From Gemmiger sp. An120 (lineage in GTDB: Bacteria > Bacillota > Clostridia > Oscillospirales > Ruminococcaceae): 64,000 nucleotides of DNA. Where the stretch lies: assembly GCF_002160955.1 (NCBI RefSeq), contig NZ_NFLN01000001.1, positions 248,001 to 312,000 of the forward strand, written 5' to 3'. A model generated the notes under the pieces. It did no database searches. It was not told where the DNA came from and worked only from the letters and a program-made list of their open reading frames with translations. Shown one piece after another: positions 1 through 64,000 of the stretch. Both the position numbers and the translations under genes were made by a program. Position 1 is the stretch's first letter; every line of letters begins with the position of its first letter.

Positions 1-1170
1 TTTGTCCTGGCTGTCAATGGGCGGAATCATAAAGAAAGCAGGGGAGGTATATTCCTCCAGCGCGGCGGGAACATCCTTGACGGTATAGGGAAGTTCCTCC
101 AGGGCAGGGAAGTCCTCCTTGCTGGCCTCCCGCAGCTGAGCAATGATCTCCTCCGGGGGCAGGCTGCCCTGTGCCGGCACGGTGGTGAAAAACGCCTCAT
201 AACCGTCCGGGTCCTGCTGATAGAGCATGCCCATTTCGGTCAGCCCCTCGCTGATGCTGGTAATCAGCAGCTTTTCGTAGTCTTCAATGGAACGGTCACT
301 GCCCACCATGGCTCGCACCAGAAGCTGGTAGTAGTCCGCCCCGTCGTCCTGGCGGGCAGCCAGGCCCTGCGGCTCACCGGCCTGAGCGGCCAGCTCCCGG
401 GCACATTCTCCCAGCGCCTGATATGCCTCGGCCACCGGCCCGCAGACCAGTTCCCGGTTGCGGGCTTCGTACGCAGCGCGGTCGGATTCTTCCAGCCAGT
501 CCAGCTCGGCCAGACGATCGGCAAACCCGGTTACCAGCAGGCAGTCTTCCGGCGCGGCGGCGATCATCTCGCAGTATTCGGCGGCCTGATTCAGCGTCTC
601 GGCGGCAGCCACCATCCCGGCATCGGCCCGCATGGTTTCATACTGAGCCACAAATTCGAAGTAGCGGGGCAGGTCTTCCAATAGAGCCATGTATACGTCC
701 AGATCTGCTTTTTCGTAGAAAGAGAACTCTGCCAGGCTCAGGAGCACGTTGACATGCTGGCCGGTTACCGGGCCCAGCAGATCGTCGTACAGTTCCTTGC
801 CCACGGCCTGTTCCTGGGTAGTAAGGGAAAAATCCAGCGCGTCCCAGGTCAGCCGCTGCGCCTCGGTCAGCTGAGAACGGTCAAAGCCGTTCAGTTCCTC
901 CCGGTCGGCTTTCAGCTCTTCCGCAGCTTCGGCAAAATCCAGGTCCAGTTCGCCGAACGGCTTCTCGGTCATCCGTTCCAGCCCCCATTCTTCCGGGCGG
1001 CTCAGGGTATAGTTCAGGTTCAGCGCACTGGAGGTTACCGTTTCGCAGAACTGGTCGTGGGTATAGGCGGCAAACCGTTCGCTTTCGGTCATGGCCGGCT
1101 CGGAAGCGGCGCAGCCGGCCAGTATGAGCATTGCGGCGGCTCCGGCCAGAATGCGGGTAAACAGTTTCAT
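1..1170 (-). CDS. DUF885-like lipoprotein, N-terminal part (runs off left edge)
   Basis: Reading the minus strand from the ATG at 1170 gives one open frame of 390 codons with no stop before the window edge, so the C-terminus is missing. The start is preceded by an AAAGGAG ribosome site. Residues 1-20 form a lipoprotein signal peptide: Lys and Arg early, an Ala/Leu-rich core, then the lipobox LAGC with Cys20 as the lipidated residue, so the protein should sit on the outside of the membrane. The rest is acidic and helical, with DQFCETVTSSALNLNYTLS near the N-terminus, resembling the DUF885 family of secreted putative metallopeptidases. The zinc-binding HExxH region of that family would lie beyond the edge, so enzymatic activity cannot be judged. 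It is transcribed away from rplM, and its 5' UTR carries a 7-bp hairpin and a palindrome. Confidence 0.72.
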   Translation of the reverse strand, partial: MKLFTRILAGAAAMLILAGCAASEPAMTESERFAAYTHDQFCETVTSSALNLNYTLSRPEEWGLERMTEKPFGELDLDFAEAAEELKADREELNGFDRSQLTEAQRLTWDALDFSLTTQEQAVGKELYDDLLGPVTGQHVNVLLSLAEFSFYEKADLDVYMALLEDLPRYFEFVAQYETMRADAGMVAAAETLNQAAEYCEMIAAAPEDCLLVTGFADRLAELDWLEESDRAAYEARNRELVCGPVAEAYQALGECARELAAQAGEPQGLAARQDDGADYYQLLVRAMVGSDRSIEDYEKLLITSISEGLTEMGMLYQQDPDGYEAFFTTVPAQGSLPPEEIIAQLREASKEDFPALEELPYTVKDVPAALEEYTSPAFFMIPPIDSQDK

Positions 1171-1185
1171 GCAGACTCCTTTTCT

Positions 1186-1202
1186 GCGGACGAAACGTCC
1201 GC
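1186..1202 (-). promoter_or_regulatory. Hairpin in the 5' UTR of the lipoprotein gene
   Basis: GCGGACG and CGTCCGC form a perfect 7-bp stem with a 3-base loop. It lies immediately upstream of the AAAGGAG ribosome site of the minus-strand lipoprotein gene. It could stabilise the 5' end of the mRNA or modulate ribosome access; the function is inferred. Confidence 0.5.
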
Positions 1203-1206
1203 CTTT

Positions 1207-1233
1207 GCTATATACTATGGTATAGTATATAGC
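1207..1233. repeat. 27-bp AT-rich palindrome with mirrored TATACT boxes
   Basis: Two perfect 12-base arms (GCTATATACTAT and its complement) are separated by GGT. Each arm contains TATACT, so a sigma-A -10-like hexamer is present on both strands. It lies upstream of the minus-strand lipoprotein gene, inside the 303-bp gap before rplM. It may be an operator, a promoter core, or both. The minus-strand -35 region is poor, which would suit an activator- or repressor-controlled promoter. Confidence 0.6.
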
Positions 1234-1384
1234 ATAACAGAAGATTTTGCATCCGTTTTCGATTTTTCGGTTCCCAGCCAAAAGGAAAAGTAAAAATAGA
1301 GATTGAGAAAACGGGAGCATACAAGAGAAAACAAGAGCATTTGCAAGCAACGCAGGAATAAATCAAATTTTTGCAAAAAAGGTC

Positions 1385-1413
1385 TTGACGAACGGCATTT
1401 CATGTCCTATAAT
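1385..1413 (+). promoter_or_regulatory. Sigma-A promoter of rplM-rpsI
   Basis: TTGACG (1385-1390), a 17-base spacer and a perfect TATAAT (1408-1413) lie 60 bases upstream of rplM. The rest of the 1171-1473 gap is AT-rich and holds no gene. Confidence 0.85.
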
Positions 1414-1473
1414 CTAACTTGCGTCCAATCGGACCTGACCGAAAAACCAAATCTTTCAGGGAGGAAATAGATT

Positions 1474-1902
1474 ATGAGCACTACTCTGGCAAAGCCCGCC
1501 CAGGCGGCGCGCAAGTGGTACGTCCTCGATGCGGCCGGCAAGCCGCTGGGCCGTGTTGCCGCCCAGGCTGCTGTGCTGCTGCGCGGCAAGAACAAGGTCA
1601 CCTTCACCCCCAACGTGGATTGCGGCGACCATGTCATCATCATCAACTGCGACAAGGCGGTTCTGACCGGCAAGAAGCTGGAAAAGAAGTACTACCGCAC
1701 TCATTCCGGCTGGATCGGCGGCCTGAAGGAGATCCAGTACAAGACCCTGATGGCGGAGAATTCCGACAAGGCCATGTTCGTGGCCGTTAAGGGCATGATC
1801 CCGGCCAACGCGCTGGGCGCCAAGGCCATGACCCGTCTGCGCTGCTACAAGGGCGCCGAGCATGACAACGCCGCTCAGAAGCCCGAGATCTACGAGTTTT
1901 GA
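1474..1902 (+). CDS. rplM: 50S ribosomal protein L13
   Basis: A 142-residue protein, the usual length for bacterial L13, which binds 23S rRNA early in 50S assembly. Recognisable family segments are RKWYVLDAAGKPLGR near the N-terminus, the basic KNKVTFTPNVDCGDHVIIIN stretch, and KKYYRTHSGWIGGLK in the middle. An AGGGAGGAAA ribosome site precedes the ATG. It is followed after 17 bases by rpsI, the near-universal L13-S9 pair. The promoter at 1385-1413 and the terminator at 2351-2385 delimit a two-gene operon. The leader is only about 50 nt, and I saw no clear autoregulatory L13-leader fold in it. Confidence 0.97.
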   Translation: MSTTLAKPAQAARKWYVLDAAGKPLGRVAAQAAVLLRGKNKVTFTPNVDCGDHVIIINCDKAVLTGKKLEKKYYRTHSGWIGGLKEIQYKTLMAENSDKAMFVAVKGMIPANALGAKAMTRLRCYKGAEHDNAAQKPEIYEF

Positions 1903-1919
1903 TTAGGAGGCAATAGAAG

Positions 1920-2318
1920 ATGTACGAGACGAAACCTTATTTCTACGGCACCGGTCGTCGTAAGAATTCCGTTGCCCGCGTTCGCGTGTACACCGGCACC
2001 GGCAAGATCACCATCAACGATCGTGACATCGACGATTACTTTGGTCTGGAGACCCTGAAGCTGATCGTTCGTCAGCCCCTGGCTGTGGCCGATGTGGACG
2101 GCAAGTTCGACATCGTGGTCCGCGTGGGCGGCGGCGGCGTGTCCGGCCAGGCTGGCGCTATCCGCCACGGCCTGTCCCGTGCTCTGCTGCAGTACGACGA
2201 GAACCTGCGCCCTGCTCTGAAGAAGGCTGGCTTCCTGACCCGCGATCCTCGTATGAAGGAACGTAAGAAGTACGGCCTCAAGGCTGCCCGTCGCGCTCCC
2301 CAGTTCAGCAAGCGCTGA
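1920..2318 (+). CDS. rpsI: 30S ribosomal protein S9
   Basis: A 132-residue protein matching bacterial S9 throughout: [13 protein letters not shown] near the N-terminus, the glycine-rich [20 protein letters not shown] block, and [18 protein letters not shown] towards the end. It finishes with FSKR, the extreme C-terminal tail that in S9 reaches the P-site tRNA anticodon on the 30S head. It has its own AGGAGGCAA ribosome site and ends the rplM operon directly before a strong terminator. Confidence 0.97.
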
Positions 2319-2350
2319 TTGGTTGTCCAAACCAGTTCAAATTGGTTCAA

Positions 2351-2385
2351 AAGCCCCGGAAATCTTCGGATTTCCGGGGCTTTTC
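2351..2385 (+). terminator. Intrinsic terminator of rplM-rpsI
   Basis: A 13-bp perfect stem (AAGCCCCGGAAAT and its complement) is capped by CTTCGG, a UUCG-type loop, and followed by TTTTCCTT. Confidence 0.92.
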
Positions 2386-2827
2386 CTTATCGGCCACAGA
2401 GAACTCCAGTTTTGTCAGATAAGATGAGAGGCATTCGAAAAATTTCTGATGAAATAGCGGATTCGAGCAGCGTTCTAAAAAATATTGGCAAGCAAAGTTC
2501 ACGGGTCTGAAAGTATATTTGGCTGCGCTGACTTTGCCAAGATCGGCTTATGGAATATGCTGTATACAGAAAATAAGCACTTCTTTACAAAAAATGCTTT
2601 TTGCATAAAAGTTGTGCAAAACACACATACAAGATGCTGGTATTTTGACAGTTTGACGAAAGCATATAAATGGAAGAAAAAGGTAATATTAGAAAACATA
2701 TCCTGAAAAATAATTAAAAACAGAAGCAAACAGAAGCTAAACAACGCTATGAAGAGAAAACGAGTGAACATTTTTCAAAATAAACGGAATTCAAAAAAAT
2801 TAAGCTTAAAAGGGTAAATTCTCCTGT
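2386..2827. other. AT-rich intergenic stretch, no gene seen
   Basis: About 440 bases between the rpsI terminator and the promoter of the 3D-domain gene. The part from about 2500 to 2820 is far richer in A and T than the rest of the window. Both strands hold only short open frames without ribosome sites or recognisable products. I see no tRNA, repeat array or known RNA fold. It may be a regulatory spacer or a degraded remnant. Confidence 0.5.
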
Positions 2828-2856
2828 TTGACGCTTTTTCCCGGATTTGATACAAT
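2828..2856 (+). promoter_or_regulatory. Promoter of the 3D-domain gene
   Basis: TTGACG (2828-2833), a 17-base spacer and TACAAT (2851-2856). The predicted start near 2863 leaves a leader of about 150 nt before the ATG at 3013. Confidence 0.75.
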
Positions 2857-2863
2857 GCCACAA

Positions 2864-2977
2864 GTGCTGAACAGCACGTCCCGTTGACAGTATTGTTTGT
2901 GCCGTCAAACGGGTTTCGCGGGCGCGGCCTTGCCATGCTTTAAAGGCCGCCGTACTGCCCTGTGGACCGGGTGGTAC
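2864..2977 (+). ncRNA. Structured 5' leader with four tandem hairpins, unclassified
   Basis: Hairpin 1 is GTGCT/AGCAC with loop GAAC (2864-2877). Hairpin 2 is CCCGTTGAC paired with GTC-A-AACGGG, with one bulged A (2880-2913). Hairpin 3 is the perfect GCGGCCTT/AAGGCCGC (2924-2950). Hairpin 4 is GTACTGCCC/GGGTGGTAC, including two G-T wobbles (2952-2977). They begin right at the predicted transcript start and end about 25 nt before the AAGGAGAG ribosome site. In Firmicutes, 3D-domain cell-wall genes are frequent targets of the ydaO (c-di-AMP) riboswitch, but I could not find that motif's conserved blocks here, so the class is unknown. Confidence 0.5.
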
Positions 2978-3012
2978 ATGATGCCCTCGCATGGAACCGA
3001 TAAGGAGAGCGT

Positions 3013-4056
3013 ATGACAAAATTCACAGAACACTTGCGGCGCCGCTGGCTGGCCATTCCGGTCCGGGTCTGGGCGCTGCTGGGCTCCCTGTGCAGCCTGT
3101 CGATTGCCCTGTTTGTCCTCAGCCTTTCGTTGAATGTCGTGCACGTGTCGGATTCCGACGGCAACCGCCGCACTCTGATCACTACCCACGACGACCCCGA
3201 CCAGATCATGGAACTGTCCGGTATTGTGGCCGAAGCCCATGACGAGGTCTACTACACGGCCTATGCCGGGAACCTGGCGTCGCTCAGCATCCAGCGTGCC
3301 TATCCGGTGTATGTGGAAGCCGATGGCCAGAACCTGACCGCACAGCTGTGCGGCGGTACGGTCGAAGATGCCCTGGATGCCACGGGCGTGAGCCTGGGCG
3401 AGCATGATTATACCGAGCCCAGCCTGCACACCCAGCTGGAAGAGGGAGACACCGTCACCGTGCACCGGGTTGAATACCGGGATACGGTGAGCTACGAGTC
3501 CATCCCCTTCGAAACCGAATATGTGTATACCAGTCTGTTCTACCGCAACCGCAGCCGCACCATGACACTGCAGACCGGTCATGAAGGCACCAACGAAATC
3601 ACCAGCCGTGAGCGGGTGGTAGACGGTGCGGTAGAGTCCAGCCAGGTGGTCAGCGTGGTGCAGACCGTGGCACCGCAGAATACGGTGATTAAGGCCTACA
3701 AGGCCGGCGCGCCGGTTTCTTCTGTGAGCGGCCCTGAGGTGGTCAATGGTGTGCCGTCCAGCTACAAGGCGGTTTATACCGGCCGGGCTACGGGTTACAG
3801 TTCCAGCGGCGGGCGCGGCGCCTCCGGTCTGGGTCTGTACTGCGGCACAGTGGCGGTCAACCCCGCCCTGATCCCCTACGGAACCAAGCTGTATATTGCC
3901 AGCACCGACGGACGGTTTGTGTATGGCTATGCAATTGCAACCGATACCGGTACGTCTCTGCTGAATGGTTCCTGCCTGGTGGACCTGTACTACGACACCT
4001 ACACCGAGGCGCTGATGAACGGCGTGCAGACAGTGAACGTTTACGTGGTTGGCTGA
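3013..4056 (+). CDS. Secreted 3D-domain cell-wall protein (YabE/RpfB-like)
   Basis: 347 residues. A basic N-terminus is followed by one hydrophobic segment (about residues 16-38), so the protein is either anchored or secreted. The middle resembles the DUF348/ubiquitin-like plus G5-type layout (DGQNLTAQLCGGTVEDALDA; later an ESSQVVSVVQTVAPQNTVIK stretch). The C-terminal 80 residues are a 3D domain of the lytic-transglycosylase double-psi barrel kind: ARATGYSSSG-like start, GTVAVNPALIPYGTKLYI, YAIATDTG, LVDLYY. Of the three aspartates that name the domain, the first is replaced by Asn (VNP) while ATDTG and VDLYY keep theirs. Two cysteines flank the core. The family cleaves peptidoglycan and acts in cell-wall turnover or resuscitation. 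It is monocistronic, with its own promoter, structured leader and terminator. Confidence 0.85.
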   Translation: MTKFTEHLRRRWLAIPVRVWALLGSLCSLSIALFVLSLSLNVVHVSDSDGNRRTLITTHDDPDQIMELSGIVAEAHDEVYYTAYAGNLASLSIQRAYPVYVEADGQNLTAQLCGGTVEDALDATGVSLGEHDYTEPSLHTQLEEGDTVTVHRVEYRDTVSYESIPFETEYVYTSLFYRNRSRTMTLQTGHEGTNEITSRERVVDGAVESSQVVSVVQTVAPQNTVIKAYKAGAPVSSVSGPEVVNGVPSSYKAVYTGRATGYSSSGGRGASGLGLYCGTVAVNPALIPYGTKLYIASTDGRFVYGYAIATDTGTSLLNGSCLVDLYYDTYTEALMNGVQTVNVYVVG

Positions 4057-4119
4057 CCTGGAAACGTATGTAAACACAAACAGCAATCGGGACTTCGGCG
4101 GGTATACCGTCCGGGTCGG

Positions 4120-4161
4120 AAAGAACGTCTTTATCCTACGGGATAGAGGCGTTCTTTTTTT
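4120..4161 (+). terminator. Terminator of the 3D-domain gene
   Basis: AAGAACG pairs with CGTTCTT, and inside it TTTATCC pairs with GGATAGA around a TACG loop. A run of seven T follows. Confidence 0.92.
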
Positions 4162-4341
4162 GTGCGAATTGACGGTCTTACCGCCGGAATACGATCCGTT
4201 TGTGCACCAAACCGGGACGTTTGTGCTCGCTTTAGCAAGAAGAATCTACCATTTGCCAATGAAGTGGAAAACTTTGCATGCAAACTGCACAAAACACAAA
4301 CTTTACAATTTACGTTTTTAGCAATTTATGACAGAAAACTC

Positions 4342-4370
4342 TTGAAAATCGAATGTAAAATGAGTATCAT
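4342..4370 (+). promoter_or_regulatory. Probable promoter of the glg operon
   Basis: TTGAAA (4342-4347), 17 bases, TATCAT (4365-4370), within the AT-rich 268-bp gap (4162-4429) that otherwise holds no gene. A second AT box lies just downstream (4371-4382), so the exact -10 is uncertain. Confidence 0.55.
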
Positions 4371-4429
4371 TATAGATAGTATACAGCACGTGCCCGCTTG
4401 CGGGCCGCAGAGGAGAGAAGGGAGACACC

Positions 4430-6478
4430 ATGCCCGTAAAAAAGAAACAAAGCGAAGCGGATCTGCCTGTCTATCTGTTCCATCAGGGAAACAACTTTGA
4501 GGCCTACCGGTTCTTGGGCGCTCATTGTATGCAGGAAAACGGGGAAGACGGCGTAAAATTCCGCGTGTGGGCCCCCCATGCCAAAAGTGTCAGCGTGGTA
4601 GGGGACTTCAACAGCTGGGTCGTGGGCAGCCATCCGATGGCTCGCCTGGAGGACAGCGGTATTTGGGAAACCTTTATTCCCGGTCTTAAACAGTATGATG
4701 TATATAAATACTGTGTGACCACCGCTTCCGATGAGCTTTTGTTTAAATCTGATCCGTATGCATTCCATACTGAAACCCGTCCATCCAATGGCAGCAAGAT
4801 CTATGATCTGTCCGGTTATGCCTGGGGCGACGGTGAATGGATGGCGGCGCAGAAAGGCCGGGACGTAATCAACAGCCCCATGAACATCTACGAAGTTCAT
4901 GCCGGCAGCTGGAAGATGAAGGAGGGCGATCTGCCTTACAACTATTCCGAACTGGCGGATGAGCTGGTGCCGTACATAAAGGAAATGGGCTACACCCATG
5001 TGGAATTGCTGCCCATCACAGAATATCCCTTTGACGGCAGCTGGGGCTATCAGGTTACCGGGTATTTTGCCCCCACCAGCCGGTACGGCACCCCCAAGGA
5101 CTTCATGAATTTTGTGGACAAGTGCCATCAGGCCGGTATCGGCGTGATTATGGACTGGGTACCTGCGCACTTCCCGAAGGACGGATACGGCCTGTACATG
5201 TTCGACGGGCAGCCCTGCTATGAGGATCCCAACCCCCGCCGGGGCGAGCACAAGGAATGGGGCACCATGGTTTTCAACTACGGTATGCCCGAGGTAGAGA
5301 GCTTCCTGGTGTCCAGCGCCCTGTTCTGGCTGGAAGAGTACCATGTGGACGGCCTGCGTGTGGACGCGGTTGCCAGCATGCTGTATCTGGACTACAACCG
5401 CCGTGACGGCGAGTGGGAGCCCAACATGTATGGCGGCAAGGAAAATCTGGAAGCCATCGCATTCCTGCGCAAGCTGAATACCGAAGTGCTGAACCGGCAC
5501 CCGGAGAAGCTTATGATTGCGGAGGAATCCACCGCCTGGCCGCTGGTATCCAAACCGGCAGCGGACGGCGGCCTGGGCTTTAACTTCAAGTGGAACATGG
5601 GCTGGATGAACGATATGCTCAGCTATATGAGTACCGATCCGCTTTTCCGGTCCGGCAACCACAACAAGCTGACCTTCAGCTTCTTCTATGCTTTCAGCGA
5701 AAACTTCGTGCTGCCCATCAGTCATGATGAGGTGGTTCACGGTAAGTGCAGCCTGCTGAACAAGATGCCGGGCGAGTATGACGCCAAGTTTGATAACCTG
5801 CGTACCTTCTATGGGTATATGATGGCGCACCCCGGCAAAAAGCTGCTGTTCATGGGCCAGGAATTCGGCCAGTTCATCGAGTGGAACGAGGCAAAGCCGC
5901 TGGACTGGATGTTGCTTGGTTACGAAAAGCACCAGCAGCTGCAGGCCTGGGTCAAGGCACTCAACCATTTCTATCGGGAGAATCCGGCGTTCTGGCAGGT
6001 GGATTACAGCTGGGAGGGGTTCCAGTGGATCGTGCCGGACGACAGTTCTCAGTCGGTGATTGCGTTCTTGCGGCGCGACACGGAAGGCAAGATGGTTCTG
6101 GTGGTCTGCAACTTCAATCCGGTGCTCCGTACCGGCTATCAGATGGGCGTGCCCTGCGCCGGCCAGTATAAAGAGTTACTGACCAGCGACGACGCAATCT
6201 ATGGTGGCGGCGACCTGCACAACCCGATGAAGCGGGCGGTCAAGGGCGCGATGCACGGGTTTGATTACCACATCACGCTGGATCTGGCACCTATGAGTAC
6301 GGCCTATTATTCGGTGCCGGCACCCCGCAAAAAGACGGATAAGCCGGAAGAAAAGGCGGCCAAGCCTGCCAAGACTTCCCGGCCTGCCAAAAAAAAGCGG
6401 AGCCAAGCCAGCAGCGAAAAAGGCGGCCAAGAAAGAGTAAGGGAGAGAAGAACACAGTCGAAAAAGGCCCGAGCCTGA
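4430..6478 (+). CDS. glgB: 1,4-alpha-glucan branching enzyme
   Basis: 682 residues. It transfers alpha-1,4 chains to alpha-1,6 positions during glycogen synthesis. An N-terminal CBM48 (about residues 35-125; RVWAPHAKSVSVVGDFNSW) precedes the GH13 barrel. Catalytic motifs are DGLRVDAVASM (nucleophile Asp), MIAEEST (acid Glu) and ISHDEVVHGK (transition-state Asp); a C-terminal beta domain follows. The last 50 residues are a Lys/Ala/Pro-rich basic tail not needed by the family. In that tail a run of eight A (6389-6396) is followed, in the +1 frame, by an equally natural GAKPAAKKAAKKE ending at a TAA at 6438-6440. One A fewer would therefore give a shorter, more regular C-terminus. First gene of glgBCDA; GGAGAGAAGGGAG precedes the ATG. 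Confidence 0.95.
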   Translation: MPVKKKQSEADLPVYLFHQGNNFEAYRFLGAHCMQENGEDGVKFRVWAPHAKSVSVVGDFNSWVVGSHPMARLEDSGIWETFIPGLKQYDVYKYCVTTASDELLFKSDPYAFHTETRPSNGSKIYDLSGYAWGDGEWMAAQKGRDVINSPMNIYEVHAGSWKMKEGDLPYNYSELADELVPYIKEMGYTHVELLPITEYPFDGSWGYQVTGYFAPTSRYGTPKDFMNFVDKCHQAGIGVIMDWVPAHFPKDGYGLYMFDGQPCYEDPNPRRGEHKEWGTMVFNYGMPEVESFLVSSALFWLEEYHVDGLRVDAVASMLYLDYNRRDGEWEPNMYGGKENLEAIAFLRKLNTEVLNRHPEKLMIAEESTAWPLVSKPAADGGLGFNFKWNMGWMNDMLSYMSTDPLFRSGNHNKLTFSFFYAFSENFVLPISHDEVVHGKCSLLNKMPGEYDAKFDNLRTFYGYMMAHPGKKLLFMGQEFGQFIEWNEAKPLDWMLLGYEKHQQLQAWVKALNHFYRENPAFWQVDYSWEGFQWIVPDDSSQSVIAFLRRDTEGKMVLVVCNFNPVLRTGYQMGVPCAGQYKELLTSDDAIYGGGDLHNPMKRAVKGAMHGFDYHITLDLAPMSTAYYSVPAPRKKTDKPEEKAAKPAKTSRPAKKKRSQASSEKGGQERVRERRTQSKKARA

Positions 6479-6535
6479 AAGCAACGGCCTTTTAGAATAG
6501 AAAAGGCGCGATGCGCCAATAAGGGGAGAATTGTC

Positions 6536-7750
6536 ATGAAAGAATGTATCGCAATGCTGTTGGCAGGCGGTCAGGGTTCGCGTCTGTACGCGCTTACCCA
6601 GCGTCTGGCAAAACCCGCGGTGCCTTTTGGCGGAAAGTACCGGATCATTGACTTTCCGCTTTCTAACTGTGTCAATTCCGGCATTGACACAGTGGGCATC
6701 CTGACCCAGTACCAGCCTCTGGTGCTGAACGAGTATATCGGCAACGGCCAGCCCTGGGATCTGGACCGTCTGTACGGTGGCGTGCATGTGCTGCCCCCGT
6801 ACCAGAAAGCCACCGGCTCCGACTGGTACAAGGGCACCGCGAATGCGATCTACCAGAATATCAACTTTATCGACCGGTATGAGCCCAACTACGTGGTTAT
6901 CCTGTCCGGCGACCATATCTATAAGATGGACTACGGCAAGATGCTGGACTTCCATAAGGAGAAGGGCGCCGACTGCACCATCGCCGTTATGGAGGTGCCC
7001 TGGGAAGAGGCCAGCCGTTTCGGCATCATGACCGCCGACGAGAACGGCACCATCACCAAGTTTGAGGAGAAACCCAAGGAGCCCAAGAGCAATCTGGCCA
7101 GCATGGGTATCTACATCTTCACCTGGGAGAAGCTGCGCAAATTCCTCACCGAAGATGAAGCGGATCCCAACAGCGAGAACGATTTTGGCAAGAACATCAT
7201 CCCCAACATGCTGAACGCGGGCGAGAAGATGGTCGCGTATGCTTTCGAGGGTTACTGGAAAGACGTGGGCACCATCGACAGCCTGTGGGATGCCAATATG
7301 GACCTGCTGAATCCCAACGTGGCGCTGGATGTGTGGGATGACAGCTGGAAGATCTACTCTCGTACCTCCGGTCTGCCCGGTCACAAGATCGGCAGCAAGG
7401 CTGTGATTGATAACAGCATGATCACCGAAGGCTGCCGCGTGGACGGTACCGTAATCCAGAGCGTTCTGTTTGACAATACCCGTGTGGCGGAAGGTGCTAC
7501 CGTCGAGGCGTCCATCCTGATGCCCGGCTCGGTGGTGGAGCCCGGTGCCTGCGTGCGCTACTCCATTATTGCGGAAAATGTGGTGGTAAAGCGCGGCGCC
7601 ATGGTGGGCGTGCGTCCTGAGGACATGGACGACATCACCAAGTGGGGCGTAGCGGTTGTCGGCGAGGGTATCACCGTCGGCGCAGGTGCCAAGATCGGCC
7701 CCAAGGCTATGGTGGTCAAAGACGTGAAGGAGGGCGAAGAACAATGGTGA
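6536..7750 (+). CDS. glgC: Glucose-1-phosphate adenylyltransferase, catalytic subunit
   Basis: 404 residues. It makes ADP-glucose from glucose-1-phosphate and ATP, the committed step of glycogen synthesis. The nucleotidyltransferase domain carries the [15 protein letters not shown] signature near residue 10, [15 protein letters not shown], and [12 protein letters not shown] (metal-binding Asp) near 120-135. From about residue 290 a left-handed beta-helix of hexapeptide repeats follows (for example the [18 protein letters not shown] area). AGGGGAGAA precedes the ATG. The last codons overlap the start of glgD by 7 bases, so the two subunits are translationally coupled, as expected for a GlgC-GlgD heteromer. 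Confidence 0.97.
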
Positions 7751-8868
7751 ATTCTACTTCAAACGCGCTGGGCGTCATCCTGCCCAACGCAGGTGATAAC
7801 CTGGTGCCGGAGCTGGTGGAAAAGCGCACAATGGCGTCCATCCCCTTTGCCAGCCGGTACCGCATGATCGACTTTGTGCTGTCCAGCATGGTAAATGGCG
7901 GCATCACCAACGTGACCGTCATCGTAAAGAAAAACTACCATTCCCTGATGGACCATCTGGGCAATGGCCGTGAGTGGGATCTGACCCGCAAGCTGGGCGG
8001 CCTGAACATTGTGCCTCCCTACGCCCAGTCCACCGTTAAGATGTACAACGGCCGTGTGGAAGCGCTGGCCAGCATTCTGGAATTCCTGAAAAACCAGAAA
8101 GAGAAGTATGTGGTACTGAGCGAGGCCAGCACTGCCTTCAACTACAACTTCAAGGAACTGATTGCCGCCCATGTGGCCAGCGGCGCCGACGTGACCATGC
8201 TGTACGAGCGCCGGGAGATCCCCGAAGGCTGCAAGAACGACAATCATACCATTAAGCTGCAGGACGGCCGTGTGGTGGAACTGCTCACCAACGACTACCG
8301 CCCCGGTGTGCAGAACCTGTCCATGGACGTGTACATTGTGGAGCGTGAGACCCTGATCACCATGGTGCAGGATGCCACCAGCCGCGGCCTGGTCTATTTC
8401 GAGCGGGATATCCTGTCCCGCAACCTGCAGCTGCTCAATGTGCAGGGCCTGGAATACAAGGGCTACACCGCTCATATCACCAGCATGAAGAGCTATTTCG
8501 ACGAGAATATGCGCCTGCTGGATGAGGCCAACCTGGACCAGCTGTTCCCGGTCGGCAAACCCATCTACACTAAGGTGCGGGACGATGCCCCCACCCGTTA
8601 CGCCATGGATGCCAAGGTGAAGAACTGCATGGTGGCGGACGGTTGCGTGATTGAGGGTGAAATCGAAAACTGCGTGCTGTTCCGCGGCGTGCGGATTCGC
8701 AAGGGCGCTAAGGTCAAGAACTGCGTGCTCATGCAGGATACCGTGGTGGAGCCGGGCGCTACCCTGGAATATGTGGTCACCGATAAGCGCGTCAAGGTTA
8801 CGGCCGACAAGAATCTGTGCGGCACCGATACCTTCCCGGTTTACGTGGCCAAGGGACAGACCGTATAA
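7744..8868 (+). CDS. glgD: GlgD, regulatory partner of ADP-glucose pyrophosphorylase
   Basis: 374 residues. I chose the ATG at 7744 because it follows GGAGGGCG and overlaps the glgC stop; a longer in-frame extension lies wholly inside glgC. The protein is GlgC-like but degenerate: the P-loop region reads [15 protein letters not shown] in place of the active LLAGGxGxRL, so it should not be catalytic alone. It keeps the [17 protein letters not shown] segment and a C-terminal beta-helix ([20 protein letters not shown]). In Firmicutes GlgD forms a heterotetramer with GlgC and raises its activity. Downstream, two hairpins precede glgA. Confidence 0.94.
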
Positions 8869-8885
8869 ACCCTGCCAAAAGGTGT

Positions 8886-8946
8886 CGGCCTGACCGGAGG
8901 CCGCCCTTTTCTCCCCAGGGGCGGGAGCCGCCTCGGCTCCCGCCCC
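8886..8946 (+). terminator. Two intercistronic hairpins between glgD and glgA
   Basis: CGGCCT/AGGCCG (8886-8903) is followed by CGCCCTTTTC. Then a perfect 13-bp stem GGGGCGGGAGCCG with its complement (8918-8946) has no T-run. Partial termination, or mRNA protection that lowers glgA relative to glgBCD, are both possible. Confidence 0.55.
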
Positions 8947-8979
8947 CTCCCTCTATAATCCTGATCAAGGAGGAGACAC

Positions 8980-10398
8980 ATGAGAGTTCTTTTTTGCGCC
9001 AGTGAGGCCAATCCGTTCGCCGCGTCCGGCGGCCTGGGCGATGTGGCCGGCAGCCTGCCCAAGGCGCTGGTTCGCTCCGGTGTGGACTGCCGCGTGGTCA
9101 TGCCTCTGTATGAGACCATGAAATACCGCGATCGTCTGAGCTTTGTCACCAATTTCAGTGTGCCGGTAGGCTGGCGCAGCCAGTACTGCGGCCTGTTTAC
9201 CTGCGAGTATGAAGGCGTAACCTTCTACTTCCTGGACAATGAGTATTACTTCAAACGCGGCAGCCTGTACGGCTTCTACGACGATGCGGAACGGTTCGCA
9301 TTCTTCAGCCGCGCCATCATGGAGATGCTCTTCTACACCGACTTCACCCCGGATGTGATCAACTGCAATGACTGGCAGACCGCCCTGACCCCGGTATACC
9401 TGAACCTGTATTACCGGCATCTGGACAAGTTCAGCCGGATCAAGACGGTTTTCACCATCCACAATATCCAGTATCAGGGCAAATACGGCCTGGACATCCT
9501 GGAGGAAATCTGCGGTATCGGCCGCAAGGATGCGCATATTGTGGAGTATGACGGCTGCGCCAACTTCATGAAAGGCGCCATTGAGGTCAGCGACCGGGTC
9601 AGCACCGTCAGCCCCACCTATGCGGGCGAGATTCTGGATCCCTGGTTCAGCCATGGCCTGGACGGTCTGCTGCGTCAGCGCCAGCATAAACTGTGCGGCA
9701 TCCTGAACGGCATCGACGTGGACAGCTACAACCCGGAAACCGACCCCAACATCCCGGCCCATTACAACGCCGATACTTTCCAGGAAGGCAAGCTGGCCTG
9801 CAAAAAGCAGCTGATCGAGCGCTTTGGCCTGGATGACGACGGCAGCCCCATCATGGCGATGGTCACCCGTCTGGTAGGCCATAAGGGTGTGGATCTGGTC
9901 AAGAGCGTGGCCGAGGGCCTGCTCCAGCAGGGGATCCAGCTGGTGGTGCTGGGCAACGGCGAGTATGCCTATGAGTCCTTCTTCAGCGATCTGTGCGGCC
10001 GTCATCCCGGCCGTGTGGGCGTGTACATCGGCTTTGTGCCGCCGCTGGCCCGTCAGATCTACGCCGGCGCGGATATCTTCCTGATGCCCTCCAAGTCCGA
10101 ACCCTGCGGCCTGGCCCAGATGGTGGCCTGCCGCTATGGTACCATCCCGGTGGTGCGTGCTACCGGCGGCCTGCGGGATTCCATCCAGGATTCCGGCGAT
10201 GGCAAGGGCAACGGGTTTGTCTTCCAGCAGTACAGCGCCCATGACCTCTACGAGGCCTGCTGGCGCGCCAAGGAAGGCTACTGGCAGAAAGAGGGCTGGC
10301 CGGTTCTGGTCAAGCGCGCGATGCAGTGCGATTTCAGCTGGAACGTTTCCGCCCGCTCCTATGTGGAGATGTACGAGCAGGTCATGAACCTGTGGTGA
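8980..10398 (+). CDS. glgA: Glycogen synthase (ADP-glucose)
   Basis: 472 residues, the usual length for bacterial GT5 glycogen synthase, which extends alpha-1,4-glucan from ADP-glucose. The N-terminal Rossmann domain starts MRVLFCASEANPFAASGGLG. The classical ADP-glucose-binding KxGGL reads ASGGL here, lacking the Lys. DVINCNDWQT, FTIHNIQYQGKYG and the C-terminal GT-B motif PSKSEPCGLAQMVACRYGTI (donor-binding Glu) are intact. GGAGGAGACAC precedes the ATG. It closes the glg operon and is followed by a strong terminator. No glycogen phosphorylase or debranching gene is in the window. Confidence 0.96.
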   Translation: MRVLFCASEANPFAASGGLGDVAGSLPKALVRSGVDCRVVMPLYETMKYRDRLSFVTNFSVPVGWRSQYCGLFTCEYEGVTFYFLDNEYYFKRGSLYGFYDDAERFAFFSRAIMEMLFYTDFTPDVINCNDWQTALTPVYLNLYYRHLDKFSRIKTVFTIHNIQYQGKYGLDILEEICGIGRKDAHIVEYDGCANFMKGAIEVSDRVSTVSPTYAGEILDPWFSHGLDGLLRQRQHKLCGILNGIDVDSYNPETDPNIPAHYNADTFQEGKLACKKQLIERFGLDDDGSPIMAMVTRLVGHKGVDLVKSVAEGLLQQGIQLVVLGNGEYAYESFFSDLCGRHPGRVGVYIGFVPPLARQIYAGADIFLMPSKSEPCGLAQMVACRYGTIPVVRATGGLRDSIQDSGDGKGNGFVFQQYSAHDLYEACWRAKEGYWQKEGWPVLVKRAMQCDFSWNVSARSYVEMYEQVMNLW

Positions 10399-10428
10399 TC
10401 TTTGTGCCCAACGCAATCATGACATAAG

Positions 10429-10466
10429 AAAACGGCCATGCTGCATTTCTGCGGCGTGGCCGTTTT
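10429..10466 (+). terminator. Terminator of the glg operon
   Basis: AAAACGGCCA pairs perfectly with TGGCCGTTTT around an 18-base, partly structured loop. The T-run is the end of the stem. Confidence 0.85.
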
Positions 10467-10564
10467 GTGCCTGCAGGCAGAAGCCGACATTTTTAAAATT
10501 TACCGGAATATCTGTAAGAAACGCTTCCTCGTTCCGGTCTGCTATAGATAAGGAGGGAATGCGC

Positions 10565-11110
10565 ATGGATGAAATCGTGTCGCTTCTGTGGCAGCGCGAC
10601 GAACAGGCATTGTCGCTTCTGGAAAACCGGTACAGCGGATTTTGCCGCCGGATCATAGCCGGCCTGCTGGACAGTGTCCAGGACGGGGAAGAAGTGCTGA
10701 ATGATGTATGGCTCCGGGTGTGGAATGGGATTCCGCCGGCCAGGCCGAAATATTTCCGGGCGTATCTGGCCAAAACAGCCCGCAATACGTCCCTGCGGTA
10801 CCTGGAGCGGGCACAGGCGCAAAAACGCAGTGGAATCACCGTGCTGTTGGATGAACTGGCCGAATGTATTCCGGATCAGACAACCCGCCAGCCGCTGGAT
10901 TCGGTTCAGATTCGGGACCTGCTTAACCGTTTTGTTGCCTCGCTCCGCACAGAAGAGCGGGAAATCTTTCTGCAGCGATACTTTTTCGGGGCCAGTATCC
11001 AGGAAATTGCCGCAGCCCGGCAATACTCGGAAAACCGGGTCTCGGTTTCCCTGCACCGAACGCGGAATAAGCTGCGCGATTTTTTGGAAAGGGAGGGGTA
11101 TTCCGCATGA
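10565..11110 (+). CDS. ECF-type sigma-70 family factor
   Basis: 181 residues. Of two ATGs six bases apart, 10565 sits 7 bases after AAGGAGGG, whereas 10559 is too close. Region 2 covers residues 1-75 (ALSLLENRYSGFCRRII, then EEVLNDVWLRVWN, the usual DIxQEvfl position). Region 4 covers about 115-175 (LRTEEREIFLQRYFFGASIQ followed by an EIA...SVSLHRTRNKLR helix-turn-helix). No sigma-1.1, sigma-3 or extra C-terminal domain is seen. The stop overlaps the next gene by ATGA, so the small membrane protein is made with it and may be its anti-sigma factor. The signal it answers is unknown. Confidence 0.85.
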   Translation: MDEIVSLLWQRDEQALSLLENRYSGFCRRIIAGLLDSVQDGEEVLNDVWLRVWNGIPPARPKYFRAYLAKTARNTSLRYLERAQAQKRSGITVLLDELAECIPDQTTRQPLDSVQIRDLLNRFVASLRTEEREIFLQRYFFGASIQEIAAARQYSENRVSVSLHRTRNKLRDFLEREGYSA

Positions 11111-11376
11111 GTGAGTACGATCTGTTTGCCGGCTTTTCGGATCTGGAAGAAAAGTGGATCCTGCAGCCCAGGAAACTGGTATCGCTCCGGCTGAATCTGC
11201 TGTTTTGTTTTGTTGCGGCCAACGTGAGTGCCCTGGTCCCCGATACCATGCCCATCGCAGGTATAGTGGCCTATATAGCATCGTTTGGCATTTTATATGC
11301 CGCTGCGTTCTGGCTGATAAACCGCCCAAAAAACCGCAGATTGCTGATTGAAACAGTCGAGGGTGAAAAACGGTAA
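11107..11376 (+). CDS. Small two-helix membrane protein, possible anti-sigma partner
   Basis: 89 residues, family not recognised. About 25 polar residues (SEYDLFAGFSDLEEKWIL) face the cytoplasm. Two hydrophobic segments follow (about 29-46 and 50-70), joined by a short loop with VPDTM, and the tail is basic (NRPKNRR). The ATG overlaps the sigma-factor stop, so the pair is translationally coupled. In ECF pairs the second gene is often a membrane anti-sigma factor. This protein lacks a visible zinc-binding anti-sigma motif (HxxxCxxC), so that role is inferred from position alone. Confidence 0.7.
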   Translation: MSEYDLFAGFSDLEEKWILQPRKLVSLRLNLLFCFVAANVSALVPDTMPIAGIVAYIASFGILYAAAFWLINRPKNRRLLIETVEGEKR

Positions 11377-11414
11377 AGTGCCAAAGATCCAGACAATGCA
11401 CCGGTTTTGTCGGG

Positions 11415-11443
11415 TTGAAAAGCCCTGGTTCCTGTGCTATCAT
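11415..11443 (+). promoter_or_regulatory. Promoter upstream of the MATE gene or of a short RNA
   Basis: TTGAAA (11415-11420), 17 bases, TATCAT (11438-11443). The predicted start near 11450 lies just before two hairpins, the second a terminator. Confidence 0.6.
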
Positions 11444-11444
11444 G

Positions 11445-11502
11445 GGATACATCCGAACGTTGTATCCGAAAGAGCGCCCCGCGCCCGCGGGGCGCTCTTT
11501 CC
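11445..11502 (+). terminator. Hairpin plus strong terminator in the leader before MATE
   Basis: GGATACA/TGTATCC (11445-11467, 9-base loop) is followed at once by AAAGAGCGCCCCG and its complement (11469-11500, at least 13 bp) ending in TTT. It can serve as terminator of the sigma operon. Because a good promoter lies between that operon and the hairpins, it may instead define a short RNA of about 50 nt or an attenuator for the MATE gene. Confidence 0.7.
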
Positions 11503-11552
11503 ATAACTAGCTGCTGCACAGAGGGGCGGCAGAGAGAGGGAAGCGTCATATT

Positions 11553-12947
11553 ATGCAGGATCGTACCTATTTGTTTGAACAGGCTCCCGTCTCCCGGGCG
11601 GTCATGTCCATGGCAGCACCTACAATTGCCAGTTCTCTGGTCATGGTGCTGTACAATCTGGCGGACACTTATTTTGTCGGGATGCTCAACGACCCCATTC
11701 AAAATGCCGCAGTTACCCTGGCCGCACCGGTGCTGCTGGCGTTCAATGCCATCAACAACCTGTTTGGTGTGGGTTCCTCCAGTATGATGAGTCGTGCGAT
11801 GGGGCGGGGCGACCGGGAAACCGTGCGCCGCAGCTCCTCGTTTGGTTTCTGGTGCGCGCTGCTTTGCGGGGCGCTTCTGTCCGTGGGCTTTACAGCATTT
11901 TCCGGCCCGGCCCTGGCCGTGCTGGGCGCTACCGAGGAAAACGCTGCCGCTACCTTCGCCTATCTGTTCTGGACCACCACCTGTGGCGCCGTGCCGGCTA
12001 TTTTAAATGTGGTGCTGGCCTATATGGTCCGCAGCGAGGGGGCGGCGCTCCATGCGGGTATCGGCACCATGAGCGGCTGCTTTTTGAATATCCTGCTGGA
12101 CCCGGTCTTTATCCTGCCCTGGGGCCTGAATATGGGGGCCGCCGGCGCCGGCCTGGCCACCTTCCTCTCCAACTGCGTGGCCTGCGGCTATTTTCTGGTA
12201 CTGCTGGCGGTGCGCCGGCACAGCAGCAATATCAGCCTGCGGCCCGCGCTGCCTGGCCGTGCCATTGTGGTGGGCGTCTGTGCGGTGGGCATTCCGGCCG
12301 CGGTGCAGAACCTGCTCAATGTAACCGGCATGACCGTGCTGAACAATTTTACCTCCGTGTACGGATCCAACGCGGTGGCGGCTATGGGCATTGCACAAAA
12401 GGTCAACCAGGTGCCCTTCTATGTGGCGCTGGGCTTATCCCAGGGACTGATGCCTCTGGTCAGCTACAATTACGCTTCCGGTGATTACCGCCGGATGAAA
12501 CGGTGCATTCTGTTTGCGTTGAAGGTTGCCATGGCGTTCCTGATTGCCTTGTGTGTGTTTGACTGGACCTGCAGCGCCTGGCTGGTACGCCTGTTTATGA
12601 AGGATGCAGAGATTGTGGCCTACGGTTCCCGGTTTTTGCGGGGCATGTGCCTGTGCCTGCCGTTCCTGGGGGTGGACTTCCTGGCGGTGGGCGTGTTCCA
12701 GGCCTGTGGTATGGGGCGGCGCTCGCTGATCTTTGCGGTTCTGCGCAAGATCGTCATGGAAATCCCGGCGCTGTGCATCCTGAACTGGATCTGGCCGCTC
12801 TACGGGCTGGCCTATGCCCAGACCTGCGCGGAGATGATCCTGTGCCTGGTGGCCGCTGTGGTGCTGCGCCGCCTGTTCCACGATCTGGGGGATCCGCCCG
12901 CCCCGGATACCGGCGTGCGCCTTGCAAAAACAGCCCAAAAAGAGTAA
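11553..12947 (+). CDS. MATE family efflux transporter
   Basis: 464 residues with about 12 hydrophobic helices in two pseudo-symmetric halves, the MATE layout. Family segments are MSMAAPTIASSLVMVLYNLA in helix 1, FGVGSSSMMSRAMGRGD after helix 2, and the counterpart AMGIAQKVNQVPFYVALGLS with QGLMPLVSYNYASGDY in the second half. Such proteins export cationic drugs or metabolites using a Na+ or H+ gradient. The substrate cannot be told from sequence. The ATG follows a purine-rich AGAGAGGGAAG. It is a single gene whose leader carries a promoter and a terminator hairpin, so expression may be controlled by attenuation. Confidence 0.92.
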   Translation: MQDRTYLFEQAPVSRAVMSMAAPTIASSLVMVLYNLADTYFVGMLNDPIQNAAVTLAAPVLLAFNAINNLFGVGSSSMMSRAMGRGDRETVRRSSSFGFWCALLCGALLSVGFTAFSGPALAVLGATEENAAATFAYLFWTTTCGAVPAILNVVLAYMVRSEGAALHAGIGTMSGCFLNILLDPVFILPWGLNMGAAGAGLATFLSNCVACGYFLVLLAVRRHSSNISLRPALPGRAIVVGVCAVGIPAAVQNLLNVTGMTVLNNFTSVYGSNAVAAMGIAQKVNQVPFYVALGLSQGLMPLVSYNYASGDYRRMKRCILFALKVAMAFLIALCVFDWTCSAWLVRLFMKDAEIVAYGSRFLRGMCLCLPFLGVDFLAVGVFQACGMGRRSLIFAVLRKIVMEIPALCILNWIWPLYGLAYAQTCAEMILCLVAAVVLRRLFHDLGDPPAPDTGVRLAKTAQKE

Positions 12948-13033
12948 AATATCCCTGTGTATATCCAAATCGGGGGATCTGTGCCCTGAAGTGATATGCC
13001 TTGCGGAAAAACACAAAAGAAAGGCGGTGTGCT

Positions 13034-13912
13034 ATGGCGCTGAGTATGACCGGCTACGGCCGGGGCAAGGCGGTTCTCAACGGGCGTGACCTGACCGTGG
13101 AGATCCGCAGCGTCAATTCGCGGTATTTTGAGTATTCTTCCCGGCTTCCCCGGGCCTGTCTGTTTCTGGACGACCGGCTCAAGAAGCTGCTTTCCGGCAC
13201 CATCAGCCGGGGCAAGGTGGAACTGAGCCTGCAGCTGCAGACCATTGGTGTCAGCGATGTGGAGGTTCAGGCCGACCTGCCGCTGGCCCGCAGCTATCTG
13301 GAGGCACTGCGGCAGATTTCGGAGGGCTGCGGCGTGGCCTGCGATGCCACGGCCGGGATGCTGGCCCGTTTCCCCGATGTGCTGTCGGTGCGCCATGCCC
13401 AGGTGGACGAGGAGCAGCTGGCGGCCGACGTGGAAACGGTCTGCCGTATGGCCCTGGACAGCTTCATGACCATGCGCACGGCGGAGGGCGCCAAGCTGGA
13501 GGCGGACATCCTGTCCCGGCTGGACACCCTGGAGCAGGACGTGGGCCTGGTGGAGCAGGACAGCGCCGGCCGTGTGGAAGCCTACACCCAGCGCCTGTAC
13601 GCCCGTCTGCAGCCTCTGCTGGAGGATCGTTCCATTGATGAGGCGCGCATCCTGACCGAGGCGGCCATCTTTGCGGACAAGACCGCCGTGGATGAGGAGA
13701 CTGTCCGCCTGCGCAGCCATATCCAGCAGTACCGGCAGATTCTTACCGGGCCGGGGGCTGTGGGCCGCAAGCTGGACTTCCTGACCCAGGAACTGAACCG
13801 GGAAACCAATACCATTGGTTCCAAGTGCCAGGATCTGGCCATCACCCGCCTGGTGGTGGAGATGAAAGCGGAGATCGAAAAGATCCGCGAACAGGTGCAG
13901 AACATCGAATAA
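13034..13912 (+). CDS. yicC: YicC/YloC family endoribonuclease
   Basis: 292 residues. The ATG at 13034 was preferred over a TTG 33 bases upstream because AAAGGCGG lies just before it and [11 protein letters not shown] is the canonical N-terminus. The N-terminal YicC domain ([27 protein letters not shown]) and the C-terminal DUF1732 domain (about residues 210-292, with [20 protein letters not shown] and [16 protein letters not shown]) are both complete. Members are RNases that target RNA duplexes such as regulatory sRNAs. It leads the long operon yicC-remA-gmk-priA-def-fmt-rsmB-rlmN-prpC, as in B. subtilis, where yloC precedes remA and gmk. Confidence 0.93.
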
Positions 13913-13928
13913 TAAAAGGGGAGCTATC

Positions 13929-14204
13929 ATGAAGCTTATCAACATCGGGTTCGGCAATATGGTCAGCGCAAACCGGCTGATCGCCATTGTGAGCCCTGAA
14001 TCCGCCCCCATCAAGCGCATTGTACAGGAAGCCCGGGACAAGGGCGCCCTGATCGACGCCACCTATGGCCGCCGCACCCGGGCGGTGATCATCATGGATT
14101 CCGACCATGTGATCCTGTCGGCTGTGCAGCCGGAGACGGTGGCCAACCGCCTGAACGACAACGACGATGCGGATGAACTGGATGAGGAGCTGGAAGATGA
14201 ATAA
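13929..14204 (+). CDS. remA: RemA-like DUF370 DNA-binding protein
   Basis: 91 residues. The first 75 match DUF370/RemA closely: [40 protein letters not shown]. In B. subtilis RemA forms octameric rings that bind DNA and activate extracellular-matrix operons. The extra 15 residues at the end are almost all Asp/Glu/Asn ([14 protein letters not shown]), an acidic tail absent from B. subtilis RemA. The stop overlaps gmk by 8 bases. The position between yicC and gmk is conserved in Firmicutes, which supports the identification. Its regulatory targets here are unknown. Confidence 0.92.
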
Positions 14205-14763
14205 GGATCGGTATCTGGTGGTCGTGTCCGGGCCTTCCGGCTCCGGCAAGGACACCGTTGTAAACCGCTTGCGGCAGCTGCACCCGGAGATCGAGATCTC
14301 GGTTTCCGCCACCAGCCGGGCTATGCGTCCCGGCGAGACCGAAGGGGTAAACTATTATTATATGACCCGGGATCAGTTTGAAGAGAAACTGGCTGCCGGG
14401 GAAATTCTGGAGCACACCTGTTATTGCGGCAACTACTACGGTACCCCCAAGTCCGAGGTAGACCGCCGTATCGGCCAGGGGATTACCGTGGTGCTGGTGA
14501 TTGAGGTGGAGGGCGCGGGCAACATTCGCCGCCTGTACCCGGAGGCCACCACCATCTTTGTGGCGCCCCCCAGCCTGGAAGAACTGGAACACCGCCTGCG
14601 GGGCCGCGGCACCGAGAGCGAGGAGGCCATCCAGGGCCGGCTGGCCCGCGCCCGGGAGGAACTGGCCCTGGCGGATCAGTACACCGCTACGGTAGTCAAC
14701 CAGGAAGTGGACGACTGCGCCCGGCAGCTGTACGAGATCATCCGGGCAAGACAAGAGGGCTGA
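14197..14763 (+). CDS. gmk: Guanylate kinase
   Basis: 188 residues. It phosphorylates GMP to GDP with ATP. The start at 14197 ([12 protein letters not shown]) overlaps the remA stop and is preceded by a GAGGAGCTGG ribosome site. The P-loop is GPSGSGKDT (residues 11-19); the Asp after Lys replaces the more usual Gly or Ser. The GMP-binding region has [19 protein letters not shown] (Arg and Tyr contacts). The LID contains [17 protein letters not shown] with its arginines. Length and motifs are complete. Confidence 0.96.
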
Positions 14764-14790
14764 CCGGCTCAGCCCGGAAAGGGGCAGCGA

Positions 14791-17055
14791 TTGCCGCATA
14801 CCGTGCAAGTGGCGGTAAACAACGCCACCCTTCATTTTGACAAACTCTATACCTATCGGGTTCCGCCGGAACTGGAAAGCAAGGTGCCGGTAGGGGGGAT
14901 GGTACTGGTGCCCTTCGGCCGGGGGGACAAGCCCCGCATGGCGGTGGTGCTGGCGGCAGGGGAGAGCGAGGAGCTCTCCGCCCGCGTCAAGCCGCTTTAT
15001 GACGCCGCGCCGGAAAGCGCCTGCCTCACCCCCGATCTGCTGCGCCTGGTGGAGTTCCTCCATGAGCGCACCTTCTGTACCTGGTACGAGGCGGTAAAAA
15101 CGGTCATTCCCTATGGGGCCCAGTACCGCCCTGTCTTGCAGGACGGCCGTCCGGTGCTGCAAAAGCAGCTGGTGCGCCATACCCAGCCTCAGTACCGGCT
15201 GGCGGCGCCTCTGCCGGAAAAGCCCCGCCCCACCCCGACCCAGATTTTAGCGGTGCAGCTGCTGCGGGACGGCCCCCTGACCGGGGAAGAACTGCAGCAG
15301 GCCGGAGTATCCGCCGCCGTGGCGGACAATCTGGTCAAAAAGGGCGTGCTGGAAAAGGAACAGGTGGACAAAACCCTGGATCTGTACGCCCATATCCCGC
15401 TGACCAATGAGACCATCACCCTGACCGATGAGCAGCAGGCCGCCCTGGACGCGCTGCTGCCTGCGCTGTGGGCGGGCAAACCCCATGCGGCGTTGCTGCA
15501 CGGGGTCACCGGAAGCGGCAAAACGCTGGTTTTTCTGGAACTGATCCGTCACACGCTGGAACTGGGCCGCACCGCACTGGTGCTGGTGCCGGAAATCAGC
15601 CTGACCCCCCAGATGATCCGCCGACTGAAAGAAAATTTCGGCAGCCGGGTGGCGGTGCAGCACTCCGCCCTCAACCATACCGAGCGGCTGCTGCAATGGC
15701 GGATGATCCAGCAGGGCGGCGCCCAGATCGTGGTAGGCACCCGCAGCGCCATCTTTGCGCCGCTGCAGAATCTGGGGCTCATCATCATTGATGAGGAGCA
15801 GGAGCATACCTATCGTTCCGAGTCCAGCCCCCGGTTTGACGCCCATGATGTAGCCCGGCTGCGGGCGGCGGACAGCGGCGCGCTGCTGCTGCTGGCCAGC
15901 GCCACCCCCTCGGTGGAAAGCTACTACCGGGCCGCCCGGCAGGATCGGTACCAGCTGGTACGGCTTACCCACCGGTACGCCGGGCAGCCGCTGCCGCCGG
16001 TGCAGATCGTGGATATGCGGGCGGAAGCCGCCGCCGGCAACCCGGAGGACATCAGCCAGCCTCTGGCCGATGCCATCCGGGAAAACCTGACCAATGGCCA
16101 GCAGACCATTCTGCTGCTCAACCGCCGTGGGTACCGCACCGTGGCCCTGTGCCAGGACTGCGGGGCCGCGCTGAAATGCTCGTCCTGCAGCGTGCCCATG
16201 GTCTACCATAAAGCCCAGGGGCAGATGCTCTGCCACTACTGCGGCAAAACGATCAAGCCCGCCCCCACCCATTGCCCCCAGTGCGGCGGCAAACTGCTGT
16301 ATACCGGTTTCGGCACCCAGCGGGTGGAGGAAGAACTGGAAAACCTGTTCCCCAAAGCCCGTGTGCTGCGGATGGACCAGGATTCCACCAGCCGCAAAAA
16401 TGCCCATGAACAGCTGCTGGCCCGCTTTGCCAAAGGAGAATACGACATCCTGCTGGGTACCCAGATGGTGGCCAAGGGGCTGGATTTTGAAAAGGTCACC
16501 CTGGTGGGGGTGCTGGGCATTGATTCGCTGCTGTTCAGCCAGGGATACCGGGCCTATGAAAATGTGTTCAGCCTGATCACCCAGGTGGTGGGCCGGGGCG
16601 GCCGGGCGGAGTATCCCGGCCGTGCCATCATCCAGACCGTCAGCCCGGGCCATCCGGTGCTGCAGCTGGCCGCCAAACAGGATTACGAAGCCTTCTTTGA
16701 AGAGGAGATCGGTTTCCGGCAGCTGTGCCTGTACCCGCCCTTCTGTGATCTGTGCATGGTGGGCTTTTCCGGCGAAAAGGAAGGCCCGGCGCTGGCCGCG
16801 GCCGCCCGGTTTTCCGCGATTCTGGCCGAAACGGCCCGCCAGAACTGGCCCAGGCTGCCCATGCGGGTGCTGGGGCCTGCCCCCATGAATGTGGCGATGG
16901 TCAAGGATCTGTACCGGTTCAAGCTGACCATCAAATGCCGCAATACAAACGATTTCCGCGCCCTGATGCGCGCCGTCCTTGCCCGGTACGGGGAGGAGGG
17001 CCTGCCCGCCAAGGCCGCGGTCACACTGGATTTCAACGCGGACGGCGATATGTAA
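14791..17055 (+). CDS. priA: Primosomal helicase PriA
   Basis: 754 residues. It restarts stalled replication forks by reloading the replicative helicase. The best start is a TTG at 14791, with AAAGGGG eight bases upstream and no ATG nearby. The N-terminal 3'-DNA-binding domain starts VQVAVNNATLHFDKLYTYRV. The helicase core has GVTGSGKT (Walker A), IIIDEEQEHTY (DEEx box), LASATPSVESYY and QVVGRGGRAEYPG (arginine fingers). The zinc-binding insert has paired Cys: CQDCG, CSSC, CHYCGK and CPQCGG. Length and motifs are typical. It lies between gmk and def, where Firmicutes usually have rpoZ-coaBC-priA; rpoZ and coaBC are absent here. Confidence 0.96.
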   Translation: MPHTVQVAVNNATLHFDKLYTYRVPPELESKVPVGGMVLVPFGRGDKPRMAVVLAAGESEELSARVKPLYDAAPESACLTPDLLRLVEFLHERTFCTWYEAVKTVIPYGAQYRPVLQDGRPVLQKQLVRHTQPQYRLAAPLPEKPRPTPTQILAVQLLRDGPLTGEELQQAGVSAAVADNLVKKGVLEKEQVDKTLDLYAHIPLTNETITLTDEQQAALDALLPALWAGKPHAALLHGVTGSGKTLVFLELIRHTLELGRTALVLVPEISLTPQMIRRLKENFGSRVAVQHSALNHTERLLQWRMIQQGGAQIVVGTRSAIFAPLQNLGLIIIDEEQEHTYRSESSPRFDAHDVARLRAADSGALLLLASATPSVESYYRAARQDRYQLVRLTHRYAGQPLPPVQIVDMRAEAAAGNPEDISQPLADAIRENLTNGQQTILLLNRRGYRTVALCQDCGAALKCSSCSVPMVYHKAQGQMLCHYCGKTIKPAPTHCPQCGGKLLYTGFGTQRVEEELENLFPKARVLRMDQDSTSRKNAHEQLLARFAKGEYDILLGTQMVAKGLDFEKVTLVGVLGIDSLLFSQGYRAYENVFSLITQVVGRGGRAEYPGRAIIQTVSPGHPVLQLAAKQDYEAFFEEEIGFRQLCLYPPFCDLCMVGFSGEKEGPALAAAARFSAILAETARQNWPRLPMRVLGPAPMNVAMVKDLYRFKLTIKCRNTNDFRALMRAVLARYGEEGLPAKAAVTLDFNADGDM

Positions 17056-17086
17056 AACCGTCCGCCCGAAAAGGAGAGAAAAAATT

Positions 17087-17614
17087 ATGGCTCTGCGTAC
17101 TATCGTACAGGACGGCGACCCCATTCTGAAAAAGGTCTGCCGCCCGGTGACCAATTTTGACGACCGTCTGGCTACTTTGCTGGACGATATGATCGAGACC
17201 CTGGCCGATGCCGAGGGCTACGGCCTGGCCGGTCCCCAGGTGGGGGTCATGCGCCGGGTGTTCGTAAGCCTGGATGAGCGGGATCTGCCCGAGGACGGCA
17301 CCGTGCCGGAGGGGTACGAGCCCAAGTATCTGGAGTTCATCAACCCGGAAATTCTGGAGCGCAGCGACGAAGAGGTCATGCTCTACGAGGGCTGCCTGTC
17401 CTTCCCCGGCCGCAATGCCGCCATCAGCCGACCCAAGCGGGTCAAGGTACGGGCGTTTGACCGGCACGGCAACCCCTTTGAGCTGGAAGCCGAGGACATG
17501 CTGGCCCGCTGCGTCTGCCACGAGACCAACCATCTGGATGGCGTGACCATCCTGGATCTGGCCGACCATTTCTACGAAGACGAAGAAGAATTCGACGAGG
17601 ACGGAGAGGAATAA
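17087..17614 (+). CDS. def: Peptide deformylase
   Basis: 175 residues. It removes the formyl group from nascent N-terminal methionine. The ATG at 17087 follows AAAAGGAGAG. The three catalytic motifs are GYGLAGPQVG (motif 1, with Gly where most have Ala), EGCLSFPG (motif 2, metal-binding Cys) and CHETNHLDG (motif 3, HExxH metal site). The final 15 residues are strongly acidic (EDEEEFDEDGEE). The stop overlaps the start of fmt (TAATG), the usual def-fmt pair. Confidence 0.96.
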   Translation: MALRTIVQDGDPILKKVCRPVTNFDDRLATLLDDMIETLADAEGYGLAGPQVGVMRRVFVSLDERDLPEDGTVPEGYEPKYLEFINPEILERSDEEVMLYEGCLSFPGRNAAISRPKRVKVRAFDRHGNPFELEAEDMLARCVCHETNHLDGVTILDLADHFYEDEEEFDEDGEE

Positions 17615-18522
17615 TGCGCATCCTGTTCATGGGCACGCCGGACATCGCGGCCCACTGCCTGGAAGCCCTGTACGGCGCCGGGCATACCCTCTGCGGGGTG
17701 TTTACCCGGCAGGATAAACCGGTGGGCCGCAAGCAGGTGCTCACCGCGCCGCCGGTCAAGCAGGTGGCGATGGCTCACGGCACGCCGGTGTTTCAGCCGG
17801 TGACCCTGCGGGACGAAGCGGTACAGGCGCAGATCCGCGCGCTGGAACCGGAAATCATCGTGGTGGTGGCCTACGGCCGGATTCTGCCGCCGGAGGTGCT
17901 GGCAATTCCGCCCCGGGGTTGCATCAATCTGCACGTATCCCTGCTGCCCAAATACCGGGGCGCCGCCCCGGTGCAGTGGGCGGTGCTGAACGGCGACGCC
18001 GAGACCGGCGTGACCATCATGAAGCTGGACGAGGGCCTGGACACCGGCGATATCCTGCTGGTGCGCCCGGCGCCCATCGGCCCGGAGGAAACCAGCGGCG
18101 AGCTGTTTGACCGGATCACCGCCCTGGGGGCGGAAACGCTGCTGGATGCCCTGGCCCGGTTTGATGAGCTGACCCCCGTGCCTCAGGATCACGCGGCCGC
18201 CACCCTGGCCCCGCCCCTGCGCAAGGAGATGGCTCATTTTGACTTTGACGCCGACGCCGCCCATCTGCACAACCTGGTCCGGGGCATGAATCCCTGGCCT
18301 GTGGCTTTCTTTGAGTACGGCGGCAAGAAGATCAAGGTGCTGGCCAGCCGCGTGGCTGAGGGCAGCGCACAGCCCGGCACCATCCTGGCGCTGAAACCCT
18401 TTACCGTGGCCTGTGCCTCCGGTGCCTTGCAACTGCTGCAGGTGGTGCCGGAGGGCGGCAAGCCCATGGAGGGCTCTGCCTGGGCTGCCGGCCGGCGGTT
18501 CAAGGCGGGGGACAGCCTGTGA
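17614..18522 (+). CDS. fmt: Methionyl-tRNA formyltransferase
   Basis: 302 residues. It formylates Met-tRNAfMet using 10-formyl-THF. The Rossmann N-domain has MRILFMGTPDIAAHCLEAL. The catalytic Asn-His-Asp set is in CINLHVSLLPKYRGAAPVQW and DEGLDTGDIL. The C-terminal OB-like tRNA-binding domain begins near residue 205 (FDADAAHLHNLVRGMNPWP). It overlaps def by one base and rsmB by four, which implies tight translational coupling of formylation, deformylation and rRNA modification genes. Confidence 0.96.
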   Translation: MRILFMGTPDIAAHCLEALYGAGHTLCGVFTRQDKPVGRKQVLTAPPVKQVAMAHGTPVFQPVTLRDEAVQAQIRALEPEIIVVVAYGRILPPEVLAIPPRGCINLHVSLLPKYRGAAPVQWAVLNGDAETGVTIMKLDEGLDTGDILLVRPAPIGPEETSGELFDRITALGAETLLDALARFDELTPVPQDHAAATLAPPLRKEMAHFDFDADAAHLHNLVRGMNPWPVAFFEYGGKKIKVLASRVAEGSAQPGTILALKPFTVACASGALQLLQVVPEGGKPMEGSAWAAGRRFKAGDSL

Positions 18523-19832
18523 GCGCCGCGCGCCGCGCGGCGGTGGAGGCGCTGATCCACCAGGAAAAGGCCGGCTATTCCAACCTGGTGCTGGACGGGC
18601 GGCTGCGCCGCAGCGGCCTGACCGGCCGGGACAAAGCCTTCTGTACCGCCATCTTTTATACCGTTCTGGAACACCAGATCACCCTGGACTGGCAGCTGCG
18701 CCAGTGCCTGAACCGTCCGGTGACCCGCCTGGATCCGCCGGTGCGGGCGGTGCTGCGGGCAGGCCTGGCCCAGATCGTGTACATGCAGGTGCCGCCCGCC
18801 GCGGCGGTCAACGAATCGGTCACCCTGGTGCGGAAGCTGGGCTGTTCCAGCGCCGCCGGGCTGGTCAATGCGGTGCTTCGCCGCGCCCCGGCCCAGGACC
18901 CTGCCGCCGCCAAGTTCCCCAACCGGGCCGCGCGGCTGTCGGTGCAGTATTCGGTGGCCGAACCCATCGTGCGGCTGTATCTGGCGGCCTATCCCACCCG
19001 CGCCGAACAGCTTCTGCTGTCCATGTCCACCCCCAGCAAGGAAACCGCCCTGCGGGTCAACACCCTGCGCACCAGTCCGGAACAGCTGGCTCAGCGCCTG
19101 GCGGACGAGGGTACGCCCAGCCGTCCCGGCCCGCTGCCGGGCAGCCTGCTGGCAGCTTTTGAGGGCTCACCCATTCAGAGCGCCGCTTTTGCCGAGGGGC
19201 TTTTCCATGTGCAGGGGCTGTCCAGCCAGCTGGCGGCCCTGAGCCTGGACGCGCAGCCCGGCCAGAAGGTGCTGGACCTATGCGCTGCGCCCGGCGGCAA
19301 AACCCTGCTGCTGGCCCAGCAGATGCAGGATACCGGCTGCCTGTACAGCCGGGATGCCGCCGAAGGGCGGGTCTCCCTGATCCGGCAGGCGCTGGAGCGC
19401 AGCGGCATCCAGTGCGCCGATGTGGCCTGTGCCGATGCGTCGGTCTGGCAGCCGGAGCTGGCCCGGGCCGACCGGGTGCTCTGCGATGTGCCCTGTTCCG
19501 GTCTGGGTATTCTGCGCAAAAAACCGGATCTGCGCTATAAAACGCTGGGAGAGCTGCCCTCCCTCTGCGTGCTGCAGGCGAAGATTCTGGCCACCGCCTC
19601 TCGTTATGTAAAAGAGGGCGGGCGGTTGGTATATTCCACCTGCACCCTTAATCCCCAGGAAAACGAATACCAGATCGAGCAGTTCCTGGCCGGGGAAGAG
19701 GGCGCAAAGTTCCGGCTGGTTCCGCCGCCGTTCCATCCGGAGCAGGCGTCGGAAGGGCCTTTCGGCATGACGATTTTTCCGGACGAGACCGGTTTCGACG
19801 GATTTTTCATAGCAACATTGGAGAGATTGTGA
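18519..19832 (+). CDS. rsmB: 16S rRNA m5C967 methyltransferase
   Basis: 437 residues with a GTG start overlapping the fmt stop (GTGA). The N-terminal NusB-like domain (about 1-130; GRDKAFCTAIFYTVLEHQIT, LRAGLAQIVYMQVPPAAAVN) is followed by the methyltransferase domain. SAM-binding LCAAPGGKT, catalytic DVPCSGLGILRKKPDLRY and YSTCTLNPQENE give the two-cysteine mechanism of m5C RNA methyltransferases. Length and architecture match RsmB/Sun. It is followed four bases later by rlmN. Confidence 0.95.
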   Translation: MSAARRAAVEALIHQEKAGYSNLVLDGRLRRSGLTGRDKAFCTAIFYTVLEHQITLDWQLRQCLNRPVTRLDPPVRAVLRAGLAQIVYMQVPPAAAVNESVTLVRKLGCSSAAGLVNAVLRRAPAQDPAAAKFPNRAARLSVQYSVAEPIVRLYLAAYPTRAEQLLLSMSTPSKETALRVNTLRTSPEQLAQRLADEGTPSRPGPLPGSLLAAFEGSPIQSAAFAEGLFHVQGLSSQLAALSLDAQPGQKVLDLCAAPGGKTLLLAQQMQDTGCLYSRDAAEGRVSLIRQALERSGIQCADVACADASVWQPELARADRVLCDVPCSGLGILRKKPDLRYKTLGELPSLCVLQAKILATASRYVKEGGRLVYSTCTLNPQENEYQIEQFLAGEEGAKFRLVPPPFHPEQASEGPFGMTIFPDETGFDGFFIATLERL

Positions 19833-19836
19833 TACA

Positions 19837-20889
19837 ATGAGCAAGAACTGCATTTCCTCCCAGACCCGGCCCCAGTTGGCCCAAACGCTGGCGGCGCTGG
19901 GGCAGCCCGCATTCCGGGCCGGGCAGATCTACCGCTGGCTGCATCAGAAACAGGTCACGGAGTTTTCCGCCATGACCGACCAGCCCAAGGCTTTGCTGAA
20001 AACCCTGGAGGAGCAGTATTATATTGCCGCGCCCACCATCCGCCGCCGCCAGCAGTCCAAGGACGGTACCGTCAAGTACCTGTTCGCCCTGGAGGACGGC
20101 AACTGCATCGAGACGGTGGTCATGCGGTACAAATACGGCAATACCGTCTGTCTGTCCACCCAGGTGGGCTGCCGGATGGGCTGCCGGTTCTGCGCCTCCA
20201 CCCAGGCCGGGCGGGTGCGCAATCTGGAAGCCGGCGAGATCGCGGCCCAGCTCTACACCGCCCAGCGGGATATCGGGGAGCGTATCTCCCATATCGTGCT
20301 CATGGGCATCGGCGAACCGCTGGACAATTTCGATAACGTGATGGACTTCCTCACCATCATCTCTTCGGAGGAAGGTGCCAACATCGGCATGCGCAACATC
20401 AGCCTGTCCACCTGCGGCCTTGTGCCCATGATCGACCGGTTGGCGGAGAAGAAGCTGCAGCTGACCCTGTCTATCTCGCTGCACGCCCCCAACAACGCCA
20501 TGCGCAGCAGCATGATGCCGGTGAACGACGCCTATCCGGTGGAACAGCTCATCGCCGCCTGCCGCCGGTATCAGAAAACCACCGGCCGCCGGATCAGCTT
20601 TGAGTATTCCATGGTGCGGGGCGTCAACGACAGCGACGCCACCGCCCGGCAGCTGGCCGACCTGATCCGGGGCATGGGGGCCCATGTGAACCTGATCCCC
20701 ATCAACCCGGTGGACGGCAGCCCCTATTCCGCCACCGACGCCGAAAATGTGCGCCGGTTCCAGCAGGCGCTGACCCGTCTGGGGGTCAACGCCACCGTGC
20801 GCCGCCGTCTCGGCAGCGATATCAGTGCCGCCTGCGGCCAGCTGCGGCGGGACGAAGCCCAACAACCACCCAAGGAGGCGACGCCATGA
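19837..20889 (+). CDS. rlmN: Radical SAM rRNA/tRNA m2A methyltransferase RlmN
   Basis: 350 residues. It methylates C2 of A2503 in 23S rRNA (and A37 of some tRNAs). The radical SAM motif is CRMGCRFCAST (CxxxCxxC). VLMGIGEPLDNFDNVM and the S-x-C region LSTCGLVPMI follow, and GADVNLIPxNP reads GAHVNLIPINPVDG. The C-terminal cysteine that carries the methyl group lies in SDISAACGQLR, close to the end as expected. The stop overlaps prpC by four bases. Confidence 0.96.
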   Translation: MSKNCISSQTRPQLAQTLAALGQPAFRAGQIYRWLHQKQVTEFSAMTDQPKALLKTLEEQYYIAAPTIRRRQQSKDGTVKYLFALEDGNCIETVVMRYKYGNTVCLSTQVGCRMGCRFCASTQAGRVRNLEAGEIAAQLYTAQRDIGERISHIVLMGIGEPLDNFDNVMDFLTIISSEEGANIGMRNISLSTCGLVPMIDRLAEKKLQLTLSISLHAPNNAMRSSMMPVNDAYPVEQLIAACRRYQKTTGRRISFEYSMVRGVNDSDATARQLADLIRGMGAHVNLIPINPVDGSPYSATDAENVRRFQQALTRLGVNATVRRRLGSDISAACGQLRRDEAQQPPKEATP

Positions 20890-21635
20890 AACTGGCAGCC
20901 AAAACCGATATCGGCTACGGCCGGCTGGAAAATCAGGACAACTACCGGGCCGCCCGCCTGCCGGACGACACCGTCTGGGGCCTGATCTGCGACGGCATGG
21001 GCGGCGCCAACTCCGGCAAGCTGGCCTCTCAGCTGGCAGCGCAGGCTCTGGAGGAGTATTTTGACCAGGGCCTGGCGGACCTGGTGCCGGGGCAGGAGAT
21101 CGAATTCCTGCGGAAGGCCGTACAGCAGGCCAACCAGGCCATCTATGAGGAAGCCAGCCGCCATCCGGAACATACAGGCATGGGCACCACCGTGGCCGGC
21201 GCTCTGGTGCGCGGCGGCCACGCCTGGCTGTTCCACGCGGGGGATTCCCGGGTGTACCTGTTCCGGGCCGGGCAGATCCGCCAGCTTACCCGGGACCATT
21301 CCATGGTGCAGGAGCTGGTGGAGAACGGCACCATCACCGCCCAGCAGGCGGCCACCCATCCCCGCAAAAACATCATCACCCGTGCCCTCGGGGTCAATCC
21401 CACGGTGGAGACCGAGACCGGCGAATGCACTGTGCGGCCGGGGGATGTGCTTCTGTTGTGCAGCGACGGGCTCAGCAATCCGGTCAGCGACCGGACCATG
21501 GCCCGCATCCTGACCGAGGTGCCGTTTTACGAAGCGGCGGATGTTCTGGTGGCCAAGGCCCTGGAACACGGCGGGCAGGACAATATCACGGTGCTGCTGA
21601 TCGGCGTGGAGCCGGTGGCAGCCCCCGCGCCCTGA
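20886..21635 (+). CDS. prpC: PP2C-type protein phosphatase
   Basis: 249 residues. It dephosphorylates Ser/Thr targets of the PrkC kinase encoded next. Metal-binding PP2C motifs are DIGYGRLENQDN, LICDGMGGANSGKLAS, HAGDSRVYLF, LTRDHSMVQELVENG, LLCSDGLSNPV and GGQDNITVLLI. Length is that of bacterial stand-alone PP2C. ATGA overlap with rlmN; GGAGGCGACGCC precedes the start. A branched GC-rich hairpin with a T-run separates it from prkC, so kinase and phosphatase levels may be uncoupled. Confidence 0.95.
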   Translation: MKLAAKTDIGYGRLENQDNYRAARLPDDTVWGLICDGMGGANSGKLASQLAAQALEEYFDQGLADLVPGQEIEFLRKAVQQANQAIYEEASRHPEHTGMGTTVAGALVRGGHAWLFHAGDSRVYLFRAGQIRQLTRDHSMVQELVENGTITAQQAATHPRKNIITRALGVNPTVETETGECTVRPGDVLLLCSDGLSNPVSDRTMARILTEVPFYEAADVLVAKALEHGGQDNITVLLIGVEPVAAPAP

Positions 21636-21655
21636 CGGGCTGCGGATGAACCACA

Positions 21656-21722
21656 GGGGCGGCCCGCGGCGGAGTTTCGGCTCTTCCGCGCGCCGCATAG
21701 TCCGGCCTGCCGCCCCGTTTTT
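21656..21722 (+). terminator. Branched terminator-like element between prpC and prkC
   Basis: GGGGCGGC (21656-21663) pairs with GCCGCCCC (21709-21716), followed by GTTTTTCTTT. The 45-base interior can form its own GCGGC/GCCGC stem. It may be a partial terminator setting the prkC/prpC ratio. Confidence 0.6.
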
Positions 21723-21760
21723 CTTTCACAGCGCGCCCCGGCGCAGGGAGGTTTTATTGC

Positions 21761-23611
21761 ATGGAGAATCTGGAACACGTGATCGGTAAACGGCTGGACG
21801 GCCGCTATCTGCTGGAAGGTCTGATCGGCGTAGGCGGTATGGCCAACGTATACCGTGCCCGCGACCTGAAAGAGGACCGGGTAGTGGCCGTCAAGATCCT
21901 GCGGCCGGAGTTCATGGAAAACGCGGAACTGGTCCAGCGGTTCAAGAACGAGTCCAAGGCGATCTCGATCCTGGATCACCCCCATATCGTCAAGGTGTAC
22001 GATGTGTCGGTGAGCGACAAGATCCAGTATATCGTCATGGAATACATCGACGGCATCACCCTGAAAGAGTATCTGAACCAGCGGGGCGGCCCGCTCACCT
22101 GGAAAGAGGCCGTCCACTTCATTACCCAGATCCTGGAGACACTGGACCATGCCCACAGCAAGGGTGTTGTCCACCGGGACATCAAGCCCCAGAACATCAT
22201 GCTGCTGGCTGACGGCAGCATCAAGGTGATGGATTTCGGCATTGCCCGTTTTTCCCGGGCCGAGAGCCAGGTGGTCAGCGAAAAGGCCATCGGTTCGGTG
22301 CATTACATCAGCCCGGAACAGGCCCGCGGCGAGGTTACCGACGGCAAGACCGATATCTATTCGGTGGGCGTGATGCTCTACGAAATGCTGGCCGGCAAGC
22401 TGCCCTTCACCTCAGACAGCGCCGTGTCGGTGGCCATCAAGCAGATTTCCGATACCCCCACCCCGCTGGGCGAGGTGGCGCCCCAGGTGCCGGAAGGCCT
22501 GCAGGCCATTACCGCCCGCGCCATGGCCAAGGACCCGGCAGACCGCTATCCCAGCGCCCGGGCCATGCTCATGGACCTGGAGGAGTTCAAACAGAACCCC
22601 AGCATCCGGTTTGAGTACGAATATCTGACAGATTCCGAACCAGAGAGGTATATCGACAAAGTGGTCAAGCAAACCAAATCCGGCTCCGGCGCCAAGCCGT
22701 CCGCCGGCGGCACCCGCCGCCCGGCCCCCAAAAAGAAGAAACGCAAAAATTATACCCTGCCGATCCTGGCGGGTATGGCGGCCGCCTTTGCCATCGGCGC
22801 CGCTATCCTGTGCTATATCATCTTTACCAACTCCACCAACCCCCTGTTCAGCAACCGGGCGGACGTGGAACTGGTGAACTTCGTGGGCATGACCCGGGAG
22901 GAGATCGAGGGCAACTCCGCCTACGACCAGTTCAATATCGTGTTTGAAGAAGAGTATAACTCCCAGTACCCCGCCGGGCAGGTGTACAGCCAGAGCCCGC
23001 GCCCGCCCCGCACCGTCAAGGAAGGGCAGACCGTGACCCTGAAGGTCAGCAAGGGTACCGAGATCGTAAATGTGGAGGACGTGTACGGCATGACCTCCGA
23101 GGATGCCACCACCCGCCTGCAGGGGCAGGGCCTGGTGGTCAGTATCACCCCGCAGGTGGATGACAACTACCCGGTGGGCACCGTAATCCGCACCGAGCCG
23201 GAGGCCGGCGCCGAGGTGGCGGTGGGCACCCAGGTGCGCCTGATCGTCAGCCGTGAAGAGGTGGATACCACCACCACGGTGCCCGATCTGCGCGGCCTGA
23301 CGGTGGAGCAGGCGGCTACCGCCCTGCAGAACAAGATGCTCACCCTGGGCCTGCAGACCACCGAGTACAGCAGCGAATACCCTGTGGATGTGATCATCAG
23401 CCAAAGCAAGGAGCCGGGCAGCGAGGCCAACTGGAACTCCCGCGTAGACGTGGTCGTCTCGCTTGGGCCTGAGCCTACGCCGGAACCCACCCCGGAACCC
23501 ACCCCGGTTCCGACGGCAACCCCGACGCCCACTGCCACGCCTTCTGCCAGCCCCGCGCCCAGCGCCACGCCGGAATCCACGCCCTCGGGCGGGGAATCCG
23601 GCAAGAATTGA
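21761..23611 (+). CDS. prkC: Membrane Ser/Thr kinase with PASTA domains
   Basis: 616 residues. The cytoplasmic kinase domain (about 1-280) has GVGGMANVYRARD (P-loop), Lys45 in VVAVKIL, HRDIKPQNIML (catalytic loop), MDFGIARF (DFG) and the activation segment ending SPEQARG. A basic linker (KKKKRKN) precedes one transmembrane helix (about 330-353). Outside are three PASTA repeats of about 65 residues, then a Pro/Thr/Glu tail (PTPEPTPEPTPVPTATPTP), probably a wall-spanning spacer. PASTA domains bind muropeptides or lipid II; in spore formers PrkC also triggers germination. Next to prpC and rsgA, as in B. subtilis. Confidence 0.96.
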   Translation: MENLEHVIGKRLDGRYLLEGLIGVGGMANVYRARDLKEDRVVAVKILRPEFMENAELVQRFKNESKAISILDHPHIVKVYDVSVSDKIQYIVMEYIDGITLKEYLNQRGGPLTWKEAVHFITQILETLDHAHSKGVVHRDIKPQNIMLLADGSIKVMDFGIARFSRAESQVVSEKAIGSVHYISPEQARGEVTDGKTDIYSVGVMLYEMLAGKLPFTSDSAVSVAIKQISDTPTPLGEVAPQVPEGLQAITARAMAKDPADRYPSARAMLMDLEEFKQNPSIRFEYEYLTDSEPERYIDKVVKQTKSGSGAKPSAGGTRRPAPKKKKRKNYTLPILAGMAAAFAIGAAILCYIIFTNSTNPLFSNRADVELVNFVGMTREEIEGNSAYDQFNIVFEEEYNSQYPAGQVYSQSPRPPRTVKEGQTVTLKVSKGTEIVNVEDVYGMTSEDATTRLQGQGLVVSITPQVDDNYPVGTVIRTEPEAGAEVAVGTQVRLIVSREEVDTTTTVPDLRGLTVEQAATALQNKMLTLGLQTTEYSSEYPVDVIISQSKEPGSEANWNSRVDVVVSLGPEPTPEPTPEPTPVPTATPTPTATPSASPAPSATPESTPSGGESGKN

Positions 23612-23619
23612 GGCGGCAT

Positions 23620-24495
23620 ATGGAACCCTATATCGTTAAAAGCATCGGCGGCTTTTACTATGTGAAAACCGACGAGGGAATCGTGGAGTGCAAGCCCAAG
23701 GGCATCTTCCGCAAACAGCGCATCACGCCGGTGGCGGGGGATACCGTAACCCTGGAACGGGAACAGGGCGCCACCGTCATTGCCTCGATCGGCCCGCGCA
23801 AAAATGTGTTCGTACGTCCGCCCATAGCCAACCTGGATGTGTTGTTCATCGTGGCCAGTACGGTGCAGCCGGTGCCCAGTACCCTGGTGCTGGATAAGCT
23901 GTCCGCCATTGCGGTGGACAAGGACGCCGAACCGGTGCTGGTGATCACCAAGGGCGACCTGGCCAGCGACGAGAATCTGGCCTCTGCCTACGAAAAGGCC
24001 GGTATTGCCTGCATCCGCGTAGACCATGAGACCGGGGCGGGGCTGGACAAGATCCGCGCCCGCATCGCCGGCAAGCTGTGCGCATTCTGCGGTAACTCCG
24101 GGGTGGGCAAATCCACCCTGCTCAACGCCCTCTCGCCGGAGCTGGGCCGCCAGACCGGCGACATCAGCCAGAAGCTGGGCCGCGGCCGCCATACCACCCG
24201 GGAGGTGGAGATCTTTGAGACGCTGGGCGGCCGCATCGCTGATACCCCAGGCTTTGCCAGCCTGGATCTGGAGCGTGCCTGCTACATTCCCAAAGAGAAT
24301 CTGGAATACGCTTTCCCGGAGTTTGCGCCCTATCTGGGCAAGTGCCGGTTTACCGGCTGTTCGCACCGCACCGAACTGGGCTGCGCTGTGCGGCAGGCCC
24401 TGGCCGAGGGCAAGATCAGCCCCAGCCGCTACGAAAGCTACTGCGCCATCTACGACGAGGTCAAGGACGTAAAAAGCTGGGAACTGAAAAAGTAA
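23620..24495 (+). CDS. rsgA: Ribosome-assembly GTPase RsgA
   Basis: 291 residues from the ATG at 23620; a TTG at 23608 overlapping the prkC stop is possible but lacks support. An OB domain comes first (about 1-65). The circularly permuted G domain then runs in the order G4 (VLVITKGD), G1 (GNSGVGKSTLLN), G3 (DTPGF), the hallmark of the family. The C-terminal zinc finger is in KCRFTGCSHRTELGCAV. It checks late 30S maturation and is a phosphorylation target of PrkC in Bacillus. It ends the operon segment before a strong terminator. Confidence 0.95.
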   Translation: MEPYIVKSIGGFYYVKTDEGIVECKPKGIFRKQRITPVAGDTVTLEREQGATVIASIGPRKNVFVRPPIANLDVLFIVASTVQPVPSTLVLDKLSAIAVDKDAEPVLVITKGDLASDENLASAYEKAGIACIRVDHETGAGLDKIRARIAGKLCAFCGNSGVGKSTLLNALSPELGRQTGDISQKLGRGRHTTREVEIFETLGGRIADTPGFASLDLERACYIPKENLEYAFPEFAPYLGKCRFTGCSHRTELGCAVRQALAEGKISPSRYESYCAIYDEVKDVKSWELKK

Positions 24496-24498
24496 CCG

Positions 24499-24532
24499 AA
24501 GCCCGGCGGAGCCCTGTCTCCGCCGGGCTTTT
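24499..24532 (+). terminator. Terminator after rsgA
   Basis: AAGCCCGGCGGAG pairs perfectly (13 bp) around CCCTGT and ends in TTTT. thiN starts only 37 bases further on. Confidence 0.93.
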
Positions 24533-24569
24533 GCGGCCCCGCATACCGGGGCGGAAAGGAGAATGCCCT

Positions 24570-25199
24570 ATGCAGGATTGGGTGATCGTGTCTGCCTGCC
24601 CGGTAGGGGAGGCGATGCGCCGTTACATCACGCCGGGCTGCCGTCTGGTGGCCTGCGACGCGGGCTGGCGCAATCTGCAAAAACTGGGCCTGACGCCGGA
24701 TCTGGTGGTGGGGGATTTTGATTCCGCGCCGCCCCCGCCGGGCGGGGATACCGTGGTGCTGCCCCACGTAAAGGACGATACCGACACCCACTATGCCGCC
24801 CGGCTGGCGGCGGAGCAGGGCGCAAAGCGGGTCACCATCCTGGGGGCGCTGGGCGGCGCCCGGCTGGAACACACCCTGGCCAACCTGGCCACCGGCCTGT
24901 GGCTGCAGAAACAGGGGGTGGATACCTGCCTGACCAATGAGCGCAGCGAGATCCGCTTTCTGCTGCCCGGCCATACCCTGACCCTGCTGCCGGCGTGCTG
25001 GCAGTACTTCTCGCTGTTTCCGCTGGAGGGCCGTGCCGAGGGTGTCTGCGTACAGGGGGCGTTCTATGAACTGGACAACGCCACCCTGACCCCGGATTTC
25101 CCGATCGGCGTCAGCAACGAGTGGGCCGAAAACCGCGGCCCGGTCACCGTGCGGATTGACAAAGGGGCACTGGCCGTCATCTGCACCAAAGCGGACTGA
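24570..25199 (+). CDS. thiN: Thiamine pyrophosphokinase
   Basis: 209 residues. It converts thiamine plus ATP to thiamine diphosphate. The ATG at 24570 follows GGAAAGGAG. Motifs are LVACDAGWRNLQKLGLTPDL, VVGDFDSAPPP (metal-binding Asp pair), VKDDTDTHYAARLA and LGALGGARLEHTLANL, ending in the usual beta-sandwich. The order prkC-rsgA-thiN-spoVM matches B. subtilis prkC-cpgA-rpe-thiN-spoVM, minus rpe, which supports both this call and that of spoVM. Confidence 0.93.
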   Translation: MQDWVIVSACPVGEAMRRYITPGCRLVACDAGWRNLQKLGLTPDLVVGDFDSAPPPPGGDTVVLPHVKDDTDTHYAARLAAEQGAKRVTILGALGGARLEHTLANLATGLWLQKQGVDTCLTNERSEIRFLLPGHTLTLLPACWQYFSLFPLEGRAEGVCVQGAFYELDNATLTPDFPIGVSNEWAENRGPVTVRIDKGALAVICTKAD

Positions 25200-25223
25200 G
25201 TTTCCCAAACTGCCGCAAAAGCC

Positions 25224-25251
25224 GCACATTCTGCCCGCCGCAGCATAGTAT
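25224..25251 (+). promoter_or_regulatory. Candidate sigma-E-type promoter of spoVM
   Basis: GCACATT (25224-25230), 13 bases, CATAGTAT (25244-25251). The B. subtilis sigma-E consensus is about KMATATT, 14 bases, CATACANT. The match is partial but lies where a mother-cell promoter is expected, 46 bases before the spoVM start. Confidence 0.35.
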
Positions 25252-25296
25252 GGAGCATCCAACATCACCCAGACGGGAGAAAGCGGGGAAGCATCC

Positions 25297-25377
25297 ATGC
25301 AGGTAGTGGTTATCAAAAGTCCGAAATTCCTGGCAGGTATTCTGCGGGCCATCTTTCACATCAACCGGGAGGGCTGA
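25297..25377 (+). CDS. spoVM: Spore coat anchor peptide SpoVM (26 residues)
   Basis: The peptide is 26 residues, the same length as B. subtilis SpoVM. Its core IKSPKFLAGILRAIF aligns with IKLPKFLGGIVRAML, including Pro9, Ile15 and Arg17, residues known to matter for sensing forespore membrane curvature and for recruiting SpoIVA. The sequence is an amphipathic helix with a basic face. CGGGGAAG lies 7 bases before the ATG, and an 18-bp terminator follows 12 bases after the stop, so it is a stand-alone transcription unit. It sits directly after thiN, as in B. subtilis, and 1.7 kb before spoIVA, its functional partner. It is short enough to be missed by routine gene calling. Confidence 0.88.
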   Translation: MQVVVIKSPKFLAGILRAIFHINREG

Positions 25378-25389
25378 TCCCTCCTCAGC

Positions 25390-25433
25390 AAAAGCCGGGG
25401 CGCACCCAGACAGCGGGTGCGCCCCGGCTTTTC
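25390..25433 (+). terminator. Terminator of spoVM
   Basis: An 18-bp perfect stem (AAAAGCCGGGGCGCACCC and complement) around AGACAGC ends in TTTTC. It isolates spoVM from the next gene. Confidence 0.95.
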
Positions 25434-25450
25434 TGCTGCCCGGCATGTCT

Positions 25451-25480
25451 GCATATCCTGTCCGCGCCGCTCATATACAT
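25451..25480 (+). promoter_or_regulatory. Candidate sigma-E-type promoter of the DUF3794-spoIVA unit
   Basis: GCATATC (25451-25457) matches the sigma-E -35 at six of seven positions. After 14 bases comes CATATACAT (25472-25480), which keeps the CATA core of the -10. The predicted transcript would start about 20 bases before the ribosome site at 25499. Confidence 0.4.
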
Positions 25481-25511
25481 GGCCATAGAAACGCGCGAAA
25501 GGGGCGAAACT

Positions 25512-27029
25512 ATGGAATTGAAGGTGTTCAGAGACACCCTGACTGCGGCGGGCGGGTTGTGCGATACAAAGACCGAACTTCCCATCGAAACCGAGATTCT
25601 GATCCCGGACTATCTGCCGCAGGTGTTCAAGATTGTCAAATGCCAGGTGCGGCCGGTGGTGCTGCAGGCCCAGACCACCGGCGGCCGTCTCACGCTGGAC
25701 GGCTATCTGCGGTGTGTGGTGTTCTACCAGTCGGACGAGCAGCAGAACCTGTGCCAGACCGAGCAGAAACTGCCGTTCACCAAAACGCTGGATCTGCCTG
25801 CGCCGGAATATGGCGGCTGTCAGGTGCACACCGGCGGCGAGGTGGAGTATCTGAACTGCCGGGCGGTGAACCAGCGCCGGGTGGATGTGCGGGGGGCGTT
25901 CTCGCTGAATGTGACCCTGACCCTGCGGCAGGAGCAGCCGGTGATCACGGCCCTGTCCGGCAGCGGTGCCGAGCAGCTGCTGGGTACCCTGACCGGGGCC
26001 CGCCCGGTGGCGGCCCTGGATAAGCTCATCACCGCCGAGGAGGAGATCACCTTTCCCACGCCGCCCGCGGCCGTGCTGGACGTGACCGGCCTGGCCACCG
26101 TGCAGGAGATTCGTCTGCTGCCGGGCAAGGCGGTGATAAAAGGCGAGGTGGAAGCCCGGGTGCTCTACCGCATCGCCCCGGGCTGCGAGCTGGAGCAGCT
26201 GACCAGGGCGGTGCCCTTCAATCAGATCGTGGATGTGGACGGCGCGGCGGAGGACTGCCGCTGCTTTGCTTACGTGGAGCCGGTGGGCTGCACCCTGATG
26301 GCAGCCCCCAATCCCCAGACGCCGGGTACCGTGTCGGTCACGGCCATGCTGCGGCTACGGGTCTGGCGGCCCATGGAATGCGTGGTGGTGGAGGATGCCT
26401 TCTCCACCGAATACAACGCCCAGGTGGAGTATAAAACGGTCACGGTGGAGCAGATGGAAGCGCCGGTGGATCAGACGGTGCGCCTGACCCTGGAAGGTGC
26501 CCTGCCGGACGAGAACGCACGTATCCTGCACTGTTTTGCCAGCCTGGCCCCGACGGAAGCCGCGCAGGCCGGGCCGGGGGTGATGCTGCGGGGCCGCGGC
26601 ACCGCCCATGTGCTCTGCCTGAACAGCCTGGGCGAGATCGAGTGCTACGACAAGGCGTTTGAGTATCAGCTGCCCGACGTGTGGGAGGGCCAGATCCAGG
26701 AGTACCGGGCCGAATGCTGGGCGGATGTGGTGCAGTGCGCCGCCCGCAAGGAGAACGGCGGCATGGCCGCCGACCTGACGCTGCGGGTTACCGGCCTGAT
26801 GGCCCGGGCCAGGCAGCAGACGGTGGTCAGCGAAATGACCTGCGAAGACCCGCTGGAGCCCGCCGATCCGGACGTGGCGCTGCGCATCTGCTACGCCCAG
26901 GCAGGGGAGGACGTGTTCCACATTGCCAAGCGGTACCATGTGTCGCCGGCGGCGCTGCTGCGCGCAAACCAACTGGAACAGCCCCGTCTGGATGCGCCCG
27001 CCCGGCTTTTGATCCCGGTAGTGGGCTGA
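25512..27029 (+). CDS. DUF3794 (SPOCS) and LysM protein, spore coat type
   Basis: 505 residues. I chose the ATG at 25512 (MELKVFRDTL), which follows AAAGGGGCG. The N-terminal two thirds hold DUF3794/SPOCS-type beta domains (for example IETEILIPDYLPQVFKIVKC and a repeat around AVIKGEVEARVLYRI), used by Clostridia and Bacilli coat proteins such as SpoVID. The last 45 residues are a LysM domain (EDVFHIAKRYHVSPAALLRAN). There is no signal peptide, which fits a mother-cell cytoplasmic coat protein. It lies between spoVM and spoIVA, 22 bases from spoIVA. In Bacillus, SpoVID links SpoIVA to encasement of the coat; here this gene probably plays that part. The name spoVID is withheld because overall similarity could not be measured. 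Confidence 0.85.
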   Translation: MELKVFRDTLTAAGGLCDTKTELPIETEILIPDYLPQVFKIVKCQVRPVVLQAQTTGGRLTLDGYLRCVVFYQSDEQQNLCQTEQKLPFTKTLDLPAPEYGGCQVHTGGEVEYLNCRAVNQRRVDVRGAFSLNVTLTLRQEQPVITALSGSGAEQLLGTLTGARPVAALDKLITAEEEITFPTPPAAVLDVTGLATVQEIRLLPGKAVIKGEVEARVLYRIAPGCELEQLTRAVPFNQIVDVDGAAEDCRCFAYVEPVGCTLMAAPNPQTPGTVSVTAMLRLRVWRPMECVVVEDAFSTEYNAQVEYKTVTVEQMEAPVDQTVRLTLEGALPDENARILHCFASLAPTEAAQAGPGVMLRGRGTAHVLCLNSLGEIECYDKAFEYQLPDVWEGQIQEYRAECWADVVQCAARKENGGMAADLTLRVTGLMARARQQTVVSEMTCEDPLEPADPDVALRICYAQAGEDVFHIAKRYHVSPAALLRANQLEQPRLDAPARLLIPVVG

Positions 27030-27051
27030 CAGAAAAGGAGGTATCGCAACT

Positions 27052-28527
27052 ATGGAGCGTGAGCAACTGTATCAGGACATCGCCGCCCGCACCGGAGGCG
27101 ACATCTATATCGGGGTGGTGGGGCCGGTCCGCAGCGGCAAGAGCACCTTTATCAAAAAGTTTCTGGAACTGCTGGTGATCCCCCGCATTACCGACCCGGC
27201 CCGCCGGGCCCGTGCCCGGGACGAACTGCCCCAGTCGGCCGCGGGCCGCACCATCATGACCACCGAGCCAAAATTCGTGCCCGAAACCGCCGTCACGGTG
27301 GAACTGGAGGGCGGCGGCAGCTTCCGCACCCGGCTGATCGACTGCGTGGGCTATATGGTGGAGGGGGCCATGGGCCACGAGGAAAACGACCAGCCCCGCA
27401 TGGTCAAAAGTCCCTGGTTCGAGGAGGAAATCCCCTTTGACCAGGCCGCCGAGACCGGCACCCACAAGGTCATCTGTGACCATTCCACCATCGGCCTGGT
27501 TATCACCACCGACGGCTCCATCAGCGACATTCCCCGGGAGCGGTACGAGCCGGCGGAGCAGCGGGTCATTCAGGAACTGGAAGCGCTGGGCAAACCCTTT
27601 TTGGTGCTGCTCAACTGCACCGAGCCGGACAGCGAAGCAAGCCGCCGTCTGGCCCAGCAGATGCAGCAGCGGTACGGGCATGCGGTGCTGCCGGTAAGCT
27701 GCGTGGACCTGGACGTGCCGACGCTGGAGGCGATCCTGGCCAGCGTGCTGTATGAGTTCCCGGTGCGGGAGATCGCCTTTGCCATGCCCCGGTGGATTCC
27801 CATGCTGGATGCAGACCACTGGCTGCAGCAGGCGGTCTATGCCGGGGTGCGGGAATGGGCCGATCCGATCGACCGGATGAAGGACGTGGCCGCCAACGCG
27901 GATACCTTTGCCTGCGAGTATGTGAGCAGCGCCGTGATCGACGGCATGGATCTGGCGGAAGGCACCGTGCGGATGCGCCTGCAGCTGGAGCCGGATATCT
28001 TTTACCGGGTATTGGGGGAGACCACTGGCCTGGAGGTCTGCGACGAGGCCAGCCTGCTGCCCTGTGTGATCAGCCTGGCCAAGGCCCGCCGGGAATACGA
28101 GAAGATCCGTAACGCCCTGGAACAGGTGGAGGCCACCGGCTACGGCATCGTGATGCCGGCCATCAGTGAGCTGCATCTGGAAGAACCGGAGATCGTGCGC
28201 CAGGGCGGCCGGTATGGGGTCCGTCTGCGGGCCAGCGCCCCCTCCATCCATCTGCTCAAGGCCACCATACACACCGAGATCAGCCCCATTGTGGGCTCCG
28301 AGCGGCAGAGCGAGGAACTGGTTCTCAGCCTGCTGCAGGACTTCGAGCAGGACCCGCTCAAGATCTGGGAGTCCAACATCTTCGGCAAAAGCCTGCACGA
28401 ACTGGTCAACGAGGGGCTGCAGAACAAGCTGCTGCATATGCCCCAGGAGGCCCGCGCCCGCCTGCAGGAGACCCTGGAACGGGTCATCAACGAGGGCTGT
28501 TCCGGCCTGATTTGCATTATCCTGTAA
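27052..28527 (+). CDS. spoIVA: Stage IV sporulation protein A (coat basement ATPase)
   Basis: 491 residues, the length of SpoIVA. It polymerises on the forespore surface by ATP hydrolysis to form the basement layer of the coat, anchored by SpoVM. Walker A is GPVRSGKST (residues 24-32) and sits in an Era-like GTPase fold that uses ATP. Family segments are GRTIMTTEPKFVPE, VRLIDCVGYMV-like RLIDCVGYMVEGAMGHEEND, ETGTHKVICDHSTIGLVIT and the C-terminus NEGCSGLICIIL, where the family ends GGLIAIIL. That C-terminus is needed in B. subtilis for binding SpoVM. AAAAGGAGGT precedes the ATG. Every key motif looks intact, so the gene is under selection. Confidence 0.96.
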   Translation: MEREQLYQDIAARTGGDIYIGVVGPVRSGKSTFIKKFLELLVIPRITDPARRARARDELPQSAAGRTIMTTEPKFVPETAVTVELEGGGSFRTRLIDCVGYMVEGAMGHEENDQPRMVKSPWFEEEIPFDQAAETGTHKVICDHSTIGLVITTDGSISDIPRERYEPAEQRVIQELEALGKPFLVLLNCTEPDSEASRRLAQQMQQRYGHAVLPVSCVDLDVPTLEAILASVLYEFPVREIAFAMPRWIPMLDADHWLQQAVYAGVREWADPIDRMKDVAANADTFACEYVSSAVIDGMDLAEGTVRMRLQLEPDIFYRVLGETTGLEVCDEASLLPCVISLAKARREYEKIRNALEQVEATGYGIVMPAISELHLEEPEIVRQGGRYGVRLRASAPSIHLLKATIHTEISPIVGSERQSEELVLSLLQDFEQDPLKIWESNIFGKSLHELVNEGLQNKLLHMPQEARARLQETLERVINEGCSGLICIIL

Positions 28528-28534
28528 AGCGCCG

Positions 28535-28585
28535 GCCCGCGCCCGGCTCGCGGCGACCCTTGCGCCGGGGCCGGGCGCGGCTTTT
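28535..28585 (+). terminator. Terminator after spoIVA
   Basis: GCC-C-GCGCCCGGC (one bulge) pairs with GCCGGGCGCGGC, followed by TTTT. Confidence 0.85.
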
Positions 28586-28595
28586 GTACGAAAAT

Positions 28596-28616
28596 TGTAT
28601 CATGTGACACTATAAT
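28596..28616 (+). promoter_or_regulatory. TATAAT box with adjoining dyad, possible Crp/Fnr-family site
   Basis: A perfect TATAAT (28611-28616) has no good -35 at the right distance. In its place is an imperfect dyad TGTNNCATGNNACA (28596-28609), the kind of half-site pair used by Crp/Fnr regulators. A Crp/Fnr gene lies at the far end of the reductase gene (30716-31396). A second TATACT lies at 28667-28672. Confidence 0.35.
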
Positions 28617-28712
28617 TTTGCGCAAAACAGCGCCATACGCTCTCCGAAACCGCGGGGCAAACCGGGTATACTGAAAACAGGAATCCCAAGCCAAAAGGAG
28701 GTAAATACCCGT

Positions 28713-30650
28713 ATGAATCCCTACTTTCCCACCCTGTTCAGCCCCTGCAAGATCGGCAACGTGACCATCAAGAACCGCATCTGCAAGGCTCCCCAGACCA
28801 CTGGTCTGAGCCATATGGACGGCAGCGTTTCCTCCCGGCTGGTGCGCTGCTACGAGGACCTGGCCCGGGGCGAGGTCGGTATGATCATCGTGGAGTACGC
28901 GTTCGTGGACCGCAAGTACAGCAAGTCGGCCTCAAACCAGCTAGGTATCTGTGACGACGAATACATTGTGGGCCTGGGCTGGCTGGCGGACACCATCAAG
29001 AACCTGGGCAGCGTGCCCTGCATCCAGATCGAGCACTGCGGCCGTCAGCGTTTTTTGGGCCCGCCCATGAAGTCCGCGTCTCCCAACCCCTGGCCGCTCA
29101 TGTACGAGCGGTACGGCCGGGCCGCTATCCCGGAGGAATTGACCATCGACGAGATCCACCAACTGGTGGAGGACTTCGGCCGGGCGGCCCTGCGTGCCAA
29201 GACCGCCGGCTTCCAGGTAGTGGAGATCCACGGCGCCCACGGGTATCTGATCACCAACTTCCTGTCGCCCTTCACCAACCAGCGGCGGGATTGGTACGGC
29301 GGCAGCCGGGAGAACCGGTTCCGCTTCCTGGAGCAGGTGTTCACCCGCTGCAAGGAGTATGTGGGGGAGGATTTCCCCATCATCGTTCGGCTCAGCGGTA
29401 CCGACTATGAGCCCGGCGGCATGACCATCGACGATACCATCTACTATGCCCAGAGGCTGGAGCAGCTGGGCTGCGCCGCCATCGATGTGAGCGGCGGCGA
29501 TCATCACCAGATGATCCACCAGGTCACCCCCATGCAGCTGGACCGGGGCCACAACGTGTGGGCCGCTGAGGCCATCAAAAAGGTGGTGAAGATCCCGGTG
29601 TTTGCCACCGGATCCATCACTCAGCCGGACTTTGCCGAGGAGATCCTGGCCAGCGGCAAGGCAGACTTCATCAGCATGGGCCGGCCGCTGCTGGCGGACC
29701 CCTACTGGGCCAAAAAGGCGCAGGAAGGTCATCCGGAGGACATCTCCCCCTGCATCCGCTGCAACGAGGGTTGCCTGGACCGGGGCAACCATCTGGGCAA
29801 ATCCATCAATTGTACGATGAACCCCACCCTGGGCTTTGAGGACGCGCTGGCTATCCGGCCGGCCGACAAGGTCCGCAAGGTAGCGGTGGTAGGCGGCGGC
29901 CCCGCCGGCCTAAAGGCGGCCGACACCGCCGCGCTGCGCGGCCACGAGGTGACCCTGTTTGAAAAGCGGGCGCTGGGCGGCTGGCTCCACGAGGCCTCCT
30001 ACCCGGATTTCAAGGCGGACATCCGGGACGCGTTGCGCTATCTGGTCACCCAGGTGAACAAGCACGGGGTTACGGTGGTGGAAAAGGAGGCCACTGCCGC
30101 GGACCTGGCCGGGTTTGACGCGGTGATCGTGGCCACCGGCACCACCCCCGCTGGTCTGCCGGTGCCCGGCGCCGACCGGCCCAACGTGACCCTGGCTGTG
30201 GACGCCCTCAAGGAGGGCGGTGTGCGCCCCACCGGCCAGGTGGTGGTCGTTGGCGGCGGACTGATCGGGGTGGAGACCGCGGTGCTCTTCAGCCGGCAGC
30301 CGGACACCCAGGTGACCATCCTGGAGATGCTGCCCCAGATCATGAACGGCTGCAGCGACTGCGACAAGATCGTCTACGGCGGCTGGATCCAGGAGAACGG
30401 TGTGCAGGTGTTCACCTCCAGCAAGGTGGTCTCAATCGGGGAGGAAGGGGTCACCTTCGAGCAGAGGTCCCGCCGCGGCACCGTGCCGGCGGACCATGTG
30501 TTCCTGGCTACCGGCATGAAGCCCAACCAGGCCCTCTACGAGGAGCTGCTGGCCCAGGGTGTCATGGTGTACAACGTGGGGGACAGCCAGGCCCCCGGCA
30601 AGATTTACGACGCCGTCCACAGCGGCTACAAGGCCGGCCTGAAGGTATAA
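28713..30650 (+). CDS. Old-yellow-enzyme family flavin/Fe-S reductase (BaiCD/dienoyl-CoA reductase-like)
   Basis: 645 residues. The N-terminal TIM barrel (about 1-330) is of the OYE type: KIGNVTIKNRICKAPQTTG, FQVVEIHGAHGYLITNFLSP (catalytic His) and ISMGRPLLADPYW. A [4Fe-4S] cluster site CIRCNEGC, followed by another Cys about 20 residues later, links to the C-terminal part with two dinucleotide folds (VAVVGGGPAGLKAADTAALRG for FAD; VVVVGGGLIGVETAVLFSRQ for NAD(P)). This layout reduces activated C=C bonds of enoates, dienoyl-CoA or bile-acid and steroid-like enones, with electrons from NAD(P)H. The substrate is not predictable. AAAAGGAGG precedes the ATG. It converges on a Crp-type regulator gene that may control it. 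Confidence 0.92.
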   Translation: MNPYFPTLFSPCKIGNVTIKNRICKAPQTTGLSHMDGSVSSRLVRCYEDLARGEVGMIIVEYAFVDRKYSKSASNQLGICDDEYIVGLGWLADTIKNLGSVPCIQIEHCGRQRFLGPPMKSASPNPWPLMYERYGRAAIPEELTIDEIHQLVEDFGRAALRAKTAGFQVVEIHGAHGYLITNFLSPFTNQRRDWYGGSRENRFRFLEQVFTRCKEYVGEDFPIIVRLSGTDYEPGGMTIDDTIYYAQRLEQLGCAAIDVSGGDHHQMIHQVTPMQLDRGHNVWAAEAIKKVVKIPVFATGSITQPDFAEEILASGKADFISMGRPLLADPYWAKKAQEGHPEDISPCIRCNEGCLDRGNHLGKSINCTMNPTLGFEDALAIRPADKVRKVAVVGGGPAGLKAADTAALRGHEVTLFEKRALGGWLHEASYPDFKADIRDALRYLVTQVNKHGVTVVEKEATAADLAGFDAVIVATGTTPAGLPVPGADRPNVTLAVDALKEGGVRPTGQVVVVGGGLIGVETAVLFSRQPDTQVTILEMLPQIMNGCSDCDKIVYGGWIQENGVQVFTSSKVVSIGEEGVTFEQRSRRGTVPADHVFLATGMKPNQALYEELLAQGVMVYNVGDSQAPGKIYDAVHSGYKAGLKV

Positions 30651-30661
30651 GGCCACACTAA

Positions 30662-30706
30662 GCAGAGAGCCGGCCCCGGTGGTACATGCCGGGGCCGGCT
30701 CTCTGC
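30662..30706. terminator. Bidirectional terminator between the reductase and the Crp-type gene
   Basis: An 18-bp perfect stem (GCAGAGAGCCGGCCCCGG and complement) with a 9-base loop lies between converging genes. The T-rich flank on the + side is weak. Confidence 0.8.
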
Positions 30707-30715
30707 TTGCTTGTT

Positions 30716-31396
30716 TCAGGGAAGCTCCGCATAGGTCTGGCAAAGCTGTTCCAGCTTGGTCGGATCCAGGATGTGAAAGCCGATCCCGTCGCTGGCGATC
30801 ACGCCCTCCTGCCGCAGTACCCGGCAGGCCCGGGATACGCTGGCGCGGGAGCAGTTGATGGCGCAGGCCAGCTCCTGCTGGCTCATGCGCACCTGGGCCT
30901 GCTCGCCATCCCAGTTGGCCAGCAGAAAGTTGGCCAGCCGCAAGAACACGCTGTTCAAACTCTGGTTGGCCGCGTCAAAGCAGAGCTGCCGCAGCACCTG
31001 GCAGTAGTAGCGGGCCAGCACCACCGAAAAATCCGGGTCCCGGCGGATCATCTCTTCCAGAAACCGGTTCTGGAAGGGCAGCAGCCAGCAGTCGGTCAGG
31101 CAGGCGATGTTCATAAGCGAGGCCTGGCCCGGAATCAGGCAGTCCAGCCCGGCGATGCTGCCCGGCCCCAGGACCGCCACCGTGCGCTCGTTACCCTGGC
31201 AGTTGCCCGCATACACCCGCAGCCGGCCTTTGCACAGGTAGTACATCCAGTCCCGGCTCTCCCGGCTGCGGCATACACGCATCCCCTTGTCCAGCTTCAT
31301 GGGCGGCGGGCCGTTTTGCTCAAAGGCGCTCTGGTAGGGCAAAAATTCCCCCTCGAAAAAATACCGTATCTGGTAAGGGCTGCGGCTGGTGTTCAT
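30716..31396 (-). CDS. Crp/Fnr family transcriptional regulator
   Basis: 226 residues from the ATG at 31396, which overlaps the upstream helicase stop by four bases and follows AAAGGAGCG. A cyclic-nucleotide-binding-like beta barrel covers about residues 30-120 (MYYLCKGRLRVYAGN, LGPGSIAGLDCLIPGQ), then a dimer helix, then a winged helix-turn-helix (about 165-225; MSQQELACAINCSRASVSRA is the recognition element). Cysteines are scattered, but there is no N-terminal Fnr cluster of four. The cAMP-contact residues of true Crp are not evident, so the effector is unknown. It ends the minus-strand operon ATPase-helicase-regulator and faces the OYE-type reductase. Confidence 0.92.
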   Translation of the reverse strand: MNTSRSPYQIRYFFEGEFLPYQSAFEQNGPPPMKLDKGMRVCRSRESRDWMYYLCKGRLRVYAGNCQGNERTVAVLGPGSIAGLDCLIPGQASLMNIACLTDCWLLPFQNRFLEEMIRRDPDFSVVLARYYCQVLRQLCFDAANQSLNSVFLRLANFLLANWDGEQAQVRMSQQELACAINCSRASVSRACRVLRQEGVIASDGIGFHILDPTKLEQLCQTYAELP

Positions 31397-33777
31397 AGAC
31401 GCGCTCCTTTCTGCGGGTCCTCGTCCTCCCGCCGCCAGAATTCCGCTAGCTGTTCCGCCATCATGTCGGTACCGCGCACATCCCGGCAATGCTGCCAGTA
31501 CCCGGGGAACAGCCGTCGGTAGCCCGGTGTGCCGAACCGGCTGTCAAGCAGCAGCACCACGCCCCGGTCATCGGGGGTGCGGATCACCCGCCCGGCGGCC
31601 TGCATCACCTTGTTGAAGCCGGGATACTGGTAGGCGTAAGCAAATCCGTCCTCCCGGGTGCGGGCAAAATAATCCCGCAGCATCTCCTGCCGGGGATTCA
31701 CCTGGGGCAGGCCCACCCCCACCACGGCGGTGCCGATCAGGCGGCTGCCGGTCAGGTCGATGCCCTCGCCAAACACCCCGCCCATCACACAGAAGCCCAG
31801 CAGGGTCTTGTCCGGTTCTTCCCGGAAGTTGTCCAGAAAAGCGGCCCGTTCTTCCTCGCTCATGCCGCTGTCCTGCACCAGAATCTCAATCTCCGGATAC
31901 CGTTCGCAGAACCGTTGCCGCACCTGCTCCATGTAGCCATAGCTGGGAAAATAGGCCAGGTAGTTGCCCACCCGCCCGGCGGCCATCACCGCCAGGTAAT
32001 CGGTCACCCGGTCCAGGCTCTGTTCCCGGCGGGCGTAGCGGGTGTCCACATCCAGCGCGCAGAACAGCCCCATCCGCCCGGGATCAAAGGGGCTGGGCAG
32101 GCTTACCGCCGCCGCCTCACCGCAGCCCAGCACATCCCGGTAGTAAGGCAGGGGGGTCAGGGTGGCGCTGAACAGCGCCGCGCCCCGGCCCAGCGCCAGG
32201 CTTTCGTCCACAAACAGGCTTGGGTCCAGACAGATCAGTTCCACCCGTACCCGGCTGCCCGCGGCGGTGTACTGGGTGGCGTAATGCTCATCGTACCGGT
32301 CTGCGGTGCGCAGAAAATCCTTGATCGTAAAGTAGGCGTCCAGTACCTGATCGTACAGCTCGCCGCCGTTTTCGCCCCGGTGTTCCTCCAGCCACTGCTG
32401 CATCGGCGCGGTGCAGTGCCGTACCGCCTTGAGAAACTCCTCCGGGGCCGCGTCGGTAAACCAGCTGCGGGTCTCCTTTTCCTCACTCTCGTGGCGGATG
32501 TTCACAAAAGCGGTGTTCAGCGCCGCCAGTGCACGGGCCAGCTTGCCCCGTCCGCCCAGTGCCTTGCGCACCGCGTACAGAGGCTCCTTCTCCAGCCGGC
32601 TGGAATACATCTCCCGGGCCCGGTCGGGCAGGTTGTGGGCCTCGTCCACAAGAAACAGGCTCTGCCCGTCGCCGCCCTCAAAGAAGCGCTGCAGCCGGGC
32701 GGTGGGGTCAAACAGGTAGTTGTAATCCCCCACGATCACATCGCACCATAGCGAAATATCCAGCCCGAACTCAAAGGGGCAAAGCTGTTCCGTTTCGGCC
32801 AGCCGTTCAATGGTCTCCCGGTCAAAATGCCGGTGCTCCAGCGCCCGCCACAGCGCGTCCCGCCGCCGGTCAAAATATCCCCGTGCCAGCGGGCAGGCCT
32901 CCGGATTGCACTCCCGGCGTTCCCGGGGGCAGATCTTGTCCTTGGCGGTCAGTACAATGTAATTCAGTTCCAGCGGCCCCCGGTTCTGGTGCAGCAGTTC
33001 CAGCGCGTCCCGGGCCGCCTGCCGGGTGGTGGTGCGGGCCGTGAGATAAAACACCCGTTCCCCGTGCCCCTCGCCCAGGGCTTTCAACGCAGGGAACAGC
33101 GCGCTCATGGTTTTGCCGATGCCGGTGGGCGCCTGGCAGAATACCCGCTTGCCGTCCCGCATGGCCCGGTAGACCATGGCCGCCATCTCCCGCTGGCCCG
33201 CCCGGTATCCGTCAAAGGGGAATGCCAGCCCCCGCAGCGAAACGCCCCGGGCCTCATGATGGGCGGCGCTGCGCTTGGCCCAGGGGGCGTACTGCCGCAG
33301 CAGATCCAGAAAAAATTCTTGCAGTTCATCGGCACTGTATCGTTCCTCAAACCGGAACAGCCGCTCCTCGTCCACCTGAAAATAGGTCAGCCGCACCCCC
33401 ATCTCACTCAGGCCTTTCTGCGCCGCCAGAATGGCCGCGTATACCTTGGCCTGTGCCCAATGCACCGGGCTGTGATCCGGGGTGATCTGCTCACAGGGCA
33501 GGGTGGTGGTCTTGATCTCGTCAATGCAAATTACCCCGTCCGGGGCGGGGTAGACCCCATCCGCCCGGCCGTCAATCCGGTAGGGAACCTCCTCCACCGT
33601 CTGCTCCCAGCGCAGATAGACCTCCGGCTGGTAATCCGGCCCCTCTTTCTTCTGCAGCCAGCGGTGGATACGGGCCCCCTCCAGCGCCCGGTCCGGCCCG
33701 GAGAACCGGCTGTCGATACTGCCTGTCAGCAAAAGAAACTCCACCAGCTGCCGCACCGAAAGCTGCACCGCGTCCAT
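31393..33777 (-). CDS. XPD/DinG-like Fe-S helicase fused to a RecB-type nuclease domain
   Basis: 794 residues. Residues 60-115 look like a PD-(D/E)XK nuclease: RIDGRADG (Asp69 or Asp73), CIDEIKT (Glu87, Lys89) and QAKVY (Gln109, Tyr113, the RecB/Cas4 QxxxY signature). The superfamily 2 helicase follows: Walker A APTGIGKT (216-223), LTAKDKICPRERREC then EACP and LCPF giving four cysteines (283, 290, 295, 333) placed like the XPD [4Fe-4S] cluster, LVDEAHNLPD (DEAH 378-381), and the final QAAGRVIRTPDDRG. XPD-type enzymes unwind DNA 5'-3' in repair. A fused nuclease suggests processing of flaps or recombination intermediates. Start MDAVQLSVRQ follows GGGAGGTGACGG. Confidence 0.9.
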   Translation of the reverse strand: MDAVQLSVRQLVEFLLLTGSIDSRFSGPDRALEGARIHRWLQKKEGPDYQPEVYLRWEQTVEEVPYRIDGRADGVYPAPDGVICIDEIKTTTLPCEQITPDHSPVHWAQAKVYAAILAAQKGLSEMGVRLTYFQVDEERLFRFEERYSADELQEFFLDLLRQYAPWAKRSAAHHEARGVSLRGLAFPFDGYRAGQREMAAMVYRAMRDGKRVFCQAPTGIGKTMSALFPALKALGEGHGERVFYLTARTTTRQAARDALELLHQNRGPLELNYIVLTAKDKICPRERRECNPEACPLARGYFDRRRDALWRALEHRHFDRETIERLAETEQLCPFEFGLDISLWCDVIVGDYNYLFDPTARLQRFFEGGDGQSLFLVDEAHNLPDRAREMYSSRLEKEPLYAVRKALGGRGKLARALAALNTAFVNIRHESEEKETRSWFTDAAPEEFLKAVRHCTAPMQQWLEEHRGENGGELYDQVLDAYFTIKDFLRTADRYDEHYATQYTAAGSRVRVELICLDPSLFVDESLALGRGAALFSATLTPLPYYRDVLGCGEAAAVSLPSPFDPGRMGLFCALDVDTRYARREQSLDRVTDYLAVMAAGRVGNYLAYFPSYGYMEQVRQRFCERYPEIEILVQDSGMSEEERAAFLDNFREEPDKTLLGFCVMGGVFGEGIDLTGSRLIGTAVVGVGLPQVNPRQEMLRDYFARTREDGFAYAYQYPGFNKVMQAAGRVIRTPDDRGVVLLLDSRFGTPGYRRLFPGYWQHCRDVRGTDMMAEQLAEFWRREDEDPQKGARL

Positions 33778-33806
33778 GTCCCGTCACCTCCCGCAAAACA
33801 CCGGAA

Positions 33807-33846
33807 AGCCCGCGCCGCCAACAAAACGGCGCGGGCTGTTTTTCTT
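33807..33846. terminator. Hairpin between the ATPase and helicase genes
   Basis: AGCCCGCGCCG pairs with CGGCGCGGGCT. On the + strand it is followed by GTTTTTCTT; on the minus strand, the direction of the flanking genes, only by TTTCC. It may reduce read-through into the helicase gene or block antisense transcription. Confidence 0.55.
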
Positions 33847-33865
33847 GTTCCTTATTATACCACCA

Positions 33866-34948
33866 TCAGGGCTTTGTCACCAGCCCCATGGAGCAGGCCG
33901 TCTCGGCCATCACCGCGTCCACCCGGGTAAAATCCGCGGCGGATTTGTAGTAGGTCTCCAACTCGTTGTGGGCGCAGCGGGCCTCCCGCTGCAAAGCGCT
34001 GGTCTGGGCCAGCAGTTCCGCCGCCGCTTTCTGGTTAAACCGCATCCGCTGCCGACGGGCCCGCAGCCCCTCCGGGTCGGCAAACCGGCTGCACCGCATG
34101 TTGTGCTGGCCGCAGAACTCCATGGGATGCCAGCTGTTGGAGGTCAGCACCGCCAGCCCCAGCTCCGGCAGCAGCAGATGGTCAATTTTATCCTCCGGGG
34201 CCAACGGGCATCGGCAGGTAATCACAAACAATCCGCGCTCCAGCGCCTGCCGCCGCAGTTCCTCCAGAATCACCCGGCTCACCGCGCCGTATTCGTCCCG
34301 CAGCACGATCACATCGTCAGCCAGCGCTTCTACTGTATTCCGGTAGGCCAGTATCCCGTCCGGGGTCACGGCGCTCAGCAGCCGCACACTCTCCCGGCCC
34401 GGCCCCTCCTGCCGGGGCATCCGGCGTTCCGCCAGCCGGGCGGCGTACCGGCGCGCTTTGCCCTCATCCGCCACACCGGCGGCCAGACGACGGTTTTCCA
34501 GCAGCAGCGCGCCCGCCGCCGCCAGATACCGGGCCGCCCGTCCCTGCAAACAGGCGCACCGGCCGAACAATGCCCGCACCTCCCCGGCGTTGGCCTGCAT
34601 CCGGGCCCGGTCCAGTGTGTGGTACAGGCTCACCACCTGCTCCACCGCCACCGGGCAGGCGGGCTCCAGCGTGTGGGGGGCGGTGGCGTCCAGAATCGCC
34701 GTGTTCTGTTCCCAGAATACGGCCCCGTCCAGGCTGGCCGGATCGGAGGAACAGTGGATGCGCTCCACCGTGCCGCTGCCCAGGGCGGCCAGCTTCTTCA
34801 TCATGGTGGACTTGCCGCAGCCCGGCCCTGCCTTGATGAGAAAGGGCGTCAGACCCGGCTGGGCGGTCAGCTGGGCAAAGTAGCCGTGAAACCCGGCAGG
34901 GGACAGCGCCCCGAGGAAAAAGTCCAGATAGCGTGTGTTGCATTCCAT
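33866..34948 (-). CDS. Conserved P-loop ATPase of unknown function
   Basis: 360 residues from the ATG at 34948 (MECNTRYLDFF), preceded by AAAGGGG. Walker A is KAGPGCGKSTMMKKLA near residues 38-53. A second region around ERGLFVITCRCPLAPEDKID resembles another nucleotide-binding half. The sequence recalls the uncharacterised ATPase family common in spore-forming Firmicutes (PRK06851-like), but this is recollection, not a search. No signal peptide or membrane segment. It heads the minus-strand unit leading to the helicase and the Crp-type regulator and diverges from the malic enzyme gene. Function unknown. Confidence 0.75.
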   Translation of the reverse strand: MECNTRYLDFFLGALSPAGFHGYFAQLTAQPGLTPFLIKAGPGCGKSTMMKKLAALGSGTVERIHCSSDPASLDGAVFWEQNTAILDATAPHTLEPACPVAVEQVVSLYHTLDRARMQANAGEVRALFGRCACLQGRAARYLAAAGALLLENRRLAAGVADEGKARRYAARLAERRMPRQEGPGRESVRLLSAVTPDGILAYRNTVEALADDVIVLRDEYGAVSRVILEELRRQALERGLFVITCRCPLAPEDKIDHLLLPELGLAVLTSNSWHPMEFCGQHNMRCSRFADPEGLRARRQRMRFNQKAAAELLAQTSALQREARCAHNELETYYKSAADFTRVDAVMAETACSMGLVTKP

Positions 34949-35024
34949 TTTCAGCACCCCTTTCGCTGTTCCATGGTATGCCGCTGCCCGCCGCCCGGAC
35001 ACTCAAAAAATCCCTTTTGCCAAG

Positions 35025-35053
35025 TTGACGGGAAAAATCTGTACGAGTATACT
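35025..35053 (+). promoter_or_regulatory. Promoter of the malic enzyme-fumarase operon
   Basis: TTGACG (35025-35030), 17 bases, TATACT (35048-35053). Confidence 0.82.
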
Positions 35054-35101
35054 AAAGCAGTATGATGTATGTTCCACCCGTCGGGGGAGAGGAGAAGCAA
35101 T

Positions 35102-36274
35102 ATGGATACAAAACAGCTTGCAATGGAAAAACACCGCCAGTGGAAGGGCAAGATCGAGGTGATCTCCCGGGCGCCGGTCACCAACCGGGAAGAGCTCTCG
35201 GTGGCCTACACCCCCGGCGTGGCCGAACCCTGCCTGGCCATCCAGAAGGACCCGGCCCTTTCCTATGACCTGACCCGCCGGGGCAACCTGGTGGCGGTCA
35301 TCACCGACGGCACCGCCGTGCTGGGCCTGGGCGACATCGGCCCCGAAGCCGCCATGCCGGTCATGGAGGGCAAGTGCGCCCTGTTCAAGGCCTTCGCCGG
35401 TGTGGACGCATTCCCCATCTGCGTGGACAGCAAGGATCCGGAAACCTTCATCAACACGGTGGCCCTGATCTCCAAGAGCTTCGGCGGCATCAACCTGGAG
35501 GACATCGCCGCCCCCCGCTGCTTCGAGATCGAGGCAGAACTGAAAAAGCGCTGCGATATTCCCGTATTCCACGACGACCAGCACGGCACCGCCATTGTGC
35601 TGGGGGCCGCGCTGCTCAACGCTGCCAAGGTGGTGGGCAAGCCGATGGAAAGCCTGCACCTGGTCATCAACGGCGCCGGCGCGGCCGGTACCTCTATTGC
35701 CCGCCTGCTGCTGCAGCTGGGGGTGGGGGACATCGTGCTCTGCGACAAGCAGGGCGCGCTCTACCGCGGCGCGGACTGGATGAACCCGGCTCAGGCCCAG
35801 CTGGCCGAGATCACCAACAAGGAAAACAAGCAGGGTACCCTGGCCGACGTAATGAAGGGCGCGGACGTATTCATCGGCGTGTCCCGCCCCGGCCTGGTCA
35901 CCCGGGAGATGGTGGCCTCCATGGCCCCCGGCGCGATCGTGTTCCCCATGGCCAACCCGGTGCCCGAGATCATGCCGGACGAGGCCCGTGCCGGCGGCGC
36001 GGCGGTGATCGGCACCGGCCGCTCGGATTATCCCAACCAGATCAACAACGTGCTGGTGTTCCCCGGCATCTTCAAGGGCGCGCTGCAGGTGCGCAGCAAG
36101 GAGATCACCGAAAGCATGAAGCTGGCGGCGGCCCGCGCCATTGCCGCGCTGGTAAGTGAAGAAGAGCTGAACGCCGACTACATCCTGCCCAATGCCTTTG
36201 ACCCCCGCGTGGCCGATGCGGTGGCCGGTGCGGTGGCGGAGGAAGCCCGCCGCCTGGGCCTGGCCCGGGTATAA
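35102..36274 (+). CDS. NAD(P)-dependent malic enzyme
   Basis: 390 residues from the ATG at 35102, after GGGGGAGAGGAG; an ATG 33 bases upstream lacks a ribosome site. It interconverts malate and pyruvate plus CO2. Motifs are VAYTPGVAEPC, TDGTAVLGLGDIGPEAAMPV, KDPETFINTV, DIPVFHDDQHGTAIV (metal-binding Asp pair) and the nucleotide fold VINGAGAAGTSIARLLL; it lacks the C-terminal phosphotransacetylase domain of the longer MaeB type. It is followed 12 bases later by fumC, so the pair links pyruvate, malate and fumarate, either anaplerotically or in fumarate/malate fermentation. Confidence 0.95.
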   Translation: MDTKQLAMEKHRQWKGKIEVISRAPVTNREELSVAYTPGVAEPCLAIQKDPALSYDLTRRGNLVAVITDGTAVLGLGDIGPEAAMPVMEGKCALFKAFAGVDAFPICVDSKDPETFINTVALISKSFGGINLEDIAAPRCFEIEAELKKRCDIPVFHDDQHGTAIVLGAALLNAAKVVGKPMESLHLVINGAGAAGTSIARLLLQLGVGDIVLCDKQGALYRGADWMNPAQAQLAEITNKENKQGTLADVMKGADVFIGVSRPGLVTREMVASMAPGAIVFPMANPVPEIMPDEARAGGAAVIGTGRSDYPNQINNVLVFPGIFKGALQVRSKEITESMKLAAARAIAALVSEEELNADYILPNAFDPRVADAVAGAVAEEARRLGLARV

Positions 36275-36286
36275 GGAGGGCGAACG

Positions 36287-37669
<1,383 letters not shown>

Positions 37670-37694
37670 AACAAACGTTTGCTGTGTCCGCAGC

Positions 37695-37723
37695 TTGCAA
37701 ACCGCTGCCGGGCCCGGTATACT
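37695..37723 (+). promoter_or_regulatory. Promoter of larEBC
   Basis: TTGCAA (37695-37700), 17 bases, TATACT (37718-37723). The predicted start near 37730 leaves a 180-nt leader before larE. Confidence 0.7.
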
Positions 37724-37760
37724 GAAATCAACAACAAAACCGCCCGCGCCGTCAGGAAGA

Positions 37761-37863
37761 CAGGCCGGGTTCATGCGCCACGAAGGCGGGGGAATACCCT
37801 CTGCGCCGGGTGCGGGGGCTGTGTGCAGTCCGCCGCCACCGGCCTGCTTCGCGGCGCATTTTT
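37761..37863 (+). ncRNA. Riboswitch-like leader of larEBC, unclassified
   Basis: A closing stem CAGGCCGG/CCGGCCTG (37761-37768 with 37839-37846) encloses three local hairpins: CGCC/GGCG (37776-37788), GGGG-AATA-CCCT (37789-37800) and CTGC...GCAG (37801-37828). Two terminator stems compete with it: CGCCGC/GCGGCG (37831-37856), and a longer pairing of 37773-37785 with 37847-37859 (12 of 13 pairs). Both are followed by TTTTT (37859-37863). The terminator and closing stems cannot form together in a simple fold, the arrangement of a transcription-attenuating riboswitch in which ligand would turn expression on. No match to a known class was recognised; nickel or a cofactor precursor is a guess from the downstream genes. 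Confidence 0.5.
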
Positions 37864-37909
37864 CTGTATGGGGCCCCGCCCCGTTCTGTCGAAAGGAGCC
37901 CTTTTCTCT

Positions 37910-38674
37910 ATGCAGCTTTCCGAATTATTTGCCCGCCATCCCAAAGCGGCGCTGGCCTTCTCCGGCGGCACCGACTCCGCGCTGCTGCTGCAGGCCGGGG
38001 TGCAGGCCGGGGCGCAGATCCAGCCTTACTTTGTGTCCAGCCCGTTCCAGCCGGCCTTCGAGCGGCAGGACGCGCAGCAATTGGCCGCCCGCGCCGGGGT
38101 GACCCTCCGGGTTATCGAGCTGGATCCCCTGGCCGACCCGCAAGTGCGGGAAAACGGTCCCCGCCGCTGCTACTACTGCAAGCGGGCCATCTTCACCGCC
38201 CTGCGCCGCCAGGCGTCTGCCGACGGCTATGACCTGCTGCTGGACGGCACCAACGCCTCGGACGACGCGGCCGACCGGCCCGGTATGCAGGCACTGGCGG
38301 AACTGGGGGTGCGCAGTCCGCTGCGGGAGTGCGGCATCACCAAACTGGAGGTGCGGCGCCTGAGCCGGGAACTGGGCCTGTTCACCTGGCAGAAACCCAG
38401 CTATGCCTGCCTGGCCACCCGAATTCCCACCGGCCGACAAATTGACCCCGCGGATCTGGCCCGGGTAGAGGGGGCGGAAAACTGCCTGGCCGGGCAGGGC
38501 TACCGGGATTTCCGGGTTCGCCTGCGGGCGGACGATGCCTGCCTGTTGCAGGTTACCGAAGAACAATGGGGCCGCGCTGCGGCGGAGCGGGAAACCCTCC
38601 GCGCACTGCTGCGCCCTTACTTTGCCCAGGTGTGGCTGGATACCGCCGCCCGCCGGGCAGAACCGATGGAGTGA
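37910..38674 (+). CDS. larE: Nickel-pincer cofactor sulfur transferase LarE
   Basis: 254 residues from the ATG at 37910 after GAAAGGAG; an upstream in-frame extension lies in the structured leader and looks non-coding. PP-loop ATPase motif AFSGGTDSALLLQ (residues 16-28) adenylates the carboxylate of the pyridinium dicarboxylate intermediate. RRCYYCKR (Cys87, Cys90) and Cys167 in KPSYACLATRIP are the conserved cysteines. In L. plantarum a single Cys at the latter site gives up its sulfur; other LarE proteins use a three-Cys [4Fe-4S] cluster, and three Cys are available here. First of larE-larB-larC. Confidence 0.93.
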   Translation: MQLSELFARHPKAALAFSGGTDSALLLQAGVQAGAQIQPYFVSSPFQPAFERQDAQQLAARAGVTLRVIELDPLADPQVRENGPRRCYYCKRAIFTALRRQASADGYDLLLDGTNASDDAADRPGMQALAELGVRSPLRECGITKLEVRRLSRELGLFTWQKPSYACLATRIPTGRQIDPADLARVEGAENCLAGQGYRDFRVRLRADDACLLQVTEEQWGRAAAERETLRALLRPYFAQVWLDTAARRAEPME

Positions 38675-38686
38675 GGAGGAAACAGA

Positions 38687-39442
38687 ATGGAAAAACAGGA
38701 CGCGCTGCAGCTGCTTGAAGCAGTCCGGGACGGCCGGGTAGACCCGCAGCAGGCGCTTTTGCAGCTGAAGCTGGAACCCTTTGAAGACCTGGGCTTTGCC
38801 AAGGTGGATCACCACCGGGGCCTGCGCCAGGGGGCGCAGGAAGTGATTTACGGCGCGGGCAAAACGCCGGAGCAGATCGCCGGCATCCTGGCCTCCATGC
38901 ACCGGCGCGGGGCAGAGAACATCCTGATCACCCGCATGAGCGCCGAAGCCGCCGACCTGGCCCGCAGCCAGGGCCACAGCCTGCAGTACGACCCGCTGAG
39001 CCGGGTGGGCATTGCCTGGCCCCGGCCCCATATCAGCGCCAAGGGCACCATTGTGGTGGTGTCCGGCGGAACCAGCGACCAGGCCGTTTGCGAGGAGGCT
39101 GCCCTCACCGCCCAGGCCATGGGCAACAAGGTGGAGCGTCTCTACGACGTGGGGGTGGCCGGGCTGCACCGTCTGCTGGCCAACCTGGATGTGCTCATGA
39201 GCGCCCGGGTGGTCATTGCCGTGGCAGGCATGGAAGGCGCACTGGCCAGCGTGGTGGGCGGCCTGGTGGACTGCCCGGTCATCGCGGTGCCCACCAGCGT
39301 GGGATATGGCGCCTCCTTCGGCGGGATGAGCGCCCTGCTTTCCATGCTGAACTCCTGCGCCAGCGGGGTCAGCGTGGTGAATATCGACAACGGATTCGGG
39401 GCCGGGTATCTGGCCAGCATGATCAATCATATAGGGGAGTGA
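38687..39442 (+). CDS. larB: Nickel-pincer cofactor carboxylase LarB
   Basis: 251 residues. It carboxylates and hydrolyses nicotinic acid adenine dinucleotide to the pyridinium-3,5-biscarboxylate mononucleotide that LarE uses. The N-terminal part has LGFAKVDHHRGLRQGAQEVI, and the C-terminal half is like PurE/AIR carboxylase: VVVSGGTSDQAVCEEAALTA, GLHRLLANLD, VIAVAGMEGALASVVGGL and VIAVPTSVGYGASFGGMSAL. Complete length. GAGGAGGAAACAG precedes the ATG; it is 12 bases after larE and 4 bases before larC. Confidence 0.95.
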   Translation: MEKQDALQLLEAVRDGRVDPQQALLQLKLEPFEDLGFAKVDHHRGLRQGAQEVIYGAGKTPEQIAGILASMHRRGAENILITRMSAEAADLARSQGHSLQYDPLSRVGIAWPRPHISAKGTIVVVSGGTSDQAVCEEAALTAQAMGNKVERLYDVGVAGLHRLLANLDVLMSARVVIAVAGMEGALASVVGGLVDCPVIAVPTSVGYGASFGGMSALLSMLNSCASGVSVVNIDNGFGAGYLASMINHIGE

Positions 39443-39446
39443 CAGA

Positions 39447-40739
39447 ATGCGCACCATCTATCTGGAATGTGCCATGGGCGCGGCGGGGGATATGCTCATG
39501 AGTGCCTTGAGCGAGCTGCTGGACCCCGCAGTCCGGCAGGAATTTTTTGAAACCATGAACCATCTGGGCCTGCCCGGTGTGCAGGTGACCCGCCGCGACG
39601 CGGAAAGCTGCGGCATCCGGGGCACCCGGGTGGAGGTGACCGTACACGGGCAGGAGGAGCACAGCGAGGATGTGGACCTGCACACCCATGCTGCCCACAC
39701 CCATGATCATACCCATTGCCACGGGGAGGAGCATGTCCACGGGCACATGCATCCCGGCGAAGAAGCCGCCCATTCCCACCACCATCATCACCATGCTTCC
39801 CCGGCAGATATCCGGGCGCTGGTGGAGAAGATGAATGTCCCCGCGCCGGTGCGCCAGGATGTGCTGGCGGTGTACGACCTGATTGCGCAGGCCGAGGCTC
39901 ATGCGCACGGCTGCCCGGTGGAGCAGATCCATTTCCATGAAGTGGGCACCATGGACGCGGTGGCGGACATCACCGGCGTCTGCCTGCTGATGCATATGCT
40001 GGCGCCGCAGCAGGTGCTGGCCAGCCCGGTGCACGCGGGCAGCGGCCATGTGCGCTGTGCCCACGGGGTGCTGCCGGTACCGGCTCCTGCCACGGCCTGG
40101 CTGCTGCAGGGGATTCCCTGGTATGGCGGCAGCGTGCAGGGAGAACTGTGCACCCCCACTGGCGCGGCCCTGCTGAAACATTTCGTCACCCGCTTCGGCC
40201 CCATGCCGCCCTTCTGCGCCGAGAAGATCGGCTACGGGATGGGTACAAAGGACTTCGGGGTGGCCAATTGCGTGCGAGTATACCTGGGCCAGGCAGAAGG
40301 GGAACCCCTGCCCCAGATCGCCCAGCTGTGCTGCAATCTGGACGATATGACCGGCGAAGCTATCGGCTTCTGCACCCAGGTCTTGCTGGATGCAGGGGCG
40401 CTGGATGTGTTCAGCACCCCCATCCAGATGAAAAAGAATCGCCCGGCGGTGCTGCTGACCTGCCTGTGCCGTATGGACCAGGCGGACGAGATGGCTGGTC
40501 TGCTGCTGCGCCATACCACCACACTGGGGGTGCGCCGCACCCTCTGCGAGCGGTATATGCTGGAACGGGAAGCTATTACGGTAGATACCGAATATGGCCC
40601 GGTCAGGGCCAAGAGGGCCCGGGGCTGGGGCGTGGATCGGATCAAGGCCGAGTACGACGACGCGGCCCGCATTGCCCGGCAGAAGGGCGTTCCCCTCCGC
40701 CAGGTGCAGCAGGAAGTGGAAAAATCGGCAGCAAAGTAA
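39447..40739 (+). CDS. larC: Nickel insertion protein LarC
   Basis: 430 residues. It inserts nickel into the pincer nucleotide using CTP. The N-terminal part starts YLECAMGAAGDMLMSAL; a His-rich metal store covers about residues 68-115 (HTHAAHTHDHTHCHGEEHVH, then six consecutive His). IHFHEVGTMDAVADI and EKIGYGMGTKDF follow, and a C-terminal CTP-binding domain begins near 285. In Lactobacillus LarC needs a programmed frameshift between larC1 and larC2; here it is one uninterrupted frame. No larA (lactate racemase) is adjacent, so the enzyme using the cofactor is elsewhere. Confidence 0.95.
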   Translation: MRTIYLECAMGAAGDMLMSALSELLDPAVRQEFFETMNHLGLPGVQVTRRDAESCGIRGTRVEVTVHGQEEHSEDVDLHTHAAHTHDHTHCHGEEHVHGHMHPGEEAAHSHHHHHHASPADIRALVEKMNVPAPVRQDVLAVYDLIAQAEAHAHGCPVEQIHFHEVGTMDAVADITGVCLLMHMLAPQQVLASPVHAGSGHVRCAHGVLPVPAPATAWLLQGIPWYGGSVQGELCTPTGAALLKHFVTRFGPMPPFCAEKIGYGMGTKDFGVANCVRVYLGQAEGEPLPQIAQLCCNLDDMTGEAIGFCTQVLLDAGALDVFSTPIQMKKNRPAVLLTCLCRMDQADEMAGLLLRHTTTLGVRRTLCERYMLEREAITVDTEYGPVRAKRARGWGVDRIKAEYDDAARIARQKGVPLRQVQQEVEKSAAK

Positions 40740-40859
40740 ACGATTGCGTTTGTTTTGTTGCATCAAATCCTTCGGTTGTGTTAGGATATTTATAGAGAAA
40801 AAGGCGGATGCCGGATCGTTCGGCCCGCCCTGTGAGGCTGTCACAACAGGAGGTTGAGT

Positions 40860-41681
40860 ATGAGCTTCGAGTATTATCAGATTTCGGCGCAGGACCTGGG
40901 CAAGGATGCCAAGGTGCCTATCCTCAAACTGGGGGATTCGGGCGAAGTATTCTACGAACTGGCTCTTGAGATGCTGAACTGCATCAAGGCCAACAACGCC
41001 GCCGGCAAAAAGACGGTGTTCATCTGCCCGGTGGGCCCGGTGGGGCAGTATCCCATCTTTGTGCGGCTGGTTAATCGGGAGCGGGTCAGCCTCAAGAACT
41101 GCTGGTTCATCAATATGGACGAGTACCTGAAAGACGACGGCAGCTGGATTGATATGGGCAACAAGCTGTCCTTCCGGGGCTTCATGGAACGTACCGTCTA
41201 CAGCCAGATTGATCCGGAACTGGTCGTACCGGAGGAGCAGCGGGTGTTCCCGGATCCGCAGAACCTGGAGTACATTCCCCGCCTGATCGAGGAACTGGGC
41301 GGTGTGGACATTGCCTTTGGCGGCATCGGCATCAACGGGCACCTGGCTTTCAACGAGCCTCAGGACGAACTGACCGCAGAGGAATACGCCCAGCTGCATA
41401 CCCGCGTGCTGGACATCTCCCGCGAGACCCGCACCACCAACGCCATCGGCGATCTGAACGGTGCCATCGACGCTATGCCCAAAAAGTGTGTCACCATCGG
41501 CATCCACGAGATTCTGTCCGCCCGCAAGGTGCGTCTGGGTGTCTTCCGTGACTGGCACCGGGCGGTGATCCGGCAGGCTGCCTACGGCGAGGTAAGCGCC
41601 CATTTCCCGGCTACCCTGCTGCAGAACCATCCCGACGCTATGATCATCACCAACGCCAACGCGGCCCAGCAGCCGTTTTAA
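40860..41681 (+). CDS. NagB-like sugar-phosphate isomerase/deaminase
   Basis: 273 residues. The ATG at 40860 is six bases after AGGAGG. Fold and active-site segments follow glucosamine-6-phosphate deaminase/6-phosphogluconolactonase: CWFINMDEYL (Asp-Glu pair), VDIAFGGIGINGHLAFNEP (catalytic Asp/His/Glu region) and CVTIGIHEILSARKVRLG. The phosphate-loop region near residues 53-63 reads CPVGPVGQYP where true NagB has PTGSTP, so the substrate may differ from GlcN6P. The next gene encodes a class II aldolase 34 bases later, suggesting a short sugar-phosphate route. A weak promoter (TTGCAT, 18 bases, TAGGAT) lies at 40758-40787. Confidence 0.85.
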   Translation: MSFEYYQISAQDLGKDAKVPILKLGDSGEVFYELALEMLNCIKANNAAGKKTVFICPVGPVGQYPIFVRLVNRERVSLKNCWFINMDEYLKDDGSWIDMGNKLSFRGFMERTVYSQIDPELVVPEEQRVFPDPQNLEYIPRLIEELGGVDIAFGGIGINGHLAFNEPQDELTAEEYAQLHTRVLDISRETRTTNAIGDLNGAIDAMPKKCVTIGIHEILSARKVRLGVFRDWHRAVIRQAAYGEVSAHFPATLLQNHPDAMIITNANAAQQPF

Positions 41682-41715
41682 GCGGCCCGACGCATAAGAA
41701 AGGAAGGTATCCGCC

Positions 41716-42870
41716 ATGTTAGTACCTCTTCGCGCGATTCTGGAAGCCACCGATAAATACGACTACGCCCAGGGCGCGTTCAACGTAAACGCCGTGGCCC
41801 AGGCGAAAGCCGCCATCGAAGTACACGAGATGTTCCGCTCTGCGGCGATTCTGCAGGGCGCTGATCTGGCCAACGGCTTTATGGGCGGCCGCACCGATTT
41901 TATGAACGCCACCCTGGAAGATAAGATCAAGGGTGCCGCCAACATCGGTGACGCGGTAAAGAAATACGGTGAGAACAGCCCCATTCCCGTGGCCCTGCAT
42001 CTGGACCATGGCCGTAACTTTGAAAGCTGCAAGGCGGCTATCGCCGGCGGCTACACCAGCGTTATGATCGACGGTTCCAGCCTGCCCTTTGAGCAGAACA
42101 TCGAGCTCACCCGTGAGGTGGTCAAGTATGCTCATGAGCGCGGCGTCACCGTAGAGGCCGAGCTGGGCGTGCTGGCCGGCGTGGAAGACCACGTGTTCAG
42201 CAACAACTCCACCTATACCAATCCCCTGGATGCGGTGGAATTCATCAAAAAGACCAAGGTGGATGCCCTGGCCATCAGCTACGGCACCATGCACGGCGCC
42301 AACAAGGGCAAGGGGGCCAAGCTCCGCAAGGAGATCGCCATTGCCACCAAGGAGTGCCTGCGCCATGCCGGCATCTTCTGCGTGCTGGTCAGCCATGGTT
42401 CTTCCACCGTTCCCCAGTACATCGTCAACGAGATCAACGCCCTGGGCGGCGACATCCAGAACGCCTACGGCATTGAACTGGCCCAGCTGAAAGAGGTCTC
42501 CCACTGCGGCATCGGCAAGATCAATGTGGATACCGATATCCGCCTGGCCGTTACCCGCAACATGAAGGAGCTGTTTGTGGCCCGTCCCGAGCTGCAGAAG
42601 AGCCCCTCCATCGGTGCGATCTACCAGCTGCTGGAAGAGAAGAAGTCCGCCTTTGATCCCCGCGCGTTCCTGCCCCCGATCATGGACACCGTCATGTACG
42701 GCAACATCCCCGACGAGGACGTGGCCGCTATCGTGAACTGCATCGAAAAGGGCGTGCGCGAGGTTGTGGGTACCCTGATCGTGGAATTCGGCAGCGTGGG
42801 CAAGGCTCCCCTGGTGGAGAAGGTCACCCTGGACGAGATGGCCGAGCGCTACCGCAAGGAAGGCATCTGA
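41716..42870 (+). CDS. Class II ketose-bisphosphate aldolase
   Basis: 384 residues, longer than the usual 285-310 because of a C-terminal extension. The zinc site is complete: HLDHGRNFESC, YGTMHGANKGKG and VSHGSSTVP. The phosphate-binding GIGKINVDTDIRLAVTRN segment is also present. It cleaves fructose-1,6-bisphosphate or a related ketose bisphosphate to DHAP plus an aldehyde. The extension (after about residue 300) carries ILPPIMDTVMYGN-type sequence and may define a subfamily. AGAAAGGAAGG precedes the ATG. It probably forms an operon with the NagB-like gene and could be the glycolytic aldolase partner of pfkA. Confidence 0.9.
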   Translation: MLVPLRAILEATDKYDYAQGAFNVNAVAQAKAAIEVHEMFRSAAILQGADLANGFMGGRTDFMNATLEDKIKGAANIGDAVKKYGENSPIPVALHLDHGRNFESCKAAIAGGYTSVMIDGSSLPFEQNIELTREVVKYAHERGVTVEAELGVLAGVEDHVFSNNSTYTNPLDAVEFIKKTKVDALAISYGTMHGANKGKGAKLRKEIAIATKECLRHAGIFCVLVSHGSSTVPQYIVNEINALGGDIQNAYGIELAQLKEVSHCGIGKINVDTDIRLAVTRNMKELFVARPELQKSPSIGAIYQLLEEKKSAFDPRAFLPPIMDTVMYGNIPDEDVAAIVNCIEKGVREVVGTLIVEFGSVGKAPLVEKVTLDEMAERYRKEGI

Positions 42871-42888
42871 TCTCTGTTTCATACGCAA

Positions 42889-42933
42889 AGCAGCGGTGCG
42901 CTGTCCTGTTTCAGGGCGGCGCGCCGCTTTTCT
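42889..42933 (+). terminator. Terminator after the aldolase gene
   Basis: An imperfect stem AGCGG-TGCGC-TGTCCTG with CAGGGC-GGCGC-GCCGCT, closed by TTT, ends in TTTTCTG. Confidence 0.75.
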
Positions 42934-42946
42934 GTGTTAACGGGAT

Positions 42947-42975
42947 TTGTATTTGTGCCGGGCCCATGGTATAAT
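42947..42975 (+). promoter_or_regulatory. Promoter of the molybdenum hydroxylase operon
   Basis: TTGTAT (42947-42952), 17 bases, TATAAT (42970-42975). Confidence 0.72.
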
Positions 42976-42997
42976 GGGGCTGAAAAATCACAAGAAA

Positions 42998-43017
42998 CGC
43001 CGTGCTTTGGCACGGCG
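42998..43017 (+). promoter_or_regulatory. Leader hairpin of the molybdenum hydroxylase operon
   Basis: CGCCGTGC/GCACGGCG, 8 bp perfect with a TTTG loop, lies about 15 nt into the transcript and directly before the GGAAGGA ribosome site. It is too small to be the known Moco riboswitch. Confidence 0.5.
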
Positions 43018-43037
43018 CCGGAAGGATGTAGAAGATC

Positions 43038-43829
43038 GTGTTGACGATACGGGAGTATGTGCGTCCCCAGACTTTGGAGGAAGCCTATACCCTTTGCCAG
43101 AAAAAAAGCAGCGTGGTATTGGGTGGCATGCTCTGGCTGCGGATGCAGAACAGCCAGGTGGGTACTGCCATTGACCTGTGTGAATTGGGGCTGAACCACA
43201 TTGAAGAGACGCCGGACGACTATGTGATCGGCGCCATGGTCAGCCTGCGCCAGCTGGAACAGCACCCCGGCCTGGCCGCTCTGACCCAGGGTGCCATGGC
43301 CGAGGCGGTCAAGCATATCGTGGGCGTGCAGTTCCGCAACCTGGCCACAGTGGGCGGCAGCCTGTACGGCCGGTTTGGCTTTTCGGATGTGCTCACCCTG
43401 TTCCTGGCGCTGGATGCCCGGGTGGAACTGTACCACGCCGGGATGATGTCCCTTGCCGATTTTATCGGGATGCCCCGCCAGCAGCGGGATATTCTGGTGC
43501 GGGTCTACCTGCCCCGTGCGCCCCGCCGGGTGGTGTACCTGAGCCAGCGCAACTCGGCTACGGATTTTCCCACCCTGACCTGCGCCATCGCCCGGCAGAA
43601 CGGGCAGACCTGCTGCGTCATCGGTGCCCGGCCTATGCGCGCCATGGCATTTGACGACGAGAAAGGCCTGCTGGCAGCCGGTGTGAACGAAACCAGTGCC
43701 GCTGCGTTTGCCAAAGACCTGGCAGCCCGTGTGCCGCTGGGCAGCAATCTGCGTGCCGGGGAAGAGTACCGCCGCCTTGTATGCGAAGCACTGGTGCGCC
43801 GCGGCCTTGTACAGATGGAGGGGTGCTGA
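43038..43829 (+). CDS. Molybdenum hydroxylase FAD-binding subunit (CoxM/XdhB-like)
   Basis: 263 residues from a GTG start (a TTG follows directly). The FAD-binding PCMH-type domain is seen in TLEEAYTLCQKKSSVVLGG and FRNLATVGGSLYGRFGFSDV, where the family has AGNIATGSPxxD. The C-terminal part has the CO dehydrogenase flavoprotein layout. It passes electrons from the Fe-S subunit to NAD+ or another acceptor. It is followed after one base by the [2Fe-2S] subunit and then the Mo subunit, the coxMSL gene order. The substrate of the complex is unknown. Confidence 0.9.
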   Translation: MLTIREYVRPQTLEEAYTLCQKKSSVVLGGMLWLRMQNSQVGTAIDLCELGLNHIEETPDDYVIGAMVSLRQLEQHPGLAALTQGAMAEAVKHIVGVQFRNLATVGGSLYGRFGFSDVLTLFLALDARVELYHAGMMSLADFIGMPRQQRDILVRVYLPRAPRRVVYLSQRNSATDFPTLTCAIARQNGQTCCVIGARPMRAMAFDDEKGLLAAGVNETSAAAFAKDLAARVPLGSNLRAGEEYRRLVCEALVRRGLVQMEGC

Positions 43830-43830
43830 G

Positions 43831-44316
43831 ATGGAAATCAAACTGAATCTGAACGGCCGGGCCATTACGGCGCAGGCCGATCCCGATACCCTGCTGCTGG
43901 ATTTTGTCCGTGCGCAGGGCTGCGTCAGCGTCAAGCGGGGCTGCGATACCGCCAACTGCGGGCTGTGCACCGTGCTGCTGGACGGTGTGCCGGTGCTCTC
44001 CTGCAGTGTGCTGGCGGCCCGTGCCGACGGCCATTCGGTGCAGACCCTGGAAGGTCTGCAGAGTGAAGCGGAAGAATTTGTCACCTTTATCGCGGATCAG
44101 GGCGCGGATCAGTGCGGCTTCTGCAATCCGGGCTTTGTGATGAACACCATTGCCCTGCTGCGGGAGAACCCCGATCCCACCGATGAGGAGATCCGCGCCT
44201 ATCTGGCGGGCAACCTGTGCCGCTGCTCCGGCTATGACGGGCAGCTGCGGGGGATCCGCGCCTATCTGAACAGTAAAAAAGAGCAGGGAGGTGCCCGGGA
44301 TGGAGCAGAAAAATAA
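43831..44316 (+). CDS. Molybdenum hydroxylase [2Fe-2S] subunit (CoxS/XdhC-like)
   Basis: 161 residues. The plant-type ferredoxin site is GCDTANCGLC plus Cys in PVLSC (residues about 43-66), and the helical second [2Fe-2S] site is QCGFCNPG with NLCRCSG (about 94-133). Both clusters have all four cysteines, so electron transfer from the Mo site should be intact. GGAGGGGTGCTG precedes the ATG. It overlaps the next gene by 17 bases. Confidence 0.94.
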   Translation: MEIKLNLNGRAITAQADPDTLLLDFVRAQGCVSVKRGCDTANCGLCTVLLDGVPVLSCSVLAARADGHSVQTLEGLQSEAEEFVTFIADQGADQCGFCNPGFVMNTIALLRENPDPTDEEIRAYLAGNLCRCSGYDGQLRGIRAYLNSKKEQGGARDGAEK

Positions 44317-46600
44317 GGTTGTGGGCCGCCCGGTGCGCAAAAAGGACGCCATGCGTCTGCTGCTGGGCAAGCCTGCCTATCTGGAGGACGTTACCCCCTC
44401 CGATTGCCTGGTGGTCAAGGTGCTGCGCAGCCCCCATGCCCATGCGGTAATCCGGGAGATCAACACCACCGTGGCGGGCAAGGTGCCCGGCGTGGTGGGC
44501 ATCTATACCTGGCAGGATGTGCCCCAGAAACGGTATGCCCAGGCCGGGCAGACCTATCCGGAACCCTCGCCCTACGACCGCCTGATCCTGGACCGCCGGG
44601 TGCGGTTTGTAGGGGACGCGGTGGCGATCGTGGCCGCCGAAAACGAAAAGGCCGCCGACAAGGCGCTCAAGCTGATCAAGGTGCAGTACGATGTGCAGCC
44701 CGCGGTGCTGGATTTCCACACCGCCAAGGACAATCCGGTGCTGGTGCATCCGGAGGAAGACTGGAAAGCATGCTGCCCGGTGGGGGCGGACAACACCCGC
44801 AACCTGTGCGCCTGCGGCAGCGAGAGCGATGGCGATGTGGACAGTGTGCTGGCCGACTGCGACATGGTGGTGGAGCATACCTACCATACCAAGGCGTTCC
44901 AGCAGGCCATGATGGAGACCTTCCGCACCTATACCGAGCTGGACCCGTACGGCCGGCTGCATGTGATCAGCTCCACCCAGATCGTGTTCCATGTGCGCCG
45001 CATCCTGTCCCACGCACTGGATATTCCGGTTTCCCGCATCCATGTGGAAAAGCCTCGCATCGGCGGCGGCTTCGGCGCCAAGCAGACGGTGGTGGCGGAG
45101 GTCTATCCCGCCTTTGTCACCCTGAAAACCGGCCGCCCCGCCCGGATGATTTATACCCGGCGTGAGTGCCAGATTGCCGGTTCTCCCCGCCATGAGATGG
45201 AGATTCATGTCCGGGTAGGCGCCAGCAAGGAGGGCCGCATCCGTGCCATGGATGTGTACACTCTGTCCAACACCGGCGCCTACGGCGAACACGGCCCCAC
45301 TACCGTGGGCCTGTCCGGTCATAAATCCATCCCACTGTACACCGGCGGGCTGGAGGCGTTCCGGTTTGCCTATGATGTGGTGTATACCAACCAGCAGGCC
45401 GCCGGTGCCTACCGTGGCTACGGCGCTACCCAGGGCATCTTTGCGGTGGAATCGGCGGTGAACGAACTGGCCGACAAGCTGGGCATCGACCCGGTGCAGC
45501 TGCGCCTGCGCAATATGGTGCGGGAAGGCCAGGTCATGCCCGCTTACTACAACGAAAAAACGCTGGCCTGCGCGCTGGACCGGTGCATGCTGCGCTGTGC
45601 CGACCTGTTTGACTGGGAGCATCGCCGTACCCCCCGGGTACAGCCCGACGGCAAGATCCGGGCGGCCGGCGTGGCGATGGCCATGCAGGGCTCCGGCATT
45701 TCCGGCGTGGACGTGGGTTCCGCCACCATCAAGCTGGACGATCAGGGCTGCTACTCCCTGACCATCGGCGCGGCGGACATGGGTACCGGCTGTGATACCA
45801 TTCTGGCCCAGATGGCTGCCGAGTGCATGGACTGCTCGGTGGACGATGTGGCGGTGTTCGGCGCGGATACCGACGCTTCGCCCTACGATTCCGGCTCCTA
45901 TGCGTCCTCCACCACCTACGTTACCGGCAAGGCGGTGGAAAAGGCCTGTGCCGAACTGAAAACCAAGATCTGCTCCCTGGCCGCGGAGATGCTGGGCTGC
46001 GAAGCATCCGATCTGGAGTTCGCGGGCCGCGAGGTGCGCCGGCTGGACGGCGGCGGCGCGGTGTCCCTGGCGGATATTGCTACCCGGTCCATGTGCGGCA
46101 CCGCACCGGCCATGCAGGCCACCTGCTCCCATTCCTCGCCCACTTCGCCCCCGCCGTTCATGGTGGGCATGGCGGAGATCGAGCTGGACCCGGAAACCGG
46201 CAGTGTCCGTCCGCTGGAATTTGTGGCGGTTGTGGACTGCGGCACCCCCATCAACCCGAACCTGGCCCGCATCCAGACCGAGGGCGGCCTGGTGCAGGGT
46301 ATCGGCATGACCCTTTACGAGAACGTGACCACCAACGCTCTGGGCCAGATTGCCGAGAACAGCTTTATGCAGTACAAGCTGCCCACCCGGCAGGATATGG
46401 GTACCCTGCATGTGGAATTTGAGCCCAGTTACGAGCCCACCGGCCCGTTCGGCGCCAAATCCATCGGCGAGATCGTGATCAACACCCCTTCGCCGGCCAT
46501 TGCCCACGCGATTCACAGCGCTACCGGCGTATGGCATCGGGAACTGCCCATCACACCGGAAAAGGTGCTGCTGGGTCTGCACCATAAACAGCAGGACTAA
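44300..46600 (+). CDS. Molybdenum hydroxylase Mo-cofactor subunit (CoxL/XdhA-like)
   Basis: 766 residues; the ATG at 44300 is eight bases after GGGAGGT. Xanthine dehydrogenase-family features are RRVRFVGDAVAIVAAE-type RRVRFVGDAVAIVAAENEKA, RIGGGFGAKQTVVAE, GAYRGYGATQGIFAVE (the Arg that lies near substrate in xanthine oxidase), MGTGCDTILAQMAAE, GKAVEKACAEL and FGAKSIGEIVINTP with the catalytic-type Glu. It hydroxylates an aldehyde, purine or N-heterocycle with water as oxygen source. The lack of the CoxL loop (AYRCSFR) argues against CO dehydrogenase. No Moco biosynthesis gene is nearby. Confidence 0.94.
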   Translation: MEQKNKVVGRPVRKKDAMRLLLGKPAYLEDVTPSDCLVVKVLRSPHAHAVIREINTTVAGKVPGVVGIYTWQDVPQKRYAQAGQTYPEPSPYDRLILDRRVRFVGDAVAIVAAENEKAADKALKLIKVQYDVQPAVLDFHTAKDNPVLVHPEEDWKACCPVGADNTRNLCACGSESDGDVDSVLADCDMVVEHTYHTKAFQQAMMETFRTYTELDPYGRLHVISSTQIVFHVRRILSHALDIPVSRIHVEKPRIGGGFGAKQTVVAEVYPAFVTLKTGRPARMIYTRRECQIAGSPRHEMEIHVRVGASKEGRIRAMDVYTLSNTGAYGEHGPTTVGLSGHKSIPLYTGGLEAFRFAYDVVYTNQQAAGAYRGYGATQGIFAVESAVNELADKLGIDPVQLRLRNMVREGQVMPAYYNEKTLACALDRCMLRCADLFDWEHRRTPRVQPDGKIRAAGVAMAMQGSGISGVDVGSATIKLDDQGCYSLTIGAADMGTGCDTILAQMAAECMDCSVDDVAVFGADTDASPYDSGSYASSTTYVTGKAVEKACAELKTKICSLAAEMLGCEASDLEFAGREVRRLDGGGAVSLADIATRSMCGTAPAMQATCSHSSPTSPPPFMVGMAEIELDPETGSVRPLEFVAVVDCGTPINPNLARIQTEGGLVQGIGMTLYENVTTNALGQIAENSFMQYKLPTRQDMGTLHVEFEPSYEPTGPFGAKSIGEIVINTPSPAIAHAIHSATGVWHRELPITPEKVLLGLHHKQQD

Positions 46601-46608
46601 AACAACAA

Positions 46609-46647
46609 AACGCCCCCGGAAAGAGCGGTTGCCTTTCCGGGGGCGTT
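46609..46647. terminator. Bidirectional terminator between the Mo subunit and ftsH
   Basis: AACGCCCCCGGAAAG pairs perfectly (15 bp) with 46633-46647 around a 9-base loop, with T-rich flanks on both sides of the converging genes. Confidence 0.9.
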
Positions 46648-46653
46648 GCTTTG

Positions 46654-48534
46654 TTATGCCTGCAGCAGCTTCATGAATTCCTCGCCGGTAATGGTTTCCC
46701 GTTCCAGCAGGTAGTCGGACAGTCTGCGCAGCTGATCCTCGTGATCTTTCAGCAGGTTGTAGGCCTTTTCGTGGGCCTGGCGAATGGTCTGGGAGACCAT
46801 CTCGTCGATGCGGGCGGCGGTCTGTGCACCGCAGGTCAGGCTGGCGTCTCCGCCCAGATACTGGTTCTGCACCGTCTCCAGTGCCATCATGTCGAACTCA
46901 TCGGTCATGCCATACCGGGTGATCATGGCGCGGGCCAGTTTGGTGGCCTGCTCAATGTCGTTGGAGGCGCCGGTGGTCATATTGTCCTTGCCAAAGATCA
47001 GTTCCTCGGCGCTGCGGCCGCCGGTCAGGGTGGCGATGCGGGCCAGAATTTCCGCCCGGCTCATCAGGGACTTGTTGCCCTCATCCACCTGCATGGTGTA
47101 GCCCAGCGCACCGGAGGTGCGGGGGATAATGGTGATCTTGGTAACAGGGGCCGAATGGCTCTGCAGCGCGGCCACCAGGGCGTGGCCGATCTCGTGGTAG
47201 GCCACAATCTTTTTCTCTTCGGCCGAGATCATGGCGTTCTTGCGCTGGGCACCGGCAATCACCGTCTCCACGCTTTCCTCCAGATCGGCCTGGGTCACCT
47301 GCTGGCGGCCCAGCCGTACGGCCCGCAGGGCGGCTTCGTTTACAATGTTGGCCAGTTCGGCGCCGGAAGCGCCCGCCGTGGCCCGGGCCAGCATATCCCA
47401 GTCCACCGGTTCCTGAATGTGCACCTTGCGGGCATGCACCCGGAAGATGGCTTTCCGTCCGTTCAGATCGGGCAGTTCCACCGGTACCCGGCGGTCAAAC
47501 CGGCCGGGCCGCAGCAGCGCCGGGTCCAGGCTTTCGGGGCGGTTGGTTGCCGCCAGCAGAACCACGCCCTTGCCGCTGTCAAAACCGTCCATTTCCGCCA
47601 GCAGCTGGTTCAGGGTCTGCTCGCGCTCGTCGTTGCCGCCCAGACCGCCGGTATCACGTTTTTTGCCGATGGCGTCGATCTCGTCGATAAATACGATACA
47701 GGGGGCCTTCTCGTTGGCCTGTTTGAACAGATCCCGCACCTTGGCGGCGCCCATGCCCACAAACATCTCCACAAATTCCGAACCGGAAATGGAGAAGAAA
47801 GGCACATGCGCCTCACCGGCCACAGCCTTGGCCAGCAGGGTCTTGCCGGTACCCGGAGGGCCCACCAGCAGCACGCCTTTGGGCAGCCGTGCGCCGATGT
47901 CGGCATACTTGCCCGGCTCATGCAGAAAGTCCACCACTTCTTTCAGGGATTCCTTGGCTTCTTCCTGCCCGGCCACATCGGCAAAGGTCACGCCGGTAGC
48001 GGATTCTTCCACATAGATCTTGGCGCCGGACTTGCCAAAGGTCATGGCGTTGCCGAATCCGCCGCCCATCTGTTTGTTCATCCGCTTCATCATAAAGCGG
48101 GAAAGCAGTTCGCCGATAATCAGGAAGAAGAAGATCGGGAACACCCAGCTGACGATAAAGCTCAGCAGGGGATTGGCCTGGGTGGGAATCTCGGCGGAAA
48201 AGTCGATGTTTGGATCGCTGCGCAGCTGCTGCAGCAGACGCTGACCGTCATCCGGCCAGATGCCGGTTTTGTAGATGCGCAGCGAATTTTCGTCCTCGCC
48301 CGCAATGAATACCAGCTGTTCATCGGCTTCGCTCAGGGCGACTTCGGTTACCTGGCCCTCGTCCACCATATCCAGGAACTCGTTATAAGGCACCTCGGTC
48401 ACCTGCCGCTCCAGCACAGAGGGGAACAGCAGCGCGTTGAGCAGCATTACCACGATCATGGCAATGATGTAATAGAAAATAAGCGGTTTTTTCGGGGGCG
48501 TGGGTTTTGCGTCGGTATCTTTTATCTCCTGCAT
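46654..48534 (-). CDS. ftsH: ATP-dependent zinc metalloprotease FtsH
   Basis: 626 residues. It degrades membrane and regulatory proteins. Two transmembrane helices (about 19-38 and 124-143) flank an extracytoplasmic domain. The AAA+ domain has GPPGTGKT (225-232), [13 protein letters not shown] and the SRH region [19 protein letters not shown]. The peptidase site is HEIGH (447-451, the usual HEAGH with Ile), and the third zinc ligand lies further on in [25 protein letters not shown] precedes the ATG. In Bacillus FtsH is needed for sporulation and also removes competing SpoVM. Its leader holds two hairpins. Confidence 0.97.
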
Positions 48535-48561
48535 AGTTTGTATCCCTCCATCGGTTTACAG

Positions 48562-48640
48562 AAAGCCGCCCAAAAGCGGCGAAACGGGCACATCCCGCCC
48601 GGTCCAAACACGGCGGATGTGCCCCGATGACTATAGTATA
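48562..48640 (-). promoter_or_regulatory. ftsH upstream region: -10 box and two leader hairpins
   Basis: On the minus strand TATACT (48640-48635) is a good -10 without a clear -35. Downstream are GGGCACATCC-GCC with its partner (48587-48623, 13 bp, one bulge) and GCCGC/GCGGC ending in TTTC (about 48562-48580). The second resembles a weak terminator, so attenuation is possible. Confidence 0.45.
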
Positions 48641-48710
48641 GCAGGATTTTTACCCGAAACTGTAACGGGAATATGAATGAATTGAGCGTTTTGTTTGTAC
48701 AAGACATTTT

Positions 48711-49229
48711 TTACAGTACAGCCTCAAAAACGCCGCCCTCGAAGAAGACCGGCCTTCCCGCTTCGTCCGCATAGAAGGATACCGGCTCGGTTCCGGTCAG
48801 AACAAAACCCAAAGAGGTGAGCAGCCTGACGGAAGGCATATTCTCGACCGCGGTCCCTGCGGTCGGTTTTCGTACACCCCGGTTTTGCATAAGCCGCATG
48901 AGAGCAGACAGGCTTTCCGATGCATACCCTTTGCCATGGTACGCCGGATCAAAACAATAGCCCACCTCGTACCCGATCGGCCGGCGGTTAAAGGCAATGT
49001 AGCCGATGACCGTTTTGCAAAGGCAAACCGCAAAGAAAAAATGATCCGGGCCTTGCCCGGCAGCAGCCCACCGGGCAATCCGGCCCTGAACATCGGTGCT
49101 GTCGGTGTTGTGGGGACGATCGAACCGGGCATAGGGGGAAGCATTCACGCCTTCCCAAATTCGTTGGATGTCCGGCCAATCACCCTCCTGGACGGGCCGC
49201 ATGATTAACCGATCGGTGTGAATCCGCAA
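48711..49229 (-). CDS. GNAT acetyltransferase, RimJ/RimL type
   Basis: 172 residues. The start MRIHTDRLIMRPVQEGDW is typical of RimJ/RimL-like N-acetyltransferases. Acetyl-CoA-binding motif A is in YEVGYCFDPAYHGKGYASES (Q/RxxGxG/A form HGKGYA), followed by an LTSLGFVLTGTEPV motif-B-like end. It probably acetylates an amino group of a protein, ribosomal N-terminus or small molecule; the target cannot be told. It lies 27 bases downstream of the RNA methyltransferase gene on the same strand. Confidence 0.88.
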   Translation of the reverse strand: MRIHTDRLIMRPVQEGDWPDIQRIWEGVNASPYARFDRPHNTDSTDVQGRIARWAAAGQGPDHFFFAVCLCKTVIGYIAFNRRPIGYEVGYCFDPAYHGKGYASESLSALMRLMQNRGVRKPTAGTAVENMPSVRLLTSLGFVLTGTEPVSFYADEAGRPVFFEGGVFEAVL

Positions 49230-49256
49230 TTCCTGTTAGCACATAGGCACTGCCTT

Positions 49257-50426
49257 TCATCGTTTCTCTGTCCTGACTAAGAGCGCGACCGATTCCAGAT
49301 GTTCCGTATAGGGAAACATGTCCACCGGTGTGGCGCGTACCATCCGGTAGCCCTCCCGGACAAGCAGGGCAATGTCCCGCGCCTGGGTGGACGGATCACA
49401 GGAGATGTACACCACGCGGGAGGGGGCCAGCTTTCCCAGTGCGGCAAGGAATTCCGGCGTGCTGCCGGACCGGGGCGGGTCCATAAAAACCACGTCCGGG
49501 GCGGCGTGCTCTTCGGCAAGCCGGTTCATGTATTCGTCCGCGTCGGCACAGACAAACCGGGCGTTCTGAATGTGGTTGTGCCGGGCGTTTGCCTGGGCAT
49601 CCCGCACGGCGGCGGCGTTCAGTTCCACGCCCAGTACCTGGGCCGCCCTGCCCGCTGCGGCCAGACCGATGGTGCCGGTTCCGCAGTAGGCGTCCAGCAC
49701 CGTCTCGCGGCCGGTAAGCCCCGCTTCGCGGATGGCCAGCTCGTACAGCCGCTGGGTCTGGCGGGGATTTACCTGATAAAAGGAAGCGGGGGAAATGCGG
49801 AACCGCAGCCCGCACAGGGTGTCCTCAATGAAACCCGGGCCGAACAGGGTGCGGCATTTATCGCCCAGCACCATGCTGGTGGGCCGGGGGTTAATATTCT
49901 GCACCAGGGTGGTTACATCCGGGCACAACTCCCGCACCCGGGCGGCAAACCGACGGCTTCCGGGCAAAATGTCCGGCCCGGTTACCAGCGTGACCATCAG
50001 CTGGCCGGTATACAGCCCCCGCCGGATCTGAATGTGCCGCACAAGGCCGGTGCGCCGCATCGGGTCGTACACCGTGTAGCGGCATTCCCGCGCGGCCTGC
50101 AATACCGCATGGACCGCCTGTTCCGCCAGTTCGTCCTGCAGCGGGCAGCCGTCCGCGGGCAGCACCCGGCGGCTGCCCTTGGCATACAGGCCGCATACCA
50201 GCCCGCGGCGCCCATCCTCGGCAAAACTGGCGGTAACCTTGCAGCGATAGCGGCAGGGGTCTTCCATTCCCAGCACCGGCTCTACCGGCCCCCATTCCGC
50301 CAGAAGCTTCCGGGCGTGGGCCTGTTTGCGGGCAAGCTGCTGCGGATAGGGGATTTCTGCGTACTGGCAGCCGCCGCATCCTTTGCGGCGAAGCGGGCAA
50401 TCCCGCGGGGTCATGATAGGTTGCAT
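49257..50426 (-). CDS. RNA m5U methyltransferase, RlmD/RumA family
   Basis: 389 residues. N-terminal cysteines in DCPLRRKGCGGCQYAE, with Cys in MEDPCRYRCKV, suggest the [4Fe-4S] cluster of RlmD/RlmCD. The methyltransferase domain has PASFYQVNPRQTQRLYE, DAYCGTGTIGLAAAG, FMDPPRSGS and the catalytic VVYISCDPSTQARD. It lacks the N-terminal TRAM domain carried by many relatives, as in some shorter Firmicutes copies. It forms 5-methyluridine in 23S rRNA or tRNA. ATG at 50426 after AAGGAGGAG. Confidence 0.92.
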   Translation of the reverse strand: MQPIMTPRDCPLRRKGCGGCQYAEIPYPQQLARKQAHARKLLAEWGPVEPVLGMEDPCRYRCKVTASFAEDGRRGLVCGLYAKGSRRVLPADGCPLQDELAEQAVHAVLQAARECRYTVYDPMRRTGLVRHIQIRRGLYTGQLMVTLVTGPDILPGSRRFAARVRELCPDVTTLVQNINPRPTSMVLGDKCRTLFGPGFIEDTLCGLRFRISPASFYQVNPRQTQRLYELAIREAGLTGRETVLDAYCGTGTIGLAAAGRAAQVLGVELNAAAVRDAQANARHNHIQNARFVCADADEYMNRLAEEHAAPDVVFMDPPRSGSTPEFLAALGKLAPSRVVYISCDPSTQARDIALLVREGYRMVRATPVDMFPYTEHLESVALLVRTEKR

Positions 50427-50448
50427 AGCTCCTCCTTGTGCCGGACGT

Positions 50449-51066
50449 TCAGCGCCCGTGATGGAACAGCCGCGTGGCGATCCACGGGTGTTCCCCCTGG
50501 TAGCGTGCCAGATGGGCCCCGATCACGATGACGGCAATCAGCAGACAGCCCAGCGGCAGTACAGGCCCCGGGACGAAATACAGCGCCGCGGCAGCAAAAC
50601 ACAGATAGGTGATGATGGAACGGAAAAAGTGCGGCTGGATGCGGATGATCAGCGAAAACAGCAGGTAGAAAAACACCAGCAGCGCCAGCGGATGAAATTC
50701 CGGCAGCAGCCCCAGCAGGGCGCCAAAGGAGACGGCGATCGCCTTGCCGCCGCCATGGGGACACCAGAAAGGGCAGGCGTGGCCCAGCACCGGCGCGGCC
50801 AGAACAAGGGCGAACGGCAGCGCGCGAACATCCAGAACCCGCGTGGCCCAGTATACCGGAACTGCTCCCTTGGCCAGCTCCAGCAGGATCACCAGAACAC
50901 CCAGCGGGATCCCGGCATACAGAAAAACATTGGCGGCCCCGGGGTTGTGGTCCGGGCTGTTTTTGGTCACATCCACATGCTTGATCCAGAGGGGAAGCAG
51001 GTATCCGTTCAGCACACTGCCGCAGAGATAGCCAAACAGAATGAACAGAAGATACCGCACGGTCAT
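50449..51066 (-). CDS. PlsY-like glycerol-3-phosphate acyltransferase
   Basis: 205 residues from the ATG at 51066 (ATGA overlap with the upstream glycosyltransferase). The AAAGGAGG site is too close to that ATG and fits better with the GTG at 51060, so the true start may be two codons later. About five to six hydrophobic helices. PlsY motifs are diverged but recognisable: GYLCGSVLNGYLL (motif 1), NPGAANVF (where PlsY has GNPGATN) and LGHACPFWCPHGGGKAIAV (motif 3). PlsY uses acyl-phosphate to make lysophosphatidate. Coupling to a lipid glycosyltransferase suggests a membrane-lipid unit. Confidence 0.82.
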   Translation of the reverse strand: MTVRYLLFILFGYLCGSVLNGYLLPLWIKHVDVTKNSPDHNPGAANVFLYAGIPLGVLVILLELAKGAVPVYWATRVLDVRALPFALVLAAPVLGHACPFWCPHGGGKAIAVSFGALLGLLPEFHPLALLVFFYLLFSLIIRIQPHFFRSIITYLCFAAAALYFVPGPVLPLGCLLIAVIVIGAHLARYQGEHPWIATRLFHHGR

Positions 51067-52193
51067 ACCTCCTTTCGGCTGCTGCACAGCTGCACCAGCG
51101 CCTCCACCAGACGGCTGGCAGCACAGGGGGAAATGTGCTCCGCCTGGGCCCGGCGCATGGCCTCGGCGGAGAGCTCATCCCGCACCAGCTGCAGCCCGCA
51201 GGATACCTGTTCCGGCAGTTTCCGGGCTGCCATGGACAGGCCGTGCCCGGCAAAAAATGCCAGATTGCGCGTTTCGCATCCGGGAATACAGGAAGTATGT
51301 ACAATGGGAATACGCCGCACCGCCGCTTCGGTGCTGGTCAGACCGCCGGGCTTTGTATAGATCACGGCGCAGCCGGCCATATAGTCGGCCACACGGCGGG
51401 TATAGCCCACCGCCGTAACGGCGGGGCCGCCTGCCGGATGGCGGCGTTCGATGGCGGCTTTCAGCTTGTCGTTCCGGCCGCAGAGCACCACCACCTGTTC
51501 GCCGGGCAGGCAGGCTTCCGCCAGCCGGTCGGTCAGCTGGCGGATCTGGCCAAATCCCATGCTGCCGCCCATGACCAGATAAACCCGGCTGTCCGGCGGC
51601 AGGCCGCAGCGGGCCCGGGCCGCCGCCGGGTCCATCGGCTGGCTGAACCGCGCGCTGACCGGAATGCCAAAAGCAAGCAGCCGGCTGCGGGGAATGCCCC
51701 GCCCGGCAAATTCATCGGTCAATTCCGGGTGCGGGATTACATATCGGTCGCAGTCAGTCTCCTCCCAAAAGGGAATGCAGGTGTAATCGGTCGCCACCGC
51801 AAGGCAGGGGACATGCAGCCGCCCGTGCCGTTTCAGCCAGGTCAGGGTCTCGGCACAGAACAGATGGGTGGTGACCACCCCGTCAAACCGCCCCCGGGCA
51901 AGCAGCCGTTCCAGCCGCCCGGCCACCAGCGCGTTGGCGTAATACACCGGCGAGCGCCGCCGGGCGGAACTCAAATGGGACCCTGCATCATACAGGGCGG
52001 AAAAAAGCCGGGGCGCGTGCTGCACAGTGCCCACATAGCCGCCGCCCACCGCCCGGGCCACATGCGGCCCGGCCAGCAGCATCATGTCCTGCAGCACCGC
52101 TTCGTGACCCTGCCGTGTCAGTTCCTCCTGAACAGCCCGGGCGGCCGCATTGTGGCCCTCCCCGGTGCTGCAGGATAAAATCAAGAAGTTCAT
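51063..52193 (-). CDS. Diacylglycerol-type glycosyltransferase (UgtP/MGDG synthase family)
   Basis: 376 residues. The N-terminal MGDG-synthase domain has FLILSCSTGEGHNAAARAVQ, GRFDGVVTTHLFCAETLTWL and CLAVATDYTCIPFWEET. The C-terminal GT28 domain has VYLVMGGSMGFGQIRQL and the donor-binding AVIYTKPGGLTSTEAAVRRIP. Family members add glucose or galactose to diacylglycerol, giving glycolipids and the anchor of lipoteichoic acid. Overlap with the PlsY-like gene implies that phospholipid and glycolipid steps are made together. The ATG follows a run of AGAGGAAAAGAAG. Confidence 0.9.
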   Translation of the reverse strand: MNFLILSCSTGEGHNAAARAVQEELTRQGHEAVLQDMMLLAGPHVARAVGGGYVGTVQHAPRLFSALYDAGSHLSSARRRSPVYYANALVAGRLERLLARGRFDGVVTTHLFCAETLTWLKRHGRLHVPCLAVATDYTCIPFWEETDCDRYVIPHPELTDEFAGRGIPRSRLLAFGIPVSARFSQPMDPAAARARCGLPPDSRVYLVMGGSMGFGQIRQLTDRLAEACLPGEQVVVLCGRNDKLKAAIERRHPAGGPAVTAVGYTRRVADYMAGCAVIYTKPGGLTSTEAAVRRIPIVHTSCIPGCETRNLAFFAGHGLSMAARKLPEQVSCGLQLVRDELSAEAMRRAQAEHISPCAASRLVEALVQLCSSRKEV

Positions 52194-52342
52194 GAATCTT
52201 CTTTTCCTCTTTTCTTAGAAAAACGGCGTCCGGAAAGACTTCCCGGGCGAAGAACCTGCTGCACCGGCCCTTTCCCAAAACCGAATACAACACCAGCTTA
52301 AGTGTACCAAAAATCAGAGGAAAATAATAGCCCTGTTGCCGA

Positions 52343-53059
52343 TTAATTCGCAGTTTCCGGTGTTTGTGTACCGTCCTGCTCAATCTGGCTGTACAGATAT
52401 TGCAGTGCGTCGCTCAGGGTCCCCAGCTGGTCAATCAGACCTTCCTTTACCGCCCGTTCTCCGGTCAGTACGGTGCCCACGTCCATGACAAGCTCGCCGG
52501 TGCGCATCATCAGCTGGTTGAACCGCCGGGCGGAGATCTGGGAATGCCCTGCCACAAAGCCGGTGATCCGCTGCTGCATCTGCTCAAAATACCGCAGGGT
52601 CTGGGGCACCCCCAGCACCAGCCCGGAGTGCCGTACCGGATGCAGGGTCATGGTGGCGGTGGGTACGATAAAGCTGCGCCGTGCACTTACCGCCAGCGGA
52701 ATCCCGATCGAGTGCCCGCCGCCCAGCACAAGGGTGGCGCTGGGTTTTGTGATGCCGCTGATCAGTTCGGCCAGCGCCAGCCCGGCCTCCACGTCGCCGC
52801 CCACCGTATTCAGGATAACCAGCAGGCCTTCCACCTCCGGATCCTCCTGGATGGCCACCAGCTGGGGAATCACATGTTCATAGCGGGTGGTTTTCTGCCC
52901 CTGCCCGGCAGCTACATGCCCCTCAATGGTGCCCACGACCGTCAGACAGTGGATGGCGTGCGGGCCGCGTGTGCGCAGCACGGAACCCATGTCCCGGATG
53001 ACCTGCTGCTCCAGCTGATCCAGATTTTCCTCTGTGTTTTCAAAATGTTCCTGCCCCAT
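52343..53059 (-). CDS. tepA: ClpP-like serine protease TepA
   Basis: 238 residues from the ATG at 53059 after CGGGAGGCAC. The ClpP/crotonase-type fold has GLLVILNTVGGDVEAGLALA, VLGGGHSIGIPLAVSARRSF (Ser117 nucleophile) and TATMTLHPVRHSG (His140). The GGHSIG box and the PVRHSG segment match the TepA/YmfB family and not housekeeping ClpP (which has GxASxA). In B. subtilis TepA is a cytoplasmic protease linked to breakdown of small acid-soluble spore proteins during outgrowth and earlier to secretion. It is divergent from rex. Confidence 0.88.
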   Translation of the reverse strand: MGQEHFENTEENLDQLEQQVIRDMGSVLRTRGPHAIHCLTVVGTIEGHVAAGQGQKTTRYEHVIPQLVAIQEDPEVEGLLVILNTVGGDVEAGLALAELISGITKPSATLVLGGGHSIGIPLAVSARRSFIVPTATMTLHPVRHSGLVLGVPQTLRYFEQMQQRITGFVAGHSQISARRFNQLMMRTGELVMDVGTVLTGERAVKEGLIDQLGTLSDALQYLYSQIEQDGTQTPETAN

Positions 53060-53106
53060 ACTGTGCCTCCCGAATATGCATTTTTGCGCCCCGCGCAGGG
53101 CCGCAG

Positions 53107-53134
53107 AATATAGTTTGCCGTGACGGGTGCCCAA
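53107..53134 (-). promoter_or_regulatory. Probable tepA promoter
   Basis: On the minus strand TTGGGC (53134-53129), 16 bases, TATATT (53112-53107). Confidence 0.45.
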
Positions 53135-53160
53135 TTATGCCCACACCGAGGAAAGAACAT

Positions 53161-53188
53161 TTGACAAGCCGCGTTTCAGACGTATAAT
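53161..53188 (+). promoter_or_regulatory. rex promoter
   Basis: TTGACA (53161-53166), 16 bases, TATAAT (53183-53188), both perfect hexamers. No clear Rex operator (TTGTTAA-type palindrome) was found near it. Confidence 0.82.
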
Positions 53189-53246
53189 AAAGATATTGGT
53201 GTGCTATATTTTGTACAGAATTTATCCGGGAAGGGATGGTCGATTG

Positions 53247-53888
53247 ATGTCTGCTCAGGGCAAGGTCTCACTTCCGGTGATCAAGCGTTTGCCCAAGTAT
53301 TACCGGTACCTGACCAATATGCAGCGCAGCGGCGTAACCAAGGTTTCCTCCAGCGAGCTTGCTCGCGTGATGGGCACCACGGCGTCGCAGGTGCGTCAGG
53401 ATTTTAACTGTTTCGGCGGCTTCGGCCAGCAGGGGATCGGCTACAACGTAGAGGTTCTGCTGGCAGAACTCAGCAAGCTGCTTTTTGGCGACGGCACCCT
53501 TCTGCCCACAATCCTGATCGGTACGGGCCGTCTGGGTACCGCTGTGTCCAGCTTCCTCACCCGGGATACCAACGGGTATAAGCTGATCGGTGCATTTGAC
53601 GTCAGCGAGGAAAAGGTGGGCCGCCTGCTTCTGGGTGAAATTCCAATCCGCCATGTGCGGGAACTGGAAGAGTTCTGCCGCGCCGAACATCCGGCGGTGG
53701 CCGTTCTCTGCGTACCCCGTGAAGGCGCCAAGGAACTCTCCTCCACGCTGGTGGAGCTGGGGATCCGCGGCTTCTGGAACTTCAGCCATTACGATCTGTC
53801 GGTGCCGTACCCGGATGTCACGGTGGAAAACGTCCATCTGGGCGACAGCCTGATGAGCCTTGGCTACCGGCTGCGCAACGATACATGA
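53247..53888 (+). CDS. rex: Redox-sensing repressor Rex
   Basis: 213 residues from the ATG at 53247 (MSAQGKVSLPVIKRLPKYYR). The N-terminal winged helix has VTKVSSSELARVMGTTASQV and RQDFNCFGGFGQQGIGY. The NAD(H)-binding Rossmann domain has ILIGTGRLGTAV, the acidic end of strand 2 in GAFDVSEEKVG, and the C-terminal swap helix GDSLMSLGYRL. Rex leaves DNA when the NADH/NAD+ ratio rises and so induces fermentative genes. In this window the malic enzyme-fumarase and reductase operons are plausible targets, but no operator was seen. Confidence 0.95.
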   Translation: MSAQGKVSLPVIKRLPKYYRYLTNMQRSGVTKVSSSELARVMGTTASQVRQDFNCFGGFGQQGIGYNVEVLLAELSKLLFGDGTLLPTILIGTGRLGTAVSSFLTRDTNGYKLIGAFDVSEEKVGRLLLGEIPIRHVRELEEFCRAEHPAVAVLCVPREGAKELSSTLVELGIRGFWNFSHYDLSVPYPDVTVENVHLGDSLMSLGYRLRNDT

Positions 53889-53906
53889 GAAAGGACCCTT
53901 TCCCGC

Positions 53907-54521
53907 ATGGCAAAATTGTACTTTCGATATGGTGCGATGAACAGCGGCAAGAGCACGGCTCTCATGCAGGTGGCGCACAACTATGAAGAACGGGGAATGC
54001 GCGTTCTGGTGCTAAAGCCCAGCGTGGACACCAAAGGCGGCGACAAACTGGTAAGCCGTCTGGGGGTAACCCGTAAAGTGGACCTGGCGGTACCCCGGGA
54101 GATGGATGTGCTGGAAGCGGTTCGTGCCGAATCGGCCCGGGCCCCTCTGGCCTGTGTGCTGGCGGATGAAAGCCAGTTCTTTACCCCGGAACAGGCCGAG
54201 CAGCTGTTTATGGTCACGGTGGAACTGAATATTCCGGTGATCTGTTATGGCCTGCGCACCGACTTCTCCCTGCAGGGATTCCCCGGCTCCACCCGCCTGC
54301 TGGAACTGGCCCACGCCATTGAAGAGATGAAAACCATCTGTACCTGTGGCCGCAAGGCAATCTGCAATGCCCGCAAGGTGAACGGCGAATTCGTGTTCGA
54401 GGGCGCGCAGGTCGCGATCGACCAGGAAAACAGCGTGGAATACCAGAGCCTTTGCCCGCAGTGCTATTTTTCCGTGCGCCGGGCATTTTACGAAAAGAAG
54501 AAAGCAGAGCAGCCGATGTAA
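53907..54521 (+). CDS. tdk: Thymidine kinase
   Basis: 204 residues. It salvages thymidine to dTMP. Type II TK features are GAMNSGKST (P-loop, 8-16), LADESQFFT (catalytic Glu), VICYGLRTDFSLQGFPGS (lasso-preceding strand), and a zinc site in CTCGRKAICNARK plus the later CPQCYF pair. GAGAAAGGACCC precedes the ATG. It is 18 bases after rex and probably shares its promoter; a terminator follows. Confidence 0.95.
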   Translation: MAKLYFRYGAMNSGKSTALMQVAHNYEERGMRVLVLKPSVDTKGGDKLVSRLGVTRKVDLAVPREMDVLEAVRAESARAPLACVLADESQFFTPEQAEQLFMVTVELNIPVICYGLRTDFSLQGFPGSTRLLELAHAIEEMKTICTCGRKAICNARKVNGEFVFEGAQVAIDQENSVEYQSLCPQCYFSVRRAFYEKKKAEQPM

Positions 54522-54536
54522 GCTGTATCTTTGCCA

Positions 54537-54565
54537 AAAGGCCGACGTGCAAACGTTGGCCTTTC
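54537..54565 (+). terminator. Terminator of rex-tdk
   Basis: AAAGGCCGACG pairs with CGTTGGCCTTT (one G-T wobble) around TGCAAA. Confidence 0.85.
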
Positions 54566-54604
54566 GTTGTCTTGTACCCGCTTTCGGCGGAGAGAGGAGC
54601 CCGC

Positions 54605-57073
54605 ATGCCGCATATCCGTATCCGCAATGCCTGGCAGGGAACACTGGATCACATCTCCGTGGACCTGCCCAAGAACAGCCTGACCGTGGTCACCGGCGTG
54701 TCCGGATCGGGAAAATCCACCCTGCTGGTGGATGTGCTGTTTCAGGAGTGCCAGCGCAAATATCTGGAGGCTTTGTCCATGCAGGGCATCGCCAAACCCG
54801 GCGTGGAGCGCATCCAGGGCGCGTCCCCGGCTGTCCTGATCCCGCAGACCGCGGCCAACCGCAGCTCCCGGTCCACCGTGGGTACCCTGACCGATATCTA
54901 CACGGAACTGCGGATGCTGTTTGAAAAACTGGGCCGGCGGCGTTGTCCGCTCTGCGGGACGGAGATCTGCGCGGCCGACAGTCCGGAAATCACCGAGCGG
55001 CGGGGGGATGACTTCCTGGTGTGGATGGATTGCCCGGCCTGCGGCGGACGGCTGCGCAAACTGACCCGCACCGATTTTTCCTTCAATACCAAGGAGGGCG
55101 CCTGTCCGGCCTGCCAGGGCCTGGGGCAGACACTGGCGGTCCGCCGTGCTGCCGCTGTGGATGAAAGCCGCAGCCTGGAGGCAGGGGCGGTGGACTTCTG
55201 GCCTGCCAAATACCGGGAATACCAGATCGGCCTGTACGCGGCGGCCTGCCGCTGGTTCGGCCTGCCCGAGGTGCCGGATGTTCCGGTGGCGCAGTTTTCG
55301 CCCCGGCACAAAACGCTGCTGTATGAGGGGACGGCGGCACTGGCGGAAGCCGAAGGCCTGACGCCGCCTGCTTCTGCCGCCCAGGGGCGGTTTGAGGGGA
55401 TTGAGCCGATGCTGCAAAGGCGGCTGGCCGCCCATGAGGGGGATGCCCGGGGGCTGGAGTCCTACTTTGAGATGGCGGTCTGTCCGGCCTGTCAGGGAGA
55501 GCGGCTGAACGAAGAATCCCGCCGTGTCACGGTGGAAGGCGCCCGCCTGCCGGAGCTGGCGGCGCTCTCCCTGGACCGGCTGCTGGAGTGGGTGGATCGT
55601 TTGGAATCCGCCCTTGCGCCGCAGCACCGCCCCCTGGTCAAAGATTATCTGGCCGATCTGCACACCAAGCTGGCGCGGTTGCAGCGGGTTGGGCTGGGGT
55701 ATCTGACCCCGGACCGGCGCACCGTGACCCTGTCCGGCGGGGAAAGCCAGCGGCTGCGCCTGGCCGCGGCGCTGGACGCGGATCTTACAGGCCTGATTTA
55801 TATTCTGGATGAGCCCACCGCCGGGCTGCATCCACGGGATACCCGCGGCCTGATCGGGATGCTGCAGCATCTGCGGGACGAGGGAAACACCGTGCTGGTC
55901 ATCGAGCACGACCCGGAGGTGATGCGGGCGGCGGACTGGATCGTGGATATGGGGCCCGGGGCCGGGCGGCAGGGCGGCCGTGTGGTGGCAGCGGGAACGC
56001 CTGCCCAGGTGGCCGCCAACCCAGATTCGGCCACCGGCCGGTGGCTGAACGCTTGCAGCAAGGTGACCTCCCGGCTGCGCAAGCCCACAGGTGCCCCGAT
56101 CCGGGTGCAGGGCGCGTGCCGGAACAACCTGCGCGAGCTTTCCCTGACGGTGCCGGGCGGGTGCATCACCACCGTCACCGGCCCCTCCGGCGCCGGCAAA
56201 TCTACCCTTGTGTTTGACCTGATCGCCGGGGGCGACCGGCCGGGTGAAACAAACGGTGTGGAGGGCTGTGCCCGCTTTGCCCGCCGGGTCTGCCTGACCC
56301 AGACCCCGCCCGCCCGGGGAAAACGCTCCAACGTGGCCACCTACACCGACGCTTGGACCCCGCTGCGGGCGCTGTTTGCCGCCTGCCCCGAAGCCAGGGC
56401 AAAGGGGCTGACCGGGCGGGAGTTTTCCTTCAATACGCCGGGCGGCCGCTGCGAAACCTGCCAGGGGCTGGGGGTCGTGCCCAGCGACCTGCTGTTCTTT
56501 GCTGATGCACAGCAGGTCTGCCCTGACTGCGGCGGAAAACGATTCCGCCCGGAGGTGCTGGCGGTACAATACCGGGGCGTGAATGTGAGTGAAGCGCTGG
56601 ACCTGACGGTGGACGAAGCCGCCCGGCTGTTTGCGGGCAGCAAAAAACTGGACCGGGTGCTGCAGCTGCTGCAGCGTGTCGGGCTGGGATACCTGACGCT
56701 GGGCCAGACACTGCCCACCCTGTCCGGCGGGGAAGCCCAGAGGCTGCTGCTTGCCCGGGAACTGCTGGGCGGCGCCGGGGCGGATACGCTTTACCTGATG
56801 GATGAGCCCACCCGCGGGCTGCATCCGCAGGATGTGCAGCATTTTCTGAGCCTGCTGGACGAGCTGACCGAAGCGGGCGGCACCGTAATCCTGGTGGAGC
56901 ACGATCCCCAGGTGATCCTGCACAGCGACTGGGTGGTGGATCTGGGGCCGGGCGGCGGCGAGGACGGCGGCGCGCTGGTATTTACGGGTACGCCGGCGGA
57001 TCTGCTGGCAAGCGGTTCCGGCGTTACCGCCGACTGTCTGCGCAGCCTGTGCGACATGGCCGAAGCGGAATAA
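54605..57073 (+). CDS. UvrA-like ABC ATPase, short form
   Basis: 822 residues from the ATG at 54605 after GGAGAGAGGAG. Two ABC modules: Walker A VTGVSGSGKST with signature TLSGGESQRLRLA and Walker B YILDEPTAGLHPRDT; then VTGPSGAGKST with TLSGGEAQRLLLA and YLMDEPTRGLHPQDV. Zinc fingers are CPLCG/CPACGG and CETCQGLG/CPDCGGK. Housekeeping UvrA is about 940 residues; the missing 120 suggest loss of part of the signature/UvrB-binding insertions. Such short paralogues (UvrA2 type) are linked to tolerance of DNA-damaging drugs and do not replace UvrA. No uvrB or uvrC is adjacent. Confidence 0.9.
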   Translation: MPHIRIRNAWQGTLDHISVDLPKNSLTVVTGVSGSGKSTLLVDVLFQECQRKYLEALSMQGIAKPGVERIQGASPAVLIPQTAANRSSRSTVGTLTDIYTELRMLFEKLGRRRCPLCGTEICAADSPEITERRGDDFLVWMDCPACGGRLRKLTRTDFSFNTKEGACPACQGLGQTLAVRRAAAVDESRSLEAGAVDFWPAKYREYQIGLYAAACRWFGLPEVPDVPVAQFSPRHKTLLYEGTAALAEAEGLTPPASAAQGRFEGIEPMLQRRLAAHEGDARGLESYFEMAVCPACQGERLNEESRRVTVEGARLPELAALSLDRLLEWVDRLESALAPQHRPLVKDYLADLHTKLARLQRVGLGYLTPDRRTVTLSGGESQRLRLAAALDADLTGLIYILDEPTAGLHPRDTRGLIGMLQHLRDEGNTVLVIEHDPEVMRAADWIVDMGPGAGRQGGRVVAAGTPAQVAANPDSATGRWLNACSKVTSRLRKPTGAPIRVQGACRNNLRELSLTVPGGCITTVTGPSGAGKSTLVFDLIAGGDRPGETNGVEGCARFARRVCLTQTPPARGKRSNVATYTDAWTPLRALFAACPEARAKGLTGREFSFNTPGGRCETCQGLGVVPSDLLFFADAQQVCPDCGGKRFRPEVLAVQYRGVNVSEALDLTVDEAARLFAGSKKLDRVLQLLQRVGLGYLTLGQTLPTLSGGEAQRLLLARELLGGAGADTLYLMDEPTRGLHPQDVQHFLSLLDELTEAGGTVILVEHDPQVILHSDWVVDLGPGGGEDGGALVFTGTPADLLASGSGVTADCLRSLCDMAEAE

Positions 57074-57100
57074 ACCGAAGAAATCGGATGCAGAATTGCA

Positions 57101-57130
57101 TTGACAAGTACCCGGTCAAAGAGGTACTCT
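57101..57130 (+). promoter_or_regulatory. pfkA promoter
   Basis: TTGACA (57101-57106), 18 bases, TACTCT (57125-57130). Confidence 0.65.
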
Positions 57131-57172
57131 GTAAGTACAATCTCCTGAGAATTTAATAAGGAGGAATTGAGA

Positions 57173-58249
57173 ATGAAAAAACGTGTAGGTATCCTTACGT
57201 CCGGAGGCGATTGCCCGGGCCTGAACGCGACGATCCGGGGTGTGGCCAAGGCGCTGTATCAGCGCTTCGGCGAGGACGTGGAGATCATCGGCATCATCAA
57301 CGGCTATTCCGGCCTGATCAATGGCGACTGGCGGGTTATGCAGCCCTATGAATTTTCCGGCATCCTGACGGTGGGCGGCACGATCCTGGGCACCAAGCGC
57401 ACCCCGTTCAAACTGATGCGGGTGATGGGCGACGACAATGTGGACAAGGTCGACGCCATGAAAAAGAACTACAAGGACATGAAGCTGGACTGCCTGCTCT
57501 GCCTGGGCGGCAACGGCACCCATAAAACCGCCAACCTGCTGGCGGAAGAGGGCCTGAACGTGATCGGCCTGCCCAAGACCATCGACAACGATATCTACGG
57601 CACCGACGTAACCTTTGGCTTCCACACCGCGGTGGATATCGCCACCGAAGTGATCGACCGCATCCACACCACGGCCGGCAGCCACAGCCGCTGCATGGTG
57701 GTGGAGATCATGGGCAATAAAGCCGGCTGGCTTACCCTGTACTCCGGCATTGCCGGCGGTGCGGACATCATCCTGATCCCGGAGCTGCCCTATACCATCG
57801 ACAATGTCTGCGCCGCCATCGAGGCCCGCGCCGCGCAGGGAAAGAACTTCTCCATCGTGGCCGTGGCAGAGGGCGTATACGATGCCGAGGAAGCCCGCAT
57901 GAAGAAGAAAGAGCGGGCCGCCAAGCGGGCTGAGCAGGGCTATACCACTGCCACCAACCGGATCGCCAAGCAGATCGAGAAGATGACCGGCTTCGAGACC
58001 CGTGTCTGCGTGCCGGGCCACATGCAGCGCGGCGGCAGCCCCTCTGCCTATGACCGCGTGCTGGCCACCCAGTTCGGTTCCTATGCCGCCAAGATGGTGG
58101 AGGACGAGAACTACGGCATCACCGTGGCCATGAAGAACAACCATGTGGGCGAGAACAAGCTCAAGGATATCGCCGGCAAGAGCCGCCTTGTGCCGGAAAG
58201 CCACGGCATGCTGGAGGTTGCCCGCCGCATGGGAATCAGCATGGGCTGA
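57173..58249 (+). CDS. pfkA: 6-phosphofructokinase, group III-like
   Basis: 358 residues from the ATG at 57173, six bases after AAGGAGG. It phosphorylates fructose-6-phosphate. Motifs are GILTSGGDCPGLNATIRG, CLGGNGTHKTANLL, GLPKTIDNDIYGTD, EIMGNKAGWLTL and GHMQRGGSPSAYDR. At the donor-determining positions (E. coli 104 and 124) it has Gly (GGNGT) and Lys (PKTIDND). Gly at the first predicts ATP use; Lys at the second is typical of PPi-dependent and group II/III enzymes. The Asn in GGNGT replaces the Asp found in GGDGS/GGDDT, which is unusual. Length exceeds the 320 of classical PfkA. Confidence 0.94.
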   Translation: MKKRVGILTSGGDCPGLNATIRGVAKALYQRFGEDVEIIGIINGYSGLINGDWRVMQPYEFSGILTVGGTILGTKRTPFKLMRVMGDDNVDKVDAMKKNYKDMKLDCLLCLGGNGTHKTANLLAEEGLNVIGLPKTIDNDIYGTDVTFGFHTAVDIATEVIDRIHTTAGSHSRCMVVEIMGNKAGWLTLYSGIAGGADIILIPELPYTIDNVCAAIEARAAQGKNFSIVAVAEGVYDAEEARMKKKERAAKRAEQGYTTATNRIAKQIEKMTGFETRVCVPGHMQRGGSPSAYDRVLATQFGSYAAKMVEDENYGITVAMKNNHVGENKLKDIAGKSRLVPESHGMLEVARRMGISMG

Positions 58250-58257
58250 AAAACTGA

Positions 58258-58286
58258 TTGACAAGCCTTTTCCCGCGTGCTATGAT
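58258..58286 (+). promoter_or_regulatory. metK promoter
   Basis: TTGACA (58258-58263), 17 bases, TATGAT (58281-58286), a few bases after the pfkA stop. Confidence 0.82.
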
Positions 58287-58309
58287 AGTTGTCGAAAATT
58301 GAATAGCAA

Positions 58310-58403
58310 CTTATCAAGAGCGGCGGAGGGACAGGCCCTGTGAAGCCCGGCAACCTGCATTTGTATGTAAGGTGCCAAATCCTGCGGGAAACCGAAAGAT
58401 AAG
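58310..58403 (+). ncRNA. SAM-I (S-box) riboswitch
   Basis: The P1 stem is CTTATC/GATAAG (58310-58315 with 58398-58403). The canonical AAGAGCGGCGGAGGGA follows, then GCCC-GAAGCCCGGCAACC-type core (58340-58364), GGTGCCAAATCC (58371-58383) and GGAAACCGAAAGA before P1 closes. It binds SAM and, with the terminator right after it, shuts down metK transcription when SAM is plentiful. Confidence 0.95.
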
Positions 58404-58410
58404 CGTGTAT

Positions 58411-58443
58411 GCGCCCGGAGCTTTCGGCCCCGGGCGTTTTTTT
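58411..58443 (+). terminator. SAM-controlled terminator before metK
   Basis: CGCCCGG (58412-58418) pairs with CCGGGCG (58430-58436), followed by seven T. Confidence 0.92.
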
Positions 58444-58508
58444 GCGCACGGTGGCGCTTTTAGGCAAGTTGCTTTTCAAGAATTTTATTTTATGGAGGGC
58501 AATTTGTC

Positions 58509-59657
58509 ATGGCAAAACATCTTTTTACGTCCGAGTCGGTCACCGAAGGGCATCCCGACAAAATCTGCGACCAGATCAGCGACGCAGTGCTGGACGCCAT
58601 CCTGGCAGAGGACCCGGATGCCCGGGTAGCCTGCGAGACCACCTGTTCCACCGGCCTTGTCCATGTGATGGGCGAGATCACCACCAGTTGCTATGTGGAT
58701 ATCCAGTCGGTGGCCCGTCAGGTGATCCGGGACATTGGCTATACCCGCGCCAAGTTCGGCTTTGACGCAGACACCTGCGCCGTTATCACCAACATCGACG
58801 AACAGAGTCCCGACATCGCGCTGGGCACCAACGACGACGTGGGCGGCGCGGGCGACCAGGGCATGATGTTCGGCTACGCCTGCGATGAAACCCCGGAACT
58901 GATGCCGCTGCCGATCAGCCTGGCCCATAAACTGGCGCTGCGGCTGACCGCTGTGCGCAAGAACGGCACGCTGGATTATCTGCGTCCGGACGGCAAAAGC
59001 CAGGTCACCGTGGAATATGACGACGGCCGTCCCACCCGCGTGGACGCGGTGGTCATCTCCAGCCAGCACAGCCCCGATGTTACCATGGAACAGCTGCGCC
59101 ATGACGTGATGGAACAGGTGATCCTGCCGGTCATCCCCGCCGAACTGCTGGACGAAAACACCAAGTATTACATCAACCCCACCGGTCGCTTTGTGGTGGG
59201 CGGCCCGCAGGGCGACTCCGGCCTGACCGGCCGCAAGATCATCGTGGATACCTACGGTGGCTATGCCCGTCATGGCGGCGGTGCGTTCAGCGGCAAGGAC
59301 CCCAGCAAGGTGGACCGCAGCGCCGCTTATGCTGCCCGGTGGGTGGCCAAGAATATTGTGGCGGCAGGCCTGGCCCATCGTTGTGAGGTGCAGCTGGCCT
59401 ACGCCATCGGCGTGGCCGAGCCGGTCAGCGTGATGGTGGATACCTTCGGCACCGGCACGGTGGGGGACGATGCGCTGCAGCAGGCGGTGTGCAAGGTGTT
59501 TGACCTGCGCCCCGCGGCGATTATCCGGGATCTGGGGCTGCGCCGTCCCATCTACCGGCAGCTGGCCGCCTACGGCCACATGGGCCGGGAAGACCTGGAT
59601 ATTTCCTGGGAAAAGACCGGCAAAACCGATGCGCTGCGGAAAGAACTGGGGCTGTAA
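58509..59657 (+). CDS. metK: S-adenosylmethionine synthase
   Basis: 382 residues. It makes SAM from methionine and ATP. The start [20 protein letters not shown] has the methionine/ATP-binding region. [22 protein letters not shown] and [24 protein letters not shown] are the K+/Mg2+ and phosphate-binding signatures, and [22 protein letters not shown] completes the active site. GGAGGGCAA precedes the ATG. Controlled by the SAM-I riboswitch. SAM also feeds rlmN, rsmB and the SCIFF maturase in this window. Confidence 0.97.
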
Positions 59658-59695
59658 CAGGCTGCTGTTCTGCGGTGAATGAGCGAAACTGAACC

Positions 59696-59740
59696 GGCGG
59701 GCGGGGCGGGGGAGAGTACCCCTGCTTCACCCGCCGCTTT
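59696..59740 (+). terminator. Probable terminator after metK
   Basis: GGCGGG (59696-59701) pairs with CCCGCC (59730-59735); an inner GGGG/CCCC stem and a tail GCTTTCC are present. Confidence 0.55.
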
Positions 59741-59764
59741 CCTGTAAGTTGAAAAGAGGCATCC

Positions 59765-61174
59765 ATGAAAGCACTGTCGCTGCTGGCCCGTCTGGAAGAA
59801 CTGTCAAAATCCGGCCAGATCCCCCTGCATATGCCGGGGCACAAGCGCAACGAGGCGCTGGCGGAGTATCTGCATACCCTGGGAGCCAGGCTGGACATCA
59901 CCGAGATCACCGGATTTGACGATCTGCATGACGCCCAGGGGATTCTTCGGGCCGCGCAGGAGCGGGCGGCAGCGCTTTGGGGCGTGCGGAAAAGCTGGTT
60001 TTTGATCAATGGTTCTACCGGAGGGATCCTGGCGGGCATCCGGGCGCTGGCCCCGGCGGGCAGCCGGGTGCTGGTGGCCCGCGCCTGCCATAAATCGGTG
60101 TTCCACGCGCTGGAACTTTGCCGCCTGCGCCCCGCGTTTTTGCAGCCGCAGCCGGTGCCAGGCTGGAGCTTTGCCGGGCCGGTCAGCCCGGAAAGCCTGG
60201 CGCAGGGCCTGGCCCGCTTTCCGGATGCCAAACTGGTCATCCTGACCAGCCCCACCTATGAGGGCCTCCTGAGCGATCTGCCAGCCCTGGTGAAACTGGC
60301 CCACGACGCAGGAGTGCCGGTGCTGGTGGACGAGGCCCACGGCGCCCATCTGGGGCTGTATGGGGCGTTCCCGGCGGGGGCCGTGGCGGCCGGGGCGGAC
60401 CTAGTGATCCAAAGCCTGCACAAAACCCTGCCCAGCCTGACCCAGACGGCGATTCTGCACTGCGCCGGCCCGCTGGCAGACCCGTCGGCGGTGGACAGGC
60501 AGCTGGCTGTTTTTGAGACCAGCAGCCCCTCTTACCTGCTGATGGCTTCGCTGGACGGCTGCGTAGACTGGCTGACGGAGCAGGGAGAAAAAGCTCTGCC
60601 TGCCTGGCGGGAGCGTCTGGAACGCTTCCGCCGGGAGACCGGCCCCCTGCACAGTCTGCGCCTGCTGGGGGACGAACTCAGCCTGCCCTTTGCCCGGGAT
60701 CCCGGCAAAATTGTGATCGGCTCCGGCCCGCTGACCGGCCGGGAATTGAAAGACCGCCTGCGGGAAGAATACAATCTGGAACTGGAGATGGCCGGGGCGG
60801 ACTGGGCCCTGGCCATGACCGGCCCGGGCGATACGGACGAAACGCTGGGTGCCCTGGCCAGGGCGCTGCGCGCTATCGATGAAACGCTGCCTGCCGTACC
60901 GCCGCCCGCACCGCTGCCGCCGCTGCCTGTGCCCGAGGCGGTTCTGCCGCCCTGGCAGGCGATGGAACGCCCGGCGGCTCCGATGCCGCTGGAGCAGGCG
61001 GCAGGCCGGATCAGCGCCGGCTATCTGTGGGCATATCCGCCGGGAATTCCGCTGATTCTGCCCGGCGAGCGGGTGGATGAAGCGTTCCTGCAGGGATGCC
61101 GGGCATTGACAGCCCGCGGCGTGGTGCTGCACAGCGGCGAAGAGAACGGTGCCTTGCGGATTTTGGCGGAATAA
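59765..61174 (+). CDS. Orn/Lys/Arg decarboxylase family protein
   Basis: 469 residues of the short Firmicutes form (B. subtilis SpeA/YaaO type, no N-terminal wing domain). The fold-type I PLP core has IPLHMPGHKRN, FLINGSTGGILAGIRAL, ARACHKSVFHAL, PVLVDEAHGAHLGL (Asp189 to the pyridine N) and SLHKTLPSLTQTAILH with the PLP Lys at 220. The C-terminal domain ends AGRISAGYLWAYPPGIPLILPGE, the family signature. It decarboxylates a basic amino acid to a polyamine precursor; which one is not clear. Consumption of decarboxylated SAM in polyamine synthesis may tie it to metK upstream, but no SpeD/SpeE is in the window. Confidence 0.93.
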   Translation: MKALSLLARLEELSKSGQIPLHMPGHKRNEALAEYLHTLGARLDITEITGFDDLHDAQGILRAAQERAAALWGVRKSWFLINGSTGGILAGIRALAPAGSRVLVARACHKSVFHALELCRLRPAFLQPQPVPGWSFAGPVSPESLAQGLARFPDAKLVILTSPTYEGLLSDLPALVKLAHDAGVPVLVDEAHGAHLGLYGAFPAGAVAAGADLVIQSLHKTLPSLTQTAILHCAGPLADPSAVDRQLAVFETSSPSYLLMASLDGCVDWLTEQGEKALPAWRERLERFRRETGPLHSLRLLGDELSLPFARDPGKIVIGSGPLTGRELKDRLREEYNLELEMAGADWALAMTGPGDTDETLGALARALRAIDETLPAVPPPAPLPPLPVPEAVLPPWQAMERPAAPMPLEQAAGRISAGYLWAYPPGIPLILPGERVDEAFLQGCRALTARGVVLHSGEENGALRILAE

Positions 61175-61218
61175 AGCTGTCCTGATTGCGGAATGGGGAT
61201 CGAAAGAGAGGAATCTAC

Positions 61219-62988
61219 GTGGACCGATTGACAAAAACGTTTGAAAATTTTGCAATGCGAAATCGCCGCCATCTTCCGGCCGCGGCGCTGATCAGCGTGC
61301 TGTTTTGTGCGCTGTTGGTGTACTTTGCCTGCCAGGTTTGGGGTCCGGTGAGAATGGGCGTGTTTTTCATCCTGTTTCTGCTGTGTACCCTGCAGGGGCT
61401 GAACGGCCGGCCGGACCGGCGTGAGAGCATTCTCTGCGGCGGATTCTGTCTGGTGTTCTGCTTTTGCCTGCAGATTCAGGGGGTTCTGGCAGCGTCTTTG
61501 GGGCTGGCATTTCTCTTTTTCTGGCTGCTGATGGCAGCGCTGCTGTTCCCGGCCGTGCTGGGGCTGTGCCGGTTTGCAATCCGGTGCCCGCTGCGCCCGC
61601 TTTCTGCACCAGAGGGCCCTGTGTGGCGTACCTGGCTTCTCTACACCGGCGTGATTCTGGTGCTTTGGATGCCAGTGTTTTTGTGCTGGGGACCGGTGCG
61701 GCTGGATGTGGACTCGGTTCAGCTGCTGAAACAGGCCTTTGAGGGAGGCCTGAACGACGCCCATCCGATTTCCTATACGTTGCTGCTGCGGTTCATCCTG
61801 GGGCCCTTCTACAAACTTGGCATGATTGAAGTAGGTGCTTATCTGTTCGGGTTTATGCAGATGACCGTAATCGCAGGCGTGTTGGCATACACGCTGGTAT
61901 GGATCCGCCGCCGGGGCGGTGGGCTCCTTTGGACGGTCATGGGCCTGTCGCTGTTTTGCGGTACTACGATGTATGCTTTCCAGAGCCTGGTCATGTGGAA
62001 AGACCCGCTGTTCAACGCAGTGCTTGCCCTGTATTGCCTGTTCCTGTACGATACCGCCCGCTGCCATGGGGAGAACCTGCGCCGGCGCGGCCCGGCAGTA
62101 CGGCTGGCAGTGCTGACCTTGCTGCTTTGTTTTCTGCGGGGCAACGGCTGGCCTATCGCCGCGGTAGTTTCCTTGGTGCTGTTTGCCGCTTTCAAGCCCG
62201 CCCGCCACAGGGTTCTGACCGTACTGCTGCCTATGCTGATTGCAATCAAGCTGATTACGGGCCCTGTGTATTCCGCACTGGGGCTGCAAAGCCGCCTTAC
62301 CGCCGAAGCCTGGGCCATTCCCCTGCAGCAGCTGGGGGCCGTGGCAGCTTCGGAACCGGAGGCCTTCACCGAACACAATGCGCTGAGCATCGAGAATATC
62401 ATCCCGGTATCGGCCCTGGGGCAGGCCTATTCGCCGGTCACGGTGGACCCCATCAAGGCAAGCCCGGACTTCAACATCGGTTACTTTGGAAGCTGGCAGG
62501 CCAAGCTGGATCTGCTGCAAAGCTGGCTGCGGCTGCTGCCCAGCCAGTGGCGGATCTATCTCCGTGCCTGGGCCGCCGAGGTAATGGGCTATATTAACCC
62601 GCGGTTTGACGGGGGCAGTTATTCCTTCCCCTATGAGGACAGCAATGGCGCCTACGGCATCACCAGCAAAGACCTGGTGCTCTGGCTTACCGGCTGGAAC
62701 GGCCTGCGGGACGAACTGGAGGCGCGGGCAACCTTCCCGCCGCCGGCCCTTGTGATTTTCGGCGTAATCCTGTGCGGGATCATCCTGGCGCTGCGGCGCC
62801 AGACCCGGCTGCTTCTGGCGTATTTGCCCATGTATCTGGTGTGGGTGGGCCTGCTGCTGGGGGCGCCCAGCTACATCCAACTGCGCTATGTGCTGGTTTT
62901 TGCGTTCCTGCTTCCGGCGGCGGTATTCATGGCTTTGGCGGGCGGCGCGAAAGAGGGTATTGACGAAGCTGCCGTATCCAGTGTATAA
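61219..62988 (+). CDS. Polytopic membrane protein, DUF6020/GT-C-like
   Basis: 589 residues from a GTG at 61219 (preceded by AGAGAGGAA); a TTG 33 bases upstream is an alternative. About 11-13 hydrophobic helices spread through the protein. Between early helices lies WGPVRLDVDSVQLLKQAFEG then NDAHPISYTLL, reminiscent of the acidic first loop and HHP-type motif of GT-C glycosyltransferase-like membrane proteins (DUF6020), which suggests transfer of a sugar from a polyprenyl donor. A large external loop covers about residues 390-490. Exact function unknown. Its last codons contain the scfA promoter. Confidence 0.78.
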   Translation: MDRLTKTFENFAMRNRRHLPAAALISVLFCALLVYFACQVWGPVRMGVFFILFLLCTLQGLNGRPDRRESILCGGFCLVFCFCLQIQGVLAASLGLAFLFFWLLMAALLFPAVLGLCRFAIRCPLRPLSAPEGPVWRTWLLYTGVILVLWMPVFLCWGPVRLDVDSVQLLKQAFEGGLNDAHPISYTLLLRFILGPFYKLGMIEVGAYLFGFMQMTVIAGVLAYTLVWIRRRGGGLLWTVMGLSLFCGTTMYAFQSLVMWKDPLFNAVLALYCLFLYDTARCHGENLRRRGPAVRLAVLTLLLCFLRGNGWPIAAVVSLVLFAAFKPARHRVLTVLLPMLIAIKLITGPVYSALGLQSRLTAEAWAIPLQQLGAVAASEPEAFTEHNALSIENIIPVSALGQAYSPVTVDPIKASPDFNIGYFGSWQAKLDLLQSWLRLLPSQWRIYLRAWAAEVMGYINPRFDGGSYSFPYEDSNGAYGITSKDLVLWLTGWNGLRDELEARATFPPPALVIFGVILCGIILALRRQTRLLLAYLPMYLVWVGLLLGAPSYIQLRYVLVFAFLLPAAVFMALAGGAKEGIDEAAVSSV

Positions 62989-62989
62989 T
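62960..62989 (+). promoter_or_regulatory. scfA promoter
   Basis: TTGACG (62960-62965), 18 bases, TATAAT (62984-62989), overlapping the end of the upstream membrane-protein gene. Confidence 0.75.
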
Positions 62990-63066
62990 AATCAAAAATT
63001 CCCAATGCGCTGCACCGGGCGTTTGCCTGGCCGCAGACGTATGGTTTTGGAAAGGGGTACGCATCA

Positions 63067-63216
63067 ATGAACCGTATTCAGACTCTCGAGACCCGTGACC
63101 TGGCCCAGAGCGTGCAGAACGGCGGCTGTGGCGAATGCCAGACTTCCTGCCAGTCTGCCTGCAAGACCTCCTGCGGTGTTGCCAACCAGATGTGCGAGCA
63201 TAAGAACGAAAAGTAA
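63067..63216 (+). CDS. scfA: SCIFF peptide precursor (six cysteines in forty-five residues)
   Basis: 49 residues. The N-terminal leader MNRIQTLETRDLAQ is followed by a core with six cysteines: GGCGECQTSCQSACKTSC and a final QMC. This is the SCIFF family, found in nearly all Clostridia. The maturase encoded next forms Cys-to-Thr thioether bridges (ranthipeptide class). GGAAAGGGG lies about 9 bases before the ATG. A strong terminator separates it from scfB, so the peptide should be made in large excess over the enzyme. Confidence 0.95.
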   Translation: MNRIQTLETRDLAQSVQNGGCGECQTSCQSACKTSCGVANQMCEHKNEK

Positions 63217-63232
63217 GTTTCGTCCTGCAGCG

Positions 63233-63272
63233 TACCGCCTGCCGCATTGTGCGTGCGCAGGCGGTATTTTTT
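63233..63272 (+). terminator. Terminator between scfA and scfB
   Basis: TACCGCCTGC pairs perfectly with GCAGGCGGTA around a 14-base loop, followed by six T. Confidence 0.93.
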
Positions 63273-63281
63273 GCGTTTTTC

Positions 63282-63304
63282 GCCGCCGCAGATTTTTTGG
63301 CGGC
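63282..63304 (+). terminator. Second hairpin upstream of scfB
   Basis: GCCGCC/GGCGGC with an 11-base T-rich loop and a TTCTTA tail. It may add to termination or shape the scfB leader. Confidence 0.45.
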
Positions 63305-63356
63305 TTCTTATATTCATCACTTTACCCTGCCCGTCAGAGAAAGGAAATGTGGGTTC

Positions 63357-64000
63357 ATGATCCATCAGTATAAATTGAACGGCTACAACATCGTGCTGGA
63401 CGTGTACAGCGGCTCTGTGCATGTGGTGGATGAGGTAGCCTATGACATTATCGCCCTCTACCCCCAGACCCCGGAAGACGAGATCGTGCGCCGGATGCTG
63501 GAAAAGTACGGCGACCGTCCAGATGTTACCGAGCAGGACCTGCGGGATTGCATCGAGGATGTGCGCGCGCTGCAGAAAGCCGGCAAGCTCTACAGCGAAG
63601 ATGTGTACGCCGATATGGCGTTCGATTTCAAAAAGCGCAGCAACGATATCAAGGCACTGTGCCTGCATGTGGCGCATACCTGCAACCTGAACTGTGAATA
63701 CTGCTTTGCCAGCCAGGGCAAGTACCACGGCGACCGGGCCCTCATGAGCTTTGAGGTGGGCAAGCAGGCGCTGGACTTCCTGGTGGCGCATTCCGGCACC
63801 CGCCGCAACCTGGAAGTGGACTTCTTCGGCGGCGAGCCGCTGATGAACTGGCAGGTCGTCAAGGATCTGGTGGCCTACGCCCGCAGCATCGAAAAAGAAA
63901 AGAACAAGAATTTCCGCTTCACCCTGACCACCAACGGCGTGCTGGTGGACGATGAGGTGATCGAGTTCGCCAACAAAGAGATGCACAATGTGGTCATGAG
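63357..64000 (+). CDS. scfB: Radical SAM SCIFF maturase, N-terminal part (cut by right edge)
   Basis: 214 codons are visible with no stop. Residues 1-85 resemble the RiPP recognition element that binds the leader peptide (KLNGYNIVLDVYSGSVHVVD, acidic helices around 58-80). The radical SAM domain begins at about 98 with LHVAHTCNLNCEYCFAS, where Cys109, Cys113 and Cys116 hold the SAM cluster, then DFFGGEPLMNW (SAM-binding GGE) and FTLTTNGVLV. The C-terminal SPASM domain with two auxiliary clusters would lie beyond the edge. It installs thioether cross-links in ScfA. AGAAAGGAA lies about 11 bases before the ATG. Confidence 0.94.
   Translation, partial: MIHQYKLNGYNIVLDVYSGSVHVVDEVAYDIIALYPQTPEDEIVRRMLEKYGDRPDVTEQDLRDCIEDVRALQKAGKLYSEDVYADMAFDFKKRSNDIKALCLHVAHTCNLNCEYCFASQGKYHGDRALMSFEVGKQALDFLVAHSGTRRNLEVDFFGGEPLMNWQVVKDLVAYARSIEKEKNKNFRFTLTTNGVLVDDEVIEFANKEMHNVVM

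Follow-up and report, generated by a model that had tools for sequence, protein, structure and literature searches.

In Lactobacillus, the lar genes are controlled by LarR, a protein acting at the promoter, and to our knowledge neither a salvage route nor regulation at the RNA level has been described for the nickel-pincer cofactor. How, then, is the supply of this cofactor controlled in Gemmiger sp. An120, where a structured leader precedes larEBC? We addressed the question in a 64,000-nucleotide stretch of its DNA (the window) and in related genomes. LarB, LarE and LarC make the nickel-pincer nucleotide (NPN) from nicotinic acid adenine dinucleotide, according to PMC11770544. Titles and abstract openings found in the searchable open-licence literature, which leaves most subscription papers outside, yielded no report of RNA control of lar genes and none of NPN import. 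The leader is a real, conserved attenuator. Like LarR control in Lactobacillus it targets the nickel-pincer cofactor genes, and unlike that promoter-acting protein it is an RNA attenuator. Its parts, in window positions, are as follows.

37695-37723, + strand: sigma-A type promoter, TTGCAA-17-TATACT (from a scan; shuffles average 0.1)
37742-37770, + strand: HP-A hairpin, loop AGGAA at 37754-37758, closing pair C37753-G37759
37761-37846, + strand: putative closing stem, 37761-37768 with 37839-37846; complementary, unsupported as a functional stem
37773-37863, + strand: intrinsic terminator, arms 37773-37785/37847-37859, branched interior, TTTTT at 37859-37863
37776-37788, + strand: HP-C hairpin, loop ACGAA at 37780-37784, closing pair C37779-G37785
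37892-37898, + strand: likely ribosome-binding site AAAGGAG (from sequence)
37910-38674, + strand: larE, sacrificial sulfur transferase (TIGR00268)
38687-39442, + strand: larB (NF033503)
39447-40739, + strand: larC (TIGR00299 and NF052512)

The sigma-A promoter, the nickel-pincer genes downstream of it and the terminator had all been proposed in an initial annotation of this DNA, and each was recovered here. The same promoter was seen by eye in congeners L003, L004 and L015. NCBIfam models for LarE, LarB and LarC all exceeded their cut-offs, and the closest named match of LarE, among the matches listed, came from an uncultured Gemmiger (99% identity). None of 200 dinucleotide shuffles folds as well as the leader (z -3.42). 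The terminator stem, which a simple terminator scan missed because its loop is long, belongs to the minimum free energy (MFE) structure with a predicted pair probability of 1.0. Its 12 examined pairs are identical in all four Gemmiger leaders; since none of them varies, this is conservation and not covariation.

Attenuation of transcription, with the terminator and an upstream structure excluding each other, was part of the initial annotation and is supported as well. HP-C has a stem of just 4 bp in the window and has bases in common with the terminator's 5' arm. Its predicted probability is 0.97 when the RNA ends at 37792, 0.67 at 37805 and 0.73 at 37846, and falls to 0 once the terminator 3' arm is present, and the terminator is predicted to be about 14 kcal/mol better than the best fold keeping HP-A and HP-C. 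By these predicted energies HP-C and the terminator are mutually exclusive, with which the ON-type direction proposed earlier is consistent. HP-A is also in the MFE structure, with a predicted pair probability of 0.995. The four Gemmiger leaders have the same two loops in the same order with the same terminator overlap. In L015, HP-A loses two of its 11 pairs in the window's register and shows G-U changes, and a shifted register gives 11 unbroken pairs; the outermost pair of HP-C is missing in L034. The arrangement in L011 resembles the reduced form of the window; in L008 the spacing is longer. Folding also gave an extra hairpin at about 37868-37884, downstream of the terminator T-run and ahead of the ribosome-binding site; its stem is changed in L004 and L015 with pairing retained (by eye).

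What found no support is an aptamer built on the closing stem of the initial annotation. The two arms of that stem are indeed perfectly complementary in the window, but it is less conserved than the terminator and disfavoured in energy: one pair is lost in L034 and one in L015 (two of the three congeners), and enforcing the stem costs 7.8 kcal/mol (-68.1 versus -75.9), its pair probability being about 0. Its 5' arm belongs to HP-A, a hairpin overlooked in the first reading, and HP-A and HP-C are units that recur in other loci. By conservation and energy we rejected the closing stem as a functional element.

We then compared larE loci of related bacteria, taking the best 80 of at least 546 confirmed LarE relatives. 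Searching these 80 purely by loop letters gave 81 occurrences of CANGAAG in the 400 nt preceding larE, 70 of them carried by a stem of 4 bp or longer; in the rest of these loci 42 of 608 were so carried (Fisher p 6e-54). For CNGAAG the corresponding figures were 63 of 116 upstream of larE and 137 of 2715 elsewhere. On stems of at least 5 bp in the same best 80, the commonest loops upstream of larE were CAGGAAG (35 loci) and CAGAAG (21 loci). The stems themselves are diverse (CCGG/CCGG, ATAC/GTAT, GCGG/CCGC, CTTC/GGAG and others), while the ANGAA or NGAA loop is nearly always closed by a C-G pair, with TAGGAAG in three loci. Conserved in each hairpin are about seven loop and closing nucleotides, and a larger invariant core is absent.

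A two-hairpin rule, which 8 of 3821 background stretches satisfy, held upstream of larE in 45 of these best 80 of at least 546 loci and failed in 35; in some of the failing loci other genes precede larE in the operon, as judged by eye. A T-run lies within 80 nt in 38 of the 45 element loci versus 174 of 1600 random stretches, and the last hairpin typically overlaps a terminator, at a distance from HP-A that ranges from 26 to about 250 nt. The fullest leaders carry two hairpin pairs, with a pentaloop HP-A, a tetraloop HP-B 18-22 nt on, and last an HP-C that overlaps the terminator; the loop of the terminator itself is NGAA in some cases. In the five canonical leaders that were folded (L037, L045, L056, L060 and L067), the terminator has -25 to -32 kcal/mol and HP-C alone -3 to -9 kcal/mol, and part of the HP-C loop and 3' arm is absorbed into the terminator. 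The window leader (locus L001) passes the relaxed two-hairpin rule with HP-A and HP-C and fails a stricter hairpin rule; it is a reduced form in which HP-B is absent. That stricter rule detects the element in 19 of 56 loci and fires in 17 of 3886 background stretches, for which a smaller zone around larE was excluded than for the relaxed rule.

A covariance model, R1, was built from 25 seed leaders and covers HP-A together with the tetraloop HP-B 18-22 nt on. Among the seeds 98.2% of cells pair and 46 both-side changes occur versus a shuffled mean of 11.5, in a sample that is biased for covariation because the seeds were chosen for having stems. In 16 non-seed sequences, which were found with R1 and hence lean towards it, 100% of the HP-A cells pair with seven both-side changes, a number reached by 0 of 500 shuffles; two pairs show a both-side change, which 126 of 500 shuffles reach. 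HP-B of these 16 was misaligned and left out of the count, and its loop was other than NGAA in five of them (L043, L058, L060, L061 and L104).

When R1 was run over the window and the best 80 of at least 546 larE loci, 34 of the 35 top matches lay upstream of larE, 25 of the 35 being R1's own seeds. The remaining one, L095, stands before a FecCD gene and heads an operon that continues into larEBC, and the 36th match, L065, lies in coding sequence. The window leader itself scored 13.1 bits (E 3.4). It was not listed in a whole-genome R1 search with E up to 10; the window genome gave 13 weak matches, none before larE itself, and those inspected (the five best and L125) were all apparently coding sequence. 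The novelty implied by the initial annotation stood up to comparison with Rfam 15, which gave no gathering-score match in the window leader, in the leaders of ten larE loci searched whole, or in one canonical leader searched with E up to 5. On this negative result for the leaders searched, a known riboswitch class was rejected.

The element is also found before transporter genes. When R1 was scanned over the order (245 genomes) and the class (391 genomes), 11 distinct places emerged, seven of which, on inspection, lie in the gap before larE (L128 and L131), the S component of an ECF transporter (ECF-S; L127, L129, L134 and L136) or a FecCD permease (L126); the other four are chance-like, in or against coding sequence. 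Since 28 and 17 candidates were scored per genome, absence from these two scans means little. A deeper R1 search in 39 chosen genomes, with 30 of 42 places inspected, added an ECF-S gene (L187, G044), a periplasmic binding protein gene followed by a FecCD-like gene, the latter recognised by eye (L177, G060), and the larE leaders L178 and L194, and the other newly opened places were judged to be chance. Of the 30 best ECF-S loci in the chosen genomes, 15 satisfied the two-hairpin rule upstream, as did 9 of 26 larE loci. Within 500 nt at 26 LarA loci no two-hairpin element was found, and a single hairpin was present in L140, L146, L154 and L159.

The distribution of ECF-S suggests what it carries. 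For the following counts, which ignore ancestry, we used 75 genomes that were chosen and not random, nine of them picked because R1 matched them. LarA was defined as PF09861 at E < 1e-5 (28 genomes, without G056 and G035, which lie just over the cut-off of the family) and ECF-S as E < 1e-40, which retains 29 of the 40 genomes found at 1e-10; G000 had no ECF-S match at 1e-10. Among the LarB-less genomes of the chosen 75, ECF-S was present in 12 of 13 with LarA versus 13 of 35 without LarA (p 8e-4), or in 13 of 15 with LarA when G056 and G035 are included. ECF-S was rarer in the chosen 75 where LarB was present (4 of 27 versus 25 of 48 LarB-less genomes, p 0.0015). When the nine R1-picked genomes and two congeners were left out, the former association persisted in the remaining 64 genomes (8 of 9 LarB-less genomes with LarA versus 11 of 33, p 0.006), and the latter weakened to p 0.054 (4 of 22 LarB genomes versus 19 of 42 others). 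ECF-S in 12 of 13 LarB-less LarA genomes thus suggests import of NPN or a precursor by this transporter. LarA, as counted, is absent from 15 of the 29 ECF-S genomes. Genomes G286 and G289, in which the element precedes ECF-S (L127 and L129), have neither LarB nor LarA over the cut-off, and it is possible that they use other NPN enzymes or that their ECF-S has another substrate.

In 18 ECF-S neighbourhoods, P-loop proteins beside ECF-S in L227, L233 and L231 gave weak, sub-cut-off matches to nucleoside or uridine kinases, and L234 and L236 have similar kinase-like neighbours by eye, that of L236 without a Pfam match. Four of these five proteins have an extra N-terminal region. NPN is a mononucleotide, and uptake of a nucleoside that a kinase then phosphorylates would agree with this.

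A candidate for the reader of the hairpins is DUF3842 (PF12953). Its gene lies near larE in 21 of the best 80 of at least 546 loci, and in this set the element is present in 20 of the 21 DUF3842-adjacent loci versus 25 of the 59 others (p 1.8e-5). DUF3842 genomes hold 24 of 24 element loci versus 19 of 32 element-less loci (p 2.3e-4, ancestry ignored), or 19 of 19 versus 24 of 37 under the stricter rule. In the window genome, the DUF3842 gene is on a different contig from larE. DUF3842 also tracks LarA, being present in 26 of 28 LarA genomes versus 14 of 47 others (p 5e-8; the chosen 75, ancestry ignored), in 26 of 30 when G056 and G035 are included, and in 17 of 19 versus 12 of 45 among the 64 genomes; hence it may act as a cofactor enzyme rather than as a regulator. 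Its predicted fold is Rossmann-like, with one of five models confident (pLDDT 81.6 versus 57.6 and less), which suits nucleotide sensing. Foldseek with this model returned generic Rossmann matches, the best a UbiX-like protein (1.1e-4, TM-score < 0.5), and a sequence search of the PDB found no solved relative below E 0.06, with one match at E 0.062. We found no mention of DUF3842 in the open-licence literature. That it is an RNA-binding protein is our inference.

Taken as a whole, we consider it fairly probable that the element is a new antiterminator, made of tandem hairpins and serving the supply of the pincer cofactor, that is read by a protein and is not a nickel riboswitch; the reader is probably a protein, with DUF3842 as candidate. 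With no binder bound, the terminator would win and larEBC would be off. A trans-acting factor gripping the hairpin loops would hold HP-C while RNA polymerase passes, and transcription would then read through. That this factor is DUF3842 reporting on NPN or a precursor, and that ECF-S and FecCD-type transporters import NPN or the precursor, is a reading from sequence to which we give somewhat less than an even balance.

The strongest competitor, which we hold possible at appreciably lower weight, is another RNA-binding regulator (ANTAR, CsrA-like or other), DUF3842 then being a co-occurring NPN enzyme or chaperone. This would accommodate the tracking of LarA by DUF3842, and co-occurrence with the element was examined for DUF3842 and ANTAR alone. 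The architecture is like that of ANTAR targets. In PMC3369931 and PMC8934654, these leaders are described as having two small hairpins, the second overlapping an intrinsic terminator, with hexanucleotide loops bearing A at position 1 and G at position 4, and the bound protein favours the hairpin and read-through. As in the eut, nas and ami leaders, the hairpins here are paired and the second overlaps an intrinsic terminator. However, the loops here have 5 or 4 nt (ANGAA or NGAA) in place of A1/G4 hexaloops, there are often two hairpin pairs, and the element is present in G469, G055 and G097, where no ANTAR match was found. On loop size and on distribution in these three genomes ANTAR binding was rejected. 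CsrA requires GGA and was dropped, since many of the loops (ACGAA, AAGAA, ATGAA and AGAA) are without it. The single ANTAR protein of the window genome (L032) lies directly downstream of a glutamine-synthetase-like gene, by eye, and is probably a separate nitrogen attenuation system.

Less likely still is a true riboswitch, in which the tandem hairpins would bind NPN, a pincer precursor or Ni2+ directly and without a protein. The leader is structured, its terminator is predicted to be mutually exclusive with HP-C, and the regulon, as far as seen, consists of cofactor synthesis and transport genes only, as it does for many vitamin riboswitches. Guanidine-II (mini-ykkC), a two-hairpin riboswitch, likewise has tandem short hairpins with conserved loops, with ACG in some copies; unlike it, the present element has no Rfam match, its second loop position varies and its loop lengths differ. 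Against a riboswitch stand the small conserved part of each hairpin, the 26 to about 250 nt between HP-A and the last hairpin, and the fact that 24 of 24 loci with the element belong to DUF3842 genomes. That the RNA itself senses nickel, the cofactor or a precursor, as the initial annotation had it, we consider less likely: what is conserved is limited to short hairpins, C[ANGAA]G and C[NGAA]G, spaced at varying intervals, a pattern suggestive of recognition by a protein, and the occurrence of the element follows that of DUF3842. An ordinary attenuator or plain terminator without regulated switching, its hairpin likeness a chance product of a GC-rich leader, would agree with the 4-bp HP-C, the invariant terminator pairs of the four Gemmiger leaders and the absence of the window leader from the whole-genome R1 list, but is very improbable given the loops, order and terminator overlap common to those four leaders, the related L008 and L011, and the strong enrichment of the class (70/81 versus 42/608; 8/3821 in the background).

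For the protein-read antiterminator, the fullest version would make DUF3842 a so far unnoticed family of NPN-sensing antiterminators that bind RNA and read C[ANGAA]G and C[NGAA]G, with ECF-S and FecCD importing cofactor or nucleoside and the neighbouring P-loop kinase re-phosphorylating the nucleoside; we put this forward tentatively, as rather doubtful in all its parts together. Were this so, the pincer cofactor would have a regulon at the RNA level across gut Oscillospiraceae and Lachnospiraceae, and experiments would have DUF3842 as a specific candidate regulator, along with candidate importers. It would also explain how LarA bacteria without LarB may live on the cofactor of their neighbours by cross-feeding.

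A second layer of control is possible at some loci. Upstream of larE in L056, L077, L103, L054, L072 and L106 we observed promoters with a long spacer, of the TTGACTTGGAGT..ACTCCAGATGGTA type, which we take to resemble MerR-family operators. In G007 (L010 and L030), near-identical larE-larB copies lie about 2.8 kb apart, and both larE matches contain an in-frame TAA, which may be an assembly matter. Elsewhere in the window, a SAM riboswitch at 58308-58405 on the + strand (RF00162, 83.9 bits) is the sole Rfam gathering-level match within the 64 kb.
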